A stretch of 64,000 nucleotides of DNA from Candidatus Saccharimonadales bacterium (GTDB lineage: Bacteria; Patescibacteriota; Saccharimonadia; Saccharimonadales; UBA4665), in contig DASVRW010000002.1 of assembly GCA_036388415.1 (NCBI GenBank), positions 124,001-188,000 on the forward strand, given 5' to 3'. The position numbers were made by a program, and so were the translations under genes. Shown here piece after piece: positions 1 through 64,000 of this stretch. Position 1 is the first letter of the stretch. The number at the start of each line of letters is the position of its first letter. A model generated the notes under the pieces. The model worked only from the letters and a program-made list of their open reading frames with translations. It searched no databases and was not told the origin of the DNA.

Positions 1-108
1 CCTTGAGTGGCAACCTGCGGGGCGGCCCTTAGAATTGTTTATCTTGGGATAAGAATTTTAGGGGCGGACAGGCTAACGAGGCTCATGGATAGGTTTTGAG
101 AGTTAGGC
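1..108 (-). repeat. MITE-like palindromic repeat, copy 1 (cut by window start)
   Basis: This is a near-identical inverted copy of the element at 22514-22648. The first 39 bases match the reverse complement of 22588-22626 exactly, and similarity continues to about base 107. The copy ends in AGGTTTTGAG plus a diverged tail (91-107), which corresponds to the terminal inverted repeat of copy 2. About 20 nt of the other end must lie before base 1. The internal TTATC/GATAA hairpin is kept although its loop differs. No coding capacity is seen. Confidence 0.8.
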
Positions 109-177
109 TATAGTAATGCTGCACAGATGTATTAATCCACCTGTCGATGTCCTTACGTAAAATGCGTACTACCACGC

Positions 178-1587
178 TTAGAAGACACTGTTCCAGATGC
201 GTGACCATAATGTCGGGCCGTTACCAGGCAAGCCTGATTGCTTGGCGGCTGCAGCAACAATTGGCTTGGGAGTTTGTCCTTCAGGAGCCGCATTACCTGC
301 TGGATCAGGACTGATTTGCTCGCCAACGACCACAAGCCGCCGCAAGCTGGTGCCGGGCGGATCACAGGTAATCAGCGTGGCTGTGGCGGCCTTGCCAGCG
401 ACTGGGCCAAGCACGCTGACTTCGCTCGGCTCAACAATCCGTTTACTGAATACGCGGTACGCATAGGTTTTACCATCATGTGTCAGATAGAACGTGTCGC
501 CTTCAACCAGTTGATTCAGTAACACAAAGGCAAACTTATATTTGCCAGGATTGAAAATATTGTTACTGGAATGGCCAAAGAAGGCGGCATTACCAGCTTG
601 GCCAGGCTTGACTGTCGTCGGGTAGTGCACGACACCGTTATCAAGCGCCAGTTCTATTTGTTTTTCGTCCGTCGTCGTTTGCGAATAGTCAGTTGGGATT
701 TCCAGATTTATTTTGGGAATAATGATTTTTGGACCGCCGGATACGACCGTACTCGCAACGTCTACAATAATTGGCGTATCGTTGATCCGCCGGCTGGGCT
801 GCACGAACGGTGCGATAAAAAGCTCATTAAAGAATCCAAAGAGAACAATAAAGACGGCAAATAGACCGGCGCCCAGTCCAAACGCCAGCGAGCGCAGATG
901 GTGCTCTGCTTTGAGCTTACCACCAGCGCTCGCTGATCCGGCAGATTTGACTGACGAAAGAATACGTTTTTTGATGTCTGATGCATGTTCAGTAGTCAGA
1001 GCGGTTTTGAGCTTGCCGGCAGTTTTACCAATGGCTTGCTCGGCAGATTTCGTATGACGATCCAAGGCGGCAGCCCGGCTGGTTACGCGGGCCGAAACAT
1101 CGACAACGGCTGGCTTTGGCTTAGCAGGTGTCGGCAGGTCCTTAATTGTCGGCTGGATCGTCTGGAGAGGCTGCGTCGGCGCCGTGAATTGCTGATACGC
1201 CGGATTAGAGCCGTTGGCAACGTAAAATTCCTGCCATACCTTGTATTTCTCCTGATCTGGCAGGCCGGCGTAATAGTTGTGCCAGGCGGTCTGGATTTCG
1301 GTCATACTTTTGCCGGAGCTGTTCAGCTGAGCCATATATTGCTGGTGGGGTGAACCCTGGTGTGTCAGGCTTTCTACTTTGACTATTTCTTGGCCTGCAT
1401 CCGGCTCTTCAGCGTAGATGGCATGTATTTTGTTTCGTATCAGCTCGACGGCTGGATCGGATGAGCTGTTACGGGCTATAGGCTGCGTCGGCGTCACTAT
1501 AGTAACCGGCTGTACGTAGGCCGGTTGCTGGTCAAGCTGGCCGCCGGGTGCCGGCGAGTGGTGAGAAGGTTGTGTAGGGTCTGACAT
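178..1587 (-). CDS. Sortase-family transpeptidase, membrane anchored, long N-terminal region
   Basis: Sortases cut a sorting signal and join the protein to the cell envelope outside the membrane. The C-terminal catalytic domain shows the His in FFGHSSNN, the Cys motif TLITC (Cys about residue 408) and the following Arg in LRRLVV. One membrane segment lies at about residues 230-255 (LFAVFIVLFGFF). Before it is a roughly 230-residue cytoplasmic part, Pro/Gln rich at the start, with a helical stretch AWHNYYAGLPDQEK. The ATG at 1587 is preferred over a TTG at 1653, because the TTG's SD-like AAGGAG is only 2 nt away and a TATACT -10 box lies between the two. No LPXTG-type substrate is seen in this window. 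The exact sortase class is not assigned. Confidence 0.88.
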   Translation of the reverse strand: MSDPTQPSHHSPAPGGQLDQQPAYVQPVTIVTPTQPIARNSSSDPAVELIRNKIHAIYAEEPDAGQEIVKVESLTHQGSPHQQYMAQLNSSGKSMTEIQTAWHNYYAGLPDQEKYKVWQEFYVANGSNPAYQQFTAPTQPLQTIQPTIKDLPTPAKPKPAVVDVSARVTSRAAALDRHTKSAEQAIGKTAGKLKTALTTEHASDIKKRILSSVKSAGSASAGGKLKAEHHLRSLAFGLGAGLFAVFIVLFGFFNELFIAPFVQPSRRINDTPIIVDVASTVVSGGPKIIIPKINLEIPTDYSQTTTDEKQIELALDNGVVHYPTTVKPGQAGNAAFFGHSSNNIFNPGKYKFAFVLLNQLVEGDTFYLTHDGKTYAYRVFSKRIVEPSEVSVLGPVAGKAATATLITCDPPGTSLRRLVVVGEQISPDPAGNAAPEGQTPKPIVAAAAKQSGLPGNGPTLWSRIWNSVF

Positions 1588-1724
1588 GGTCCGTTGTCGT
1601 ATACGACTTAGATGTTTGCTCAAGTTGGCTGACTGCTTATAAGTATAGTACAATACTCCTTCAGTGGCACGCTGTTAGCTAAAATTAGCTTATGTTTAAT
1701 AATGCAAACGAGCAGCCGCCTGAC

Positions 1725-1809
1725 GGGCGAGTGGCGGAATTGGTATACGCGCACGACTCAAAATCGTGTTCCTTACGGATTGAGGGTTCGATTCCCTCCT
1801 CGCCCACCA
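1725..1809 (+). tRNA. tRNA-Leu(CAA)
   Basis: The acceptor stem GGGCGAG pairs with CTCGCCC, and CCA is encoded at 1807-1809. The anticodon stem CACGA/TCGTG carries loop CTCAAAA with anticodon CAA (reads UUG). The long variable arm (TTCCTTACGGATT region) is type II, as expected for Leu. The T-arm GGTTCGATTCC is intact. Confidence 0.96.
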
Positions 1810-1810
1810 T

Positions 1811-1847
1811 ACAAAAAGACTCTGCCAACGGTAGGGTCTTTTTGTAT
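1811..1847 (+). terminator. Intrinsic terminator after tRNA-Leu
   Basis: The arms CAAAAAGACTCTGCC and GGTAGGGTCTTTTTG form a hairpin whose 3' arm ends in a T run, two bases after the tRNA. It suits termination of the tRNA transcript. Confidence 0.75.
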
Positions 1848-2012
1848 GAATCTATTGAGAACCGAGCACCCAGTCGTCAGCTTTAGCTGACAGGATTGAG
1901 AAGTTCGATAGCAAAAAGCTCACGCAGAAGCAGCGCAGCAAGCTTTGAGTAAGCTTCGCAGATATACGACCAGAGCCATATTCCCTTCTTGCATACAATA
2001 TTTTAGCACTCA

Positions 2013-2819
2013 TTACTCTGTTACGTGCAGTGAATCAAATACTGCCGTTGTCAACGCCGCATGGGTATTGCTTGGATTTTGCAGCCACCAGGTGGCAGCG
2101 TGTCCGGCTGTCCGCACGCGCCAGATCGGCAGATCGGCTGTCAGTCGCGTACTGCTGACCTGTCCGGCTGATGCGGCGAATATATTGTCCAGATGTTTGA
2201 CAATGATATTGACACCGTGGAGCTCTGTAAAGGCGTGGAGCGCGTCGACAAATCGTAATATATCCATATCAAAGGTAAATGCCGTCGTATACTTGGCGTT
2301 CATAGCCAGCTTTTGTAACTGCGCCATGCTGATAACCAGCAGCGTATCGGGCCGGGCCAGCAGCGTGTCCGGCGTTGTGATATAGTAGTCGGCCGCATCC
2401 TTGGCGATTGTCAGCTGACCTGGGTGTTTGATAGCAAACTTCTCCAGGAATATCGCCGTTTCGCTGTTGCGGCCGAGATCACCGGCGAGTTGTACGCCGT
2501 CAGCCCAGTTGCCCATTGCCAGGGCTTCAGCCAGCGCCAGCTGCGAGAACGAGCCGCTCGGCGTCGCCCTGCCAAATTCGCCAGCGTCAAAAGTTTTGCC
2601 GAGGAGCTTGTGCAGCGAATCCGGCAAATACATCCGCGCCGTGCCGATGCCTGCTGCGGTAGCAGCCGAGTAGGCTTCGGCTGACGCGGCAAATCCGTGG
2701 ATGTTGCCGCCGATAATGAGCAGTTTGCCGGCAAATAGCCTATTTTCCGGACGGCTCCATAGCATATCCGGATAAAGCGGCGTGTCGGCGGTTTGTTTGT
2801 GCCAGTAGTCTCTGTCCAT
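2013..2819 (-). CDS. NnrD-like (YjeF C-terminal/ribokinase-fold) protein
   Basis: 268 residues. The pattern KLLIIGGNIHGFAASAEAY, then AATAAGIGTARMYLP, then GDLGRNSET resembles the ADP/ATP-dependent NAD(P)H-hydrate dehydratase (NnrD) domain, which repairs hydrated NAD(P)H. The usual strong NnrD signatures are diverged: GDLGRNS stands where GPGLG is expected, and the late GSGD motif is not clear. The substrate is therefore uncertain, and another ribokinase-fold role is possible. The stop of the NUDIX gene ends one base before this ATG, so the two form an operon. Both could serve nucleotide or cofactor clean-up. Confidence 0.6.
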   Translation of the reverse strand: MDRDYWHKQTADTPLYPDMLWSRPENRLFAGKLLIIGGNIHGFAASAEAYSAATAAGIGTARMYLPDSLHKLLGKTFDAGEFGRATPSGSFSQLALAEALAMGNWADGVQLAGDLGRNSETAIFLEKFAIKHPGQLTIAKDAADYYITTPDTLLARPDTLLVISMAQLQKLAMNAKYTTAFTFDMDILRFVDALHAFTELHGVNIIVKHLDNIFAASAGQVSSTRLTADLPIWRVRTAGHAATWWLQNPSNTHAALTTAVFDSLHVTE

Positions 2820-2820
2820 C

Positions 2821-3306
2821 TTACGTCTGCTGAAATTCCGGCACGAACTGGAATTGTCCCTGCGTCATATCGTTAGTAGCGTCAAACGTAAAGGTGGCCT
2901 GGACTAGTTTTCCTCGCAGCACCAGCGGCAGCCAGACACTATCGTCCTGCCACATGTCGTCATAGGGAATATTGGTCAGCTTATACCACTGCGGAGCCAT
3001 CTCTTCGGTCTCGCACGGTTCCCCGCTCCATTGCCGGCAAAAATAGGCGTGAACCTGCATATCAGCTGTACCGTCTGGAAATACAAAGTCGTGAACGGCT
3101 ACTTTGCTAAACTCAGTGGGTGTCAAGCCGATTTCTTCCTGCGTTTCGCGTACCAACGCTTGTTCTATTGTTTCACCTGGATCAACTTTGCCGCCGATAC
3201 CGTTCCAAAGCCCGCTGCCGAAGCCGCGTTTTTTCATAGCCAGCAAAATTTCATCATCACGTAGTAAAAATACCAAGGTGCAGATCTTGAGAGGAGTTTC
3301 AGACAT
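2821..3306 (-). CDS. NUDIX hydrolase, MTH1/NUDT1-like (oxidised purine NTP)
   Basis: 161 residues with a complete NUDIX box (GGKVDPGETIEQALVRETQ then EEIGL) that binds the metal and carries the catalytic glutamates. The flanking GLWNGIGGK and the late WQDDSVWLPLVL resemble the animal MTH1 family, which hydrolyses 8-oxo-dGTP and 2-OH-dATP, more than classical E. coli MutT. This substrate is inferred from those motifs. It is upstream of the NnrD-like gene in the same operon. A weak -10 (TAAGAT) lies 6 nt before the ATG, with no SD. Confidence 0.8.
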   Translation of the reverse strand: MSETPLKICTLVFLLRDDEILLAMKKRGFGSGLWNGIGGKVDPGETIEQALVRETQEEIGLTPTEFSKVAVHDFVFPDGTADMQVHAYFCRQWSGEPCETEEMAPQWYKLTNIPYDDMWQDDSVWLPLVLRGKLVQATFTFDATNDMTQGQFQFVPEFQQT

Positions 3307-3368
3307 GTAGCTATCTTAGCGCATCGCCCTGGCCATAACCAAACATTGCCGTCTGTGCTACCTCGGTT

Positions 3369-3989
3369 CTATCCTGTCGTTCTAGTATGCTGCAGAATAA
3401 TATGATGAATGAGATCGGCGTGCTCTCGCGTGTATAGCCAGCAGTCGTCATGCTCCCCCGGCAATCTGTAAAACGTAAAAGTTTCGTTGGTTGGTAACGC
3501 CTCAGCCGCGTTCGGCATAAACCAGGCGTCGTGGTCATTCCGGATGATCGCTACTGTCTCATGTGCTAGCGCTTCGTGAAAGTTATGCTTGCGCGCCAGT
3601 TGCCCGATTTTGACAACCCGGGCAATGTTGGCCAGTATGTATACCCAGTTCCAAGCTGTTTTATGCAGATAAAATCCGACCTTGCGGCGGCGGATATGCG
3701 CCACAAAATCCCACCAAGTTTTTTGGCAAATCCGCACGATGTTGCTGCGGCCAGGCCAGTACGGCGGATCGATCAGGATGAGCAGCTTGTTGTGACGCGT
3801 GTTCGGTAGAAAGAAGCAGCCAGCTGAGTGTGTAACAACGATGTCGGCAATTGAGGCATCCTGCACTGGCCGGTAGCCGTGTGTTGTTAGTTCACGGGCC
3901 AGCCGATTGGTGTGCCATGAACCTTCACCAAAACCCGGCATTATAGCAACAGTCGTTTGTGCACCGGGCGAGGCTAAATACTTGGCCAT
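3369..3989 (-). CDS. Alpha/beta-hydrolase-like protein
   Basis: 206 residues. An N-terminal strand and turn (TVAIMPGFGEGSW) is followed by IVVTHSAGCFFLP, which fits a nucleophile elbow (H-S-A-G, without the first Gly of GxSxG). GEHDDCW near the C-terminus could supply the catalytic His. The short length and missing cap suggest a small esterase or lipase-like or degenerate member; no substrate can be named. The start is ATG with a TATAGA box 5 nt upstream. The xthA stop is 6 bp away, so the two may be co-transcribed. Confidence 0.5.
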   Translation of the reverse strand: MAKYLASPGAQTTVAIMPGFGEGSWHTNRLARELTTHGYRPVQDASIADIVVTHSAGCFFLPNTRHNKLLILIDPPYWPGRSNIVRICQKTWWDFVAHIRRRKVGFYLHKTAWNWVYILANIARVVKIGQLARKHNFHEALAHETVAIIRNDHDAWFMPNAAEALPTNETFTFYRLPGEHDDCWLYTREHADLIHHIILQHTRTTG

Positions 3990-3995
3990 TATGCT

Positions 3996-4820
3996 CTATA
4001 CCTCGAGTGTAATACTAACCGGACAATGGTCGGAGCCGTAGACGTCCGCATGAATAGCAGCGTCTGTCACCTTATCTTTGAGACTCACTGACACCAGGAA
4101 ATAATCGATCCGCCAGCCGACATTACGCTCGCGGGCCTTGGCAAAATGCGACCACCAGCTGTAGTGGCCATTGCCCTGCTTGAACAAACGTAGCGTGTCG
4201 ATAAATCCAGCATCCAAGAAGGCTTGAAAGCCGCTACGTTCCTCTTCGGTAAAGCCCTTTTTGCCGCGGTTGGGCTTGGGATTAGCCAGGTCGTCTTCGG
4301 TGTGTGCCACATTAAGGTCGCCACAGAAGACGACCGGTTTGGGGGTGCCATTGGCTGGCCCGCCGCCGCGTTCCAATTGTTTGCAATATTCCAGAAATGC
4401 CGGATCCCATTGCTTGTGACGCAGTGGTATACGACTCAGGTCGTCTTTGGCATTTGGCGTGTAAACGGTGACAACCCAGAATTTTGCGAACTCAGCAGCA
4501 ATCACCCTGCCCTCTTTATTGGGATCGCCGTAGACATCGCCGCTGACGTTGTATTCGTCGATGATATCCTGCGGAAAACCATTCACGACTTGGAGCGGCG
4601 CAACTTTACTGAATATTGCTGTGCTGCTGTAGCCCGGCTTATCTGCCGAATACCAAAATTGGCTATAACCCGGCAGCTCAAGCTCGACTTGTTCCTGCTT
4701 GGCCTTGGTTTCTTGCAAACAGATGATATCGGGCTGCTCATTGTCGATAAATGGCTGCCACATGTTCTTTTTGATGACGGCGCGGATGCCGTTGACATTC
4801 CAGGAGTAAATTTTGATCAT
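3996..4820 (-). CDS. xthA: Exodeoxyribonuclease III / AP endonuclease
   Basis: 274 residues, the normal size for ExoA/XthA, which cuts DNA 5' of abasic sites and trims 3' ends in base-excision repair. Visible active-site elements are IYSWNVNGIRA (Asn), ICLQETKA (metal-binding Glu), VTVYTPNA (Tyr), FCGDLNVAH (Asp/Asn) and YGSDHCPV (Asp-His). A short GGGPANG insertion sits before the GDLN motif. TATACT lies 6 nt before the ATG and no SD is present, so a leaderless transcript divergent from pyrH is likely. Confidence 0.95.
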   Translation of the reverse strand: MIKIYSWNVNGIRAVIKKNMWQPFIDNEQPDIICLQETKAKQEQVELELPGYSQFWYSADKPGYSSTAIFSKVAPLQVVNGFPQDIIDEYNVSGDVYGDPNKEGRVIAAEFAKFWVVTVYTPNAKDDLSRIPLRHKQWDPAFLEYCKQLERGGGPANGTPKPVVFCGDLNVAHTEDDLANPKPNRGKKGFTEEERSGFQAFLDAGFIDTLRLFKQGNGHYSWWSHFAKARERNVGWRIDYFLVSVSLKDKVTDAAIHADVYGSDHCPVSITLEV

Positions 4821-4826
4821 ATGGCC

Positions 4827-4859
4827 AGTATAGCCGGGGTCGACATGATTTGCTAGACT
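4827..4859. promoter_or_regulatory. Back-to-back leaderless promoters for xthA (-) and pyrH (+)
   Basis: Only 47 bp separate the two start codons. On the minus strand TATACT occupies 4832-4827, 6 nt before the xthA ATG. On the plus strand an extended -10 (TGCTAGACT, 4851-4859) ends 8 nt before the pyrH ATG. Initiation about 7 nt after either box would fall at the start codons. Confidence 0.6.
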
Positions 4860-4867
4860 GATAGATA

Positions 4868-5572
4868 ATGTACAAACGCATCCTACTCAAGCTTTCCGGC
4901 GAACAATTATCAGGTAAATTCGAAGGTGGTATTGATGCTGAGCTTGGCGCCTGGTTGGCTCAAGAGGTCAAAAAAGTGATCGCGAACGGTACGCAGGTCG
5001 TGATCATGGTTGGCGGCGGCAATTATGCCCGCGGGGCCCAGCTGGCCGGTCATGGCATCGGACGAGTCACGGCTGACAATATCGGCATGTTGGCGACACT
5101 GATGAACACGCTGGCACTGTCTGATATCTTCAATGCTCAGAATGTGCCGACTCGTGGCGTTAGTAGTATTGTAGCCGAACAAGTGGTCGATCCGTTCACA
5201 CATCGCCGCGCCATCAGTCATTTGCAGAAAAACCGGGTGGTTATCGTCGGTGGTGGTATTGGCCGGCCGTACCTGACGACGGATACTGCCGCTGTCAGCC
5301 TGGCGCTTGAGCTGGAATGCGAAGTAGTCCTGAAGGCCACCAAAGTCGACGGTATCTACGATAAAGACCCGGCTAAGCATGACGACGCCAAACGATTTGG
5401 GAGCTTATCGTTCCAGCAGGCAGTTGCCGACGATGCCATCATGGTCATGGACAAAGCGGCTCTCGGACTCGCCATGGAACATGACTTACCAATATTAGTG
5501 TTCGATTCATCGGTATCTGACAATATCTTGAAAGCAGTTGCCGGCGATCCAGTCGGAACTATCATCTCATAA
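4868..5572 (+). CDS. pyrH: UMP kinase
   Basis: 234 residues of the amino-acid-kinase fold. It phosphorylates UMP to UDP with ATP, the committed step to UTP/CTP. Motifs are ILLKLSGEQLSG (phosphate-binding Lys/Gly), IMVGGGNYARGA, a NIGMLATLMN UMP-pocket helix, VVIVGGGIGRPYLTTDTAA, and KATKVDGIYDKDP for nucleotide binding. These are the hallmark sequences of bacterial hexameric PyrH. No frr or tsf neighbour is present, unlike in many bacteria. Transcription probably starts at or next to the ATG. Confidence 0.96.
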   Translation: MYKRILLKLSGEQLSGKFEGGIDAELGAWLAQEVKKVIANGTQVVIMVGGGNYARGAQLAGHGIGRVTADNIGMLATLMNTLALSDIFNAQNVPTRGVSSIVAEQVVDPFTHRRAISHLQKNRVVIVGGGIGRPYLTTDTAAVSLALELECEVVLKATKVDGIYDKDPAKHDDAKRFGSLSFQQAVADDAIMVMDKAALGLAMEHDLPILVFDSSVSDNILKAVAGDPVGTIIS

Positions 5573-5671
5573 CATTTGTATTCAAGATCGATATAATCAA
5601 ACCATATTATTGCTATTTGTAATAAATAGGTCTACATTATATTTTAAGAAACATAGCCGGGAGTTTGATAT

Positions 5672-6979
5672 ATGGGTCGTAGGATGATCTTAGGTAGTTC
5701 GGCATTGGTTCTGGGTGCAGCAATTGGCGTGCCATTAGGGGTGTACACGAGCGTAAATATCGACTCTGAAACAGACCCAGTTACAAAATTTTTCCATAAC
5801 ATGGGTGAATCTTATGATTCGGTCGGTCATGTTTTATCATTCATGGTCCAGGATGCGACGTGCTTCGCTAATGATGCCTGGTGTCCAACCGAGCCAGCGC
5901 GGGATGTGCAAACAAAGTCCCCGAGTGTACAATCCCAGGATCCATCCGCGGCACCAGCACCAAAAGACACCCCTTCACCCTCCCCGGCATCCGCAACAAA
6001 GACGAATAAAATAGATCCGATTGCCGAAAACTGCATGAGCCGGCATATCTCGCTCAGTGAGCGGCTTGGTAAATTGATGATGATCAAGGTCGACGCAAAT
6101 AATACTGCTCCTATGACGCCGTTATTTAATTCGTATCATATTGGTGGTGCGGTTCTGACGGGTCAAATTGCCGATCCAAGCAAGGGTGAGGTAAAGGAAT
6201 TCAAAGCAGCCACGAACGCACTGATTGCAGTCGAACAAGGTGAAATCAACCAGCCATTTAGTAATCTTAGTCTGCTACCTGCTCCGGCAATAGTTGCCGC
6301 GACGCAGACACCTGAGCAAGCAAAGACAATGGTGGCAGAACATGCCCGCAAACTGCATGAAGCCGGTGTCGATGTGGTACTTGGCGCGCAGTTTGAGCAG
6401 ATGCCATCGAGTAATACGGCTATTCAGTCTGATCAACATGATCAGGATTTTGGCAAGAGTCCAGAAGAAATACGACAGTACAACACTGCTTATCTGCAAG
6501 GCTGGATCGACGGTGGAATTCTGCCAGTAGCCGAGCTATTTGGTGACGACACCGATCTGCAGTCATACAATAATCTGGGCAACAATTTTGGCGACAATGT
6601 CGGAGCTTTAACTCGTCAACATGCTACGACTAATCCAAATAATGTGCAGTCAGCTCAGCTGAGTACAAAAGATATTACTGGCAAATTAAGAAATCAAATG
6701 GATTTTAAAGGGCTTATCATCACCGAGTTGTTGAGTAATGAATCGATTCAGGGAAAATTATCTGTTGCCGTAGGCCGTGCGCTTATTGACGGTAACGACA
6801 TGATATATGTTAAAGATTCCCCTGCTGATACTAGTTGGAACGCACAGCTGTATGCAAATGTAGCAAAATTACAAAAATTATATGAGTCAGGTGAGCTAAC
6901 AGATAAACGAATCAATGCTTCGATAGTGAGAATCCAAAATACTCAAGAAATCAAAATCACATACGATCCATTGTGTTAA
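5672..6979 (+). CDS. Membrane-anchored GH3-fold (NagZ-like) protein, probably inactive
   Basis: 435 residues: an N-terminal membrane anchor (ILGSSALVLGAAIGVPLGVY), a Pro/Ser/Ala-rich linker to about residue 115, then a domain laid out like a family-3 glycosidase (LSERLGKLMMIKV, IGGAVLTGQI, EAGVDVVLG, GILPVAELFG, FKGLIITELL). The diagnostic NagZ motif KHFPGHG is absent and the usual nucleophile Asp of the ISDD-type motif is replaced (ITELL). Hydrolysis is therefore doubtful and a binding or scaffold role more likely. A related protein is at 27422-29215. An SD (GGGAG) lies 7 nt before the ATG. Confidence 0.6.
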   Translation: MGRRMILGSSALVLGAAIGVPLGVYTSVNIDSETDPVTKFFHNMGESYDSVGHVLSFMVQDATCFANDAWCPTEPARDVQTKSPSVQSQDPSAAPAPKDTPSPSPASATKTNKIDPIAENCMSRHISLSERLGKLMMIKVDANNTAPMTPLFNSYHIGGAVLTGQIADPSKGEVKEFKAATNALIAVEQGEINQPFSNLSLLPAPAIVAATQTPEQAKTMVAEHARKLHEAGVDVVLGAQFEQMPSSNTAIQSDQHDQDFGKSPEEIRQYNTAYLQGWIDGGILPVAELFGDDTDLQSYNNLGNNFGDNVGALTRQHATTNPNNVQSAQLSTKDITGKLRNQMDFKGLIITELLSNESIQGKLSVAVGRALIDGNDMIYVKDSPADTSWNAQLYANVAKLQKLYESGELTDKRINASIVRIQNTQEIKITYDPLC

Positions 6980-7042
6980 ATACCGTCTTGTTAGTCACCA
7001 ATGAAAAGAGTAAGCTTATGCCTATAACACCATGTACGACAT

Positions 7043-7303
7043 ATGTCTGAAGAACTAAGATCACGCGATCGAAAAACAAATCTCATGGCGATCGGCGCAG
7101 TCATAGGCTGCTTGTGTGCGGCAAGTGGACTTAGTGACGAGGTCTTTAATCAAGGCAAAATCCGGCACGTGGTTACCGACAAAACTATTGAATACTCTAG
7201 GGACTTTATCGATCAAAACATCGGCTCGTTAGGATCACCATCTTTTGTACTCGATGAGGCTGTGCCGATATATATTCATTCTGCGGTTATTCGACAATCC
7301 TAG
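7043..7303 (+). CDS. Small protein with N-terminal hydrophobic segment, unknown
   Basis: 86 residues: a charged N-terminus (EELRSRDRKT), a short hydrophobic stretch (LMAIGAVIGCLCAASGL) that could be a membrane segment, then a polar tail. It follows the GH3-like gene in the same direction at 63 bp. No clear SD is present, so the start is uncertain. No family is recognised. Confidence 0.45.
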   Translation: MSEELRSRDRKTNLMAIGAVIGCLCAASGLSDEVFNQGKIRHVVTDKTIEYSRDFIDQNIGSLGSPSFVLDEAVPIYIHSAVIRQS

Positions 7304-7315
7304 CTTTACGCCTGA

Positions 7316-8128
7316 TTATTTAAAATCTTTGGAGCCTTGCAATAACCACTCTATGATCTGATATGCTTCACGGATACGGTTAACTGCCTTTTTTGTACGT
7401 AGCGGATCCTCGCTATAATAGGGTATCTTGCCCTCTAAAGTCAGCTCAGCAAAATACAGCTGACGTGCGATTCTTACCATCACGTTTCGGCTGTCGATAT
7501 TTTTTGTGTGGTCGAAGGGTCGGCCGTAGACGGTGATATTGCGCATTGGAGCAATGAGCATTTCGCGAATTATTGTATCGTGATGAACAAAGCCTTTATT
7601 GCGTATATCGTCTGGTACGAAAGCATTGCCTAATACGTTTTCTATGCCCATAACAGTCAAAGAAATCTTACGCACATTATCTGTTTGGTCAAGGATGTCG
7701 ATGCCTTCGTTGAACGTAATGTAATCGAAAAAAGAGCCACTGAGAACAACGTCAAAATCAATATCTCCTGGCTTTTCGGCATGAGCGTATGAGCCGGCTA
7801 TAGATATGTGCTCAATAGTGAACCCGAGCGGTCCGTAAGTTTTGTCTATAAAGTCGAGTACGATTTGTAAGTGCTCATTGATATGTACGACACGTTTGAG
7901 CATACCATCTCGCTCATAGACATTACCCTTCTGGTACCAATAGTTGTAAAGAAGTTCTTTTTGCAATACTTTTGCGTCAGCACCTATGTTCAGATAGCTT
8001 GGCTGAAATTCAACCAGAGGATATATAACGTTGAATGGCAGACTATCACGGTCATGATAGCTGTGTTCACTTGCATCACCCGGTTTCGCCAAAGTGACGT
8101 ATGGTTTTTGAGGTTTGGCAGTATTCAT
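7316..8128 (-). CDS. Pol-beta-superfamily nucleotidyltransferase
   Basis: 270 residues. The motif IAGSYAHAEKPGDIDFDVV is the GS...DxD signature that binds the nucleotide and two metals in minimal nucleotidyltransferases. The C-terminal half is helical and basic and could bind the acceptor. Substrates of this superfamily include RNA ends, proteins and antibiotics, so none can be assigned. Its ATG overlaps the stop of the PrnB-like gene (TAATG), so the two are translationally coupled and probably work together. It is the last gene of the minus-strand arm of the AT-rich island. Confidence 0.75.
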   Translation of the reverse strand: MNTAKPQKPYVTLAKPGDASEHSYHDRDSLPFNVIYPLVEFQPSYLNIGADAKVLQKELLYNYWYQKGNVYERDGMLKRVVHINEHLQIVLDFIDKTYGPLGFTIEHISIAGSYAHAEKPGDIDFDVVLSGSFFDYITFNEGIDILDQTDNVRKISLTVMGIENVLGNAFVPDDIRNKGFVHHDTIIREMLIAPMRNITVYGRPFDHTKNIDSRNVMVRIARQLYFAELTLEGKIPYYSEDPLRTKKAVNRIREAYQIIEWLLQGSKDFK

Positions 8129-9192
8129 TATGTGTTCTCCCTGGCTCTTACAAGTTTAATCGTATCAGAAAGCATATCAGGCTCAGCGGCAGTAAGGCTC
8201 TTCCCTTTTGCCGACAGGCCTTTATCAGCATAAGATTTATGCGCTACTTTTTGCTTCCTAAGTGAGACCGTTATTTCTCGAGCAATTTCGTGCATAGGAG
8301 TGCCACGAGTAAGTTCGACGATGCTTTTATTTGCATCTGGAGAATTGTTTAGGCTTTTCAAGAGAGCTTTATGATGAGACGGTATATCTTGTTCTCGATA
8401 GGCAAACTGACTTGCTAATGAAAGATTATTTGCCATAAGCTCATATAGAGATCCAACAACTAATCGGTCAAATGTCATTAATCCGCTGTGGCTAGGATTT
8501 GGTCCCTCATAATTTTTATCTCCGATGGTTATTGGACCTAGGTAACGCGTCAGCCTGTTGGAGACAAATTCTGGACCGACCTGACGATATGTGTCTGCCA
8601 TAAGACTTTGCATTTCAGTTGTTGATCGTAATACTTCAAGGAGGCGATCATTTGCTAATTCGTTATTACCATCGCTTACGGCATTACGTGCGTCAAGTAA
8701 ATTGTGGATACCATTATGTGCAAGCTGAATAGTATTATCAAAGATTGTTAATAAGGCGATTTCCGCCGCTTCACCAGTGTAAGTTGCGCCTAGATTTGCC
8801 GGCATACTTGCAGCATAATCATAAAAATTAGCACGAGGGTTCATGCCTCGTTGTATGAAATAATCAAAAGCGTAGTTGCTTGTCACCGCTTCGGTTAGTT
8901 TAGTCACTTTTCGCAGGACGAGTGCACCCGTTGCTTTATCTAAGTCCCGCCGTAGAGCTATAAGCGAGGTTTCATCAGCATCGCGGTGTTCTGTTATCCA
9001 GTCGTTTGATCGAGAAAATAGCTCCATGGCAGTAGTCGAAGTGTTTGACGAAGGATCTTCACTTTGAAGTTGTTCAAACAAATTATCATTGGACGCATTT
9101 AACGGGTCTAATTTTGCAGCATCAGCATGTGCATGTAAGAACGCATTATCTAATGCAATAAATTGTTCTGAAGTTATTGACAACATTGTCAT
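8128..9192 (-). CDS. PrnB/indoleamine-dioxygenase-superfamily-like protein
   Basis: 354 helical residues. From memory of Pseudomonas PrnB (monodechloroaminopyrrolnitrin synthase, a haem protein acting on 7-chlorotryptophan), several blocks align. They are a NPxA...YTG...E region; a P-x2-F...L...PI-x2-G...Y-x-GP block (VGPEFVSNRLTRYLGPITIG, then YEGPNPSHSG), followed by V-x-GS; then YREQ; and a late His (KVAHKSYADKG) where the proximal haem His is expected. Haem binding and action on tryptophan or an indole are inference only. The gene is coupled to the nucleotidyltransferase and shares a divergent promoter region with the zinc-ribbon gene. A second in-frame ATG lies at 9186. Confidence 0.6.
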   Translation of the reverse strand: MTMLSITSEQFIALDNAFLHAHADAAKLDPLNASNDNLFEQLQSEDPSSNTSTTAMELFSRSNDWITEHRDADETSLIALRRDLDKATGALVLRKVTKLTEAVTSNYAFDYFIQRGMNPRANFYDYAASMPANLGATYTGEAAEIALLTIFDNTIQLAHNGIHNLLDARNAVSDGNNELANDRLLEVLRSTTEMQSLMADTYRQVGPEFVSNRLTRYLGPITIGDKNYEGPNPSHSGLMTFDRLVVGSLYELMANNLSLASQFAYREQDIPSHHKALLKSLNNSPDANKSIVELTRGTPMHEIAREITVSLRKQKVAHKSYADKGLSAKGKSLTAAEPDMLSDTIKLVRARENT

Positions 9193-9204
9193 ATATTATA
9201 TACT
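9177..9204 (+). promoter_or_regulatory. Consensus promoter with palindrome, divergent control region
   Basis: TTGACA (9177-9182), 16 bp, then TATACT (9199-9204) drives the plus-strand gene. The -35 overlaps the inverted repeat TGACA-ACAT-TGTCA (9178-9191), a possible operator. Read on the minus strand the same AT tract offers TATAAT just before the PrnB-like ATG, so one repressor site could control both arms. Confidence 0.65.
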
Positions 9205-9215
9205 ATACACTAATT

Positions 9216-10196
9216 ATGCGCAAGTTGATAATGAATGCACCGATTCAAAACCGGGAATTTAATCCAGACGGACAGTTAGGTAAAGTTGTTCCACTTTTTG
9301 TTGCCGCTCATCTTCGTACGCAGGATGCATATATGTCTACTCCCGTCGAGTTATGGAACAATGTCATAGCTCAGGAACAACTCGGCTATGACGCCCGAAA
9401 ATATGAAATTCGCAGCACAACTATGCTTGATCAAAAGTACGGTAGCTCAGTGCTGTCGCTTTTACATAGTCAGACTGGTGAGGCAGAAATCATCGCAGAT
9501 GATGACTCGGATTTTACTAAATGGGCGACAACCGTAGTAGAGAGTGGGCTCGATTCAGGAAATATACGCATCGAGGAGGAAACAGTGTATGTTTGTCAAG
9601 ATTGTCATGCAACTTTAGCTTTAGCCCACGGGCCAAAACCTCGGAATTGTGCATGTTGTTATGGATCAGGCGGAATAAATGAATTAAATACAGTTGCGAT
9701 GACGGCTACCATAACGCCAGAGGCATTAGTATCGACCGCTCATGCCACAAAACAGTCAATACAGCTTGATTTAAGCGGACGAAAGTTTATTATCAACAAA
9801 CGACGTGTTACGGGAGTTGGTCTTGAATGGGCAGGTTTTGCAGACGATGTCTTAGATCCTCGTATTGGAGTAGGCTTGCTTGGGCTCTATGCTGCTATCC
9901 GCAATAACGCTGATGCCGTAGATTTTGTATCAAGTCGATCCGCAATTTCTCATAATTTACCACAGTTTTTTGCTGCAATTGCATCCCAGTGCGATACATT
10001 ACCGGCTCTCGAGATGGTTGGAATAGCGAAAGCTCCAGCAAACTACTTATCTATGCTTGTAAATAACCACACATTAAGTGCAGATCAAATGGTATCTGGG
10101 TTGAAAGATCGACTTGCGCCGCAACTCTTGAAAATGCGTAAAGATATGACACCACAATGCGCCGAGCAGCTTCTTTTTTCGCGCAGATTCAGATAG
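9216..10196 (+). CDS. Zinc-ribbon protein of unknown family
   Basis: About 326 residues. In the middle, CQDCHATLALAHGPKPRNCA followed by CC has the Cys-x2-Cys...Cys-x-Cys spacing of a zinc ribbon. The preceding VYVCQDC distantly recalls zinc insertions of class I aminoacyl-tRNA synthetases, but no HIGH or KMSKS motif is found, so this is only a hint. The C-terminal third is helical and basic. The start is uncertain: ATG 9216 lies 11 nt after the -10 box, and ATG 9231 is also possible. The TTG at 9177 is inside the promoter. The gene lies directly upstream of the TrpRS-like gene. Confidence 0.65.
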   Translation: MRKLIMNAPIQNREFNPDGQLGKVVPLFVAAHLRTQDAYMSTPVELWNNVIAQEQLGYDARKYEIRSTTMLDQKYGSSVLSLLHSQTGEAEIIADDDSDFTKWATTVVESGLDSGNIRIEEETVYVCQDCHATLALAHGPKPRNCACCYGSGGINELNTVAMTATITPEALVSTAHATKQSIQLDLSGRKFIINKRRVTGVGLEWAGFADDVLDPRIGVGLLGLYAAIRNNADAVDFVSSRSAISHNLPQFFAAIASQCDTLPALEMVGIAKAPANYLSMLVNNHTLSADQMVSGLKDRLAPQLLKMRKDMTPQCAEQLLFSRRFR

Positions 10197-10225
10197 TTGA
10201 CCAAAATAAACAAACATGATAAAAT
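10197..10225 (+). promoter_or_regulatory. Promoter for the TrpRS-like gene
   Basis: TTGACC (10197-10202), a 17-bp spacer, then TAAAAT (10220-10225), directly after the stop of the zinc-ribbon gene. The ATG follows 6 nt later, so the mRNA is probably leaderless and expressed apart from the upstream gene. Confidence 0.65.
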
Positions 10226-10231
10226 ACTATT

Positions 10232-11215
10232 ATGAATTATGCCATCGAGTCATTTACAGGTATTCGTCCGACCGCTGACTTGACTGTCGCAAATTATATT
10301 GGTGCTGTTCGTCCTGTATTAGATCGTGAATCAGATGGACAGTCTACATCTATTTTTCTAGCCGAGTTGCATGCAATTACTACTGCTCCTCCTGCTGACG
10401 TAATCAAGAATTCAAGGGAGCTTGGCAGGACTCTCATAGCAAGTGGTCTTCAAGGAGATATATACAGCCAACGCGAAGTGCAGGATTTAGTGTTTGAGGC
10501 AGAACATTATTTGCTAGGACTGACGAGCATATCCCGGTTACTTCGACTTCCAACGCTTAAAGAGAAAGTGACTCAATCTGATAACACGGAAAATGCTACA
10601 GTCGGGCTGGCAATGTACCCTATGCTGATGGCTTCAGATATAATTTTGGCACGTCCGGCTCAAGTACCAACTGGAAAAGATCAGAAACCTCATTTGGAAA
10701 TAACAAACGAGCTTATCAGGGGGTTTAATAGGCAGCATGGTGCACGGCTTCCTGAGCCACGAATGCTTGAGGTTGAATTACCTAAAATTATGTCTCTCGA
10801 CGGCAGTGGCCGCAAAATGAGTAAAAGTATTCCGAAAGGAGCGATCTTTTTAGACGACACACCACTCTCGGGCTTTAAAAAAGTCATGAAAGCTGTTACG
10901 GCTTCTGAACCTGGTCCCGTAATGGATAGCGCTCTCGACAATATGATCACAATGGTAACAGGCCTCGGTACCGAATCTGATATTGCAGGTCTAAAAGTAA
11001 CTGCCGACCAAATTCGAGAGGGCCAGCCGTGTATAAAAGATTTTAAGGAACAGGCTGGCGATGCAGTTCGCGGCTTCCTTACGGACATGCAGGAACGGCG
11101 AGCTTCTGTTAGTGACAGCGAGGTTTCGCTCCGGATACTCGAAGGTAGCGAACGATTTCGACCGATTGGACAGGCCACTCTCAATTACATGAGAGATATG
11201 TACTGGTCTCGCTAA
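10232..11215 (+). CDS. Tryptophanyl-tRNA synthetase-like protein
   Basis: 327 residues, the normal TrpRS length. Visible motifs are GIRPTADLTVANYIGAV (the HIGH-equivalent, here with TVAN), FLAELHAIT, YPMLMASDIILARPA (Trp-pocket Asp), VPTGKDQKPHLEIT, and GSGRKMSKSIPKG (complete KMSKS). Attachment of Trp to tRNA-Trp with ATP is therefore feasible. It may be the only TrpRS of the cell, or a second copy serving the island: its own promoter, AT-rich codons and PrnB-like neighbour favour the second, but this cannot be settled from one window. No anticodon-domain loss is apparent. Confidence 0.85.
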   Translation: MNYAIESFTGIRPTADLTVANYIGAVRPVLDRESDGQSTSIFLAELHAITTAPPADVIKNSRELGRTLIASGLQGDIYSQREVQDLVFEAEHYLLGLTSISRLLRLPTLKEKVTQSDNTENATVGLAMYPMLMASDIILARPAQVPTGKDQKPHLEITNELIRGFNRQHGARLPEPRMLEVELPKIMSLDGSGRKMSKSIPKGAIFLDDTPLSGFKKVMKAVTASEPGPVMDSALDNMITMVTGLGTESDIAGLKVTADQIREGQPCIKDFKEQAGDAVRGFLTDMQERRASVSDSEVSLRILEGSERFRPIGQATLNYMRDMYWSR

Positions 11216-11292
11216 TATTTCTATAAATTTTTATAAATAACATAAGAGACGTTGATAAATATAATTGTGGATTGAGTGTACGATAATCTGCC

Positions 11293-11380
11293 TGGCGGAG
11301 GGAGGGGGATTCGAACCCCCGAGGGCTTGCACCCAACACGCTTTCCAAGCGTGCGCCATAGGCCACTAGGCGACCCCTCC
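11293..11380 (-). tRNA. tRNA-Ser(GGA)
   Basis: The acceptor GGAGGGG pairs with TCCCTCC (one G-T), with discriminator G and encoded CCA. The anticodon stem CACGC/GCGTG holds loop TTGGAAA with anticodon GGA. The long variable arm is type II. The T-arm GGTTCGAATCC is intact. A promoter TTGCGT-N16-TAAAAT (11418-11391) lies just upstream. Its 3' end faces the island at 7.3-11.2 kb. Confidence 0.96.
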
Positions 11381-11473
11381 ATGACGTTACATTTTACGCT
11401 GGCTCAAGTATAACGCAATTTTACTACAAAAACACCTTGCCTGTATGTGCGGGCCAGAGTTACACTAGTGTTA

Positions 11474-12337
11474 ATGCCCATCATAGAGTTAGAAGACGTC
11501 AGTAAACTGTACGGCTTTGGCGACGCCGCTACCGTGGCGCTCGACGAAGTCTCTCTTCATATTGAAGAGGGTGAATTTGTGGCGATCATGGGTCCCAGCG
11601 GCTGCGGCAAATCGACGCTGATGAACATCATTGGACTGCTTGACCGCCCTTCATTTGGTAAATACACACTGAATACACGATCAGTCGCCAAGCTTCGCCC
11701 TGCCCGTGCGGCCAAGTACCGGCGCGATACGATCGGGTTTATATTTCAGAATTTCAACCTCTTGCCACGGCTGACGGCACTCGAAAATGTCTCGTTACCA
11801 CTGGCCTACAAGGGTATGTCGCTGCACAAACGGACGCAAGCGGCCAGCGATATGTTGGCCCGCGTCGGATTGCAGCACCGCGAGTATTACTACCCGCGTC
11901 AACTCAGTGGCGGTCAGACGCAGTGCGTCGCGATTGCGCGGGCGCTCGTCAACAATCCCAAGCTGATCATTGCCGATGAACCGACTGGAAATCTCGATAG
12001 TGCCGGTTCACGTCTTGTCATGGAACTGCTGAGTGAAATTCATAAAATGGGCAATACGATCCTGTTTGTGACACACAACCCTGAGTTGACGCGCTATGCA
12101 ACGCGTGTTGTCTACATGCATGACGGCGGCATAATGCGCGATGAACAAACGGCCATCGGCGAAGTCGCCGCCACGGCGAAGCGCGTTATGTACAATGTCC
12201 CCGTCAAGACGGTCGAAGACGATTTGGCTGGTGTCTCGGCGCTGATGAACCACTTGCCTGCCAATGAACCGACTGAGTCTATGTCTATGAAACAAAAAAC
12301 CCGTAAGGTAAAGCGCTCGAAACGGATGCAAAAATGA
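11474..12337 (+). CDS. ABC transporter ATPase, MacB/LolD type
   Basis: 287 residues from the ATG at 11474; a GTG at 11447 would add nine residues before the conserved PIIELEDVSKLYG and is less likely. Walker A is GPSGCGKST, the Q-loop FIFQNFNLLPRLTA, the signature LSGGQ, Walker B LIIADEPTGNLDS, and the switch His VTHNPE. These match the MacB/LolD/FtsE branch that powers mechanotransmission ABC systems exporting peptides, lipoproteins or antibiotics. A basic tail of about 30 residues (KQKTRKVKRSKRMQK) extends past the usual end. It overlaps the permease gene by 4 bp (ATGA). Confidence 0.93.
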   Translation: MPIIELEDVSKLYGFGDAATVALDEVSLHIEEGEFVAIMGPSGCGKSTLMNIIGLLDRPSFGKYTLNTRSVAKLRPARAAKYRRDTIGFIFQNFNLLPRLTALENVSLPLAYKGMSLHKRTQAASDMLARVGLQHREYYYPRQLSGGQTQCVAIARALVNNPKLIIADEPTGNLDSAGSRLVMELLSEIHKMGNTILFVTHNPELTRYATRVVYMHDGGIMRDEQTAIGEVAATAKRVMYNVPVKTVEDDLAGVSALMNHLPANEPTESMSMKQKTRKVKRSKRMQK

Positions 12338-13569
12338 AATCATTTACACGCGGTAACTTCAAGACGGCACTCTCGTCAGTCCGGAGCTCAAAATGGCGCA
12401 GCCTTATGACAATGATGGGTATTATTATCGGCATCGTGTCGGTTGTTACGATCGTCAGTATTGGTGAAGGTGTCAAACAACAAGTCACGGCGCAGATTAA
12501 TCATCTCGGTGAAGATTTAATCACCGTGCGCCCCGGTCAAATCGTCAATCGCGATAAAGACGGCAAAATAACTGGCGTCAACCTGTTTGCCGGCTATACG
12601 TCGACTGGTGTACTGACAAATGATGATGTGCAGACCGTTCAAAAGACTACGGGTGTCAAGCAAGCGGTGCCGCTGAGTATCGTAGCCGGAACTCTGTCGT
12701 TTGATAAACGGCCGTACGCAGGCTATACGGTTATAGGTACGACGCCGGAACTGCCGGATGCGCTGAAACAAAAGGTTATGTACGGTGATTTCTTTAGTTC
12801 GAGCGACGGTAATCAAAATGGCGCTGTCATTGGAACTGGCGTCGCGGAAGACGTCTTCGGCCAGGACGTGCCGCTTGGTCAAAGCTTTGACTTCCAGGGC
12901 CAGACGTTCGTTGTCCGAGGTATCTTTGATGAATTTAAGTCAGCACCGCTGTCACTTGAAATCGATTTCAACCGTGCCGTGTTTATTCCATACGAAGTGA
13001 CGCAGGAGCTAACAAGTCAAAAGGTGTCGATATACGAAATACTGGCGCAGAGCAAGACCGGATCGGCCGATACAACAGCTGCTGCAATTACCAAAAACCT
13101 GACAAAGGCACATGGCAATCAGACTGATTTCACGGTACTCAAGCAAAGTGATAGCCTCGGAGTCAGCGGTAATCTCCTCAATCTGCTGACCCGTTTTATT
13201 GGCGGTATCGCCGCTATTTCGCTGCTAGTCGGCGGTATCGGCATAATGAACGTCATGCTGGTATCCGTGACTGAACGGATGCAGGAAATCGGTATTCGCA
13301 AAGCCATTGGCGCCACGTCGCGGCAGATTATGAATCAGTTTTTGGTCGAAGCAACTGTACTAAGTGTCATTGGCGGCATTATCGGCGTTGTCGTCTCGCT
13401 GATCATTAATGGCATACTACGAGCATTTACCGATCTGCAACCAGTTATGAGCTGGCAAATCGTCGCTCTGGCGGCTGGCGTGTCGCTGGCAGTCGGTATT
13501 ATATTTGGCACGGCTCCAGCGCTTAAGGCTGCTCGCAAGGACCCTATCCAGGCACTTCGTAACGAATAA
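12334..13569 (+). CDS. ABC transporter permease, MacB/FtsX type
   Basis: 411 residues. A first membrane helix (SLMTMMGIIIGIVSVVTIVS) is followed by a roughly 230-residue periplasmic-type MacB domain, then the FtsX core with three more helices near residues 285, 335 and 375 (LIGGIAAISLLVGGIGIMN; EIGIRKAIGAT coupling motif). It pairs with the preceding ATPase to form a homodimeric four-helix-per-subunit transporter. No HlyD/MacA-type adaptor gene is beside it, as in many Gram-positive systems, so the substrate is unknown. Confidence 0.93.
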   Translation: MKSFTRGNFKTALSSVRSSKWRSLMTMMGIIIGIVSVVTIVSIGEGVKQQVTAQINHLGEDLITVRPGQIVNRDKDGKITGVNLFAGYTSTGVLTNDDVQTVQKTTGVKQAVPLSIVAGTLSFDKRPYAGYTVIGTTPELPDALKQKVMYGDFFSSSDGNQNGAVIGTGVAEDVFGQDVPLGQSFDFQGQTFVVRGIFDEFKSAPLSLEIDFNRAVFIPYEVTQELTSQKVSIYEILAQSKTGSADTTAAAITKNLTKAHGNQTDFTVLKQSDSLGVSGNLLNLLTRFIGGIAAISLLVGGIGIMNVMLVSVTERMQEIGIRKAIGATSRQIMNQFLVEATVLSVIGGIIGVVVSLIINGILRAFTDLQPVMSWQIVALAAGVSLAVGIIFGTAPALKAARKDPIQALRNE

Positions 13570-13589
13570 ATAAGACACAAGTTACTTAC

Positions 13590-13617
13590 TTGACAAAATT
13601 CATTATATTGTTATAAT
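13590..13617 (+). promoter_or_regulatory. Near-perfect sigma-70-type promoter
   Basis: TTGACA (13590-13595), a 16-bp spacer, then TATAAT (13612-13617), with both boxes matching consensus. The transcript would carry an SD (AAAGGA) 9 nt before the ATG at 13652. High expression of the next gene is likely. Confidence 0.8.
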
Positions 13618-13651
13618 TAAATAAAATCCATTAGGTAAAGGATCTTCGTTA

Positions 13652-14053
13652 ATGGAAATTGTCAAAAATTCTCTTAAATTGAGCGGTGCGGCCGTGCTAT
13701 TAGGCGCTGCCGGATTTACAGGTGCGTATGGCGCCGAATCATTTGCCGCAGCGGCAGCTGCTCCCGGTGATTACGCGCGTGAGCACGACGTAAGTAAGTC
13801 CTGTGATTCGAGTATCAGTGATCACGTCACGAGGATGGCGTCAGCTTCAGACAAGTCATATATGGCGGAATGCGGTGGAGTCTCACCAGCTAATATCGAC
13901 AGGCTTATGGTATTGCATGAAGATATCGATGAGAGTTCATATTTTGCCATGAACGCTTTGCTACTGGGTGGTGGCAGTGCGGCCTTAGCTATATCAGGCG
14001 TGCGTGGATTGCGTAGTCAACCAGGTACACGCCGGGAACGTATACGAATTTAA
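13652..14053 (+). CDS. Small two-helix membrane protein, unknown, strong promoter
   Basis: 133 residues. An N-terminal hydrophobic stretch (LSGAAVLLGAAGFTGAYGA) resembles a signal or anchor, the middle holds two Cys (SKSCDSS and AECGG) that could form an external disulphide, and a second hydrophobic helix (FAMNALLLGGGSAALAISG) is followed by a basic tail (RRERIRI) likely in the cytoplasm. This gives a hairpin topology with an outside loop of about 80 residues. The perfect promoter suggests abundant expression. No family is recognised. Confidence 0.7.
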   Translation: MEIVKNSLKLSGAAVLLGAAGFTGAYGAESFAAAAAAPGDYAREHDVSKSCDSSISDHVTRMASASDKSYMAECGGVSPANIDRLMVLHEDIDESSYFAMNALLLGGGSAALAISGVRGLRSQPGTRRERIRI

Positions 14054-14057
14054 TCCT

Positions 14058-15431
14058 TTAGATGAGCGCGTAGATCGCTGCCATACCGGCAGCTGTCATA
14101 AGTAGGATCACGCACCAACCGATAAACGTCGTCAACGGTTTGTTGGTCCACCGTCCCATAATTCGCCGGTTGCTGCTCATAATGACAATCAGCAGCAGGA
14201 TAAGCGGAGCTACGAGCCCGTTGGCAACGGCCGCATAGATGAGTGCCTGTATAGGATCAATCCCAATGAAATTGATCGCCAGTCCGATAAACATCGAAAT
14301 GATGATCATACCGTAGAAGGCATGAGCTTGATTGAGGTTGCGGTACAATCCTTCTTTCCAGCGCAGGCTTTCAGCGATGGCGTAGGAGCTGGAGCCGGCG
14401 AGCACGGGTATAGCGAGCAGCCCGGTGCCTATGATGCCGATGGCAAATAAGAAGTAGGTAGCGTCACCGGCGAATGGCCGTAGGGCTTCGGCGGCTTGTG
14501 CGGCCGAGGTAATTTCGGTAATGCCGTTCTGGTGCAGCAATGCGCCGCAGGCAGCGATAATGAAGAACATTACAAGATTTGACAAGAACATACCAGTCCA
14601 GACGTCAACTCGCATGCTTTTGACGTCTTCAGTACTGGTTGCTGTGCTGCGCTGACGAAGCGTCGTCTTGCCCTGTAATATTTGCTCTTCCACTTCCTGA
14701 GACGTTTGCCAAAAGAATAAATACGGTGAAATTGTTGTACCGAGTATGGCGCAGATAAGGAGTAGTTGTTCCTTGTCAAAGCCTATCTGTGGCACGACAG
14801 CATGACGCAGCACGTCGCTCCAGTCAAGATTTGCGAGGAGTGTTGAAAATACATAGCTCAGTAGCACGAGTGCCAGCCATTTGAGATAGCGGGCATATCG
14901 AACGTAAGGCGTGAATATTTGCAGGAGCAGGCTGGTGACACTAAACCCGATGACGAGGGCGGCAAAATTAAGATTCGGATTAAACAACTGCACGGCTTTG
15001 GCCATAGCGCCCAGATCGGCACCAATGTTGATGGTGTTGGCGATAAACAGCAGTGTGGTGCAGACGTACAGGATCTTTTTGTTGAAATGTATTCGGATAT
15101 TACCAGCCAGCCCCCTGCCTGTCACGAGGCCGATGCGGGCGCACATTTCCTGAATGACGGCCATCAGTGGAAACGTCAGCGGTGCCATCCACAAGAAATT
15201 GAAGCCGTACTTGGCACCCGCCTGTGAGTACGTCAGGATACCTGACGGGTCATCGTCGGATGCTCCGGTAGTTAGACCCGGTCCCAGCATGTGCCAGTAG
15301 TTGCCTGTTTTTTGCAGTACTTTACTGCCGGGCATGGCGTCGCGGACATGCAGTCCGGCAACAACGGTGCGCTCCAGCATTTCGGCTGGTAGTTCGGCGC
15401 TCTTTGTAATGAAATTTTTTGGTTTTGTCAT
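14058..15431 (-). CDS. NRAMP-family metal transporter, atypical motif subgroup
   Basis: 457 residues and about 11 membrane helices. Helix 1 has GASDDDPSGILTYSQAG instead of the DPGN metal site of MntH/DMT1, and helix 6 has ILGTTISPYLFFWQTSQ where MPH is usual. Both are common in a widespread NRAMP-like subgroup whose substrate is less clear than the Mn2+/Fe2+ of MntH. EMCARIGLVTGRGLAGNIR between helices 2 and 3 is typical of the fold. An extended N-terminus of about 45 residues is polar. A TATAAA box lies 9 nt before the ATG. Confidence 0.85.
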   Translation of the reverse strand: MTKPKNFITKSAELPAEMLERTVVAGLHVRDAMPGSKVLQKTGNYWHMLGPGLTTGASDDDPSGILTYSQAGAKYGFNFLWMAPLTFPLMAVIQEMCARIGLVTGRGLAGNIRIHFNKKILYVCTTLLFIANTINIGADLGAMAKAVQLFNPNLNFAALVIGFSVTSLLLQIFTPYVRYARYLKWLALVLLSYVFSTLLANLDWSDVLRHAVVPQIGFDKEQLLLICAILGTTISPYLFFWQTSQEVEEQILQGKTTLRQRSTATSTEDVKSMRVDVWTGMFLSNLVMFFIIAACGALLHQNGITEITSAAQAAEALRPFAGDATYFLFAIGIIGTGLLAIPVLAGSSSYAIAESLRWKEGLYRNLNQAHAFYGMIIISMFIGLAINFIGIDPIQALIYAAVANGLVAPLILLLIVIMSSNRRIMGRWTNKPLTTFIGWCVILLMTAAGMAAIYALI

Positions 15432-15502
15432 CGGATATGTTTTATAGGCGTTAGCGGTATTATATCACGATATGACACTGGCTGCGGTCTTTGTCGTAGT
15501 GG

Positions 15503-16681
15503 CTACTCCTTGGCGCAATTACCAGTTGATACTGCCCTGTTCTGGGCTTGCGCCTGACTGATGGCGGCAGTAATTTGCGGTGTGCTGAGGGCATAGCCGA
15601 CATTCTCGTATGACGTTGATTGGGCAAAGATAACGCCAATAACAGTGCCGTCGGCAGCTACAACCGGCCCGCCCGAATTCCCAGGAATCACCTTGGCGGC
15701 CAAACTATAGACGTCACGTTCTGTAATACCCTGTCCGTATATATCGCGGCCACGGGCTGTGAATTCATCGAGGACTTCGGCGCCACCGGCTGTCAGTGCG
15801 CCACCACCCGGATAACCGAGCACGGCGGCTTTGGTACCACGCGGTACGATTGAGTTATTGATGGTCAGCGGCTGCCCGGCAAGATTTTGCGTGCGCAAAA
15901 TTGCAAAATCGAGATCTGGGTCGAACCAGATTGCAGTCGCAGAATGTTGGCCATTTGCATCTTTGATATACGGACGGCTGACACCGGCGACGACATGCGC
16001 ATTAGTGACAACCAGGTCGGTGCCGATGACGAAGCCTGATCCGTCAACGATACCGCCGCAGCCGAGACCTTCGATTTTGACTGTCGACAGCTTTGCCCGA
16101 TCAATCGCCTGCTGTAATTCTGGCCCGATGCCCGGAACTTCTGTATCGCCGCTAAGCGCCGGCTCATTATCAGTAAATACCCTTGGAAAGCCATTCGGTT
16201 CAATTAATTTGCCTATCCGGGCGATAATGTCGGGGGCTGGGGGGAGTGTCCGATTCATGGCAGAAATTATCCGAGAGCCACGAATTTGCTCCTGTACGCC
16301 GGCTGACGGTAGTGTTACCAGGATAGCTGCCGCCAGCCAGACTGATACAGCCAGCGTTGCTGCCCCCAGTAATGATCCAAGATAGCCATCGAATTTGTTG
16401 AGGTGTATCGTCGCCGCGACACGCTGCTTGAGTTTTCCGCCTATCCACTCACCGACCGCTAGCAATATCAGCGCGCAGCCTAGAGTTGTAGCGATAGTTA
16501 CGACTGACCGTTCGATTGGCGTGTCCGCCAATGTCACAGTATATTGTTCTAGCCATGCACCCAGAAACAGCCCACCAATAAATCCAACCGTCGAGAATAG
16601 CTGCTTTACAAGTCCGATTTCAAAACCACGAAATAGCGAACTCGCTACCATTGCGATAATGATTATATCGAGTACGTTCAT
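15503..16681 (-). CDS. CvpA-like membrane domain fused to trypsin-like protease (MarP type)
   Basis: 392 residues. Residues 1-125 form four CvpA-like membrane helices, and a chymotrypsin-fold protease follows with triad His229 (VTNAHVV), Asp258 (DPDLDFAIL) and Ser336 (GNSGGP). The layout matches Mycobacterium MarP (Rv3671c), a periplasmic protease needed for acid resistance through activation of a peptidoglycan hydrolase. The Cys in GLGCGG is in the region where MarP has its regulatory disulphide, but a partner is not obvious. A link to the muralytic proteins of this window is inference. Confidence 0.88.
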   Translation of the reverse strand: MNVLDIIIIAMVASSLFRGFEIGLVKQLFSTVGFIGGLFLGAWLEQYTVTLADTPIERSVVTIATTLGCALILLAVGEWIGGKLKQRVAATIHLNKFDGYLGSLLGAATLAVSVWLAAAILVTLPSAGVQEQIRGSRIISAMNRTLPPAPDIIARIGKLIEPNGFPRVFTDNEPALSGDTEVPGIGPELQQAIDRAKLSTVKIEGLGCGGIVDGSGFVIGTDLVVTNAHVVAGVSRPYIKDANGQHSATAIWFDPDLDFAILRTQNLAGQPLTINNSIVPRGTKAAVLGYPGGGALTAGGAEVLDEFTARGRDIYGQGITERDVYSLAAKVIPGNSGGPVVAADGTVIGVIFAQSTSYENVGYALSTPQITAAISQAQAQNRAVSTGNCAKE

Positions 16682-16744
16682 GAGGCTGTGGCCGCCGATT
16701 TTGCGTTGTCTATCATGCTATCTATAGTGTAGCAAAACTTATGG

Positions 16745-18148
16745 CTAACTATGCGGTACCACTTCTGCAGCACCCTGAGGATATATCACCAGTCCGTCGT
16801 CAGACACGCTCCAGGTATGCAGGACATGTTCAACAATCCGCCAGGCTTCAAGCACCTCAGTACTGGTCGTAAACAATGTGTGATCGCCACGGGCAGCATC
16901 GATAAGTACTCGTTCATATGCGTCCGGATGGCCATTGACGTCGAAGGCTTGCTGATAATTAAAGTTCATATGCACTGACTGCAGTTCATTGGTAAAGCCT
17001 GGTTTTTTGGCGTTGAGGTGTAACATAATTCCCTCGTCCGGCTGAATGCAAAAGACGAGCTCATTGGGATCGGCTACCATCTCAGCTATGCCACCAGACT
17101 GTTTGAACACCACTCGGATTTCCGTGAGTTTACGTTGCATGGCCTTGCCGGTCTGAATGATCATTGGCACATTGCGCCAGCGATCGTTTGCAACAGCTAC
17201 AGTCAGTGCGGCGTATGTTTCGGTCGTGGTGTGCGGGCTTTGGACTTCTTGCCGGTATGTCTCATATTGACCGCGGACGGCCCGCTGCGCAACCTCGTCC
17301 GGCTGAACTGTCTCGACAGATTCCAGCAGCTTTTGTTTGCTGGCGTGCACGGCGTCACTGTCATCATTGCCCGGTAGCTCCATGGTCACCACAGTGAGCA
17401 ATTGTAATAAGTGGCTTTGTATAAAATCGCGCAGTGCGCCGACACCTTCGTAAAACGCCGTTCGGCCTTCGATGGTAATCTCTTCGTAAGCAGTTATCTC
17501 GATGCGGTCAATATGCCGGGCATTCCATATACTTTCAAATAGCGGATTGAAGGTGCGAAATGCCAAAATGTTTTGGACGGTTTCCTTGGCAACATAATGA
17601 TCAATCCGGAACAACTGGTCTTCGCGGAACCATTCGCCAGTTTCTTTGATCAGTGTTTGGGCAGAGGCAGTATCATAGCCAAACGGCTTTTCGACGAGCA
17701 GGCGTGCGCTGCCAGTACCGTGAGCGCATGTCTGATTATGTCCGTGTTGTCCTAGATTACGGACGATCGGTTCGAACATCTGCGGCGGTATCGACAGATA
17801 GTAGAGCCGGTTTAGGCACATACCCTTTTCGGCCTCGATGCCGTTCAGCATTGTCAGGAGTTGGTCGTATTCGGCACCGTCTGTCTGGCTCATCTGGTGC
17901 ATGCGGAGAGCAGCTTTTACTTTGCGTATGCCTGTCGGATCGCAAACTTTATCAATTTCATTAACGCATAACTCCACTTGTCCCAATAGGTCATCGGCGG
18001 TTACATTGCGTCTGGTAATACCAAGAATGACACTGTCTTCGTGGAGGAGTCCATCTTTGAGGAGATGATACAGCGCGGGCAGCAGTTTGCGCTGCGCCAA
18101 ATCGCCGGTGATGCCAAAAATAACAATGATGACAGGTTGGAGGCTCAT
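16745..18148 (-). CDS. zwf: Glucose-6-phosphate 1-dehydrogenase
   Basis: 467 residues. It oxidises glucose-6-phosphate to 6-phosphogluconolactone with NAD(P)+. The N-terminal fold has IFGITGDLAQRKLLPALY (dinucleotide loop), RLLVEKPFGYD, and the catalytic block FRIDHYVAKETVQNI with the substrate-binding Lys and His. The C-terminal beta domain includes RWRNVPMIIQTGKAM. The ATG overlaps the gnd stop by 4 bp (ATGA). With gnd and the nearby pgl all three oxidative pentose-phosphate enzymes are present. Confidence 0.96.
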   Translation of the reverse strand: MSLQPVIIVIFGITGDLAQRKLLPALYHLLKDGLLHEDSVILGITRRNVTADDLLGQVELCVNEIDKVCDPTGIRKVKAALRMHQMSQTDGAEYDQLLTMLNGIEAEKGMCLNRLYYLSIPPQMFEPIVRNLGQHGHNQTCAHGTGSARLLVEKPFGYDTASAQTLIKETGEWFREDQLFRIDHYVAKETVQNILAFRTFNPLFESIWNARHIDRIEITAYEEITIEGRTAFYEGVGALRDFIQSHLLQLLTVVTMELPGNDDSDAVHASKQKLLESVETVQPDEVAQRAVRGQYETYRQEVQSPHTTTETYAALTVAVANDRWRNVPMIIQTGKAMQRKLTEIRVVFKQSGGIAEMVADPNELVFCIQPDEGIMLHLNAKKPGFTNELQSVHMNFNYQQAFDVNGHPDAYERVLIDAARGDHTLFTTSTEVLEAWRIVEHVLHTWSVSDDGLVIYPQGAAEVVPHS

Positions 18149-19086
18149 GTCTTCGGCTCAACCTGGCTATCGACGGGACTTTCATTGTTTATTGCATGGC
18201 CGCCAAATTTGTTGCGCATTGCAGCCAGCAACTTGGTGGTAAAGCTGGTTTCTCCCTTTTGGCTGGCGAGCCGGACGTCGAATGAAGCTTGGATGCTCGG
18301 CAGCGGAATATTCAGTTCTTTGGCTGTCTCCAGTGTCCAGCGAGCCTCGCCTGATTCAGCCACGAAGCCGTCGATGCCTTGCAGCGTTGGGTTTTCTGCT
18401 AATGCCTGCGTTGTGAGCTTGTTTAGCCCCGAGGTGACAATACTGCCGTTTTGCCACAGGTCGCCAGCAGCCGCAAGATCGAGTTCTTTGTACGGGCCTT
18501 CATGGAGCATGCGGTAGCCTTCTGCAAGACTTTCCATCATCCCGTATTCAATGGCGTTATGCACCATCTTGACGTAATGGCCGGATCCAGTTGATCCAAA
18601 ATGGTGGTAGCCGCCGAGTGGGGCTGCGAGCGATTGGAAAATCGGCTCAAGCAGCTGATACGACGTCTGGTCGCCGCCGATCATCATACAAAAGCCGTCT
18701 TTCAGGCCCATGATGCCGCCACTGGTACCGCTATCAAGCAGAATCGAACCGTGGTTGTGGACGGTTTCGGCGTGCTGCCTAGTCAATCGGTAGTCCGAGT
18801 TGCCGCCGTCGACAAATATCGTGCCTTCTGGCAGTATGTCCATCCAGTCGCTAAGCTCGCTGTCGATAATGGCAGCTGGCAGCATGATCCATAGAATAGC
18901 CTGCTCGCCGTCTTCAAATGCAGCTGCAACATCTTGTTTGCTGTATGCGGCAGTTGCGCCAAAGCCAGCGGCATGATCAACCTTATCGGAACTGCGGTTG
19001 TGCGCAATGACAGTATGTCCATCTTTGACCAATTTTTCAGCTATCTGCATCCCCATGCGTCCAAGGCCTGATATTGCGATTTTCAT
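18145..19086 (-). CDS. gnd: 6-phosphogluconate dehydrogenase, short form
   Basis: 313 residues, the short type (about 300 residues, often NAD+-linked) rather than the 470-residue Gnd. Motifs are the Rossmann loop ISGLGRMGMQIAEKL, then IFVDGGNSDYRL, ILLDSGTSGGIMGLKDGFCM, and the catalytic-helix segment GHYVKMVHNAIEYGMM with Lys, Asn and Glu. It decarboxylates 6-phosphogluconate to ribulose-5-phosphate. An SD (GGAG) lies before the ATG. It is the first gene of the gnd-zwf pair. Confidence 0.95.
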   Translation of the reverse strand: MKIAISGLGRMGMQIAEKLVKDGHTVIAHNRSSDKVDHAAGFGATAAYSKQDVAAAFEDGEQAILWIMLPAAIIDSELSDWMDILPEGTIFVDGGNSDYRLTRQHAETVHNHGSILLDSGTSGGIMGLKDGFCMMIGGDQTSYQLLEPIFQSLAAPLGGYHHFGSTGSGHYVKMVHNAIEYGMMESLAEGYRMLHEGPYKELDLAAAGDLWQNGSIVTSGLNKLTTQALAENPTLQGIDGFVAESGEARWTLETAKELNIPLPSIQASFDVRLASQKGETSFTTKLLAAMRNKFGGHAINNESPVDSQVEPKT

Positions 19087-19115
19087 GAATGCTCCGTTCT
19101 AAGATTGGTGGTTAT

Positions 19116-19778
19116 TTAGTCAATCTGATCATTATATACATACGAATCTGGGATATGCTTGATGATTTGGGCAGGTTGTTCGTCGAGGCTAAGGGTTTCG
19201 GCTTGCAGACGCTGCATCGCTAGACGCTTATCACTACCGAATGCAAAGACATAGGCAGCGGTCAGCTGCCGAAGGGCGTTAGGCGTCAAGGTAATCCGTG
19301 TAAAGTTCGGCGCCACGTAGCCGGCTGCCATGTCTGCCGATCGAACAGCAACCGAACCAGGCAGTATGCCGGCAATATGCCCGTCGGCGCCCATGCCAAA
19401 TTGCCCGATGATTACATCGGCGGACCCGGTGGCTTGAGTAAAGGCTGCAGCATAGTGTGCGATAGTCTCCGGCAGCGACAGATTATCCCGAAGCACGGGT
19501 ACGACTGTTGCCTGTTTTGGTAAAAACCCGGTTTCATCGAGCTGGTGTGCATTGGAATCGGGGTGTCCGACTGGTCCGAAGCGCTCATCAGTGAGTAAGA
19601 TGGTCAAGCCCGCAGTCAACTCATCTGGCAGCTGCGCCATGACCGCAACTGTCAGCGGTATATTGGAGCCGCCGGGCACTAGCCAAACGACGCGTTTGCC
19701 ATCAGCCAGCTCTTTGAGCAATCGATCACGTAGTGGCTCAACGCCGTCTGCTAATTGGTGTACCCTCACAAATTTCAT
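19116..19778 (-). CDS. pgl: 6-phosphogluconolactonase (DevB/SOL type)
   Basis: 220 residues from the ATG at 19778. The longer frame to 19826 would include the promoter box TACTAT, which sits 6 nt before this ATG, so it is rejected. VVWLVPGGSNIPL (phosphate-binding), LLTDERFGPVGHPDSNAH (the family ERxV-like block) and GMGADGHIAGILPGS (catalytic His) identify the NagB-fold lactonase that hydrolyses the zwf product. Its stop is 30 bp before gnd in the same direction. Confidence 0.92.
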   Translation of the reverse strand: MKFVRVHQLADGVEPLRDRLLKELADGKRVVWLVPGGSNIPLTVAVMAQLPDELTAGLTILLTDERFGPVGHPDSNAHQLDETGFLPKQATVVPVLRDNLSLPETIAHYAAAFTQATGSADVIIGQFGMGADGHIAGILPGSVAVRSADMAAGYVAPNFTRITLTPNALRQLTAAYVFAFGSDKRLAMQRLQAETLSLDEQPAQIIKHIPDSYVYNDQID

Positions 19779-19827
19779 ATTTCTATAGTACACCGTCAGG
19801 TGCGTTGCCGGAATGGCTGCGGCCAAT

Positions 19828-20340
19828 TTAATTATATGAACCGCCGCCTTTGATGTGTATCAGGCGTGTTATTTTGCCGTCAAACAGTAGATGGCTAAAA
19901 TACCCGACGAGCGCCGCCCCGTACAAGACTAGCGCCGTATCCAAATAGGCACTGTTGTATAGATACGGCACCAGCACTATAGGTAGTGGCACGAGAATCA
20001 TTGCTGGTTTGCTATGTGTCCAGCCGCGGTGATGACTCAGGATCGGCGTCATGGCCAGTAAGCCCAGGAAAGCGGCTGCCGTTATCCGGCCGTCGTATAT
20101 GAGGAGTATGTCGGCTATGAATGCCAAGCCAAAAAATATATCCTGGCCCTTAGAGTTGGTGTCAATATCCGGAAACAAGCCAAACAAAATAGCGATAACA
20201 AACAGACCGATCAACAGCTGGACATCACTAATAAGATAGTGATTACTGCCGAGAACAGCATCAGGCGCGAGCGCCAGGGCGCCGACGTAGGCGCTATTGC
20301 AGACAGCAGCACCAAATACATGACCTTTATATCCTGGCAT
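19828..20340 (-). CDS. YdjM-type membrane-bound metal-dependent hydrolase-like protein
   Basis: 170 residues with four or five membrane helices. Conserved polar motifs within the membrane region are GHVFGAA, LFPDIDTNSKG, ILSHHRGWTHS and GYFSHLLFDG, the His/Asp set that defines the YdjM/DUF457 family. These proteins are predicted metal-dependent hydrolases; the E. coli member is an SOS-regulated inner-membrane protein. The true substrate is unknown. TATACT lies 7 nt before the ATG, so the mRNA is likely leaderless. Confidence 0.82.
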   Translation of the reverse strand: MPGYKGHVFGAAVCNSAYVGALALAPDAVLGSNHYLISDVQLLIGLFVIAILFGLFPDIDTNSKGQDIFFGLAFIADILLIYDGRITAAAFLGLLAMTPILSHHRGWTHSKPAMILVPLPIVLVPYLYNSAYLDTALVLYGAALVGYFSHLLFDGKITRLIHIKGGGSYN

Positions 20341-20387
20341 ACCGGTAAGTATAAGCTATATTCCCACGAATGTCAGAACACCAGACA

Positions 20388-20687
20388 CTAGAATCCGAGA
20401 CCAAGCAGCAAAGCACCGATAACTGCCAGCACGGCCAGGTATCCCAGCAATTTACGAAAGCGGCTCAGTCCGCTGGTAATCTCTAGATATCCCCAGTAGG
20501 CGAGTGCGGCATAGCCGATGAAAGCAAACAGCGTTTGCAAGAAGCCTGGATAGACAATAACAGCTAGGATAATAAAGATGACAAAAATTACCTGCGGCAC
20601 ATTCGGAGCTTGGACAATAATGTATTTGCCGTTACGGCCATGCAAATCTTTGAATAACCAGTCCATACCCTGTTTTAGCTGTGTCAT
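20388..20687 (-). CDS. Small membrane protein, unknown
   Basis: 99 residues with three predicted helices (VIFVIFIILAVIVYPGF; LFAFIGYAALAYWGYL; LLGYLAVLAVIGALLLGLGF), a polar N-terminus of about 30 residues and a basic loop SRFRK. An SD (GAGGA) is correctly spaced before the ATG. No family is recognised. Confidence 0.7.
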   Translation of the reverse strand: MTQLKQGMDWLFKDLHGRNGKYIIVQAPNVPQVIFVIFIILAVIVYPGFLQTLFAFIGYAALAYWGYLEITSGLSRFRKLLGYLAVLAVIGALLLGLGF

Positions 20688-20785
20688 ATTGACTGTCCTC
20701 GCTGCATAAAGTTTCTTATATATATTTTAACTTACTTGAAGCTGTAATGCCTGAACGGCCTACATCTGTAGAAAGTGATGCTAAT

Positions 20786-21370
20786 CTAGGACGCAGAGCT
20801 TGTCGACTGCGCCAGCTCTTGCCGGCCAGTTTTCAGTATGCGTGCGAGCCAAATAAGCTCAGCATACAGCTTGCCGAGATTCCGGTCATAGCGTTCAGCA
20901 TGTTCGGCTTTTATAGTGCCATCTTCCGTGAACAAATCTTGTACTCGAGGAAAGTATATATCCCACGATAGTACGACAAGGCCAGTTTCGCGTACCGCCG
21001 GCACCAGGGCTTCGACCGCGCGTACCCCGCCCCAGTTACCGCTGCTGGCGCCAGCAAGAGCGACTGGCTTGTGATTGTAGGTCTGCAGTTCGCTGTCGAG
21101 CATTCGCTTCAGGCTGCCCGGAAAGCTGTGATTGTATTCAGGAGTGACAATGAAGAATGCGTCAGCCTTCTTGGTAATATCGCTATAGCGCGGGTCTTTG
21201 CCTTCGGGGTCATTGCCGTCGCCGGGGAAATTAAAATCTATGGGATCGACGTACATAATCTCAACCCCATCCAGTTTTTGGCCGTACTGGGCTATATATC
21301 GGGCGGCTTTGTCTGATTCTCGCTGCGCCCGTGTTGTGCCAGCGAGAACGGCGATGGTAAGTGGTTGCAT
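20786..21370 (-). CDS. NAD(P)H-dependent FMN reductase (SsuE/azoreductase family)
   Basis: 194 residues with a flavodoxin-like fold. VLAGTTRAQRESDKAARYI is the phosphate-binding loop for FMN, FIVTPEYNHSFPGSLKRMLD is the signature PEYN motif contacting the isoalloxazine, and ALAGASSGNWGGVRA contributes the third FMN loop. It reduces FMN or quinone/azo compounds with NAD(P)H. The pentose-phosphate enzymes upstream could supply NADPH, but no operon link is evident. TATACT lies 6 nt before the ATG, leaderless type. Confidence 0.9.
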   Translation of the reverse strand: MQPLTIAVLAGTTRAQRESDKAARYIAQYGQKLDGVEIMYVDPIDFNFPGDGNDPEGKDPRYSDITKKADAFFIVTPEYNHSFPGSLKRMLDSELQTYNHKPVALAGASSGNWGGVRAVEALVPAVRETGLVVLSWDIYFPRVQDLFTEDGTIKAEHAERYDRNLGKLYAELIWLARILKTGRQELAQSTSSAS

Positions 21371-21434
21371 GTATGTAGTATACCCTGCTCTACCAGCGAA
21401 TGCCGCGAATCAGCAATCATGACCCGCGACTCGT

Positions 21435-21463
21435 CTGACAGAATGGGCGCGGCTTGCTATACT
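21435..21463 (+). promoter_or_regulatory. Promoter of the MscS-like gene
   Basis: CTGACA (21435-21440), 17 bp, then TATACT (21458-21463). The predicted start near 21470 supports the ATG at 21499 rather than the upstream frame start at 21466. Confidence 0.6.
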
Positions 21464-21498
21464 AAGTGGCGTGCATCATAACAAACACACATCGTTTT

Positions 21499-22491
21499 AT
21501 GGGTTTTTCTAACGTGAGCAACGATTCAATCCGGCAGATCACCGGTACGCTCGAACAAATTTCAAATTCCTTTCTTAACTTGGATTCGATTGTGACACTG
21601 GTGATATTCCTCGGTTTGGCGTACGCGCTTGGCCGGGTGCTGGCTGTACTGCTGCGCCGCATCGTCGCTGCGCTCGGCCGCCAAGCCGACAAAACCGAAA
21701 GCCTGCAAATGGTCAACCGGCTGCGCCGCTACGAGACGATTATTGTTATCTCTATCGCACTGATCAGGACATTTCTGATACTGCTGGCGCTCTATCTGTG
21801 GTGGATTGACGGCCATCCGTCGCAGCAGCCGACTGCCCTCATTGGTACTAGTGCCCTGCTGGCGATCATCATCGGTGGCGCCCTCGGGCCAGCGCTCCGT
21901 GACATATCGTCCGGTAGCGTTATGATGGCCGAACAATGGTATGCTGTCGGTGATCATGTCAGGATTGAGCCGTTTGGTGATATGCAAGGTGTCGTCGAGC
22001 GTGTCACCCTGCGTTCGACCCGCATCCGCGGCTTGAACGGCGAAGTTATTTGGGTTAACAATCAGAACATCCAAGCCGTGCGGATTACGCCGAAAGGCAT
22101 CCGAACGATTGCCATTGAGTTGTTCGTCAATGACCTCGACCGCGGCCACGCCCTCATCGAATCCACCAATCGCCGCTTGCCGGGCGGTAAATTACTGGTT
22201 ATAAGTCCATTGCAGGTTATGACCAGCAGCAAAGTCGGCGACAAACTGTGGCATATCACGGCAATTGCCGAGACAGCCCCGAGCCGCGAATGGCTGATCG
22301 AAAAATACGCTATCGATGTCATGACAGAAATAGACGAAAAACAAGAATTAAACCTGCTAGCGACAGATCCGATCGCCCGCTTCGCCGACACCGAATCAGA
22401 ACGCCGCTTCGCCCGCGCCATCACCAATGCCCGCAAAGCCCCAACTGCCAAGCGCAGCTTGTCGGCACGGCGTTACACGACGAAAAAATAA
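21499..22491 (+). CDS. MscS-family mechanosensitive channel
   Basis: 330 residues. Three N-terminal helices (IVTLVIFLGLAYALGRVLAV; IIVISIALIRTFLILLALYL; the glycine/alanine-rich pore helix ALLAIIIGGALGPALRD) lead into the MscS beta domain (WYAVGDHVRIEPFGDMQGV, VTLRSTRIRGLNGEVIWVNN). It opens under membrane tension to release solutes in osmotic downshock. A basic C-terminal tail (AKRSLSARRYTTKK) follows. The length is close to E. coli MscS (286). Confidence 0.92.
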   Translation: MGFSNVSNDSIRQITGTLEQISNSFLNLDSIVTLVIFLGLAYALGRVLAVLLRRIVAALGRQADKTESLQMVNRLRRYETIIVISIALIRTFLILLALYLWWIDGHPSQQPTALIGTSALLAIIIGGALGPALRDISSGSVMMAEQWYAVGDHVRIEPFGDMQGVVERVTLRSTRIRGLNGEVIWVNNQNIQAVRITPKGIRTIAIELFVNDLDRGHALIESTNRRLPGGKLLVISPLQVMTSSKVGDKLWHITAIAETAPSREWLIEKYAIDVMTEIDEKQELNLLATDPIARFADTESERRFARAITNARKAPTAKRSLSARRYTTKK

Positions 22492-22513
22492 TTCGGCTGT
22501 GTAATCACTGATT

Positions 22514-22648
22514 AACCTGAATCTCAAAACCTGCCCATGAGCCTCGTCAACCTGTCCGCCCCTAAAATTTTTTATCTTTAGGGATAAAACAATTCTAAGG
22601 GCCGCCCCGCAGGTTGCCACTCAAGGTAGAGGTTTTGAGATTCAGGTT
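22514..22648 (+). mobile_element. MITE-like palindromic element, copy 2
   Basis: The ends are a perfect 19-bp inverted repeat (AACCTGAATCTCAAAACCT at 22514-22532 and its complement at 22630-22648). The interior is also imperfectly self-complementary (CCGCCCCTAAAATT against AATTCTAAGGG, with TTATC/GATAA at the tip), so the whole 135 bp could fold into one long hairpin. The size, terminal repeats, lack of coding and inverted second copy at 1-108 fit a non-autonomous miniature element or a REP-like repeat. No clear target-site duplication is seen. Confidence 0.75.
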
Positions 22649-22657
22649 TGATTATGC

Positions 22658-22686
22658 TTGTGTTTAGTTGACACATGTAGTATAAT
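22658..22686 (+). promoter_or_regulatory. Promoter of the histidine phosphatase gene
   Basis: TTGTGT (22658-22663), 17 bp, then a perfect TATAAT (22681-22686), starting 10 bp after the repeat element. Initiation near 22693 favours the ATG at 22718. Confidence 0.55.
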
Positions 22687-22717
22687 GGTTATTAATAACT
22701 TAAATTATGTAATTATC

Positions 22718-23344
22718 ATGTTTTCAAATGTTTATCCTACAACCGAAACTTATACACTCCGCCATGGGTTGTCGGATGACAATATAAATGCTGCCGGTAC
22801 ATTTGGCAGCAGAGATCCATCTCTTGTGGACATAGGGCGCACACAGGCATATCAAGCTGGGATATTTGCAGCTCGACTTGGCATTGGGCTTATCGTAAGC
22901 TCGCCTGCAATTCGTGCACGGCAAACAACCGAAGAATTTACCAGAGGTCTTGGCCATCCGGTCGAGATAGTATACGACTCGCGGGCAGCAGAACAGTACT
23001 ATGGCCCATGGCCTGAAGGCACTTCAAAATCTGCCATATTTGATACACCCGAAATGATTGAACGAGCTAAAGCCGAAGGCTTACGATTGAAAATCCACCC
23101 AGAAGGTGAGAGTGAGGCGGACGTCGCAGAACGTATTGCTGAATTAGAGCGCGACTACCAGCATTTAACGCCTGGTAAATTACTAATATCTACACATGGT
23201 CAGACATCAAAAGCACTGCCCGGAGTACATCAAAATGTCAGCAGACAGGTATTTCGCAAATGTGATGTACCCAACGGATCAATCGCCCTGTTGGATGTTA
23301 ATGACCCTAATCTCCGAACGCCAATATTCATACCGAGTATATAG
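22718..23344 (+). CDS. Histidine phosphatase superfamily (phosphoglycerate mutase-like) protein
   Basis: 208 residues from the ATG at 22718; ATGs at 22658 and 22685 fall in or before the promoter. YTLRHGLSD carries the catalytic RHG His, SSPAIRARQTTEEF the second conserved Arg, and LLISTHGQT the second His. The fold covers phosphoglycerate mutases, phosphatases acting on sugar phosphates or cofactors, and SixA-like protein phosphatases; the substrate is not predictable. Its stop is directly abutted by the convergent minizincin stop. Confidence 0.82.
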   Translation: MFSNVYPTTETYTLRHGLSDDNINAAGTFGSRDPSLVDIGRTQAYQAGIFAARLGIGLIVSSPAIRARQTTEEFTRGLGHPVEIVYDSRAAEQYYGPWPEGTSKSAIFDTPEMIERAKAEGLRLKIHPEGESEADVAERIAELERDYQHLTPGKLLISTHGQTSKALPGVHQNVSRQVFRKCDVPNGSIALLDVNDPNLRTPIFIPSI

Positions 23345-23716
23345 TTACTGCTCCAGTTCCCGTATCCGGTCGTGATCGAGCCCATAATAATGCCCGATCT
23401 CGTGCCACAGCGTATGCCGTATCTCTTCTTTAAACTCATTAATGGTGCGGGCGCCTGAGGCCAGCGGATGCTTGAATAAGGTAATTTTATCGGGCATGAG
23501 CCGGGTTTGTCCTTGCCGGGCTGGCAGCGGGACGCCTTCGTAGAGCCCGTACAGCGATTGGTCATCACGCAGTTGCAGCAGTCGGCGTTGCTCCGGTGTC
23601 GGGTCATCCTCACGCAGAATCGCAATATTTTCGATTTGTTTGATGTGCTCGCCGGGCAGACTTGCCAAGGCTTCATTTATCAGTTCGTCGAATAATTCGT
23701 CAGATATATCTAGCAT
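23345..23716 (-). CDS. Minimal zincin metallopeptidase (Zincin_1 family)
   Basis: 123 residues. TLWHEIGHYYGLDHDRIREL contains HExxH followed by a third His/Asp arrangement, characteristic of the short PF06262-type metallopeptidase-like proteins found in actinobacteria and CPR. The cellular target is unknown. TACAAT lies 6 nt before the ATG and there is no SD, so it is probably leaderless. Confidence 0.82.
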   Translation of the reverse strand: MLDISDELFDELINEALASLPGEHIKQIENIAILREDDPTPEQRRLLQLRDDQSLYGLYEGVPLPARQGQTRLMPDKITLFKHPLASGARTINEFKEEIRHTLWHEIGHYYGLDHDRIRELEQ

Positions 23717-23759
23717 CAGCTCATTGTACCAAAATCCGCATACATGTTTGTTGGCTGCG

Positions 23760-24212
23760 CTAATCGAAGCGCGGTAGATCGAGGCAACTATTAATTGCCA
23801 TGATGGGTACCCGTAGACGCTCGAGCGGTAGTGTATCGCCGCAGATGCTGGCTGCCATCAGTGTTGGCTCTTCAAACACCAATACAATTGAATCAAGTGG
23901 AATATCCTTGTCCAACAAGTAAGTGCACGAAGCTAGTACACCGCTAAATGTAACACCTTCGTTAAACAGAACTCGTTTGTCGTCTGCGGCGTTTAAGGGT
24001 TATCCGAGTGCAATGTATGTCTCGACCATGAACGGCTTACCCAGTATGTCGCCAGTACGAGACTGCCGTATAGTGTCTCGGATATGATCAATTCTGGCGT
24101 TTTCGGATGTAATCCTAGCTGATGAAACCTGCAGCTCCTGCAGAGCAGTAATGTATTCATGGGTCGGATAAGATTGTTCAGTCACGCTGGAATCCTCAAT
24201 TGGTACTGCCAA
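23760..24212 (-). pseudogene. Gene interrupted by an in-frame TAA (unknown family)
   Basis: A 70-residue frame from the ATG at 24212 ends at TAA 24002-24000 after ETYIALG. The same frame then stays open for 79 more codons (PLNAADDKRVLFNEG..., later SIVLVFEEPTLMAASICGD) to TAG at 23762-23760. The second part has no credible start near its beginning and its residues look coding. The simplest reading is one 150-residue gene broken by a single nonsense mutation. Programmed readthrough, a sequencing error, or a short functional N-terminal product are alternatives. No family is recognised. Confidence 0.6.
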
Positions 24213-24263
24213 TCATAGCATTTCTCAAGACGAAGTTACAAAATATACTATTTTCTAATGACG

Positions 24264-25190
24264 TTACAGCCAGCGCTTGCGGTGGAACAGCCAAACTGCG
24301 GCTAACATTAGGCCGGCTATAATTAGCAGGACGTACAGGAAGGCGTGGCCCTGGTCGGCTAACGGTATTGGCACATTCATGCCGAACAGTCCACCAATGA
24401 TCGTCGGTATGGTTAGAAAGATGGCGATGCTGGTCAGGCGTTTGAAGGTGTTGTTCAGGTTGTTGGTGGCGATGGCGTCATAGGCTTGGCGGATGTTGGT
24501 GAGCGTCCGCAGCCGGGATTTGGTCAGCTCGATAAGCTCGTTGGTGCCAAGCCGCAAGTCCTCGATCATTTCCTTGTCGTCTTCTGACAGGCGCAGGTAT
24601 TTGGTGCTGCTCAGTGCCGCCAGCAATATGCCTTGCGGCTGCAGCGCGGCGATAAATTCGTTGAGGTCTTCTTCGAGCTCGATGATGCCGACAAAGGCGC
24701 GGTTACTGATCTGCGATTGTCGCAACTGAGCGCGGATTCTGAGAATCTGCTTGGAGACTTTATTGATCTGTTTCTCGTAGGAAATGTTGACTGCTTCCAT
24801 GATTTGGACCAGCAAGTGGGCCTTTTGAGCCGTGTTGACTTCCATTTTGCCGTTTGTGAAATTTGCCAGCAGATTGTTATCAGTTCGCATGACGGTAATC
24901 AAGTGATCGGCAGTCGCGATCAGTAGCAACGGTTCAGTCGCGATTTCTTTGCCTTCGGGATAGCAATAACGTGTGTACACGTACACGCTGCTGCCGTCTT
25001 TTTCGACACGCGGCGCTTCGTAGATATCGACGGCGTCGGCCAGCAGGTCACGGTCGAGGCCATAGGCTTCAGCCAGCACATCCAGCTCGGCCTCGTCTGG
25101 CCCCATGACGGCAATCCAGGCGCCCTGCCTTGGCTCTGGGAGCAGCTCTATAGTGCCTTGCTCGGCCGTGTTGTAGTAGATACTGGTCAT
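24264..25190 (-). CDS. corA: CorA-family Mg2+/divalent cation channel
   Basis: 308 residues. A large N-terminal cytoplasmic domain and long helices precede two C-terminal membrane helices. The GMN selectivity motif (LFGMNVPIPL) ends the first, and the protein closes with the basic HRKRWL. The family works as a homopentamer that passes Mg2+ or Co2+. TACAAT sits 6 nt before the ATG with no SD, indicating a leaderless message. Confidence 0.93.
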   Translation of the reverse strand: MTSIYYNTAEQGTIELLPEPRQGAWIAVMGPDEAELDVLAEAYGLDRDLLADAVDIYEAPRVEKDGSSVYVYTRYCYPEGKEIATEPLLLIATADHLITVMRTDNNLLANFTNGKMEVNTAQKAHLLVQIMEAVNISYEKQINKVSKQILRIRAQLRQSQISNRAFVGIIELEEDLNEFIAALQPQGILLAALSSTKYLRLSEDDKEMIEDLRLGTNELIELTKSRLRTLTNIRQAYDAIATNNLNNTFKRLTSIAIFLTIPTIIGGLFGMNVPIPLADQGHAFLYVLLIIAGLMLAAVWLFHRKRWL

Positions 25191-25309
25191 ACTATTATTG
25201 TACCTGAAATATAAGCGTAAGCAGCATGTCTATATGGGGCTTACGCGCTGTGTTTATGTAATTGGAGTAATTTGCTGGGCGTGCTTGCGCTTAGAGGGCT
25301 ATTTAGGGG

Positions 25310-27142
25310 CTACTTAGCGCGTTTTCTTTTATTAGGATCGAGTTCGCGTTTGCGCAGCCGTAGACTCTTGGGCGTGACTTCCAATAGTTCGTCGTTTTCA
25401 ATAAAATCGAGGCACTGCTCAAGGCTAAAGATGGTCGGCGGTGTCAGCTGGACGACGCCGTCAGAGCTGGATGAGCGCATGTTGGTCAGGTGCTTTTGCT
25501 TACAGACATTGATTTCCATATCTTCTTGGCGGGTGTTGAGTCCGATGATCTGACCGGCATAGACCTTTTCTGCCGGGCCGATGAAGGTCGTACCGCGGGC
25601 TTCAGCATTTTGGAGCGCGTACGGCGTGGTGACGCCCTGCTCGAAGGAGATCAGCACACCATTGCGCAGTTGCTGTAATGCACTGCCAAGCGGCTGGTAG
25701 CCGGTGACCAGGCTGTTCATGACGATGGTGCCTTTGGTACCGGTCATCAGGATGTTGCGGAGACCGATGAGTGCCCGGGTCGGCAGTTCATAGACTAATT
25801 TCGTGACGCCTTTGGGGCTGGCAAACTGTTCGATTAGTGTCGCCCGGCGCTGGCCGAGTTCCATCTGGACTGTGCCGACGTGTTCAGCCGGGACTTCGAT
25901 AATAACTTCTTCGAGTGGCTCTTTGGTGACGCCGTCTTTTTCGTCGACGATTGTAACGACCTGCGGGCGGCCGACTTCGAATTCGAAGCCTTCGCGGCGC
26001 ATGGTTTCGATCAGGACAGACAGGTGCAGTTCGCCCCGGCCGGAGACCTTGAAGCCGATGCCTTCGTCTTCGACGCGGAGGCCGACATTGGTCTCGAGTT
26101 CCTTCTGCAGGCGGTCGCTGATTTGACGGCTGGTATTGAATTCCGCTTCCTGCCCCTTGAACGGACTGGTGTTGGGCCCGAGATAGATCTGGAGCGTTGG
26201 TGCTTCCACTTCTAGTACTGGCAGCGCTTCTGGTTGTTCAGCGTCAGCGACGGTTTCGCCGATCTGGGCATTGCCGACGCCAGTCAGCTGAACGATATCT
26301 CCGGCGACACCTTCTGGTACTTCAAATTTGCTGACGCCGTGGCTCATGAATACCAGTTCGACCTTGGATTTGCTGAATGTGCCGTCTTTCTTGCAGAGAG
26401 TGACTTGGTCGCCGCCTTTGATGCGTCCACGGGAGATTCGGCCGATGGCGTATTTACCCTTGTAGGTGTCCCAAGCAAGTGCTGTAACGAGCATCTGGAA
26501 TGGCTTGTCGAGTTCGACGGAGGGAGCTGGAATGTCATTAATAATAGCCTGGAAAATCGCTTCGAGGTCACCATCTTCATCTGGATGGGCTGGCGGTGTG
26601 GTCCAGGCTTTGCCGGCGCGGCCGATAGCGTAATAGACTGGGTAGTGCAATTGGTCTTCATGAACGGCCAGCTCCAAGAATAAATCTGCCAGTTCGTTCT
26701 CGACTTCTTTGATGCGGGAGCCGTCTTTGTCGATCTTGTTGATAACGACGATTGGCTTCAGGCCGTTGGCAAGTGCCTTGGTCAGAACGAATTTGGTCTG
26801 TGGCATCGGACCTTCCTGGGCGTCGACGATCAGCAGACAGCCATCGGCCAGATTCAGCGTGCGCTCGACTTCCCCGCTGAAGTCAGCGTGACCTGGAGTA
26901 TCAATGATATTGATACGGTAGTCACCGTGCTGGACGGCAGTTACCTTGGCAGTAATCGTAATACCCCGTTCACGCTCCTGGTCTCCAGAATCCATGATGA
27001 GGTCTTGCTTCATCTCGGCCTGGTTGTCGCGGAACGTCTGCGATTGCTTGAGGAGGCCATCAACCAGCGTTGTCTTGCCGTGGTCAACGTGCGCGATAAT
27101 CGCGACATTACGAATCTTGGTTGGGTCTTGCATCTGGGCCAT
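25310..27142 (-). CDS. typA: Ribosome-binding GTPase TypA/BipA
   Basis: 610 residues, the full family length. G motifs are [12 protein letters not shown] (G1), RGITI (G2), DTPGHADF (G3), NKID (G4) and an SAxG-equivalent region. Domains II, III and V and the TypA-specific C-terminal domain follow (VFQ-type replaced by [15 protein letters not shown]), ending in a basic tail ([14 protein letters not shown]). This translational GTPase binds the ribosome and supports 50S assembly under stress or cold. Confidence 0.96.
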
Positions 27143-27382
27143 ATAAATTACCTATCTCAATACTATTATCTTATTGCTTAATAAAAGACGCCCGCGTCTA
27201 CCGGTCCATACGTATTGTCGGTACCGCTATCATCGGAGTAACGCGCGGAGCGTTGTATCTTGTCAGCATTATGACATAAGCAACATATTTTTTCAAGACC
27301 GGGATATAATTTTGCGATTGGAGTACTATGTATACCGGAAATTGCGATAATAAATGTATTGTCAGCCTGTTTGTTTATCGGT

Positions 27383-27411
27383 TTGTCAATTATATAGTAA
27401 TGATATATAAT
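27383..27411 (+). promoter_or_regulatory. Promoter for the second GH3-like gene
   Basis: TTGTCA (27383-27388), 17 bp, then TATAAT (27406-27411). The ATG is 10 nt later, so the leader would be only about 4 nt. Confidence 0.7.
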
Positions 27412-27421
27412 TCAAATAATT

Positions 27422-29215
27422 ATGACGACAGACGGTTCTAATCCTAATAATTCTCACACCGGTAAAGACTGGTGGGAGATGGGTGGGGGTATGTTTGTCC
27501 CAACTGATGCCGGATCACCGGCGCCGCCTGAAGCACAACCACCTGGATCACGGCCGCCTGCCCCGCCCCAGCAAAGTGGCTCAGCTCAGCCTTCTGTATT
27601 CCCGTTCGGCTCAGCAGTAAAGCCGCGCCCGGGACAGCCGCAGCCGCAGATTAGACTTCGCGTAGTTCCAGATCGGACACCGCCCCGCCCCATGCCACCG
27701 ACCAACCCAGTCGCTCCTTCAGTCGCTTCGAGGGAAACAGGCGCGGGTTTTCTCGATGAATATGCAGAACCGGACGACGGCAATGAACGACGCAAGAGTG
27801 ATCGTCCAGCAAAAATTCTTGGCGCTATAACATTACTTGTCATTGCGCCGTCAATCGGTATCTATGCATCTGGATATAGTGATGAAGTGATAAGATACGG
27901 CAAAAACTTTGTAGGCTACGTGTCTGATTCGCAACCCGACGGCAAGACTAGTACGGGCAATCCACAGACAGTGACTCCGACGGTCCCGCCGAGCCCATCG
28001 CCGACGCTAACTGAACCGGCCGCCATACTGACGCCACTGGAATGCGTGCAGAAAACACCGGTAGCTCAGCAAGTAGAATCCCGAACTATGATCCGAATCA
28101 CTGGCGACGGTCTGCCGGCTGTTGCCAAAGAGCTGCAAGATCATCGTATCGGATTTGTATCGTTATCGACAATGCCACAGGACCTGACACAAATCAAAGC
28201 CTTCAAAAATATTATGTCCAATTCAACCGTCGTATTGCTGGAAGAAAAAGCTGTTGTCTATGGAGCGGTGCCACTAGAAACGCCAGCTCAAACACCCGCT
28301 CCGACAGCAGCTAACACGTCGTCGCCAACAGCGTCAGCGACAGTCGAGGCAACACCTGCCCCAACCGAATCACCTGCAGTTCCGGCTGCGACCGAGACTG
28401 CAGTCCCAACGACTGCGCCAACTGATGCGTCCACTGAATCAGCACCAGCGCCGACTGATTCAGCTACAAATATAGACTTGGCTGCGGCTGCCTCAGCGGC
28501 TGAGAAGCGAGCGACCGAACTCCGCAGCCAGGGTATAGACGGCGTCGTCGTCAATTGGGCAGATCTGCGCCAGGTGAAGGATGCAAATACTTCAATCAAT
28601 GATCCGGCGGCTCTGGCAGAATACGCCAAGGTGTACGCCTTGGCATACCGGCAGGCTGGAATGAAATATGTTATTACTGAAGGTTTCACAGATAGTGAAA
28701 CACCAGAAGACGTCACACAGGACATGCAAACAACCTATAAATTGCCTGGATTTTTTGACACAGAAACAAGCGTTAATGGTTCGGGTATTGATGATCAGGT
28801 CGTACCTGCCTTGTCAGATAATAACTCAAATGAGAAAGATTCGAATGTTTACTCGGTGCTGCGAGAACACACCGGGGATGATATCCCATTATTCTCAGAT
28901 CCTATGTCCAAACAATCACTTGGTGAAAAACTTAGCAACGGCGTGCTGGACGTCTATCGGAGTGGTGCCGATGTAGTCAAGCTTCAGAACCGCGATGGAT
29001 CTGAAATTACTAGTGCGGACATCACAAGCATTAGTAAAGCGGTATTACAGGCCGTCGATGATAGTCGAGACTTCGAGATTGCACTAGACACGGCGACACT
29101 ACGTGTCATGAAGAACGGCAATATCGATCCGTGCGGTAACCTGCCGCAGGCTACGCCGAACGTTACTCCAGCTCCAGCGCCAACGGAAACCATGGCAACA
29201 CCAACTCCTTCATAG
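27422..29215 (+). CDS. Membrane-anchored Pro/Thr-rich protein with degenerate GH3-like fold
   Basis: 597 residues. A cytoplasmic Pro-rich N-terminus of about 130 residues is followed by one membrane helix (ILGAITLLVIAPSIGIYASG), a Thr/Pro linker, and then an external domain split by an Ala/Thr/Pro-rich insertion (about residues 285-350). The order MIRITGDGL, HRIGFVSLST, SQGIDGVVVNWADL, AGMKYVITEGF, GADVVKLQNRDG parallels the protein at 5672-6979 and the GH3/NagZ barrel. The KHFPGHG and nucleophile motifs are missing, so it is probably a binding protein rather than an enzyme. Confidence 0.6.
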   Translation: MTTDGSNPNNSHTGKDWWEMGGGMFVPTDAGSPAPPEAQPPGSRPPAPPQQSGSAQPSVFPFGSAVKPRPGQPQPQIRLRVVPDRTPPRPMPPTNPVAPSVASRETGAGFLDEYAEPDDGNERRKSDRPAKILGAITLLVIAPSIGIYASGYSDEVIRYGKNFVGYVSDSQPDGKTSTGNPQTVTPTVPPSPSPTLTEPAAILTPLECVQKTPVAQQVESRTMIRITGDGLPAVAKELQDHRIGFVSLSTMPQDLTQIKAFKNIMSNSTVVLLEEKAVVYGAVPLETPAQTPAPTAANTSSPTASATVEATPAPTESPAVPAATETAVPTTAPTDASTESAPAPTDSATNIDLAAAASAAEKRATELRSQGIDGVVVNWADLRQVKDANTSINDPAALAEYAKVYALAYRQAGMKYVITEGFTDSETPEDVTQDMQTTYKLPGFFDTETSVNGSGIDDQVVPALSDNNSNEKDSNVYSVLREHTGDDIPLFSDPMSKQSLGEKLSNGVLDVYRSGADVVKLQNRDGSEITSADITSISKAVLQAVDDSRDFEIALDTATLRVMKNGNIDPCGNLPQATPNVTPAPAPTETMATPTPS

Positions 29216-29326
29216 GTGAGCTTTCATAGTGCTTCCAAGCGCATTTGTTTAGCTACACAGATAAAATGCTATCACAAAATTGGTGTAGCATTAATTTCAT
29301 GCGCTGTATTTCTGTGTAGATTCTTG

Positions 29327-29367
29327 TGGTGCACTGAACACTTTACTTTCAATGCACCATTATTTTG
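29327..29367. terminator. Hairpin between convergent genes
   Basis: TGGTGCACTGAA (29327-29338) and TTCAATGCACCA (29348-29359) form a 12-bp stem with one mismatch and a 9-nt loop, followed by TTATTTT. It lies between converging genes and can act for the plus strand, possibly both. Confidence 0.65.
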
Positions 29368-29389
29368 TAAACACACCACTGTTCTATTA

Positions 29390-32300
29390 TTAGTCTTTAG
29401 GTGACCAGTGCCAAGATTCGTGGATGTATTGCTTGAAGCCAAATTTTGCTCCATTTTCATTCAGCCATCGCCAGCCTTTATGGTCCGGTGCAACACATTT
29501 GCCGTCGTGCAGGTGGGCGCCTCGACAGTTACCGGAGCGACCACGGTTAGTATCTTTAAAGTCGATTGCTTCGCCGTTTTGGTGCTCGGAATGGCCAGGT
29601 TGCGCAACGTATTTGTTAGCGCCCGGTCTTCCTTTTATGCAGGCAGTGGTCGGACATAGATCTATTTGGTGCTGATTAGTCCGGTACGAGCTAGTAGCTT
29701 GTAGATTGACGCCGTCTGCTTTGGCGGCCGCTACCATATCGACGAGATTCTTTGAGTATTTTGCCAGGATGAGCGCGTTGCCTTCTGCGCCGCGTACGTA
29801 ATATTTATTGCCGGGAGTACTTTCAGAGCCGCTACTTGGCAAGCCGACAACTGCACATAACTCAGTTTTACTGGCTTTACCATTAGTGTACACTTTGTGA
29901 ATACCGACCGATACCGAGCCAACGGCGCATGCGCCACCGCCATCATCATTCGTATCGGGCTTAGCATCACGGTCCTTGTTTTCATTGCCATTCGGGGGGG
30001 TGACGGCTTTAGGTTCTTCGGCCTTCTTCTCATCTACCGGGGCTGGCGGAGGAGTGACAGGCGGTGGCGTTTCGACAGTCGGACCTTCGACGAGTACATC
30101 TCCCTCCGTAGATTCAATGATATCGAGAGAACTCTGATCACGCGGTTGTTCATCCGGTACTGTCTCGCTGTCTAGTACGTTGTCAGGAATGGTTATGCTC
30201 GATTGAGAAGGTTCTACATATAAAGCTGGATTGAGGACAAGATCTGTATCGTCTGTGTTGGAATTTCCCGGATCTTGAATCTCTGGATCGGGTGTTGCTG
30301 GTGCTTCTGTCGTTGGAGCCTCGGATGCAGGGCCTTCAACGGCAGGAATGTCGATGAAGGTGTCGGGCACAGTTGCGACCGCTCTGAGGCTATCAAAGAG
30401 TCCGTTGATGGCTGCTGTAGCGGGATCTATTGTAATAGGTACTGGAGCTGGGGCAGCCTCGGGAGTAATCGGGGCTGGTGGTGTCACGGGTGGCGTAGCA
30501 ACCGCGCCGTTACCGGATTTCAGACCATTTTCCAAGGCTTCAAGTGCATTGTATACCTCGCCCATACTAACGTGCGCGCTGTTGAGGCCATCGCCGGCGT
30601 AGAAACTACGGCTTGGCCGCGACCCAGTCATTTTGGGGAGAGACGCCCATTCTTGAGCAAGGTTAGCGGCAAATTCTCGTCGGCTCAGACGGCCTTCCGC
30701 ATACTCGCGTAGACCACGCCGCTCCAGTAGCTTGATTGCAAGCCGGTCCTGCAATTGGGCATCGAACTTTTCATTCATGTCCACATCGAGGTCTATGATT
30801 AATCCGCGTAATGTCCCCTGAATGAACTGGTATTTACCGACAGCGCTACTGGGGCTTCCGTTTTTAACATATGCTTTTTGCCAGGATAAAACCTGTCGCA
30901 CGCTCATCTCGGTAAATTCTTTACTCGTGTTGTCTCCATTCCCGTAGTAAGCGTTGTAATTACCACCGCTTTCGCCTTTTGCGATGACATTTAGCAGCGG
31001 TGTGTATGCAGCGAGATTACGGAGGCGATCGTTACGTTCAGGAGCTTTTGCTTGGTTTGGTGCTTGTATCGGCGGCCGGACTGCTGCCGGTGGTGCGACT
31101 GACGGCTTTTGTAGTACGGCAGGTGCAAATAATACCGATGACTCCATCGGTGGTGCGAAGTCTGGCGATTGGGTGGCAGCCGCCAGAATATTTTGTATAC
31201 TGGTCGGTAATTGGCCTGTCAGCGAGCTGGTTTCGGTTCCAGCCAATACCGAGGACAAATCTAATTTAAATGATGATTCAGCAGATTGTGTGGTTCTCAC
31301 TGCTGCCGCTGCGCCTTCGGGATGTATCACTCCAAGCGCAATCGCACCAGCTACTGCGCTAGCTGCTACGGCCGGCCTGCTGACATCGGCGACGCGGCGG
31401 GTTGCGTCGCCACCTGCCTCTACAACTCGACGTTTAAATACCTGGCCTTCGACGAGGACTGCTCGTCCGCTTTCCTGCCATTTCTCTAAAGTGGCCGGGC
31501 GTATGTCTGGCATTTCAAGAGGTGGGTATTCAAACGTCATTGCATTGTACAGTGGGGCTGTCAGCATTTTGGTCAGATCGTGTGCCGGGGCAGCATGCTC
31601 AGCTGACCGAACTCTCCTGGGCATGAGCGCCTGGGCTGTTTCGAGTTGGTGGTGCCGGATGTCAGATAATTTTATTTCCTCGACGGTTACGTTGTCGGGA
31701 TATGTAGAACCTTTAGAACGATGCGGTATAGCGCGTCTATCGTTGGCAGCGACCGCGCTGTGGGCCAATGCCAAACAGCGAAGACGTATGTCGTCGTCTT
31801 TGGCGATCTGCGCACCTTTTCGTTCCCTGACGCGGGCAGTGACTGCCTCGTATTCCTGCATGACACTGCGCGCGAGACGAAGCTCAACTTGTGGATCCGG
31901 TGTTTGTAAGCGGGCAAGCTGTGAGTATAAACGCTCAATGCCGCCTGATTCACGGTGATGTTTTGCTGATGGTTGGCTGATGTCTTTGACTCGCCGCAGA
32001 AGCTCACCGACAATAACGGTGCTCCGCTCAGCCTGGAGCTGGGGTCGTAGTTTCTCTGCCAGCAAGTGGGTACAGTATGCAGACTGAATGTTGTACAATG
32101 CCCATTCTTTGACAGTTTTTAAATCTTCTATAGAATCTTCTACAGAACGGGATCGACCGGCGTTCCGCTTGCCCCAGCTATTTATGCGATCGATCTGTTT
32201 TGAAGTCGTCGCGCGTGTTTGACTTTGAATCTGATGTACTGTTTCGACAGAGCTCAGCTCATCGCGTATAAGACTTCCCAGGGGACTGTACATGAGGCGT

Positions 32301-32632
32301 TTCATGTTTTCATTTGCCTGATCCTTACCCCGTCGGTAGGCTTCAAGACTATTTGGGGCGACTGTTATTCCGACAAACTGAAAGCCGCCACGCTCCTTTT
32401 CGATAACTGCGGAGGTGGCCAGAGGATCAGCGCTGCTATCAACATTCAGCGCATCGACAAGGTCGGCGCTGACAACTCCTGGGAACTGCTTATCGGAGCT
32501 GTCAACACCGCGGAGCTGCTCACTAAGCCGTGTTCTGTAATCTAGAAGGGCCGGATTGTCGGCTATGCTCTCTGGCGAGGGCGTTTGTACCTCAGCGGGG
32601 CTCATACTGGCTTGGTTCCGTTTTCTGAACAC
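29390..32632 (-). CDS. Large secreted/anchored peptidoglycan hydrolase: lysozyme-like plus VanY-type D,D-carboxypeptidase
   Basis: 1080 residues, GTG start with a strong SD (AAAGGA). A helical N-terminal part of about 400 residues leads to a hydrophobic segment (VAASAVAGAIALGVIHPEG), a lysozyme-like domain near residues 540-690 (NVIAKGESGGNYNAYYG with a candidate catalytic Glu; SSAVGKYQF; QDRLAIKLLERRG), a Pro/Thr/Glu-rich linker and a C-terminal M15B peptidase (SSYRTNQHQ, GHSEHQNGEAIDF, HESWHW zinc motif). It would cut both glycan and peptide parts of the wall. It is the last gene of a five-gene envelope operon. Confidence 0.85.
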   Translation of the reverse strand: MFRKRNQASMSPAEVQTPSPESIADNPALLDYRTRLSEQLRGVDSSDKQFPGVVSADLVDALNVDSSADPLATSAVIEKERGGFQFVGITVAPNSLEAYRRGKDQANENMKRLMYSPLGSLIRDELSSVETVHQIQSQTRATTSKQIDRINSWGKRNAGRSRSVEDSIEDLKTVKEWALYNIQSAYCTHLLAEKLRPQLQAERSTVIVGELLRRVKDISQPSAKHHRESGGIERLYSQLARLQTPDPQVELRLARSVMQEYEAVTARVRERKGAQIAKDDDIRLRCLALAHSAVAANDRRAIPHRSKGSTYPDNVTVEEIKLSDIRHHQLETAQALMPRRVRSAEHAAPAHDLTKMLTAPLYNAMTFEYPPLEMPDIRPATLEKWQESGRAVLVEGQVFKRRVVEAGGDATRRVADVSRPAVAASAVAGAIALGVIHPEGAAAAVRTTQSAESSFKLDLSSVLAGTETSSLTGQLPTSIQNILAAATQSPDFAPPMESSVLFAPAVLQKPSVAPPAAVRPPIQAPNQAKAPERNDRLRNLAAYTPLLNVIAKGESGGNYNAYYGNGDNTSKEFTEMSVRQVLSWQKAYVKNGSPSSAVGKYQFIQGTLRGLIIDLDVDMNEKFDAQLQDRLAIKLLERRGLREYAEGRLSRREFAANLAQEWASLPKMTGSRPSRSFYAGDGLNSAHVSMGEVYNALEALENGLKSGNGAVATPPVTPPAPITPEAAPAPVPITIDPATAAINGLFDSLRAVATVPDTFIDIPAVEGPASEAPTTEAPATPDPEIQDPGNSNTDDTDLVLNPALYVEPSQSSITIPDNVLDSETVPDEQPRDQSSLDIIESTEGDVLVEGPTVETPPPVTPPPAPVDEKKAEEPKAVTPPNGNENKDRDAKPDTNDDGGGACAVGSVSVGIHKVYTNGKASKTELCAVVGLPSSGSESTPGNKYYVRGAEGNALILAKYSKNLVDMVAAAKADGVNLQATSSYRTNQHQIDLCPTTACIKGRPGANKYVAQPGHSEHQNGEAIDFKDTNRGRSGNCRGAHLHDGKCVAPDHKGWRWLNENGAKFGFKQYIHESWHWSPKD

Positions 32633-32727
32633 GATGTTTCCTTTCTCGACGATCCTATAATGACGATGCGATCTAATTTATTTGGCTGGGCTTATTACTA
32701 GTACGATTATGTTCACTTCTGTGCTTA

Positions 32728-33867
32728 TCACCCATCTGCCGGCGGAGTCTTACGTCCTATCGAGAGTATTTTCCCTCCCAAAGTTTTTGCGGTTGGAGCC
32801 GTGGTGGCAATGCGACGATGCTCCTGGACTGCTGGTTGTTGCCGGGCTGCGTCTAGTAATTGTTTGACTTCGTCGACGATTGACGTAGTAGTTGGGGATA
32901 ATTGTCGATCTATTTCGTCTCGAATCTGTCGCAATCTCCCAGTAATTAAACATGTACGATATTCTGCTTGCTTTAAGCTTTCTTTTAGACGATAGTACTC
33001 CCGTTTTGCGACAGCTGTATCCTCGCGGCTTTGCTGGGCCTTTTTGCCGAGAGCTGCTAATGGTTCGGTTTCCGTGAGTAAATCTGCTTTTAAACTCTCT
33101 CTTCGAGCGTATGATTGGGGCGCGAAATTGTCTTGTATATTAGCAATTGCGTCTTGAATCCTTATCGATAGATCTGAACTGGCGTTAGGGTCAGTGTCTC
33201 CCCTAACCGCGTATATTTGTAAATATTCATCAACTTCGGGGGTCTTGGAGGGCGGATCCTGTTTTGGCTCCCTCCAGACTCGGAGATATGCATCGCGTAG
33301 TACACCTAAAATCTCGCGATACTCTTTGAGTTGATGTGTTTCGGTATCAATGTCATGTGAAATACCACGAGCATGATGGCGCTTAAGTTCAATCTGAGCT
33401 TTAGTAGCGTCGTAGGTCATTTTATGCATTTTCACTTCCTGGTACGCCACCTCAACGGTCCGTCTGCAGGAAGATTGGTAATCGATAGATATCTGCAATT
33501 CGTTCCCAGCTCCCATAAGCTCGTTGCGTAGCTGTTGTATTTTTTGTCTATTTTGGATTGATCGCTCTGCGCGGGCCGCAAATACCTGTGCAAACGCTTG
33601 AGCAGCTGCTCTATCGGCTTCGTCACTCGATTCCCATCCGTCTTCAATATTCCGGGTCTGCTGATATGCGTCATTTGCTTTGGATCTCGTTCGTGAATAA
33701 TCAGGCTGCTGATTGAGCGGCTCTGGGCCGAGTCCGGCAGCGGGGTCTTGCCCGAATCGTTCGTCACGCATGGCAGGGTCTCGGGACACCGCTAGCCTAC
33801 TTGCAGCCGCGTGATCAACGGGTAAGTTATCTATGGGTAATGGTCGTGGATATTCGTTTGGTGACAT
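32728..33867 (-). CDS. Coiled-coil cytoplasmic protein, unknown
   Basis: 379 residues, mostly charged helix with heptad-like stretches (AERSIQNRQKIQQLRNEL; LKESLKQAEYRTCLITGRLR) and no membrane segment or signal peptide. The start ATG overlaps the stop of the upstream gene (TAATG), so translation is coupled. Probably an internal structural partner of the membrane proteins of the operon. No family is recognised. Confidence 0.8.
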   Translation of the reverse strand: MSPNEYPRPLPIDNLPVDHAAASRLAVSRDPAMRDERFGQDPAAGLGPEPLNQQPDYSRTRSKANDAYQQTRNIEDGWESSDEADRAAAQAFAQVFAARAERSIQNRQKIQQLRNELMGAGNELQISIDYQSSCRRTVEVAYQEVKMHKMTYDATKAQIELKRHHARGISHDIDTETHQLKEYREILGVLRDAYLRVWREPKQDPPSKTPEVDEYLQIYAVRGDTDPNASSDLSIRIQDAIANIQDNFAPQSYARRESLKADLLTETEPLAALGKKAQQSREDTAVAKREYYRLKESLKQAEYRTCLITGRLRQIRDEIDRQLSPTTTSIVDEVKQLLDAARQQPAVQEHRRIATTAPTAKTLGGKILSIGRKTPPADG

Positions 33868-35285
33868 TATTTTGCTCCCTTTGCTGGCTTGATGGCAGCT
33901 TCGCCGGACACGCAGGTTGGGTTCAACACGACATTCAATCCTGGGTTTGTTAATAATTTTTTGTTGTCTGCGTTTGATTCGTAGGCCTTTAGCAGACCGC
34001 TGTAGCTGCCGCTGAATGAGACAGTTGGCAACGGCGTTTTAACACCTTGGTTTTGTAAGTATGATTGTACAAACGTCGTCATCGATTCGTCTATAGCGCC
34101 TTGTAGTGTAGCGCATTTTGCTGGGTCATCCAGTGTTTTCAAGAATTCTGCGATCATTTTCGCACTGAATAGTTTGATGTAGTTTTTGTTGGTGCCGGCA
34201 TTTGCATTATTAACTCCTGGCGTGGTTAATCGTGTGATGCGAGCATCCTCATTAACTATCTTCTCGTACCGGGGTGATTGGGTAATGTTGTCCTCGCCCA
34301 AAAACACGACATGCGTTTTACGATCATTGCCGACCCTAGCGGGATCGCAGACGATCAGCTTCGGGGTGGTCTCAATAGCAGTCATTCGTTCACATTCTTT
34401 ACGGTTCGGTGACTGTTTATTGGGCGGTGACTCCATTGCGGCGTTTTGCATGATTATTGCCTCGCGGTGTATGACATAGCTGCCATTCGTGTATTCTGCC
34501 AGAGTTTGAGGCTCGTTATTTTTGGTCATACCGCAGACGCTGACACTGGCTTTTGCGATTGTCCGAAGGCCAACGGGGGTAAAGGCACGGACTTTAGTAT
34601 TCGTTTCCTTGTCCAGTACGTCGAATCCTATTTCGATACGCCCGTTCGGGTCACGAAGAATCGTGCTGGCCACCGGTAGCGGCTTGATACCGCCGCCGCA
34701 GACCAGTGTATCGGTGCTCATGGTCGGATAGCTGGATTCTGTTTTGGACGCCTGTTTTGAGGTTGCACTTGATTTACCACTGAGGTCGGGAAAGCCCAGG
34801 AAGTAACCAGCTCCGCCGCCACCAACTAAAAGTACGCCAGCAACGGTACCAAGCGCAATGTATGCATTCCGGCGCCTGTGACCAGTGGATGGCGTCTCAA
34901 CAGCCGGCGGTAAAGCAGCCGGACCCATTGGATTACCTGTCGGATTTCTGAGTGGATGGCCTTGCCGTGGAGAGTACATAGGGTTTCCGAACATATCTCT
35001 TTGCTGTGCCCTGGCTTGTTGGGCAGCTTGGGCAGCATGCTGAGCGGCTTGAGCGGCCCGGTAAGAGTTCTGACGACGCCTCTCTTCTATTTCTTTCATA
35101 GCTCGCTCCGAGACTGCAATATCGCGGACTTGTGGCACCACTGGCTGTGGTGCTTGTTGAAAACCCAGAGCTGCCCTCTGATCTAATCGACTGGCAGGCT
35201 GACTTACCACTTCCCCCCAATCTATTACTTGCTCGTGCTGTTCCGGTGGCTGAGACCGTTCAGGTCTTTGTCCTTTTTTGCCCAT
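33867..35285 (-). CDS. Single-pass membrane protein with external Cys-containing domain
   Basis: 472 residues from the ATG at 35285, which has SD AAGGGA 6 nt away; the longer frame to 35450 overlaps the previous gene and is rejected. The N-terminal 170 residues are Gln/Ala/Pro rich (AAQAAQHAAQAAQQARAQQ). One helix (AYIALGTVAGVLLVGGGGAG) precedes a domain of about 270 residues with six or more Cys. Near its end, KCATLQGAIDESMTTF parallels QCAPLQWKLEQKAII in the 36168-37277 product, so the two external domains appear related. Confidence 0.8.
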   Translation of the reverse strand: MGKKGQRPERSQPPEQHEQVIDWGEVVSQPASRLDQRAALGFQQAPQPVVPQVRDIAVSERAMKEIEERRRQNSYRAAQAAQHAAQAAQQARAQQRDMFGNPMYSPRQGHPLRNPTGNPMGPAALPPAVETPSTGHRRRNAYIALGTVAGVLLVGGGGAGYFLGFPDLSGKSSATSKQASKTESSYPTMSTDTLVCGGGIKPLPVASTILRDPNGRIEIGFDVLDKETNTKVRAFTPVGLRTIAKASVSVCGMTKNNEPQTLAEYTNGSYVIHREAIIMQNAAMESPPNKQSPNRKECERMTAIETTPKLIVCDPARVGNDRKTHVVFLGEDNITQSPRYEKIVNEDARITRLTTPGVNNANAGTNKNYIKLFSAKMIAEFLKTLDDPAKCATLQGAIDESMTTFVQSYLQNQGVKTPLPTVSFSGSYSGLLKAYESNADNKKLLTNPGLNVVLNPTCVSGEAAIKPAKGAK

Positions 35286-35286
35286 G

Positions 35287-36171
35287 TTAATTCCCTTGAT
35301 TGTGATTAGTTTTTCGGACAAATATTTGTTCCAGATGTTCGCCAATGAACGGTATGCTTTTGGTGCTCTGCTTGCCTTGCTCACTCCAATATGAAGGAAT
35401 CTCATCGTCGCCAGACATAAGTCTAAAAGCCCATGTTTCGGTCGGTTCAATAACAGTTTTTTCGATTTGGGCGCATATGGCTACAGCGGCGACCAGATAA
35501 GCGGTTGGCTTTCCTACAAAACGCCATAGCTTATTCCCTTTGTCACTACTGTCTTTGGGTGGTTTTTTGCCTGCTGCTGTAGACGCCTGAGGATTGTCGA
35601 CTGCGGAAGTATTCGGTAGTTCTGGCTGCATGTCTGGCTGTGTATTGCCTGTTAGCGCCGGAGGTCCCTGGTAATGTGCGGCCTGCTCGAAGTTTGCATC
35701 AGCGTGGTACTCTTGCGGATAATAGCTTGCAGGGTCGACATAAGCATCAGTCGCTCTGTCGGCGGGATTATTTCCAAATGCACCCCGTAGGGCATTATCT
35801 AATATTTGTCCTGCTACATGTGCATCTTCTGGACGTGCTAGCCATCCGATGTTGATCCGTAATTCGATATTTCGCTCGATGCGCCCGGTAGCATCTGGCA
35901 CTGGCCCCTGATCGTATTGCGGTGGTACGGGCTGTGCATAGCCCGCTGTCTCAGCCGAATGGTCAACTAAGTCTAAGTGAGCAAGCTCTTCCTGGGTTAA
36001 TTCCCTAAAAGAGTTATCCGGGTAGCGTTCAACAAGCCCGTAACCTGGTTCGTAGTCAACATGCGTCTCTGTCATCTCGCTGCGCACCGACTCATCGACC
36101 GGCGGCTGGGGCGGCAGGTTGGTGATTGTCTGAACCTCTTCAATAGGTCGTCGGCGTCCTATAAATTTCAC
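35287..36171 (-). CDS. Acidic protein with one C-terminal membrane helix, unknown
   Basis: 294 residues from a GTG at 36171 that overlaps the preceding stop by 4 bp (GTGA); a GTG at 36204 is possible. A long acidic, Pro/Gln/Tyr-rich cytoplasmic region is followed by one helix (TAYLVAAVAICAQIEKTVI) and a roughly 45-residue external tail. A possible SD (GGATGGAG) lies about 10 nt upstream. The stop is one base before the next ATG, so the genes are tightly coupled. Confidence 0.75.
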   Translation of the reverse strand: MKFIGRRRPIEEVQTITNLPPQPPVDESVRSEMTETHVDYEPGYGLVERYPDNSFRELTQEELAHLDLVDHSAETAGYAQPVPPQYDQGPVPDATGRIERNIELRINIGWLARPEDAHVAGQILDNALRGAFGNNPADRATDAYVDPASYYPQEYHADANFEQAAHYQGPPALTGNTQPDMQPELPNTSAVDNPQASTAAGKKPPKDSSDKGNKLWRFVGKPTAYLVAAVAICAQIEKTVIEPTETWAFRLMSGDDEIPSYWSEQGKQSTKSIPFIGEHLEQIFVRKTNHNQGN

Positions 36172-37277
36172 GGCTGCAACGCTCCATCCTTTGGTGCCTG
36201 ACACTTAACTCCTGATGCTTTCATTATTATATCTGCGCCAGAAGGTGCGCTGAGTAATACGCCGCGTGCTTTGAGGTCATCTATCGCTGAACGGGTGTAG
36301 TCCGGAGGAGCGGTCGTCGGTTTGTTATCGTCACCGACAAATTCTACGAAAACGTTTTCTTCCTTCCAGCCTTTATCGACACTGGCAGCAACAATCGACT
36401 GTATAATAGCTTTTTGCTCTAGTTTCCACTGCAACGGTGCGCACTGCTTCTGAACTGCTTCAAGCGTATCAAATCGTAGTCGTTGCTGGATGACGGCGTC
36501 GTTCTCTAACAATCCTAGGAGTTTTTGCGGGTCAAGCTTTTGGCAGATATCGGGCTTCTTGCCTAAGGTGCTAAGATGGCAGGCTGCCTGGATCGGGGCT
36601 CCTGCTACGCCGGTTATCCCTTCTAAGAACATTGTCAGCTCATGGCTGGCGTTGACCTTTTCTATCCGAGCGTCCGCTTCTGGAAATTGTGCATTCGAGA
36701 TGAGTGCACTATTCTCCGGCCCTATCGGAAAGGTGATAATTTGTTTTTCAACGCCGTTTTCGGTTATAACTTTTGTCGTTACAGTTCCAGCATCAGGATT
36801 AGAATTGAGCTTGCCCGAACCACTGAATATAAGTACCTTGCTCCTTGGATCAGACATCGTGCCGTCTGCCATCTTTTGTGGCTCACCAACGTTCACGAAC
36901 TGAGCGCCGTTGCCCGTGCCAGGTACGTTGATTTTATCGAGTAAGCGCATTTTGGTATCAATCCTGCCTTCTACCGCGTAGACGGTGCTCGAATTGAGGT
37001 CTAGCTGAACGCTACTGATATCAATTGCTTCAACGGATAGTTTCTCATAGCCGGCATTTTGTTTCAGGCGATAGTTAAAACCGGCAACGCCAGCTACGAC
37101 TGTGCCGGTAACTCCGACTACGAGGCAGGTAGCAGTTATTCCAAGCCCCATTCCAACAAGCGTCCTAGCTCGTATCGAGCCTTCATCGCCATGTAATAAC
37201 CTGTCAGAAATAGCTCCTGATTCATGAGCTATTTCATCGACTGGAGTGACGAAACGAGTCTGGCTGTGTTCTGACAT
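36168..37277 (-). CDS. Single-pass membrane protein, first gene of the envelope operon
   Basis: 369 residues. A cytoplasmic N-terminus of about 40 residues, one helix (LGITATCLVVGVTGTVVAGVAG) and an external alpha/beta domain (VQLDLNSSTVYAVEGRIDTK...) follow. The helical C-terminal part contains QCAPLQWKLEQKAII, shared with the 33867-35285 product. The overall layout recalls DUF4230-like anchored proteins, but this is a weak impression. An SD (AAGGTG) is 8 nt before the ATG. Confidence 0.8.
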   Translation of the reverse strand: MSEHSQTRFVTPVDEIAHESGAISDRLLHGDEGSIRARTLVGMGLGITATCLVVGVTGTVVAGVAGFNYRLKQNAGYEKLSVEAIDISSVQLDLNSSTVYAVEGRIDTKMRLLDKINVPGTGNGAQFVNVGEPQKMADGTMSDPRSKVLIFSGSGKLNSNPDAGTVTTKVITENGVEKQIITFPIGPENSALISNAQFPEADARIEKVNASHELTMFLEGITGVAGAPIQAACHLSTLGKKPDICQKLDPQKLLGLLENDAVIQQRLRFDTLEAVQKQCAPLQWKLEQKAIIQSIVAASVDKGWKEENVFVEFVGDDNKPTTAPPDYTRSAIDDLKARGVLLSAPSGADIIMKASGVKCQAPKDGALQP

Positions 37278-37551
37278 TGTATTGCACCTTTATATTTACC
37301 AATAAAATCAAAGAGACTAAGCTCTATACTACTTTTCAATCTGTGAGGCAACTGTCTGTTAGAGTTGAGCGTTAGCGGCGAGGCGCGTCCGCAAGCTGTA
37401 ATAGCCAGGTGTCTATCATGCATCTGCGGGCTCGATCGCCACGTAGGTTGCATGACCGATAGGTACGATAGTTCATGCCTATTGGTCATACAGCTCGGGA
37501 AAATTTCGAGAAGTACTTTGGACTATAATACAGCCTTGACATGAAGTCAAC
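37278..37551 (-). promoter_or_regulatory. Operon promoter and roughly 240-nt 5' leader
   Basis: On the minus strand TTGACT (37551-37546), 17 bp, then TATAGT (37528-37523) form a promoter whose -35 lies within the inverted repeat TTGAC-TTCAT-GTCAA, a candidate operator. The transcript would have a leader of about 240 nt before the ATG at 37277. Within it, ATGACCGATAGG and CCTATTGGTCAT (about 37451-37488) pair with one mismatch around a 14-nt loop. Confidence 0.55.
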
Positions 37552-37667
37552 AGTTAATTCAGTATTTTGGTGTTTCGTCAATTAACTTTCTTGGTGAACT
37601 CTTCAAAATAATAAGTTAAGGTGTAAATTCGACAATGCAATAGGTGTGGGGATCCGCATAGATGCGG

Positions 37668-37715
37668 TGGTGGGGACGGCGTCGCCAACTAGCAGCGACA
37701 CCGCCCCCGCTGACA
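37668..37715 (-). terminator. Strong GC-rich hairpin downstream of the 37743-38756 gene
   Basis: GGGGACGGCGTCGC and GCGACACCGCCCC pair with two mismatches around a 9-nt loop. It sits about 30 nt after the stop of the minus-strand gene. No clear T run follows, so it may be a partial terminator or RNA stabiliser. Nothing coding is recognised in 37552-37742 besides this hairpin. Confidence 0.45.
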
Positions 37716-37742
37716 CCACATGTGCTGTGCAGACGTGCCGAC

Positions 37743-38756
37743 TCAGTCGCCTCCGGTGCCGAACCTGGCATCGAACTCGTCCCGGTCGAACGATGGAGCT
37801 GCGCTGGTTTCGAAACTGCCGTCCTCGTCCCATGCGAATGCCTGGGGACTCTCCTGGACGGTGCCGACGTGGACCTGCTCGTCGTGCTGTGGCGGTAGAG
37901 CTGCCGGCGGTGAGTACGCTTGGGTTGCCGGAGGCAGGTGCTGCTGTGCTGCTGGCTGCGGCACGGCTCTGGTTGCGTTGGCACCGATGGCTGAGGCCTG
38001 AACGAAGACTTCTTCCATCTGCTGGTGCTTTGCGGCCATTTCCTGCTCGCCAGCTGCCTTCGTGACCACAGCTAGACCCAGGGAGACCTTGAGCTCACCG
38101 CCTACTTGGCTGACCTCGACGAGCCGCTCGCCGAGCTGGTTGTTGAGCTGGATGCCTTGCTGCTGCAGGGCGTCCACCATCACAAGACGCTCGTAGAGGT
38201 CTTCCTCCTTGCGCGCCCACTCGGCTTGCTTGGCCTGTTCCAGCTTGTTGTGCTCGGCCATCTCGAACAGTCCAGGCAGTACCATCAGGATGGATACCGA
38301 CAGCAGGAGAGCCGTCAGATCTCCACCGATAACGGTGAAGTAGCCGTAGACGACTGCTACCATGCAGGCCAGCAGTCCGTAGACTACCAGCTGCGCCGAG
38401 CCAGTTCCCTTGCGGAACTGTCCCTGCACGTAGGCCAGGAGGGCGAACAACAGGAAGGCACAAGGCAGCGCCTTTGGTTGGCCCATCATGGCGCCGGCGA
38501 GACCATCGTGGATCCAGAGCATCGCGAGAACGATGAGGAATCCGATGGCGCCGTCGATGCGGTTGAAGTAGATCAGCGTCCTGCCGGTGTACTTCTTGCC
38601 GTGCGCGTAGGTGCGCAGGGCACGGGTGCCGAGACGCTGTGACAGCGGAGGCTTCGAACTGCCGAACGGCTCGACTGGCTTGGGGCGTCGAGGCTGGGAA
38701 GCCTTCTTGGCCTCGCCAGACTTACGTCCGAGCTTGGGCGTCGTGATACCGAACAT
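37743..38756 (-). CDS. Membrane plus coiled-coil protein with foreign-looking codon use
   Basis: 337 residues from the ATG at 38756, which has a strong SD (GAGGAGA). A basic N-terminus (KKASQPRRPKP) is followed by three or four helices at about residues 65-175 (GAIGFLIVLAMLWIHDGLAG; LPCAFLLFALLAYV; LVVYGLLACMVAVVYGYF; ALLLSVSILMVLPGL), a coiled coil (MAEHNKLEQAKQAEWARKEE...) and an acidic Pro-rich tail. Codons favour GAG, AAG and CTG, and sampled GC (about 60%) is higher than in neighbours, suggesting recent transfer or special selection. No family is recognised. Confidence 0.75.
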   Translation of the reverse strand: MFGITTPKLGRKSGEAKKASQPRRPKPVEPFGSSKPPLSQRLGTRALRTYAHGKKYTGRTLIYFNRIDGAIGFLIVLAMLWIHDGLAGAMMGQPKALPCAFLLFALLAYVQGQFRKGTGSAQLVVYGLLACMVAVVYGYFTVIGGDLTALLLSVSILMVLPGLFEMAEHNKLEQAKQAEWARKEEDLYERLVMVDALQQQGIQLNNQLGERLVEVSQVGGELKVSLGLAVVTKAAGEQEMAAKHQQMEEVFVQASAIGANATRAVPQPAAQQHLPPATQAYSPPAALPPQHDEQVHVGTVQESPQAFAWDEDGSFETSAAPSFDRDEFDARFGTGGD

Positions 38757-38951
38757 AGGATCTCTCCTCGTGTATTGCATTGTCGAAGAACGGCAACTGC
38801 AGTCCGTCAGCAATGCGGATGTGTGTGGCAATGCGAGTACTACAATTACTGCATGCAGGTTACACTTCTTTCCGCGCAAAAGTCAATATTATTATCGAGT
38901 ATAGTAATTAAAGTATCGTATTAATAGTCATATGCACCATAGATACGATAA

Positions 38952-39959
38952 TCACCCTTCCAATATCTGCAACACGCAACGTTCCTCGGGGCTCAGATAC
39001 TGAGCCCCTTTTGCGTGCTTCATCGATTCGACGGTTCGGCGGACGGTGCGCAGGTCATCACCCTCCATGTAGCGCTGGATAATGCGCGGATCGATGTAGC
39101 TGCTGCGCGCGACTGCCGGTGTGTTGCCAAGCTTCCGAGCGACTTTGCGTGCGCAGGCGGTAATTGTCCTCTTGCGCTCCCGCTCCGACGCAGCCCGTTC
39201 AGCTTGTACGAGTTCGGCGCTGGCGATGAGCGTCCCGGCCCAGGTGCGGAAATCTTTGGCACTAAACTCTTCTCCCATGATTGATTTGATGTAGGCGTTC
39301 ACGTCCGAACTTTTGACATCGTGGAGTTTATCGTTCTCGTCATAGTATTTGAATACTTCATAGCCTGGCAGTTCGTCGAGCTGACGGACAATGCGGGCCA
39401 GCGTCCGGTCTTCAATCTTTTTGATGTGATGTTTCCCGCTCTTTCCAATGAAATCAAATGTTATGGTACTGCCTTCAACTGTTGTATGTTTGCTGCGCAG
39501 TGTCGTCAGGCCGTAGCTCTGATTGTCTTTGGCGTAGGTGTCATTGCCAACGCGGATGTATGTCTGGTCCATGATACTGATAATGGTCGCCATAACCTTT
39601 TGGTAACCGAGTCCGGTGCGCGCCAAATCTTTGTCGACAATCTGGCGCATTTTTGGCAAAGCTCGCGCAAACCGCAGCACGCGTTCGAATTTTGCCTCTT
39701 CCTGGCGGGCCCGGAATGATGGATGGTAGATATATTGCAGTCGGCCAGCTGTATCGGTGCCTGTTGCTAGGATTTTGGCCTGTCTGTCACCGGCTATACG
39801 GACATCTTCCCATGCCGGTGGTATTCCCAATGATTTGCAGTAAGCTACAGTCGTTTTGTCGGTGATCGGCTCGCCAGATTCATCGAAGAATCGGAATGCC
39901 TTCGTTCCGCGCCGCACTATCCATGATTGTTTTAGCTTGCGCCTGGTGTCTGCTGTCAT
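38952..39959 (-). CDS. DNA topoisomerase IB (poxvirus-like)
   Basis: 335 residues from the second ATG (39959); an ATG six codons upstream is possible. It relaxes supercoils through a 3'-phosphotyrosine. The N-terminal clamp (IPPAWEDVRI), the core with catalytic basic residues (GNDTYAKDNQSYGLTTLRSK; GKSGKHHIKK; KDFRTWAGT) and the nucleophile Tyr in SSYIDPRII near residue 288 are all present. Poxvirus-type TopIB occurs patchily in bacteria. It is single and monocistronic here. Confidence 0.94.
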   Translation of the reverse strand: MTADTRRKLKQSWIVRRGTKAFRFFDESGEPITDKTTVAYCKSLGIPPAWEDVRIAGDRQAKILATGTDTAGRLQYIYHPSFRARQEEAKFERVLRFARALPKMRQIVDKDLARTGLGYQKVMATIISIMDQTYIRVGNDTYAKDNQSYGLTTLRSKHTTVEGSTITFDFIGKSGKHHIKKIEDRTLARIVRQLDELPGYEVFKYYDENDKLHDVKSSDVNAYIKSIMGEEFSAKDFRTWAGTLIASAELVQAERAASERERKRTITACARKVARKLGNTPAVARSSYIDPRIIQRYMEGDDLRTVRRTVESMKHAKGAQYLSPEERCVLQILEG

Positions 39960-40075
39960 AGTACAAGCATGCGGCATTGCCGGTAACTCAGCAGTAAGTT
40001 ATTTGATATTTGATACCCATTCTTTGCTTCGTCAACGCCATATTTTGTTCTAAGCGAAATTTCAGCATCTTTTGC

Positions 40076-40081
40076 TATAAT
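40076..40081 (+). promoter_or_regulatory. Extended -10 for the LCP gene
   Basis: A perfect TATAAT preceded by TGC (extended -10), 66 bp before the ATG at 40148. No good -35 is seen. Confidence 0.5.
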
Positions 40082-40147
40082 TGTCCATTGTGCGCTCAGT
40101 TAAGTACCTATTTGATAGTACTTGAGGCATAATAAGAGATAAGCTTT

Positions 40148-41410
40148 ATGAATCCGCAAAAAAACAGTAATTATCAATCGACTGAGCACGATATATTGCC
40201 TGCCCCGCAGCAAGTCCATCGCACGGCAACCGGCGCCGAGGCTGCTTTTCCGCCCCTTGGCACAACGCTGTCCAGCTATGCGCCAAATGCCTACGGTGAC
40301 GCGAGCCGGTCACAGTCTGCAGTTGCTCAGGAAGCCCCAAAGCGCAACTGGAAGAAAATAATAAAGCGAACGTTTATCGTTCTTTTTATTGTTGCGCTGC
40401 TCGCTGGCGGCTATGTTGGATCAAAAGTCCTTATGAATGCCGGCAAATCTCTTGGCGGCAACTTGTTCGGGCTGTTGCAGACAGACAAGCTCAAAGGCGA
40501 AGATACTGGCCGGGTAAATATATTGCTGGCTGGTAATTCGGCTGATGATGTCGGTCATTCCGGCGGTGACCTGACTGATTCAATTATGATTGTCAGTATC
40601 GATACCAAAAACAACACGGCGTTTATGCTGAGCGTGCCGCGTGACCTCTGGGTGGCTATACCGGATCATGGGTACGGCAAAATCAACTCAGCATATGTAT
40701 TTGGTAAGGCTGATAATTTTAGCGAGCCCGACTACCCTGCTGGCGGCATGGGACTGCTGGAAAAGATTATTGAACGTGATTTTGAAATAGACATTAATTA
40801 TTATGCGCTCGTCAATTACACGGCGCTTCGTGATGCCGTCAATTCGGTCGGCGGGATTGACGTCACTATTGCCAGTACTGATCCGCGCGGACTGTACGAC
40901 CCGAGCCGTGACTACAGTAAGCCGACTCGGGCACCGCTCGTGAAGCTCACGAACGGCGTGCATAGCCTGGACGGCCAGGAAGCACTGAACCTTGCCCGCG
41001 CCCGCGGTGACGCCTACGGTGCTTACGGCTATAATGCAGACTACACGCGTACTGCCAACCAGCGTTTGATGCTGACTGCCCTCAAAGACAAGGCAACCAG
41101 CGCCGGGGTCACCTCCAACCCGATTAAAATCGGCAGTTTGCTCGACAGCTTCGGCAATAATGTTCTGACGGATTTTCAAACCAATGAGGTCCGCCGCCTG
41201 GCGAGCATCTCCAAGGCTATACCCAGCGCCAGTATCAAATCGGCCAGCCTGAACGACGTTAACGGCAAAAACCTGCTTACCAGCTACCGCTCAGCAAACG
41301 GCCAGTCGGCGCTGATACCAGCGACAGGCGTCGATGATTACACCGATATTACCGCGTACCTCACCACTCTTATGACGCCGCCCGCCCCGGCTACTCCAGC
41401 CCAGCAGTAA
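40148..41410 (+). CDS. LytR-CpsA-Psr (LCP) family glycopolymer transferase
   Basis: 420 residues. A cytoplasmic Pro/Ala-rich N-terminus, a single helix (TFIVLFIVALLAGGYVG) and an external LCP domain follow. The domain includes VNILLAGNSADD, GGDLTDSIMIVSID, AFMLSVPRDLWVAIP (the Arg cluster binding polyprenyl pyrophosphate), GKINSAYVFG, VGGIDV and EALNLARARG. LCP enzymes attach teichoic-acid-like polymers or polysaccharides from a lipid carrier to peptidoglycan or proteins, in keeping with a Gram-positive-type wall. The Pro/Ala tail after the domain is short. Confidence 0.93.
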   Translation: MNPQKNSNYQSTEHDILPAPQQVHRTATGAEAAFPPLGTTLSSYAPNAYGDASRSQSAVAQEAPKRNWKKIIKRTFIVLFIVALLAGGYVGSKVLMNAGKSLGGNLFGLLQTDKLKGEDTGRVNILLAGNSADDVGHSGGDLTDSIMIVSIDTKNNTAFMLSVPRDLWVAIPDHGYGKINSAYVFGKADNFSEPDYPAGGMGLLEKIIERDFEIDINYYALVNYTALRDAVNSVGGIDVTIASTDPRGLYDPSRDYSKPTRAPLVKLTNGVHSLDGQEALNLARARGDAYGAYGYNADYTRTANQRLMLTALKDKATSAGVTSNPIKIGSLLDSFGNNVLTDFQTNEVRRLASISKAIPSASIKSASLNDVNGKNLLTSYRSANGQSALIPATGVDDYTDITAYLTTLMTPPAPATPAQQ

Positions 41411-41469
41411 CATGCGCCGTATGCAGCATGTGCGGTTTAGTAATTTCTAAAGCATTTTTTAAGATTCAG

Positions 41470-41573
41470 TGGTTATGCTGTGAATGTTGGCTCACCGGCT
41501 AACACCACAAGCGAGCGTGTACGCCAGATATGCCCCGACATATTGTCAAACGGGCGCGTGACGCTCATAACCA
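41470..41573 (+). other. Structured leader candidate upstream of winged-helix gene
   Basis: An 8-bp perfect closing helix (TGGTTATG 41470-41477 with CATAACCA 41566-41573) encloses at least two local hairpins: GTTGGC-TCACCG-GCTAAC (41486-41503) and GCCC-GACA-TAT-TGTC-GGGC (41532-41555, with an internal loop). It ends 30 nt before the start of the regulator gene. It could be an attenuator, a riboswitch-like leader or a protein-binding site. Confidence 0.4.
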
Positions 41574-41603
41574 AAAGACGAAACATAACAGAAGGAGAAA
41601 TGT

Positions 41604-41882
41604 ATGCAGCACATTGAATTACCGAGAGACTACGCATTAGTATTACAGACTGTTCATGAAAATGGTGAAGAAGATTTTGCAAATTTAGCCGAAACGCTCC
41701 GCTTTGACCGCCAGCGTTTAGCGCATATTATCGAGGCATTGCGCCACAAAGGACTGATATATCTCAACCGTTCGACCCGCAGCAGTAGTGACGCCTGGAT
41801 ACGGCTGAGCGCCAAAGGCCGCAAATGTATGACAAACATCTGGCCTGAATCGACGATGAACGGCGCCGCTTACAGCTACTAG
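41604..41882 (+). CDS. Small winged-helix DNA-binding protein
   Basis: 92 residues. Helices DYALVLQTV, FANLAETLRFDRQRLAHIIE (helix-turn-helix) and the wing HKGLIYLNRSTRSSSDAWIRL resemble the MarR/wHTH fold in its shortest form, without the dimerisation helices of full MarR proteins. A strong SD (GAAGGAG) precedes the ATG. The structured leader upstream and the terminator downstream make it a self-contained regulatory unit. Targets are unknown. Confidence 0.7.
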   Translation: MQHIELPRDYALVLQTVHENGEEDFANLAETLRFDRQRLAHIIEALRHKGLIYLNRSTRSSSDAWIRLSAKGRKCMTNIWPESTMNGAAYSY

Positions 41883-41907
41883 ACTCATTACAGCCCTAGG
41901 TGACAGT

Positions 41908-41961
41908 GCGGTTCGGGTATACCGGAGGCGAACGTCCCGCGTATCACCCGAACCGCTTTAT
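41908..41961 (+). terminator. Terminator after the winged-helix gene
   Basis: GCGGTTCGGGT (41908-41918) and ACCCGAACCGC (41946-41956) form a perfect 11-bp stem followed by TTTATT. The 27-nt loop is large but the stem is strong. Confidence 0.6.
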
Positions 41962-41970
41962 TGCTATAAT
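41962..41970 (+). promoter_or_regulatory. Extended -10 of the His-rich membrane protein
   Basis: TGCTATAAT is a perfect extended -10 placed directly after the terminator. The ATG follows 8 nt later, so the message is likely leaderless. Confidence 0.65.
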
Positions 41971-41978
41971 GACACTAT

Positions 41979-42647
41979 ATGACCGAACGTATGGCAGAAG
42001 ATACAACTAGTACAACGACGACACAGACAAAGATGACAGCCCGCAGCAGCAAGCCCTGGACCTGGCTGCTTGCTGGCTTATTGCTGGGAGCACTGCTGAT
42101 ACTTGGCATCCGGTTTGCCACTTATCAGCCCCACGCCGAAACGCACTACCACGCCAACTTCGCCGTATATATCAACGGCGTCCGCGAAGAGTTCAAGGAT
42201 CCGCAGTATTATCAAGAAGTCAAAATCTGCGACCTGCATGGCACTTCACCCCAGGCCCGGACGCATATGCATGATGAAGAAAACGGTGTTATACACGTCC
42301 ACGATGATGCCGTCACTTGGGGCCAGTTCTTCGAAAATGTCGGCTGGATTGTCGGGCCGGACTTTATTCGTTCGACGACGACCCTGTACCAGGCCGACGG
42401 CACCAATAAGCTCAATATCCTGCTCAATGGCCAGGATCTGACTGATCTGACGACTATTACCAATGAAGTGATTGATAATAAGGACCGGTTGTTGCTTAGC
42501 TACGGCCCAGTTGACCAGGCTGTACTGCAGCAGCAATACAAAACAGTAGCATCTGACGCTGGAGACTATAATAACCGCCAGGATCCTGCTTCCTGCGGCG
42601 GCCACGAAGCATCAGGCATCTCCGACCGGCTGCGCAATCTATTCTAA
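41979..42647 (+). CDS. Membrane-anchored His-rich extracytoplasmic protein
   Basis: 222 residues. A Thr-rich N-terminus, one helix (WLLAGLLLGALLILGIRFA) and an external domain rich in paired His follow: ETHYHANFAVYING, KICDLHG, THMHDEENGVIHVHDDAVTW. The His spacing could bind Cu, Zn or Ni. A later TLYQADGTNKLNILLNGQDL looks like a beta repeat. A few Cys (KICDLHG, ASCGGHE) could form a disulphide or take part in metal binding. Metal binding is inferred, not shown. Confidence 0.75.
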   Translation: MTERMAEDTTSTTTTQTKMTARSSKPWTWLLAGLLLGALLILGIRFATYQPHAETHYHANFAVYINGVREEFKDPQYYQEVKICDLHGTSPQARTHMHDEENGVIHVHDDAVTWGQFFENVGWIVGPDFIRSTTTLYQADGTNKLNILLNGQDLTDLTTITNEVIDNKDRLLLSYGPVDQAVLQQQYKTVASDAGDYNNRQDPASCGGHEASGISDRLRNLF

Positions 42648-42725
42648 TCTGTGCTTTATTTAACTTACAGCTATGTCCGCAGACCTTATGATACATAGTG
42701 TTAGTAACTAACGAGGAGAAACGCT

Positions 42726-42872
42726 ATGAGTATATTAGACGACGCCGCTGACAAGAGAAAAGATGTTCAGGAACGCCTGGATTCAACGCAGATCGATGAC
42801 AAAGCCAAAGAACAGATGGAAAAGATGCGGAACAAAGATTCAAACGACTCATCAGATTCCGACAAGATGTAA
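42726..42872 (+). CDS. 48-residue charged small protein
   Basis: SILDDAADKRKDVQERLDST followed by QIDDKAKEQMEKMRNKD and an Asp/Ser tail gives an all-charged, helix-prone, intrinsically soluble product. A consensus SD (GAGGAG) is 6 nt before the ATG, and a strong terminator follows the stop by about 15 nt. The unit therefore looks like a real independent gene despite its size. Function unknown. Confidence 0.7.
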   Translation: MSILDDAADKRKDVQERLDSTQIDDKAKEQMEKMRNKDSNDSSDSDKM

Positions 42873-42887
42873 TCCACGCATTGACAT

Positions 42888-42917
42888 AAAAAGAGCCCGT
42901 TATGGGCTCTTTTTTGT
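42888..42917 (+). terminator. Strong intrinsic terminator
   Basis: AAAAGAGCCC-GTTAT-GGGCTCTTTTTT: a 10-bp stem with a T tract, just after the small charged protein. Confidence 0.92.
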
Positions 42918-43008
42918 TTGAGCGACGTAGGATTATTGACAACGCATCGTCTCCGTAAGTAGAAATGATACTATCTGTTAGTTTCGAAAACCGCTGACAA
43001 TAATACTA

Positions 43009-43370
43009 TTGTCGACCAGTACAAGCCGGCGTTATAATCAGGGCTAGTATCGTGAGTGCTGGTCAACGTTGCTACGTGCTTTGTTTATCTTCCTACTCAC
43101 CTGCTTTACAACCCAAGTAGCATACTCACTAGTTTGTAACGGCCCTATAGGCTTCAACAGACAAAGCGTCACTGCAATTCTTATTCAAGCAAGATATATG
43201 GTCATCTGTAGGTTATCTCTAAGTCAACTTTAGGATTTCCCCGTAGAAACAAGTCGACTCCCGAACGGTAGCGCTTCTTGTATCCATATCTCCCCTGTTC
43301 TAATCCGTTCACTGATTGCAGCTATGCTAGTCAGTTCTCTTCATAAATTTTATCTTAGGAGCTTGAACCT
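43009..43370 (+). other. Promoter and roughly 325-nt untranslated leader or ncRNA candidate
   Basis: The 453-bp gap from 42918 to 43370 contains no convincing ORF. TTGTCG (43009-43014), 18 bp, then a perfect TATAAT (43033-43038) imply transcription from about 43045, which would reach the ATG at 43371 only after 325 nt. No known RNA family (tmRNA, RNase P, SRP, 6S) is recognised. It may be a long leader or a separate small RNA. Confidence 0.4.
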
Positions 43371-43658
43371 ATGAACGATTCTCGAAATGCACGTGTTATT
43401 AATAAAGAAGTCAATGTAACAAGCGTTTACTTTCGCCCCGGACGCCACCTCAAGGGATTCCCAAAGCGCATGGAGTATGAAGGCCGGGAGTATACATTCG
43501 TCGAATCCGGACTGCGCTACCTTGTCCAAAAGGGACAGCAGCTATTTGAAATTTTCGACATGACTGACGGCGCCCAGGATTACCGGTTGAAATTTGATAC
43601 AGATGCCCACGTCTGGACACTAATTGGCGTACGGGAGAACAATCATGTCACCGCTTAG
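43371..43658 (+). CDS. Small soluble protein, unknown
   Basis: 95 residues, basic at the start and then beta-rich (SVYFRPGRHLKGFPKRMEYE; FVESGLRYLVQKGQQLFEIF). An SD (TAGGAG) precedes the ATG by 10 nt. It is followed at about 100 bp by radC in the same direction. The content suggests a small SH3-like or nucleic-acid-binding fold, but no family is recognised. Confidence 0.72.
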   Translation: MNDSRNARVINKEVNVTSVYFRPGRHLKGFPKRMEYEGREYTFVESGLRYLVQKGQQLFEIFDMTDGAQDYRLKFDTDAHVWTLIGVRENNHVTA

Positions 43659-43757
43659 TCTCGTTACGCGCCCTAGTGCAGTGCATGCCGATATAACGCG
43701 GGATGAGAACCGTGGCGGTTCGCTGGCAGTATTGAGCAAGCCGAAGAGATTTACCGC

Positions 43758-44537
43758 TTGTTTTCCGAACCTGCTGGATTGGCTGAGCCTGAGGCAGCCG
43801 TGCAGCCACCCGCGCTGTACTCGCTGCAGGACAATGATATGGTGCTCGGCGAAGCCGATACGCCGTACGTGCTGCGCGTCCGTGATATGGAAAGCCAACA
43901 AAAGCCACGGGAGAGGATGATCAAATACGGTCCGCAGGATTTAAGCTTGGCCGAGATCATAGCTATCTTGCTGGGTGTCGGCACGCGGCGCGAGGAAGTC
44001 ATGGTCATGGCTCATCGCATACTCAAAGAATACGGCGAGCGCGCCCTGCTACGCGAAACCAGTCCCAAGCGGCTGGCGGCGTCACTGAACATTCCGCTGA
44101 CCAAAGCGTGCCAGTTGGTTGCCAGCTTTGAACTAGGACGACGGTTTTATGAAAATCGGGCTGGCAAGCCGACGGTTGTGCGTACCTCAAACCAAGCATA
44201 TCAGCACCTCAAAAACATGGGTGAATTGCAGAAGGAACAACTGCGGGCTTTATATTTGGGAGCTCGCTATCAGATTGTACACGAGGAGGTTATTTCTATG
44301 GGAAGTTTGACGGCTAATATCGTACATCCCCGCGAAGTATTTCAGCCGGCCATTACCTACGGAGCGGTAGCCGTGATCATCGCCCATAATCACCCTTCTG
44401 GTTCCCTGGAGCCGACACAAGCCGATGCAGAAGTCACCGACCAGTTGATTCAAGGCGGCAAACTGCTCGGAATTGATCTGCTCGATCATTTAATTATTGC
44501 GCGAGATGCATATCTTAGTATGATGGAAGAAGTATAA
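43758..44537 (+). CDS. radC: RadC/JAB-domain protein
   Basis: Up to 259 residues. The N-terminal RPRERLLKYG-like element appears as KPRERMIKYGPQDLSLAEII with a helix-hairpin-helix-like region. The C-terminal JAMM motif is HNHPSG with a downstream Asp (EPTQAD), the zinc site of a predicted metallopeptidase. RadC is widespread but its biochemical role is not settled. The start is uncertain: the TTG at 43758 opens the frame, but the ATG at 43839 (MVLGEADTPYV) is more conventional. Codons upstream of the TTG still look coding to about 43720. Confidence 0.9.
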   Translation: MFSEPAGLAEPEAAVQPPALYSLQDNDMVLGEADTPYVLRVRDMESQQKPRERMIKYGPQDLSLAEIIAILLGVGTRREEVMVMAHRILKEYGERALLRETSPKRLAASLNIPLTKACQLVASFELGRRFYENRAGKPTVVRTSNQAYQHLKNMGELQKEQLRALYLGARYQIVHEEVISMGSLTANIVHPREVFQPAITYGAVAVIIAHNHPSGSLEPTQADAEVTDQLIQGGKLLGIDLLDHLIIARDAYLSMMEEV

Positions 44538-44567
44538 GCTGCTTACGTTAAGGCAATAGGAGACAGT

Positions 44568-44852
44568 ATGAATCCAACAAATTACACCATCAAATCTCAT
44601 AGCACGACACTGAGCCACTTTCCAGCAGTACAACCAATAGTGCGCGATACGGATGACCATGCAGATGTCTCACAAGAACTGATGATGCATGCCCGTGCCC
44701 GCTCCGGGGATTATTTGATGACTCTCGCTATCGAGCTTGACGTAGTTGCCCAGGAACTTGCAGCCACCGATGCCGCCCTGGCACCAGAAATAGAACGACT
44801 CGTCGCTGAACTCATATATCTCAACCGCGACTACGCAATCCGCAAAAAGTAG
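44568..44852 (+). CDS. Small helical protein, unknown
   Basis: 94 residues: a polar N-terminus, then helices QELMMHARARSGDYLMTLAI and ELDVVAQELAATDAAL ending in RDYAIRKK. An SD (AGGAG) precedes the ATG by 5 nt. It follows radC by 30 bp in the same direction and may be co-transcribed. No family is recognised. Confidence 0.7.
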   Translation: MNPTNYTIKSHSTTLSHFPAVQPIVRDTDDHADVSQELMMHARARSGDYLMTLAIELDVVAQELAATDAALAPEIERLVAELIYLNRDYAIRKK

Positions 44853-44858
44853 CTCAGA

Positions 44859-45587
44859 TTATTTCGGCTGGTCTGGTAGCGGCATAGTTAGCTCAGATGC
44901 TGCATCTAATGGCGTGATCGTAATTTGAGTTGGTGCGTCTGAAGCAGGTTGCACAGACATCGCTTCAGTCGTCGGGGGTGTTTCAGTAGTAGTTACTGAA
45001 GCAGGTTGCGGGCTTTGGACTCCAGATACCGTTATAGGGGTTGCGTCGACGGTTGCAAGCGGCTGAGTGCTAGCCGGAGTAGTTTCTTGAATATTCGGTG
45101 TCGGAATTAATGGAGGAATATTAGTAGTTTTAGGACTGATGTCAGGTTGCTCCATAGCCGCCTCTGCTGTACTACGAGCAGCCGGTTGCGGAAATGTTGC
45201 AGGTATCGTCGCTTGGTTCGATGCTGTTGTGGGTCCTGCCGTAGAATCGCTCATGGCAGCATCCAACTGATTGTTGGCGGCTTGCAACGGTTCGGTTTTC
45301 GGATTTGTGGATATATCTGGCTTGAGCTGCCCCAACCCGATTGTTGCATCGGAGCTAGCGTCATTTAGTACAGATTGGCTGGTCGGTGAACGAGCCAATG
45401 GCTGCTTGCCAGAGTATGTCAGAGGGTTTTGAGTAAGATTGATCGACATATTCAATAGCGAAAGCCACACTACGACCAGACCGGCTGCCGTTACGGGCAA
45501 AATAATGGCCGCATTTATTCGACTGGCCCGGGTACCGAGTTTCTCGCGTGGTCCGTGGTGGATGCCCTTCCTCATAAAATATTTCAT
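44859..45587 (-). CDS. Membrane-anchored Ser/Thr/Pro-rich stalk protein
   Basis: 242 residues from the ATG at 45587 (SD GGAG, 8 nt); a TTG at 45599 is less likely. A basic N-terminus (KGIHHGPREKLGTRASRI), one helix (AAIILPVTAAGLVVVWLSLL) and about 190 external residues of low-complexity Pro/Thr/Ala/Gln with no recognisable catalytic domain follow. It resembles a cell-surface stalk or spacer, possibly a glycosylation target. The stop lies 6 bp from the convergent helical gene. Confidence 0.7.
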   Translation of the reverse strand: MKYFMRKGIHHGPREKLGTRASRINAAIILPVTAAGLVVVWLSLLNMSINLTQNPLTYSGKQPLARSPTSQSVLNDASSDATIGLGQLKPDISTNPKTEPLQAANNQLDAAMSDSTAGPTTASNQATIPATFPQPAARSTAEAAMEQPDISPKTTNIPPLIPTPNIQETTPASTQPLATVDATPITVSGVQSPQPASVTTTETPPTTEAMSVQPASDAPTQITITPLDAASELTMPLPDQPK

Positions 45588-45858
45588 CAGTTTCTCCAAA
45601 GGTTATACGTACTACGCTACCTCATGGTAGCTATACAGTCAGTTAGATATGATACCAACATACATAGAGCAATGTTTCACGTCAGTAATACCGCAGCTCA
45701 TATCATGCCGATACTGCAGCCAACCGGTGCAGAGTAATTAGCATAAATCATGAATAATCGTATATTATATAGTAATACCCCGCACTTTAATGAGGGCTGT
45801 TTATACGACTTGGCATCAGGCTGCTCTGTAAACAGGTATAAATAAAGAGAAGAATTGT

Positions 45859-47517
45859 ATGTTACTATCTGTTGCTATTGGTGAAAAATCATTCGGAGAT
45901 AAAGTCCTGTATCAGGGATTGCAGTTTTCTGTCCAAGAAAATGAAAAAGTAGGCTTGATCGGACGTAACGGTACGGGAAAATCTACGTTATTTAATATCA
46001 TAGCCGGCGATGATCTGGATTATGATGGAGAAATAATACTCAAGCGTGGATCTATTCTTGTCGCGAGCCGGCAGGAACATCACGGACACGAAGCCAAAAC
46101 GGTTCTCGAGTACATTCAGGGCGACCTACCGGACTACCAGAAGTTGGCGTACATACTCGATACCTACCCTGAAAGCATGGGTGATAGCACGCGTAAAATG
46201 CAGGAATACAGCGATGCACTCGAACGGTTCAGCGACCTCGGCTATTACCAGCTAGAGGATGAAATAGAACAGGCTTTTGAGCTGTATCAAATTGATAAAA
46301 CCAAGTTGCACAGCGAGCTTGGCAGCCTGAGCGGGGGCCAAAAACGCATGGTTGAACTCATGAAAGTGCAGCGCTCCCGCGGTCATATTGCACTCATCGA
46401 CGAACCGACCAACCACATGGACTACATCGCCAAAGAAGCTTTCGTAAAATGGCTCAAGGCGGCTCAAGAGGCGGTTGTTGTCATTACCCACGACCGTGAT
46501 GTACTGCGCAGCGTCGACCGGATTATCGAAGTCCGCGACGGAGCTGCCTATGCCTTCCGCGGTAATTATGACGATTATCTCCGCACCAATAAAAGCCAGG
46601 TAACTTCACAGGTCAACGAATACGATATTACGCAGAAGCGGATTCGCAACCTGCAGGAAGATGTCATCCGGTTTCAGCGGCTCAAGGAAAAATCCCGCGA
46701 CCCTGGTACCATTCGGCGTTTCAAGTCGCAGGAGCAAAAGGCTCGAGACGATTTGCGCGATCTGCAGTCACTCGAAAAACCTTCATTCTGGATCGACCAG
46801 GAATCAGCCAGCAGTATGAACGATAAAATGTCGGCTTCCTATGAAAAATATAAAGCTCAAAATATTCGTATTAGAACTGCGACCAAAGAGTCTGCCTCGC
46901 ACCGTCTGCTGATTCAGGCCGACAAACTCAGTCTGGGGTACGGCGACAATCCCCTGTTTGCCGACATCAGCTTCGGGCTGCATGAATCAGAACGAATCCG
47001 CCTGCATGGCCGTAACGGTGCCGGCAAAACGACGTTGATTCAGTCAATTATGGCTCAAGCTCATGGAACTACTGCCGGCAGTAAGCGTTTCGCGGGTACG
47101 ATCGCCACCGAGAAGGATTTGAAGATAGGCTTGTACGAACAAGAAATCAATCCAAAATATCTGCCGCTTCCACTGTCGCAGGCGCTTGAGCAGGTCCTGA
47201 TGGACAAAGACTCGCCGTCCAGCCCGCAGCGTATCAAGCAGCTACTCAGTGACTATCTGTTCAACCCGGCTTCAGATGGTGATATGCCGGTGCAGCGGCT
47301 GAGTGGTGGCCAGAAGGCCCGCTTCCAGCTGATTAGTATGTTAGCGGACGATCCACTGGTACTCATTCTCGACGAACCGACCAACCACCTTGATCTTCCA
47401 AGTATCGAGGAGCTGGAGCACGCACTAACGGCTTACCACGGTGCCATCATATACATATCCCACGACAGTTATTTTGCTGATAAGTTGGGTGGCAAGATGA
47501 TTGCGATCGGCGACTAA
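45859..47517 (+). CDS. ABC-F family ATPase
   Basis: 552 residues with two ABC domains and no membrane part. Domain 1 has GLIGRNGTGKSTLF, LSGGQKRMVELMK and ALIDEPTNHMD. The charged inter-domain linker (QKRIRNLQEDVIRFQRLKEK) is the P-site tRNA interaction motif region. Domain 2 has LHGRNGAGKTTLI, LSGGQKARFQLIS and LILDEPTNHLD. ABC-F proteins act on ribosomes; some protect from antibiotics, others tune translation. Which type this is cannot be told. A weak SD (AGAGAAG) precedes the ATG. Confidence 0.92.
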   Translation: MLLSVAIGEKSFGDKVLYQGLQFSVQENEKVGLIGRNGTGKSTLFNIIAGDDLDYDGEIILKRGSILVASRQEHHGHEAKTVLEYIQGDLPDYQKLAYILDTYPESMGDSTRKMQEYSDALERFSDLGYYQLEDEIEQAFELYQIDKTKLHSELGSLSGGQKRMVELMKVQRSRGHIALIDEPTNHMDYIAKEAFVKWLKAAQEAVVVITHDRDVLRSVDRIIEVRDGAAYAFRGNYDDYLRTNKSQVTSQVNEYDITQKRIRNLQEDVIRFQRLKEKSRDPGTIRRFKSQEQKARDDLRDLQSLEKPSFWIDQESASSMNDKMSASYEKYKAQNIRIRTATKESASHRLLIQADKLSLGYGDNPLFADISFGLHESERIRLHGRNGAGKTTLIQSIMAQAHGTTAGSKRFAGTIATEKDLKIGLYEQEINPKYLPLPLSQALEQVLMDKDSPSSPQRIKQLLSDYLFNPASDGDMPVQRLSGGQKARFQLISMLADDPLVLILDEPTNHLDLPSIEELEHALTAYHGAIIYISHDSYFADKLGGKMIAIGD

Positions 47518-47558
47518 ACGCCTTTATAGACACCGGGCTATGTGCGAATATGTTAGCG

Positions 47559-47592
47559 TGACATCAAGGCTGCCCACATGATGTCAAAATTT
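47559..47592 (+). terminator. Hairpin after the ABC-F gene
   Basis: TGACATCA (47559-47566) and TGATGTCA (47579-47586) form a perfect 8-bp stem with a 12-nt loop, followed by AAAATTTG. A second weaker hairpin (CCCGTCTG/CAGATGGG) follows at about 47602-47628. The weak T tract makes termination uncertain. Confidence 0.45.
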
Positions 47593-47644
47593 GTTACGGC
47601 CCGTCTGCATGAATGTACAGATGGGATTAACGCGCTCGGATAGC

Positions 47645-47881
47645 TTAGCGATTACAGACGATGACCCGCATGTGGGGCACTAATTGACGCGCTTCTTTAT
47701 AGGTCATGCCGACTGTCACGCCGTAAGCCTTGGCTTGTTTAGAACATGATGTTATGTAGTAGCGGTTAAGATTCCGGCGCGGGCTGAGTGATGGCCGATA
47801 GCGTTTGGCAGGCGGCGTTATGTCACGGGCAAAAGCCCAAAAATATTTTTGATTCATGGCGTTTGTAAGCGAAAGTTGCAT
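47645..47881 (-). CDS. 78-residue protein resembling a fragment of Y-family DNA polymerase
   Basis: The C-terminal half, CSKQAKAYGVTVGMTYKEAR then LVPHMRVI, matches the finger-domain motif of DinB/UmuC-type polymerases (SYEARKFGVRSGMP...ALCP). The catalytic acidic residues of the palm and everything downstream are absent. The ATG has a strong SD (GGGGAGGGG), so it may be a real mini-protein and not only debris. Either a relic of a lost polymerase or a small DNA- or partner-binding domain is possible. Confidence 0.55.
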   Translation of the reverse strand: MQLSLTNAMNQKYFWAFARDITPPAKRYRPSLSPRRNLNRYYITSCSKQAKAYGVTVGMTYKEARQLVPHMRVIVCNR

Positions 47882-48281
47882 GTGAATAGTCCCCTCCCCA
47901 AAAAAGTAATGATATATACAGATGTCTCACGCGACGGATGCTGTGGAAGTGATCGAAATAGACGGCCCATAGGCCAAAAAACAAAACGGTAAATGATAGT
48001 AAGAAACAGTATTCAGAAGATTAAAATGAAGTTCGGACTAGTGAAGTTTGAGATGGCTCGTGCAGTGACCGAAGTGTGCTGGCCGATGTATGGAAGTCTG
48101 CGCGTAGGTGACCAAGCAAGTTATGTTGGGTACACGTGCACGACTATTCATATTATACATAAAGCTTGCGCAAAGTACTAAAAGATTATAAAAAGCTTAT
48201 GCTTAGGGCGGTATTACACATATCTATCTATGCTGAGTGCAGCACGAAGCGTGGCCAAGCACTGAACTTAAAACGTAGATG
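47882..48281. other. 400-bp gap, nothing assigned
   Basis: This AT-rich stretch has only short, unconvincing frames on both strands and no clear promoter, terminator or RNA motif. The SD of the 47645-47881 gene lies at its left edge. It also contains the downstream region of the receiver-kinase gene. Confidence 0.5.
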
Positions 48282-49403
48282 CTATGCAGTAACTTTGATC
48301 GGAACTTGTATGATAAAACTAGTACCGCTGCCGATTTTGGATTGTACCTGGATTGTTCCGTTGTGCAGTTCGATCACCTCTTTAGACCAGTAGAGTCCGA
48401 GCCCAGTACCTCCGACTTTTACAGAGAGCGGATTATCAATACGTGAGAATTTTTTGAATAATTTGTCGAGGTCCTTTTCGGCAATCCCGACACCCTCATC
48501 CTGAATGATAATTGTTGCCGACTGGTCGGTATCGGCGGCGACGCTGACAGTAATTCGCTTGCCGACTGGTGAATACTTGCTAGCATTGTCGATCAGATTA
48601 CCGAGCGCCATGCGCATGTATTCGGTATCGATATCCGCGATGATGGGTTTGCTGTCGTCAATATCATACGTGAGCGTCTGTTCACGGTTAGAAAGCAACG
48701 ACGCCATGTCATGCAAAATACTTTCAAGTAGTTTACCGATATCGGTCGGTGCCTGCTTGAGCGTGATTTTTTTGAGATCAAGCTTAGCGACACGCAGGAT
48801 ATCGTTGACGACTTGGATTTGACGTTCGTTGCTTTCGTAGGCGCTACGCAAAAATTTGTCTTGTTCGGGCGTAATGTCGCCCGCGTATCCCTCGAGAATC
48901 ATGCCGACGTACTGCTTGACTGCCGTTGCAGGTGTACGTAGTTGGTGTGAGGCAAGAGCGATGAATTCATCTTTTGACCGGTTGATTTCGATTAATTGGT
49001 GTACGCGCTGAGCTTCTATCAGCTTTCGTTGCAGGCTATACCGAAGGACACGGGATAATAATTCGCTGTCCAAGGCTCCCTTCACGAGGTAGTCGGCAAC
49101 GCCCATTTTCATGGCCCGGCGTTCGACATGCTCGTCACCAGCTCCCGTCAAAATTATGAACGGCTCCGGACGCTGCACAAGGTCAAAGTCACTGAGTAGC
49201 TCCAGGCCATTTTCGGCACCGAGCCGATAATCAACCAGGTATATGTCATGGCTGGCCTGCGTAATGAGCTTTTTAGCCTTCGATAGATTTGATTCCCATT
49301 CGATTCTAAATGGTGATTGCGGAATTTTGGCAATCAAATTACGTATGATCAGGTAATCATCTTCATCATCATCGATCAGTAGAACATTTAAGCTATCAGA
49401 CAC
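48282..49403 (-). CDS. Receiver-histidine kinase (REC-HisKA-HATPase)
   Basis: 373 residues, GTG start. An N-terminal receiver (LLIDDDEDDYLIIRNLI; phospho-acceptor Asp in YLVDYRLGAENG) is followed by a HisKA H-box (FIALASHQLRTPATAVKQYV) and an HATPase domain (LGNLIDNASKYSPVGKRI; IQDEGVGIAEKDL; GGTGLGLYWSKEVIELHNG). There is no membrane segment. The receiver probably takes phosphate from the partner kinase and controls this second kinase. It overlaps the upstream receiver gene by 8 bp. Confidence 0.93.
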   Translation of the reverse strand: MSDSLNVLLIDDDEDDYLIIRNLIAKIPQSPFRIEWESNLSKAKKLITQASHDIYLVDYRLGAENGLELLSDFDLVQRPEPFIILTGAGDEHVERRAMKMGVADYLVKGALDSELLSRVLRYSLQRKLIEAQRVHQLIEINRSKDEFIALASHQLRTPATAVKQYVGMILEGYAGDITPEQDKFLRSAYESNERQIQVVNDILRVAKLDLKKITLKQAPTDIGKLLESILHDMASLLSNREQTLTYDIDDSKPIIADIDTEYMRMALGNLIDNASKYSPVGKRITVSVAADTDQSATIIIQDEGVGIAEKDLDKLFKKFSRIDNPLSVKVGGTGLGLYWSKEVIELHNGTIQVQSKIGSGTSFIIQVPIKVTA

Positions 49404-49857
49404 TGGTTCCCTCGTTTTTGGCTGGCAATTCTACGATCTCGAACCAGTATTTACCGAGTGTTTGTATAACCTGCAGTAAGCCCTCGAACGTGACGGGCTT
49501 GGTTATGAATGAGTTGACGCCAAGCTGATATGACTTATATATATCTTCCTCCGCTTTTGACGTCGTAAAGACCACAACGGGAATGTTTTTGAGTTCTTCG
49601 TCTGATTTGATCTCACGAAGCGCTTCCCGGCCATCTTTCTTCGGCATGTTGAGATCAAGCAGTATCACGCCGGGGCGGGCATGCTCGCGTTCACCTTGAT
49701 ATTCGCCGCGTCCTTTTAGGTAATCCAGCAGTTCCTCGCCGTCTTTGACGCGGTGCAAGGTATTAAGCAGCTTACTTTCTTCCAAAGCCTTTTTGGTTAA
49801 AAGATAATCATCGTCATCGTCATCGGCCATTAGTATGACTATTCCATTTTGGTTCAT
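49396..49857 (-). CDS. Stand-alone receiver, Rcp1-like
   Basis: 153 residues. VILMADDDDDDYLLTKKALE supplies the acidic pocket, VILLDLNMPKKDGREALREI the phospho-acceptor Asp, VVVFTTSKAEEDI the Thr/Ser and VNSFITKPV the Lys. The extended loop GRGEYQGEREHARPG and C-terminal helix are typical of Rcp1-type receivers paired with phytochrome-like kinases. There is no output domain. Its ends overlap both neighbours in the operon. Confidence 0.93.
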   Translation of the reverse strand: MNQNGIVILMADDDDDDYLLTKKALEESKLLNTLHRVKDGEELLDYLKGRGEYQGEREHARPGVILLDLNMPKKDGREALREIKSDEELKNIPVVVFTTSKAEEDIYKSYQLGVNSFITKPVTFEGLLQVIQTLGKYWFEIVELPAKNEGTSV

Positions 49858-52064
49858 AGTAAATTCTCTCCTTTTTTATGCCGCATCGGCAGCATCATGA
49901 TAAATGTGGAACCTTTGCCTGGTTTGCTGGTCGCAGTTATCGAACCACCATGCCGCTCAATTATCTTCCGGCAAACAGCGAGTCCTATACCAGTGCCTTC
50001 ATAGCTGTCGCGGTTATGCAGACGTTGGAAAACCGCAAAGATACGATCAAGATATTTTTCATCAAATCCAAGACCGTTGTCTTCGATCTCCAAACGACAA
50101 TATTTGATATTATCAGCTTCGTTTGTTTCTATGGTCGACCTGATGTGCAGGTACGGTGGGACGCCGGGGCGTTGAAATTTGATAGCATTGGCGATGAGGT
50201 TTTGCATCAACTGCCGCATTTGCATGGCGTCAGCATGAATGCTTGGCAGCTTGTCGACTTCGATGACTGCTTGCGTGTCGGCAATGCGGATTTCCAAATC
50301 TCCCATGACTTCTTTGACAACAGTATGAAGATTGACGGTTGTGAATTCGCGGCCCTTGGTTGTAACTCTCGAGAACGAGAGAATGTCTTCGATCAAAGCG
50401 CTCATCCGGGCAGCAGCGTTACGCATCCGGTCGAGATAATCGGCACCTTCGCCGATGACATCACTGTACTCAGTTTGCAATAAATTTCCAAATGCTTGAA
50501 TCTTGCGCAGCGGTTCCTGTAGATCGTGAGATGCGACATAGGCAAAATCCTGTAATTCCTGATTGCTTCGCTGCAGGCTTATGTTCGTTTCCTCGAGAAG
50601 CGCCGTGCGACTCTCGACGCGGTGCTCTAACTCTTCATTGACGATGCGCAGCTCTTCCTCAAGTCGTATACGTGCAGCCAACTCTTTTTGGGCGTCATCA
50701 TACAGACTGGCATTGGTCATGGCGAGCGACGCCCGGCTGGCGAGTTCCTCGGCCATTTCAAGATCTGATTCGTTATAATTTCGCTTCTTGTCGGTCGTAA
50801 TGAGCGTAATCGCTCCAACGGTTTTACCATGTGTTTTGAGTGGAACAATGATAATAGATGTCAACGCTAGATCATGAAGCAATTTGTATTCTTCCTCGCT
50901 TTTCGCTGATGCCAGTATCAGGTTGTCATCGATATATGGATAGAATTCTGGCTTGCCGGTACGCACCGTTTTGGGGATGCCCGTGGGATCATCAAGGTTT
51001 GGCGGACCTTGCTGTGCGCGGAGCTCACGGGCCCACGTAACTTTGGCAGGATCTTTGTGAGCAAGCGCAACTTGTTGCAGCTGATTTTTGTCATCCAAAA
51101 TGTCCACAGTACACCAGTCGGCTACGTCTGGAACCATCAAATCAGCAATAGTCTGAAGCGTCGTCTTATAGTCAAGTGACTGCGACAAGACGGCACTGGC
51201 CTGCGCAAGATAACTCAAATTATTTTCGACTATTTTCCTCTCAGTAATGTCTACTAGAAAACCGGGGAATTTGACGGCCTTACCGGTGCGGTCTTTTTCG
51301 ACGCTGCCCCGTGCAATCAACCAGCGGTGTGCACCGTCTCTGCTGATTGTGCGGTATTCGCTATGGAAAACGTCGCCGGATTTTATGGCTTTAGCAATCG
51401 CCTTCCGTACTTTTGGCCGATCGTCTGGATGCATCGCAGCCGTAAAGGCATCTAGCGGCAATCCGTTGGCAGCTTCGTCGACGGGTACGCCAAACATTGC
51501 AGCTGTGTTTTGGTCGCATATAATTTTGTCAGTATCAAAATCCCAGGTCCAGGTTCCAATCATGCCGGTTGATAGGGCTTCATTGAGCTGACGCTGGGTG
51601 TATTCCAATTTATCACCTGCCAAAACTTCCTGAGTGATATCTTTGGTTGCCTGATAGACAAGAGCTAATGTACCATCGGAGTTAAATATAGGGTGGTGGG
51701 TCAGGCGCCAATATTTTGGGACGAGCATGCCGGTCTGATCCTTCAGATCATACTGTATAGTCGGCATAGAATCCGGGCTACCAGTAGCGATAACACGTCG
51801 CATTGATTCGGCAACATCGTTAACGCCCGTTTTTTGAAATTTCTCTGAAGTATCAGGGAACACTTCAAACAGTGGTCTTCCCAGTGCGTTTTCCGGGTTC
51901 ATCATCGCCATGCGGCTATGAACCCGGTTCTCGGCAACAATCGTAAAGTCCGGATCATCCGGGAGCACTGCAATATAACCTTCCGGTAACGAATCAAACA
52001 GTTGCTGGTAATCGATCGGGGTGCTGCGAGCTAACTTTTTGATTGTAGATGTGGGAGCGGTCAT
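49854..52064 (-). CDS. Soluble PAS-PAS-GAF sensor histidine kinase
   Basis: 736 residues from the ATG at 52064 (the longer frame to 52139 starts with residues unlike the family). PAS 1 is at about residues 20-160 (EGYIAVLPDDPDFTIVAENR), PAS/PAC 2 at about 165-290 (IGTWTWDFDTDKIICDQNTA), GAF at about 300-460, a coiled coil, then HisKA (FAYVASHDLQEPLRKIQAF) and HATPase (QLMQNLIANAIKFQRPGVPP; IEDNGLGFDEKYLD; GTGIGLAVCRKIIERHGGSI). No membrane segment or PHY domain is seen, so it probably senses an internal signal. First gene of the signalling operon. Confidence 0.92.
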   Translation of the reverse strand: MTAPTSTIKKLARSTPIDYQQLFDSLPEGYIAVLPDDPDFTIVAENRVHSRMAMMNPENALGRPLFEVFPDTSEKFQKTGVNDVAESMRRVIATGSPDSMPTIQYDLKDQTGMLVPKYWRLTHHPIFNSDGTLALVYQATKDITQEVLAGDKLEYTQRQLNEALSTGMIGTWTWDFDTDKIICDQNTAAMFGVPVDEAANGLPLDAFTAAMHPDDRPKVRKAIAKAIKSGDVFHSEYRTISRDGAHRWLIARGSVEKDRTGKAVKFPGFLVDITERKIVENNLSYLAQASAVLSQSLDYKTTLQTIADLMVPDVADWCTVDILDDKNQLQQVALAHKDPAKVTWARELRAQQGPPNLDDPTGIPKTVRTGKPEFYPYIDDNLILASAKSEEEYKLLHDLALTSIIIVPLKTHGKTVGAITLITTDKKRNYNESDLEMAEELASRASLAMTNASLYDDAQKELAARIRLEEELRIVNEELEHRVESRTALLEETNISLQRSNQELQDFAYVASHDLQEPLRKIQAFGNLLQTEYSDVIGEGADYLDRMRNAAARMSALIEDILSFSRVTTKGREFTTVNLHTVVKEVMGDLEIRIADTQAVIEVDKLPSIHADAMQMRQLMQNLIANAIKFQRPGVPPYLHIRSTIETNEADNIKYCRLEIEDNGLGFDEKYLDRIFAVFQRLHNRDSYEGTGIGLAVCRKIIERHGGSITATSKPGKGSTFIMMLPMRHKKGENLL

Positions 52065-52228
52065 ACGGCACAACGAGCAGAGATTAATCAATGCTCCTCT
52101 TTCTGTGTCTATAGTATATGCGACGATAATCAATCGCAAAGAGAATTATTTCATAGCGAAATTAATAAACGTTAGCGTAATAATTATGAATCGCCATATT
52201 TTATACATGAACGGTGTACAATTAAGGT

Positions 52229-52591
52229 ATGATAGCCCTCGAAATACTGACTTGGTGGTACCGCCAGGGCTGGTCTCAGATCATCAAAAACGCGGAAACA
52301 CGCAGTACTAAGGTATCGCACCTGTTTTCAGTTCCCATATTGCTCCGAACCTTGTTTGCGCCGTGGCGCCGGATCATAACATATCCAGGAGCCAGTATCG
52401 AGGCCAAATTCAGAGCCGCTGGTGATAATCTGGTGAGCCGGGTCGTCGGCTTTACGGTGCGCTCGCTGGTGCTGCTGTCCGCGGGAGTTATGTTGCTGCT
52501 CACGACTGTGGCGGCATTGCTGCAGCTAGTCATCTGGCCATTGATACCACCTGCCGTCATCGTTCTATTCGTAAAAGGAATAATTGGTTAA
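52229..52591 (+). CDS. Conserved small membrane protein preceding the Clp-like gene
   Basis: 120 residues: an amphipathic N-terminal part (LEILTWWYRQGWSQII), a motif FSVPILLRTLFAPWRRI, then two closely spaced helices (LVLLSAGVMLLLTTVAALLQ; IWPLIPPAVIVLFV). TACAAT lies 6 nt before the ATG, so it is likely leaderless. The next gene starts 3 bp after its stop, which strongly suggests joint function with the membrane Clp-like ATPase. Confidence 0.75.
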   Translation: MIALEILTWWYRQGWSQIIKNAETRSTKVSHLFSVPILLRTLFAPWRRIITYPGASIEAKFRAAGDNLVSRVVGFTVRSLVLLSAGVMLLLTTVAALLQLVIWPLIPPAVIVLFVKGIIG

Positions 52592-52594
52592 TTT

Positions 52595-55225
52595 ATGAAT
52601 CCAGATCAGCAATCACCGACGCCACCGCCAAGTCCACTTCCGCCCGAGGCGCAGCCGCAGCATAACCCGGCAGTTCAATATATGGGGCCAGCACAGACGC
52701 AGTATGCCCCAGCCTACCCTGTCCCGACTGAAGCCGCAGTCACGGGGGCAGCGCCGCCAACTGCCGTACCTGGCAGTTTGCCCGAACCAGTGCAGCCACT
52801 GGCCAAGCAGCCCGCCTACCCTGCCACGCCGAGCCTCGATACATCCCGCCCGGCAGCTAATTCGCCCTATCTTGATCTTCGGTCACAGCGCGCCCGTTAT
52901 GCGCGCCTGGGCCGGCGTCTGTCGCGCGGTGGGTACGCAGTACTAGTCGGGATTTCCGCGGTACTACTGTGCATCGGGCTTATTTGTTTATATGCCGGGC
53001 TGCAGCGGTATGGATTTTTAGCATTGTCGGCTGCCCTGCTGAGTTTTATGCCCGCAGCCTGGTATGCTATGGAGTTGAAGCCTTTGCCGGCGCATGGCAA
53101 TACGCTGACGGACCACGTCTCGGCAACTATATTGTCCGCTTTCCAGCCAGATGACATACTGGCGCCGCAAGCGATTTGGCAGAAACTACGTAGCAACTGG
53201 CAATTTGTGTTTTATGCCAATCATTTCCTGGTGTCATCCGACATAATCGAGCAATGTCTGAGTACGCGTGAGCAAGACATGGCCCATGTCTGGTCCGAAG
53301 CTGAGCGCCTAGCGCGGGCAACAGACAGTAACGTCATTGAACCTGGCCATTTAGCGGGTGCGCTGCTTGTCACGTCGTCAGAATTCACCGATTTGCTGTC
53401 GCGGATGAAGCTGGCTGCCGGCGACGCCGAGGCGGTTGCCATGTGGCTTGGCCGGGCGCTCGATGCGATGCGTGCCGACAAACCGTATTTTGGCGGCATC
53501 GGCCGGGATTGGGCCAATGGCTTTACTCCGCAGCTAAATAAGTACGGATTCAATATCAGCTTGTCGATCGAGCAACACGGTTCGCATTTCGGCTGGTTAA
53601 CAACCTCGCCGGGCGTGACGGCGATGAAAAACGCTTTTTCGCAGGGTACATCGACAATTGGCCTGATAGGCGAGCCGGGTGTCGGCAAAACTAGCCATGT
53701 GCATGCCCTCGCGCAGTTATTGCTCGAAGAAAAGAACGATCGCAATTTGGAACACCGACAGTTAGTTTCACTGAGTCCATCGACCATTTTGTCGGCGGCC
53801 AAACGGCCCGGTGAACTTGAAGATATTGTTATGTCGCTTTTGGTTGAGACGGTGCACGCCGGTCACATTATATTATTCCTCGACGACGCACAGCTATTTT
53901 TCCGGAGTGGTCCAGGATCATTCGATATGACGCAGATTCTGCTGCCGGTATTACAGTCCCGATCAGTCCAAATGGTCATGGCTATGACGCCGCACGACTA
54001 TCAGCTACTGAAGGCAACAAATGCATCATTCGCGAATCTCATCAGTCCAGTCATGCTGAGTGAGCCGTCTGAACAGGATGTCATGCGCGTACTCGAAGAC
54101 AATGCTTTGTCGCTTGAACATCGGCACAAAGTGCTGATTCCCTACGAAACGCTCCGTGAAACATATCGATTGAGCGGCCGCTACCTGCAGGACGCATCTT
54201 TCCCCGGCAAGGCATTGCAGCTGCTCGAGAATTCCCTGTCATACAGTGAACACGACGGTATCGTCACGGCTGTATCAGTACAAAAAGCCATCGAGCAGAG
54301 CCGCGGTGTTAAAGTCAGCTCGGCAGCGCCGGCTGAAGCAGACGAGCTGCTGCATCTCGAAGACCGCATTCATGAACGGATGATCAATCAAACGCATGCC
54401 GTCCATGTCGTTGCCAGTGCCCTGCGCCGTGCCCGCGCCGGTGTTGCCAACCCGAGACGACCGATCGGTAGCTTCCTATTTCTCGGTCCAACTGGTGTCG
54501 GTAAGACGGAACTTGCCAAAGCCGTCGCGGCCACGTATTTCGGCGCCGAGTCCAATATTATCCGGCTCGATATGAGCGAGTATCAGCAGCCCGACGATGT
54601 GCGCCGCCTGCTTAGCAACGGCGCCGAAGAAAGCCGTAGTCTCATTATGGCCGTACGCCAGCAGCCATTTGCAGTCGTACTGCTTGATGAGATCGAAAAG
54701 GCCCACGCAAATATACTCAATCTGCTACTGCAGCTGCTTGACGAAGGCCAGCTGACTGATACTGGTGGACGAATCGCTTCGTTCAAAGACTGCGTGATTA
54801 TCGTGACCTCCAATGCCGGCGCCAGTACGATCCGGGACCGTATCGGCCACGGCGAGCAACTGGAAAGTTTCCAATCCGAGCTGGTTGATGAACTGATCAA
54901 CAGCGGTCAGTTCAGACCGGAACTTCTCAACCGCTTCGATGAGATCGTGCTGTTCCGTCCGCTCAATGAGTCGGAACTGGCACAGGTCGTCCAGCTGATG
55001 ATGAAGGATATTAATAAGACGCTGTCCAACCAGAATATCTCTGTCGCACTGACGGAGGCAGCTATCCAGAAAGTCGTGGCCACCGGCTACGACGCCCGTC
55101 TTGGTGCCCGGCCGATGCGCCGCGCGCTGCAACGCGCTGTCGAAGACGGTATAGCTAATCGGATTCTCCGTGGTGAGACGCGGCCCGGCGACCATGTTGT
55201 CATGGACGTGGCTGACTTAGGCTAG
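52595..55225 (+). CDS. Membrane-anchored Clp-like double AAA+ protein without pore loops
   Basis: 876 residues. A Pro-rich N-terminus, two helices near residues 115-155 (GYAVLVGISAVLLCIGLICL), a helical ClpN-like region, then two AAA+ modules. NBD1 has Walker A GEPGVGKTS but Walker B ILFLDDAQ (Glu to Asp), FANLISPV where ERRFQPV carries the Arg finger, and no YRG pore loop. NBD2 keeps GPTGVGKTE, VVLLDEIEKA, LNRFDEI and LGARPMRRA but lacks GYVG. There is no M-domain and no IGF ClpP loop. It is probably not a classical threading unfoldase; a membrane remodelling or scaffolding ATPase is more likely. Confidence 0.85.
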   Translation: MNPDQQSPTPPPSPLPPEAQPQHNPAVQYMGPAQTQYAPAYPVPTEAAVTGAAPPTAVPGSLPEPVQPLAKQPAYPATPSLDTSRPAANSPYLDLRSQRARYARLGRRLSRGGYAVLVGISAVLLCIGLICLYAGLQRYGFLALSAALLSFMPAAWYAMELKPLPAHGNTLTDHVSATILSAFQPDDILAPQAIWQKLRSNWQFVFYANHFLVSSDIIEQCLSTREQDMAHVWSEAERLARATDSNVIEPGHLAGALLVTSSEFTDLLSRMKLAAGDAEAVAMWLGRALDAMRADKPYFGGIGRDWANGFTPQLNKYGFNISLSIEQHGSHFGWLTTSPGVTAMKNAFSQGTSTIGLIGEPGVGKTSHVHALAQLLLEEKNDRNLEHRQLVSLSPSTILSAAKRPGELEDIVMSLLVETVHAGHIILFLDDAQLFFRSGPGSFDMTQILLPVLQSRSVQMVMAMTPHDYQLLKATNASFANLISPVMLSEPSEQDVMRVLEDNALSLEHRHKVLIPYETLRETYRLSGRYLQDASFPGKALQLLENSLSYSEHDGIVTAVSVQKAIEQSRGVKVSSAAPAEADELLHLEDRIHERMINQTHAVHVVASALRRARAGVANPRRPIGSFLFLGPTGVGKTELAKAVAATYFGAESNIIRLDMSEYQQPDDVRRLLSNGAEESRSLIMAVRQQPFAVVLLDEIEKAHANILNLLLQLLDEGQLTDTGGRIASFKDCVIIVTSNAGASTIRDRIGHGEQLESFQSELVDELINSGQFRPELLNRFDEIVLFRPLNESELAQVVQLMMKDINKTLSNQNISVALTEAAIQKVVATGYDARLGARPMRRALQRAVEDGIANRILRGETRPGDHVVMDVADLG

Positions 55226-55306
55226 CTTAGATTTAAATTTGTTACGCCGACGCTCTTGAGATATATTTCACTGCCCTGCATACTAGGTATACGTTACGCT
55301 AACCGG

Positions 55307-57100
55307 ATGCATACTGATATGAACGACCACACACCATTTTTGATACCTGGACAAGACAAGATCTTTGGGCGTTGGCCCGAGGGAGCGCTGGTCTATCATA
55401 TATATCCACGCAGCTTTCAGGACAGTAATAATGATGGCATTGGTGATTTACCCGGCATTATCAGCCGCCTCGATCATTTGCAGGATCTACATGTCACTGC
55501 ACTCTGGCTTAGCCCATTTTATCCGTCTCCCATGGCAGACTTCGGCTATGACGTCTCAGATTACTGCGATGTTAATCCGCTCTTTGGAACACTGGATGAC
55601 TTCAAATCGCTTATGAAAGAAGCGGCAGCGCGTGACATCAAAGTCATGATCGATCTAGTGCCAAATCATACCTCGGATGAGCATATCTGGTTCCAGGAAT
55701 CTGCCAAATCGGCCGACACTACCAATCCGTTTCGCGACTGGTATGTCTGGCGCGACCCAGTATACCGTGATGGTAGCGACCAGCCAAGCCCGCCAAATAA
55801 CTGGCGCGATGCTCTTACCGGTGGGACGGCCTGGCAATGGAGTGAGTCGAGGCAACAATATTACCTGCATAGCTTCGATGTGCGCCAGCCTGATTTGAAC
55901 TGGAGCAACCCTGCCGTCCGTGAGGCTATGCGGGCAGTTATGCGCTTTTGGCTCGATCTCGGTGTCGACGGCTTTCGAGTTGACGCCGTCTACTGGATGG
56001 CCAAGGAGCCGCTGATGAGCGACGATCCGGTTGACCCAGAATACGTCGAAGGTGAAGATCTGCCCTATCATGCGCTGAAGCATGACAATAGCCGCGGCTG
56101 GCCGGCAGTCTACGCCTATTTGTCAGAAATGGCCGAAGTGCTGCACGAAGATCGCTACAAGGACAAACAGCGCTTCATGGTCACTGAAGCTTACCCCGAG
56201 GGCCATAACCCACTGGTTGAGTATCTTAATTTTTATGTCGGCATGGACCCGCAGGTGGCGGCGCCGTTCAATTTTGAAGCCTTGGAGCTGCCTTGGGAGG
56301 CTGGCGCCTGGCGCAGATTCCTGCGCGCTTTTCACAGCGCGCTGCACCAGATAGATCCGCACTGCGTACCGAGCTATGCCTTTGGCAATCATGATAAACC
56401 GCGCATAGCCTCCCGTATCGGTGCCGAGGCTGCACGGTCAGCTGCTGTGTTACTCCTGACGCTGCCTGGCATGGCATTTCTGTATTATGGGGACGAGATA
56501 GGTATGAAAGATGTCGTCATACCCCGTGACCAAGTGCAGGATCCGGCCGCGAAAGGCGAACCGGGTTTGGAGCTCGGCTACGGCCAGGGCCGCGATCCGC
56601 AGCGTACGCCAATGCAATGGTCGAGCGGCCAGAGCGCTGGCTTTTCAACAACTGACGAGACATGGTTACCTGTCGCACCGGACTACCAGGAGCAAAATGT
56701 CGAAGCTCAGCAAACTGATCCAAACTCACTGCTTAATCTGTACAAAAAGCTGAGCGGTCTTCGGGCTGGATCGGATGCCATCAAATACGGCACGATAACT
56801 GTACTCGATGTTAGCAGCCAGCATGTCCTTGGATTCATACGCCGGCCAGCGGCCGATCACAAGAATGCTGACGGTATGTCATATATTACGCTTATAAATT
56901 TTTCAGATCAGGCTGTTGAATGCGCTGCTACTTTTTCGCAAGGCTATCAGCTCGGCCGCGTGGTTGTTTCGACTCATGAGAACTACCCGCTTGAGCAGGC
57001 TTCAAGCTCATCCGAGGACGCAGGCGATTCGCCGCGTTCCGCATCGACAGCGAAGATAGTGCTTCGCCCGCACGAGGCCGCCGTATACGAGCTGGCATAG
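55307..57100 (+). CDS. GH13 alpha-glucosidase family enzyme
   Basis: 597 residues from the ATG at 55307 (55319 or a TTG at 55256 are alternatives). A (beta/alpha)8 barrel with YHIYPRSFQDSNNDGIGDLP, MIDLVPNHTSDEH (conserved region I), DGFRVDAVYW (nucleophile Asp), FMVTEAYPE (acid/base Glu) and SYAFGNHDKPR (third Asp). It belongs to the oligo-1,6-glucosidase/trehalose-synthase group; the exact linkage is uncertain. No signal peptide is seen, so it acts in the cytoplasm on imported oligosaccharides or stored glucan. Its last 173 bp overlap the convergent glycosyltransferase gene. Confidence 0.92.
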   Translation: MHTDMNDHTPFLIPGQDKIFGRWPEGALVYHIYPRSFQDSNNDGIGDLPGIISRLDHLQDLHVTALWLSPFYPSPMADFGYDVSDYCDVNPLFGTLDDFKSLMKEAAARDIKVMIDLVPNHTSDEHIWFQESAKSADTTNPFRDWYVWRDPVYRDGSDQPSPPNNWRDALTGGTAWQWSESRQQYYLHSFDVRQPDLNWSNPAVREAMRAVMRFWLDLGVDGFRVDAVYWMAKEPLMSDDPVDPEYVEGEDLPYHALKHDNSRGWPAVYAYLSEMAEVLHEDRYKDKQRFMVTEAYPEGHNPLVEYLNFYVGMDPQVAAPFNFEALELPWEAGAWRRFLRAFHSALHQIDPHCVPSYAFGNHDKPRIASRIGAEAARSAAVLLLTLPGMAFLYYGDEIGMKDVVIPRDQVQDPAAKGEPGLELGYGQGRDPQRTPMQWSSGQSAGFSTTDETWLPVAPDYQEQNVEAQQTDPNSLLNLYKKLSGLRAGSDAIKYGTITVLDVSSQHVLGFIRRPAADHKNADGMSYITLINFSDQAVECAATFSQGYQLGRVVVSTHENYPLEQASSSSEDAGDSPRSASTAKIVLRPHEAAVYELA

Positions 57101-58169
57101 CGTCAGCGCTACTAGCACGAGCGCTCCGTTCAATTTTACGCAGATAGCCACTATAATTAATGGCCTTTAGTAAGCTGCCAACAGAATTTTGGATCGTAAA
57201 TTCATTACACGCCTGTCGTCGTTCGCGGGCTGTCAGCGGGCCTTTTGCGATTGCAGTGGCAATACCATTTGCAAGCGACTTGGGATCATCAGGACGTACC
57301 AGGACCACCCCGCCAAGGTTTGTTTCCGGTAGCCCACCAGAACGCGAGGCAACAACCCGGCATCCAGCGTGTTGGGTCTCAATTGACACCATACCGAATA
57401 GCTCCTGCCAAAAGATTGCCGTCGAAGGCATGACGACGATATCGTGCTTTGCCATCAGGGCAGCCATATCTTTTGGCTCGCGCTCGGCCGGAGCAATTGT
57501 GACGTAAGGGTTTTTGCGGAGCATTGCCAGCAGGACCTTGCCTTCAGCCGTATTGCTGCCTGACGTCGTAACCGTTAAGTCAAAGGGCGGCTCTTCCTGC
57601 TTGTCTTCCATGAACATTGCAGCCAGTAATGTATAAATACCCTTATCGTTCTTAAGGCGACCAGCGAATAAAACTTGCGGCCGGCCGGTTCGCCTGCCCT
57701 GCGTTCGCTGTGCCTGACTAAATGCTACATCGGCATAGGGATAGACAGTTGGCATGCGGCTGAAATTAGTCTTGAGATACCGCCGCCAGATACCAGCTGC
57801 AAATTTACTGGCCGTTATCAGGCGAACGTCCCGGAAGGCTTCGCGTTTGTACAGCGGATCGCCGTGCTGAAACGTCGGTGGCGGACAATGCAGGATAGCG
57901 TATGGCTGATGTTTTGTCTTGACTGCCAGTGGATAGATGACATAGACAAGCAGGTCGTCGAGCTCTGCTAGTTCTTCCTTTGATTCGAGGGATAGGAAAG
58001 GAATATCGGGAAAATCATCCCGGCCGTCGTTCAGGCCATGCCCGATCGTAATGATACGTGCTTCGATACCGCGCCGATGGAGTTCGCGTATTTGTCCCGC
58101 TGTATACGTTTCTGATCCACCCGAGCCTGCCGTAAAAGGATATTTTGACGACCAAACGAACGATATCAT
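56928..58169 (-). CDS. GT4-type glycosyltransferase
   Basis: 413 residues. The N-terminal Rossmann domain has the glycine loop FTAGSGGSETYTAGQIREL. The C-terminal domain has VLFAGRLKNDKGIYTLLAAM and the donor-binding E-x7-E-like SIETQHAGCRVVASRSGGLPE. It would transfer a sugar from a nucleotide donor to an envelope glycan or lipid. The last 57 residues, basic and low-complexity (RIRRPRAGEALSS...), are the antisense of the GH13 tail, so either a true 3' overlap or a lost earlier stop is possible. SD GGAG precedes the ATG. Confidence 0.88.
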   Translation of the reverse strand: MISFVWSSKYPFTAGSGGSETYTAGQIRELHRRGIEARIITIGHGLNDGRDDFPDIPFLSLESKEELAELDDLLVYVIYPLAVKTKHQPYAILHCPPPTFQHGDPLYKREAFRDVRLITASKFAAGIWRRYLKTNFSRMPTVYPYADVAFSQAQRTQGRRTGRPQVLFAGRLKNDKGIYTLLAAMFMEDKQEEPPFDLTVTTSGSNTAEGKVLLAMLRKNPYVTIAPAEREPKDMAALMAKHDIVVMPSTAIFWQELFGMVSIETQHAGCRVVASRSGGLPETNLGGVVLVRPDDPKSLANGIATAIAKGPLTARERRQACNEFTIQNSVGSLLKAINYSGYLRKIERSARASSADAMPARIRRPRAGEALSSLSMRNAANRLRPRMSLKPAQAGSSHESKQPRGRADSLAKK

Positions 58170-58282
58170 GTAAATACTCCGTAATAAAATATCACCTTAT
58201 AGTACCTGGAAAATTGTTTCCAAGGTGTGAGATATTCCTCTATGTTTCCATTCTAGCTAGAAACATGAGCAACTTCAGCCTG

Positions 58283-58342
58283 TCAGACTGCTTTAATCTG
58301 CTTCGGTTTCTTGGTTTCTTTTTTGCCTTTATCTTTGGACAT
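58283..58342 (-). CDS. 19-residue Lys-rich peptide
   Basis: MSKDKGKKETKKPKQIKAV is preceded by an ideal SD (AAAGGA, 6-nt spacer) in an otherwise gene-free 270-bp gap. The product is strongly basic and would be soluble. Such short Lys/Pro-rich peptides may bind nucleic acid or the ribosome, but this is inference. Evidence for translation is only the SD and the composition. Confidence 0.5.
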   Translation of the reverse strand: MSKDKGKKETKKPKQIKAV

Positions 58343-58443
58343 TACGTATCCTTTCATTAATTCTTGCTTGATATAGTATGCGCTACAACTGCCAGGAGTG
58401 CTATATATAAAGTTATTGATGATCTTGAATCAGCTTAGTACGG

Positions 58444-58845
58444 CTACAGGCGAGCCGAAAATACTGATGCGAAGCTGAGCCGAGCCGGGAGCGCTTTGGC
58501 AATCGGTCCGCGCTTGTATAAGGTACCGATTTTGCCGCTGCCAGCTGGGACGAGCCTATTGTATTGAGCAGTTAGCTCGGTAGACGGTACTAGTTGATTT
58601 TCGGGAATATCCTTGTTTCGAAAGAATGTCGGCGCAACGTCGTCATTGGTATTGGACATGATCGTGAGTATCTGACCATTGTTGTCGACGATTACCCTGC
58701 GCATCGGCAATATGCGAGCTGTCACGTGTATTTCCTGCACGACTGATAATTGCGCCGCCGAAGCGCTACCACCCGCAACGACAAAAGTTGAGAGCGTAAT
58801 AGCGAGTGCAGCGATGAAGTGTGAGTGTTTCATACGCCTCATCAT
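58444..58845 (-). CDS. Small secreted protein, unknown
   Basis: 133 residues with a clear signal peptide (MKHSHFIAALAITLSTFVVA then GGSASAAQ, cleavage likely after ASA). The mature part is about 105 residues, beta-rich (VTARILPMRRVIVDNNGQIL) and without Cys. The ATG at 58833 is an alternative start. No family is recognised. Confidence 0.72.
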   Translation of the reverse strand: MMRRMKHSHFIAALAITLSTFVVAGGSASAAQLSVVQEIHVTARILPMRRVIVDNNGQILTIMSNTNDDVAPTFFRNKDIPENQLVPSTELTAQYNRLVPAGSGKIGTLYKRGPIAKALPARLSFASVFSARL

Positions 58846-58896
58846 AGCGGCTTCGTGATATCCGCGAAGCTAAGAATTTAACTGCTTGAGTATGTT

Positions 58897-59406
58897 TTAG
58901 TCCTGATTTTGTAATCGATAGATAGCAGCGTCGGTATTGCCTGAAAAGTATGTATAACTGCTTCTAATATTTGGCTTTGAATAGGTTTCGGCGACCATAG
59001 CGGCAAACGCTTCGCTTCCCAGAACGACAGCTTGTTTGAGGCGGTTAACTTCTAGTGGATCGGACGCGTTATACTGATGCGCGGCCAATTTGCGGTGCAA
59101 TCCGTGTAAACTCTGACTGACAGTGTCGTGCGTGTATACAAGTGCCTGTTCATCGGGTTCATCCGCTACCACCCTGTCATTGTCTAGAGTAATCGCTATA
59201 GCTGCCTCTGCAACAAGTCTGATTTTGTCGTGAGTATTTGGGGTTAGAGCTTCCCATTCAAATGTCGCTAAATGATCCGTGATAACGAGAGCATTACGGA
59301 GAAGCCGCTCTGCAGCATCAACATTGAAGACTTCTCTATCCTCTATCACGCGCGCGAGACTTGTATTAGATGTTGCAAGTAATTCAAAATCAATATATTC
59401 TGACAT
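58897..59406 (-). CDS. Helical cytoplasmic protein, unknown
   Basis: 169 residues, mainly acidic helices (VDAAERLLRNALVITDHLAT; RLVAEAAIAITLDNDR; LKQAVVLGSEAFAAMVAET). There is no signal peptide or membrane segment. TATTAT lies 6 nt before the ATG and there is no SD, so it is likely leaderless. No family is recognised. Confidence 0.7.
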   Translation of the reverse strand: MSEYIDFELLATSNTSLARVIEDREVFNVDAAERLLRNALVITDHLATFEWEALTPNTHDKIRLVAEAAIAITLDNDRVVADEPDEQALVYTHDTVSQSLHGLHRKLAAHQYNASDPLEVNRLKQAVVLGSEAFAAMVAETYSKPNIRSSYTYFSGNTDAAIYRLQNQD

Positions 59407-59501
59407 ATTATGATAATATCATATTTAAGCATAAAAGTAAATAGATAGGTCGGGCTACTATTGGGCGTAGCCTGATGTACATGGCCACTAGCTTATACGG
59501 C

Positions 59502-60152
59502 TCAAGATTGGATGTTATCCAGCGCCCGATACACCTCGGCAATACTGACCTGCACTTTGTTTAGTCCGTCGCCGGCGTAGTAGCTTTGCTCAGGGTTCGA
59601 TCCGATTATTTTTGGCAAGGCGGCCCACTCCATAGCCAGATTCGCTGCAAATTGCTGGCGTGATAATTTGTTTGTAGCGTATTCGAGTGCGCCGCGTCTT
59701 TCGAGCAGCGCGATTGCCAATCGGTCCTGCATCCCCTCGTCGTATTTCTCATTCAAGTCGATGCCGAGTTTCTGCACCAGTCCCGACAATGTCGGCTGGA
59801 TGATCTGGTATTTGCCGACAGCGCTGCTGGGATTGCCCTGGCGCACAAACTCATCCTGCCATGCCAGTACCTGCCCGACGGTCATATCCGTGAAGCGTAT
59901 CGAACTATTTGATGCGTTGCCGTAATGGGCATTATAATTTCCATTGCTCTCTCCCTTGGCAATGGTGTTGAGAAGCGGTGTATAGACTGTAGGATCGACG
60001 CGTGGTGTCATAGAGTAGTTATACACCATCCAGCCCGCGCCGAACATCAGGGCCAGCAATAATGCGCCGCCTGCCATAAGTCGTTTCGCGTCTAGATGTA
60101 GCAGTGACCGCAGCAGACCATAGCGCTTCAATTTTCGCTTCCATGTTTTCAA
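59502..60152 (-). CDS. Membrane-anchored lysozyme-like muralytic protein
   Basis: 216 residues, TTG start. One helix (LMAGGALLLALMFGAGWMVY) precedes a single lysozyme-like domain (LLNTIAKGESNGNYNAHYGN with candidate catalytic Glu; NPSSAVGKYQIIQPT; QDRLAIALLERRGALEY; FAANLAMEWAALPKI). The domain is a close paralogue of the central domain of the 29390-32632 hydrolase. It would cut peptidoglycan near the membrane, for growth, division or attack on host or neighbour wall. A GGAGGG SD is about 12 nt upstream. Confidence 0.8.
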   Translation of the reverse strand: MKTWKRKLKRYGLLRSLLHLDAKRLMAGGALLLALMFGAGWMVYNYSMTPRVDPTVYTPLLNTIAKGESNGNYNAHYGNASNSSIRFTDMTVGQVLAWQDEFVRQGNPSSAVGKYQIIQPTLSGLVQKLGIDLNEKYDEGMQDRLAIALLERRGALEYATNKLSRQQFAANLAMEWAALPKIIGSNPEQSYYAGDGLNKVQVSIAEVYRALDNIQS

Positions 60153-60268
60153 TACTATAACTGCACCCTCCCCCGTTTGACGCCCCTTTAGATGACGCCC
60201 CGTATAGGCTTTATTATATCATTTTGACTGGTAGTAGACTGTACTATTGCTGACTGACGAGTATACCG

Positions 60269-60655
60269 CTAGCTATTGTCGATTGTCGTTATGTTCAGTG
60301 TTGAGCCCGGCTCCGGCGTCGAATTATTCTTGCGGACTACGTTGTAGTGCTTTTCGCGGCGAATTACTTTTTCGATCGGATCAACCTGGTGGTTTAACTT
60401 TATGATAAACAAATTCCGGTCTTCGTGGATTTGCTGATATTTGTTCAGTTCAAGCTGTATGCGTTCATTGCAGTTTTCATCCGAGCACTCGCATTTGAAG
60501 CGCAAGAGTAACAGCTCGTCCCGTATCAGGTGAACATTGCCGTCTTCGATGTGCATGGCGTCCAGCGCGCCGAGATCATCACCGACTTTCTCATTCAAAC
60601 GACGGAAAATCATCTCATTTTCGATTTGGCGTCTTTCGGCAGTGGATATAGTCAT
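60269..60655 (-). CDS. Small conserved soluble protein with a CECS-type Cys cluster
   Basis: 128 residues from the ATG at 60655; an upstream start at 60673 is less likely. RFKCECSDENCNERIQLEL has three close Cys that could bind zinc or an Fe-S group, followed by HEDRNLFIIKLNHQVDPIEK and a basic region. TATATA is 5 nt before the ATG. The family is uncharacterised as far as can be told here. Confidence 0.68.
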   Translation of the reverse strand: MTISTAERRQIENEMIFRRLNEKVGDDLGALDAMHIEDGNVHLIRDELLLLRFKCECSDENCNERIQLELNKYQQIHEDRNLFIIKLNHQVDPIEKVIRREKHYNVVRKNNSTPEPGSTLNITTIDNS

Positions 60656-60708
60656 AGCCTTATATAAACACATAAAGATAATAAAGTCTGTTAAAGTGTA
60701 CCGAACCG

Positions 60709-60936
60709 TTAACTTGGAATAATTATGTCAAGCAGTAGCCATGCTGGGTCATTTGTTTTTATCGCCATTACCGATAGTGACAAAGATGATAATGCTCCAG
60801 CAACGATAATAAATGACCACCAACCTAAGGGGATACTATACAGAACAACCCCAGTAATGATCAGCAGGTCTAAAATTATAATAATAGAGGCGATGGAAAC
60901 AAGCAGCCAATTCCTACTACGAGCTTTCATTTTCAT
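60709..60936 (-). CDS. Small two-helix membrane protein
   Basis: 75 residues with a basic start (KMKARSRN) and two long hydrophobic helices (LLVSIASIIIILDLLIITGV; WWSFIIVAGALSSLSLSVMA), ending in a short tail. It lies 16 bp after the Excalibur gene in the same direction and may be co-transcribed. No family is recognised. Confidence 0.65.
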   Translation of the reverse strand: MKMKARSRNWLLVSIASIIIILDLLIITGVVLYSIPLGWWSFIIVAGALSSLSLSVMAIKTNDPAWLLLDIIIPS

Positions 60937-60952
60937 GATTTACCAAGCCGCC

Positions 60953-61372
60953 TTAGTAGGACTCACAACCGTATCCGTCGTTATCGCGGTCGAACCTATG
61001 CGTATCACTGCCTATCACAGATACACTCATGCCGATATCACCGCAGTCCAAATCGTAGGAAACATTCGGAACGCAGGGTGTGTAATTTGGGTCGCAATCA
61101 CTGTCTGGAGCGTCAGCTGGTGTCGTAACGACTGGTTCGCTATCAATGGCCTCAGGGGGTGTAGGTACACTATCCGGCACCGGTTCGGGTGTAGCTGATT
61201 CTAGATCCGGAGCGACTGGCTGAACCGCGGAAACTTCTTGTACATTTACCTTCGTATTGACGGGGTTTACATCAGAACTGTTATTCGCAATTGCAAACAG
61301 GGGTACTGCGACAATCATGAGCAAACCGAACAAGACAACTTTAACCGCATTTGACTGAGTACTGTTGGCCAT
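60953..61372 (-). CDS. Membrane-anchored Excalibur-domain protein
   Basis: 139 residues from the ATG at 61372. One helix (VVLFGLLMIVAVPLFAIA), a Pro/Glu-rich linker and the C-terminal Excalibur-type Ca-binding domain with paired Cys (SDCDPNYTPC; LDCGDIG; RFDRDNDGYGCE) follow. The DxDxDG loop resembles an EF-hand. Such domains sit outside the cell in envelope proteins and competence-type nucleases; no catalytic part is attached here. Confidence 0.78.
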   Translation of the reverse strand: MANSTQSNAVKVVLFGLLMIVAVPLFAIANNSSDVNPVNTKVNVQEVSAVQPVAPDLESATPEPVPDSVPTPPEAIDSEPVVTTPADAPDSDCDPNYTPCVPNVSYDLDCGDIGMSVSVIGSDTHRFDRDNDGYGCESY

Positions 61373-61535
61373 AACTAAGCATAAGTATATACCTGTTTTC
61401 AATACTTGAGGCCATAATATAAAACCTAAGGTTTACATGTAAAAACAGGTCTACCTGTATTCGTCCTATGCAATGACGCTTAAAAAATATGGCTTGGCCG
61501 ACTGCCATGCCTGCCGTTGATAAACGAACTTCGAA

Positions 61536-61835
61536 TTATGACTTTGTAGTTTTATATTTCGAATTATTCAGGAGAGCACTGTGATACGCATCGTACATAA
61601 ACGCAGCAATAGGAAGGATAAAGCAAAGGAATGATAAAATATCCCACACTCTAAATCCAGCATTGAGATATGGATCATCTGGGCTTACGGCTAGCAACGG
61701 GTCGAACATTGCAGCGACCGCCAGGACAAGAGTCGTCAGCAGCAAAATACCAAAAATACGCTTAGTGCCACCGATGTATATGTAACCTAATCCAGGAATA
61801 ATATTCAGTATAGTAGCAATAGTTGGGTTTTTCAT
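61536..61835 (-). CDS. Small TM2-like membrane protein
   Basis: 99 residues. It starts MKNPTIATILNIIPGLGYIY, where the G-x-G-x-x-Y pattern resembles the TM2 family of two-helix membrane proteins, then three helices, and a basic tail. The promoter is TTGACA-N16-TATAGT (61869-61842) and the ATG is 6 nt later, a clear leaderless case. Function unknown. Confidence 0.7.
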   Translation of the reverse strand: MKNPTIATILNIIPGLGYIYIGGTKRIFGILLLTTLVLAVAAMFDPLLAVSPDDPYLNAGFRVWDILSFLCFILPIAAFMYDAYHSALLNNSKYKTTKS

Positions 61836-62024
61836 ATCTACACTATACTATAAAAAATTGCATTGTCAAGTTTAAACTGTTGGAGCAGGACGAATTGGAG
61901 CTATAGAATAGCTGAGTCGTATTAGCATTCAGGGGAAATAACGGAGGTAACAGATACTTCTCTAGCGCAATGGCGTTGAAAATATTGGAGCCAAGTAGAC
62001 CGGCAATAGTTATCTACTTCAAAA

Positions 62025-62423
62025 TTAGTACTGCTCGACGTTGCAGCCAAGTTTAGCTAATGCTTGCCCTGACTCATAGTCGGCATATCTAACATCTAAT
62101 CCCCATATACCATATGCTCCGATCTCGCGATAGGTGAAATTAAGCTTCGGCGCCTCATAGTTAACTAATTTTTCATTAGGATATACGGTTATAATGTCTT
62201 GCCCGTCGAGTATCCTGGTAATGGTAGTGGCGCCATTATTAAGATCGTAAATGGTATTTTCCAAGCATGCACCACCATCGGTATACGTATCTTCGAATGC
62301 ATCTTCAGGTATCTTAAATATGCTTCTGTTGGTAAATGTAACTACGCCAACGGTGCCAGCCGCAGCAAGCAAGCCGACTGATAATGTGCCTGCTGCAATT
62401 TTATTCCTTAATTCAACGTTCAT
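62025..62423 (-). CDS. Small anchored or secreted protein, unknown
   Basis: 132 residues from the ATG at 62423 with SD TAGGAG 7 nt upstream. An N-terminal hydrophobic segment (AAGTLSVGLLAAAGTVGVVT) precedes an external beta-rich domain with two Cys (GACLEN; LGCNVEQY), possibly disulphide-bonded. No family is recognised. Confidence 0.7.
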   Translation of the reverse strand: MNVELRNKIAAGTLSVGLLAAAGTVGVVTFTNRSIFKIPEDAFEDTYTDGGACLENTIYDLNNGATTITRILDGQDIITVYPNEKLVNYEAPKLNFTYREIGAYGIWGLDVRYADYESGQALAKLGCNVEQY

Positions 62424-62624
62424 ATATTTACTCCTATACGAAACACAGTACATTCTTAATCAAACATATTAACAAATATTGTAATACATGCCAAATTGCG
62501 CAATTCTCTGGCTCGGTGGAGTAGGATGAGTTGGAGTCGTTGTCGGATTGAACTACTGACTTTTGCTGACTTATCGCTAAACGCAGTTTGCTAAAAATTG
62601 AATGTTATGACACCTTGCTCGGGC

Positions 62625-63380
62625 TTAGCTCATTGTTCCTGCTCGCATACCGCTCAGAAATTCATTCGCTTCATCCAATTCAGAGGACGTTCCGACATTG
62701 AAGTACTGTATGTCTGGATTAAAGACCGCATGCATTTTCCTTAGCTCAACGAGCGGATTGATGACACTACTCCAGTCATTTCCATAACGCTCATCTAGAG
62801 TATGGATCGCTGATTTCGGTACCATTAAAAATCCAATATTTATCATCCCTTCCACCTCTGGAGATTGTTTATATTTTTCGCCTTTGAGTGTCGTCGTGGT
62901 TATTACATCTGCGCCATTTGTTTCAATAACCCTATGGCGAAATAAATTGCGGGCCCGAGTTGTAGCCATCGCACACTCATCGTTTTTGATTATGCTCAAA
63001 CCCTGATTTATAAAAGAGTCTACATCAAGACCAACACGAATCTCATCCGTATTACAAAGAATAAAATGCGATGATGTGAGGTAGGGTGAGGCGCTCATTA
63101 TTGCTGCTACAATGCCTGGCGCTTTCTGTTGCGAAATAACGATCTCCGTTGAAAATTTTTGCTGATGTATCCATTGCACCATTGTGTCTGCCTGGTGATC
63201 TACTGCAAAGATTAATTTATCAATAGCAGGTGCTGAATCCAGACTGTCGAGGGTATAACGGATCAGTTCTTTGTCCTGCACTTTATAGAGCGACTTTGGC
63301 AGCTTATCTTCAGTCACGTCCCTAAATCGAGTTCCTCGACCCCCACATAGCAGTACGACATTTATTTTCGTATTATTCAC
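62625..63380 (-). CDS. Sugar-phosphate nucleotidyltransferase
   Basis: 251 residues. VVLLCGGRGTRFRDVTEDKL is the NTP-binding loop of the RfbA/GlmU-type pyrophosphorylases, ILCNTDEIRVGL supplies the metal-binding Asp, and KGEKYKQSPEVEGMINIGFL a late sugar-binding block. It would activate a sugar- or polyol-phosphate as an NDP derivative for envelope glycan. The start overlaps the GAPDH-like stop by 4 bp (ATGA), so the two are coupled. Confidence 0.85.
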   Translation of the reverse strand: MNNTKINVVLLCGGRGTRFRDVTEDKLPKSLYKVQDKELIRYTLDSLDSAPAIDKLIFAVDHQADTMVQWIHQQKFSTEIVISQQKAPGIVAAIMSASPYLTSSHFILCNTDEIRVGLDVDSFINQGLSIIKNDECAMATTRARNLFRHRVIETNGADVITTTTLKGEKYKQSPEVEGMINIGFLMVPKSAIHTLDERYGNDWSSVINPLVELRKMHAVFNPDIQYFNVGTSSELDEANEFLSGMRAGTMS

Positions 63381-64000
63381 TTTTCTGCCTTTGCAATATA
63401 ATTTGCAATATCAAAGAAGCGGTTAACGGAATTTTCATTGTCAAAATACCCGCCAATATAAATATTGTCTCCGACCACTTTAATATTTGGTTTTACCAGT
63501 ACAGCTGATTTCTTCGTAAATTTGTGCTCTTCGGGTCCATTGTCATATTCAGCCAATCCGTACAGGTCCATTAAATCGCCTGATGCAAGTGCATCCGATA
63601 AGCTATCAATGAACTCATTTTTCGATGTCTCTTTTGTTACCCGAAAGCGGTAGTCGATCATTGATACGCCAGTGTATGGAACCAACGTATAGATAACTGT
63701 AAAGTTATCTTCGTGAAGAAAGTCTAATAAATGTGGTGCGACTTGCTCAAGAGTGCATGCACGGCGTTCAAGCGTGTTGAATTTTCCGTTTTTGTGTAAT
63801 GGGATATTATGGATCACGCCGACATCCGAGTCGATTACGCCCCACCTGTCATGTACCCATTTAGCTAGCGGTATATAGGCATTAACCGTGCATGATCCAT
63901 ACGAAATTACTTTCCGTACATCTTGACTAAAGTTCTGATGATTATACCCGTACACTAATATCTGATCTGCCGTCCATGAAGTAGCCGAAATAACGACATA
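63377..64000 (-). CDS. GAPDH-like protein, 5' part beyond the window
   Basis: At least 207 residues, open to the window edge: the GTG at 63955 is internal, since the frame continues upstream as YVVISATSWTADQIL. ISYGSCTVNAYIPLAKWVHD carries the catalytic Cys of glyceraldehyde-3-phosphate dehydrogenases; VGVIHNIPLHK stands for TTVHAYT, YTGVSMIDYRFRV for the VPTPNVSVVDL strand and GYFDNENSVNRFFD for the YDNEWGYS block. The divergence and the coupling to a nucleotidyltransferase suggest a dedicated phosphorylated-aldehyde dehydrogenase for glycan synthesis, not glycolysis. This role is inference. Confidence 0.8.
   Translation of the reverse strand, partial: YVVISATSWTADQILVYGYNHQNFSQDVRKVISYGSCTVNAYIPLAKWVHDRWGVIDSDVGVIHNIPLHKNGKFNTLERRACTLEQVAPHLLDFLHEDNFTVIYTLVPYTGVSMIDYRFRVTKETSKNEFIDSLSDALASGDLMDLYGLAEYDNGPEEHKFTKKSAVLVKPNIKVVGDNIYIGGYFDNENSVNRFFDIANYIAKAEK

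Follow-up and report, generated by a model that had tools for sequence, protein, structure and literature searches.

A horizontally acquired island linking a PrnB/IDO-fold protein, a second TrpRS-like protein, a zinc-ribbon protein and a nucleotidyltransferase in Candidatus Saccharibacteria

Oxygenases of the IDO/TDO/PrnB superfamily are described as using primary substrates based on tryptophan or tyrosine. FbPrnB binds the carboxylate of its substrate through Gly210, Gly211 and Ser319 together with a haem propionate (PMC11791213). An auxiliary TrpRS can also work with a haem enzyme on tryptophan, as exemplified by TrpRS II with nitric oxide synthase (NOS) (PMC9437257). Judged by analogy, this pair is the nearest functional precedent for the locus described here. 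Other precedents are the indolmycin-resistant copies of TrpRS and the aaRS-like ligases SbzA and AcmF (PMC9437257, PMC12945691).

A 64,000-nucleotide stretch of DNA (the window) from a genome of the Saccharimonadia (G000; 1.14 Mb, two contigs, 99% complete) was analyzed. A first-pass annotation, made from the sequence alone, had described four genes around one divergent promoter and knew of no such combination described in CPR bacteria. Open reading frame analysis placed the four genes at the same coordinates (Table 1). They are arranged as two operons back to back with a very short gap, one pairing the prnB-like gene with that of the nucleotidyltransferase (NTase) and the other pairing the genes of the zinc-ribbon protein (ZnR) and the TrpRS-like protein (TrpRS2). 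In the former pair, the stop of the prnB-like gene and the start of the NTase gene are joined by a TAATG overlap, as annotated. The putative divergent promoter matched the sigma-70 consensus at 11 of 12 positions; the scan, which relied on this consensus alone, returned 18 promoter-like sites in the region versus 10.2 expected. The CPR setting was likewise borne out, as the two homologous loci in the named collection belong to Candidatus Saccharibacteria. Within the open-access literature, no described system of such composition was found.

Table 1. Positions of the island genes and of neighbouring landmarks in the window
Feature	Position	Strand	Description
NTase	7316-8128	-	270 aa, minimal pol-beta-type, motif GSYAHAEKPGDIDFDVV; begins within the end of the prnB-like gene (TAATG)
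PrnB/IDO-fold protein	8128-9192	-	354 aa, divergent; candidate proximal haem ligand His318
Sigma-70-like promoter	9177-9204	+	TTGACA-16-TATACT; would serve the ZnR-TrpRS2 operon; consensus match only
ZnR	9216 or 9231-10196	+	~326 aa, zinc-ribbon protein of an unnamed family, 4 invariant Cys
TrpRS2	10232-11215	+	327 aa, TrpRS-like, divergent second copy
tRNA-Ser(gga)	11293-11380	-	right border of the AT-rich insert; landmark outside the system

The four-gene island is a horizontally acquired low-GC insertion at a variable locus. GC content drops from ~51% to 42% across positions ~5600-11200 and then returns to 51%, and third-position GC amounts to 0.32-0.43 in the four genes versus 0.53-0.62 in the flanking genes, which are retained in other genomes of the genus. 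The span from pyrH to tRNA-Ser(gga) is 5.7 kb in the window versus ~1.1 kb in G097, 1.7 kb in G096 and 2.4 kb in G276; in a fourth sister genome, G295, the contig ends at this site. The cluster is missing from the site in the sister genomes. As the spans differ, the site is variable and the island is one of its occupants. The gap itself (window positions 5573-11292; 1.1 to 5.7 kb in this genus) is occupied in G276 by another insert, likewise of low GC content (41-44%). In the window, it additionally holds a low-GC gene at 5672-6979 for a secreted-looking protein of 435 aa, which has a relative of 26% identity at the corresponding position of G096, and a low-GC open reading frame of 86 aa at 7043-7303 beside the island. 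Both seem to be part of the variable site rather than of the TrpRS2 cluster. Integration through a tRNA-borne att repeat was rejected, as tRNA-Ser and positions 5000-11200 share no exact repeat of at least 10 bases. A phage origin was rejected as well, since searches gave no homologue of ZnR or the NTase in phages and none of ZnR or PrnB in viral contigs. Assignment as an anti-phage defence system was dismissed because none of the four window proteins matched a PADLOC model, weak domain hits being the most that was returned.

The annotation had named the 354-residue product PrnB/IDO-like from its order of motifs, and the structural match that was then still outstanding has now been obtained. 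The window protein by itself missed the 27-bit gathering score of the Pfam family PrnB (PF08933; E 0.075, 12.2 bits). A search among 295 Saccharimonadia yielded four homologues, and three of these belong clearly to PF08933 (E 8e-22 to 3e-31, 78-109 bits). A profile of the five sequences matched the crystal structure of PrnB (2v7i) over its full length with E 4.7e-41, its proximal His falling at the PrnB PH motif; this residue, His318, is invariant in 7/7 proteins. An AlphaFold2 model built from seven family members (pLDDT 81, pTM 0.83) exhibited the IDO-type fold over the whole chain, the feature that marks membership of the IDO/TDO/PrnB superfamily. The alignment contained true PrnB relatives, which renders the model only partly independent of the sequence evidence. 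Its best match in the PDB was PrnB (Foldseek E 2e-7; VIA Z 28.4 over 325 residues, 3.1 A), followed by IDO1 and IDO2 with Z about 25. The protein thus resembles PrnB (monodechloroaminopyrrolnitrin synthase) and IDO (PF01231) in full-length fold and placement of the proximal His, with homology established via intermediate Patescibacteria sequences, and it may bind haem. It differs from them in its score under the Pfam cut-off, its replaced carboxylate loops and its linkage to a TrpRS, and the cluster lacks PrnA/C/D halogenase or Rieske partners.

The FbPrnB residues were mapped with a chain offset of 20 taken from the profile alignment, which located them in the loops GAGGGQ and GSAGY. In five other Patescibacteria PrnBs, these loops read GGAQ and GSG(S/G)(Y/F). 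At these positions, GPNPSHSG and GK(S/K)LT are present both in the window protein and in its orthologue from G276; in the window protein itself (EGPNPSHSG and GKSLT), carboxylate loops of the FbPrnB type are absent. The two proteins are 45% identical overall in a sliding comparison, and the two best-kept blocks are exactly the first loop (90% over 20 residues) and the stretch from His318 to GK(S/K)LT (75% over 20 residues); the loops have thus not decayed. We read this as a TrpRS2-linked enzyme on which selection acts and whose substrate has changed, plausibly to one lacking a free carboxylate. A masked-carboxylate substrate is proposed because the loops for a free carboxylate are replaced by a different, strongly conserved sequence, a replacement seen in just these two proteins. 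The glycines are not strict, since PfPrnB carries Ala and Val at the two positions; the carboxylate contact may therefore run through the backbone.

Another, Patescibacteria-wide cluster was observed. In it, a PrnB-profile protein is accompanied by two kinases, one of the GHMP and one of the P-loop type, and by a Ham1-like NTP pyrophosphatase; the cluster is devoid of TrpRS and was found in five genomes from several families (L019 7818-11752, L020 6172-10166, L021 5895-9912, L107 7500-11538 and L108 4878-8880). Often there is also a SAM methyltransferase or a small protein bearing IGEMSR(A/S)SQTLGF. Three tested PrnB members exceeded the Pfam PrnB cut-off. This cluster looks like another undescribed pathway.

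TrpRS motifs, which had been seen directly in the first pass, were verified by a match of TrpRS2 to PF00579 (E 4e-34) and an intact KMSKS. On TIGR00233, TrpRS2 reached 170.2 bits, slightly below the equivalog cut-off of 176.75, versus 269.4 bits for the canonical TrpRS encoded elsewhere in the genome; as this canonical copy is present, a housekeeping role for TrpRS2 was rejected. Each of five genomes of the genus contains one TrpRS of the housekeeping type, and only G000 and G276 have a second one. The second copies are 58% identical to each other, and TrpRS2 is ~31% identical to the housekeeping enzyme. Residues equivalent to the tryptophan pocket of bacterial TrpRS are kept (His47, Tyr129, Met133, Asp136 and Gln151); on the basis of established TrpRS knowledge, we take these positions and KMSKS to have their usual roles in TrpRS2. 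The HIGH motif reads TVAN in both second copies versus TIGN or HIGN in solved TrpRSs and the housekeeping copies. With the signature glycine lost, ATP use might be altered, and TrpRS2 may therefore not form the adenylate. A dedicated tRNA-Trp for TrpRS2 was also sought and rejected, as a pattern search gave a single tRNA-Trp in the genome, unlinked to the cluster.

The zinc ribbon of ZnR was substantiated by four Cys residues that are invariant across 13 homologues. The ribbon resembles those of translation proteins; a match to DnaJ merely reflected the common CxxC ribbon and was set aside. Upon comparison by hhalign, ZnR scored against ValRS above 150/150 shuffles, and a search of the PDB gave MetRS at E 0.04. 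With 13 sequences this aaRS-like signal was weak; it lay near that of reversed decoys, and an AF2 model from three sequences had a pLDDT of 33.5. These comparisons are suggestive, though not proof, of a degenerate class I aaRS-like protein. For the NTase, the GS...DxD motif is present by eye, in keeping with the first-pass assignment; the 270-aa sequence matched no family model in Pfam or NCBIfam. ZnR was detected in 3/393 Saccharimonadia and the NTase in 2/295. Pol-beta-type NTases of three unrelated kinds occur beside ZnR, and because such neighbours recur without being orthologous, ZnR is argued to work with NTase activity.

The cluster recurs in G276, where TrpRS2, ZnR, a pol-beta NTase, an APH-type kinase and then the divergent PrnB-like gene form a contiguous set. 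The gene order differs from that in the window, and the set resides on contig C14, whereas the pyrH/tRNA-Ser site of this genome is on C22. The suspected co-occurrence in a related genome is thereby confirmed for TrpRS2, ZnR, the PrnB-like protein and an NTase, with the reservation that the G276 NTase comes from a different family. Reappearance at another site and in another order disfavours chance neighbourhood. In G267, a member of another family, ZnR and an NTase homologue of 53% identity lie close together with an alpha/beta hydrolase, without PrnB or TrpRS2; the halves are thus separable. Beyond the phylum, 22 Streptomyces plasmids were found to carry ZnR homologues (best E 1e-17). The eleven loci read mostly comprise a histidine phosphatase, ZnR, an APH kinase and an NTase, some of them rearranged or broken by insertions. 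This linear-plasmid operon resembles the Saccharibacteria clusters in its ZnR homologue, its NTase neighbour and a kinase as in G276, which the window lacks. It differs in that neither TrpRS nor PrnB is nearby in the eleven loci, and its kinase and NTase belong to the same superfamilies as in G276 but orthology was undetectable by BLAST. The plasmid operon (L096-L106) often adjoins parA/parB, and plasmids of the S. goshikiensis type add two methyltransferases and a GntR regulator. The Streptomyces ZnR homologue is annotated as hypothetical, and no described function was found. The association of TrpRS2, ZnR, an NTase and a PrnB-like protein is thus real, recurrent and apparently undescribed; the folds that make it up are known ones, and the lineage has reduced genomes.

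As a tentative reading, possible though short of an even chance, the island could be a horizontally acquired cassette that modifies tryptophan by activation, oxidation of a masked substrate and completion by NTase and ZnR. TrpRS2, a duplicated TrpRS freed from housekeeping, would activate tryptophan or an analogue as an adenylate or tRNA ester. The PrnB/IDO-fold haem protein would then oxidize the indole of the carboxylate-masked substrate, and the NTase (plus the kinase in G276) and ZnR would complete or attach the product, which might be a nucleotidylated or phosphorylated small molecule. We infer that the island belongs to a specialised-metabolite pathway in which tryptophan with a masked carboxylate (Trp-AMP or Trp-tRNA), or else a different Trp-derived substrate, is oxidized. 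The fold, the proximal His, the second TrpRS, the recurring linkage, the horizontal insertion and the altered pocket loops are observed; haem binding, catalysis, the masked tryptophan, the order of the steps and the small-molecule product are inferred. The more specific version, aminoacyl-tethered tryptophan chemistry in which an IDO-fold haem oxygenase acts on TrpRS-activated Trp (Trp-AMP or Trp-tRNA) and is coupled to nucleotidyl transfer in an ultra-small episymbiont, is rather unlikely. As with TrpRS II and NOS of Deinococcus, where the haem oxygenase acts on tryptophan, the cassette pairs an auxiliary TrpRS with a putative haem oxygenase. The fold of NOS is a different one, however, and the window has an IDO/PrnB-type protein with linked NTase and ZnR. 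SbzA, AcmF and the PEARL pathways (ammosamide) likewise employ translation-derived aminoacyl activation for small molecules, some from Trp-tRNA, whereas a precursor peptide, a PEARL and a known acceptor are all missing from the cassette and TrpRS2 retains the TrpRS architecture.

Self-protection would explain the second synthetase differently: the cluster, by way of the PrnB-like oxygenase, the NTase and partners, would make a Trp-derived inhibitor of TrpRS, and TrpRS2 would be the insensitive copy sustaining translation, as in producers of indolmycin. Its identity to the housekeeping copy is in the range typical of resistant copies (PMC9437257), comparable with the ~30% of the indolmycin-resistant TrpRS1 of Streptomyces; moreover, it shares an operon with a cluster gene and adjoins a Trp-modifying haem-enzyme fold. 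TVAN in both TrpRS2 proteins is nevertheless unexpected if translation must be supported. It also sets TrpRS2 apart from TrpRS1, as does the IDO-fold neighbour. Neither an exporter in the conserved set of both genomes nor recognised genes for a known inhibitor accompany it, and we regard self-protection as somewhat unlikely.

The variety of NTases beside ZnR, the likeness of its ribbon to those of translation proteins and its faint aaRS-like signal would also fit a system directed at RNA, with TrpRS2, ZnR and NTase repairing, tagging or modifying tRNA or some other RNA and the IDO-fold protein serving as a haem/redox sensor or aminoacyl modifier. This explanation is unlikely, considering that the partner kinases are of the small-molecule APH type, that PADLOC hits were weak and that the sole linked tRNA gene is the tRNA-Ser at the insertion edge. 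Joint action would not be needed at all if NTase with ZnR and PrnB with TrpRS2 were separate cargoes that had come to lie in one AT-rich island. Such independence agrees with the arrangement in G267 and with the variable locus; it is quite improbable given that the same families stand together, rearranged, at another locus in G276 and that each operon of the window mixes the pairs (prnB with NTase, ZnR with TrpRS2).

For the IDO/TDO/PrnB superfamily, a subfamily with the haem ligand, replaced carboxylate loops and a TrpRS of its own would point to a substrate class undescribed for the fold. Actinomycetota, the phylum of Streptomyces, is also the host phylum of the cultured Saccharibacteria. 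A costly accessory pathway in a reduced Saccharibacteria genome suggests a role in the interaction with the host, and the ZnR module held in common with Streptomyces plasmids offers a cultivable entry point.
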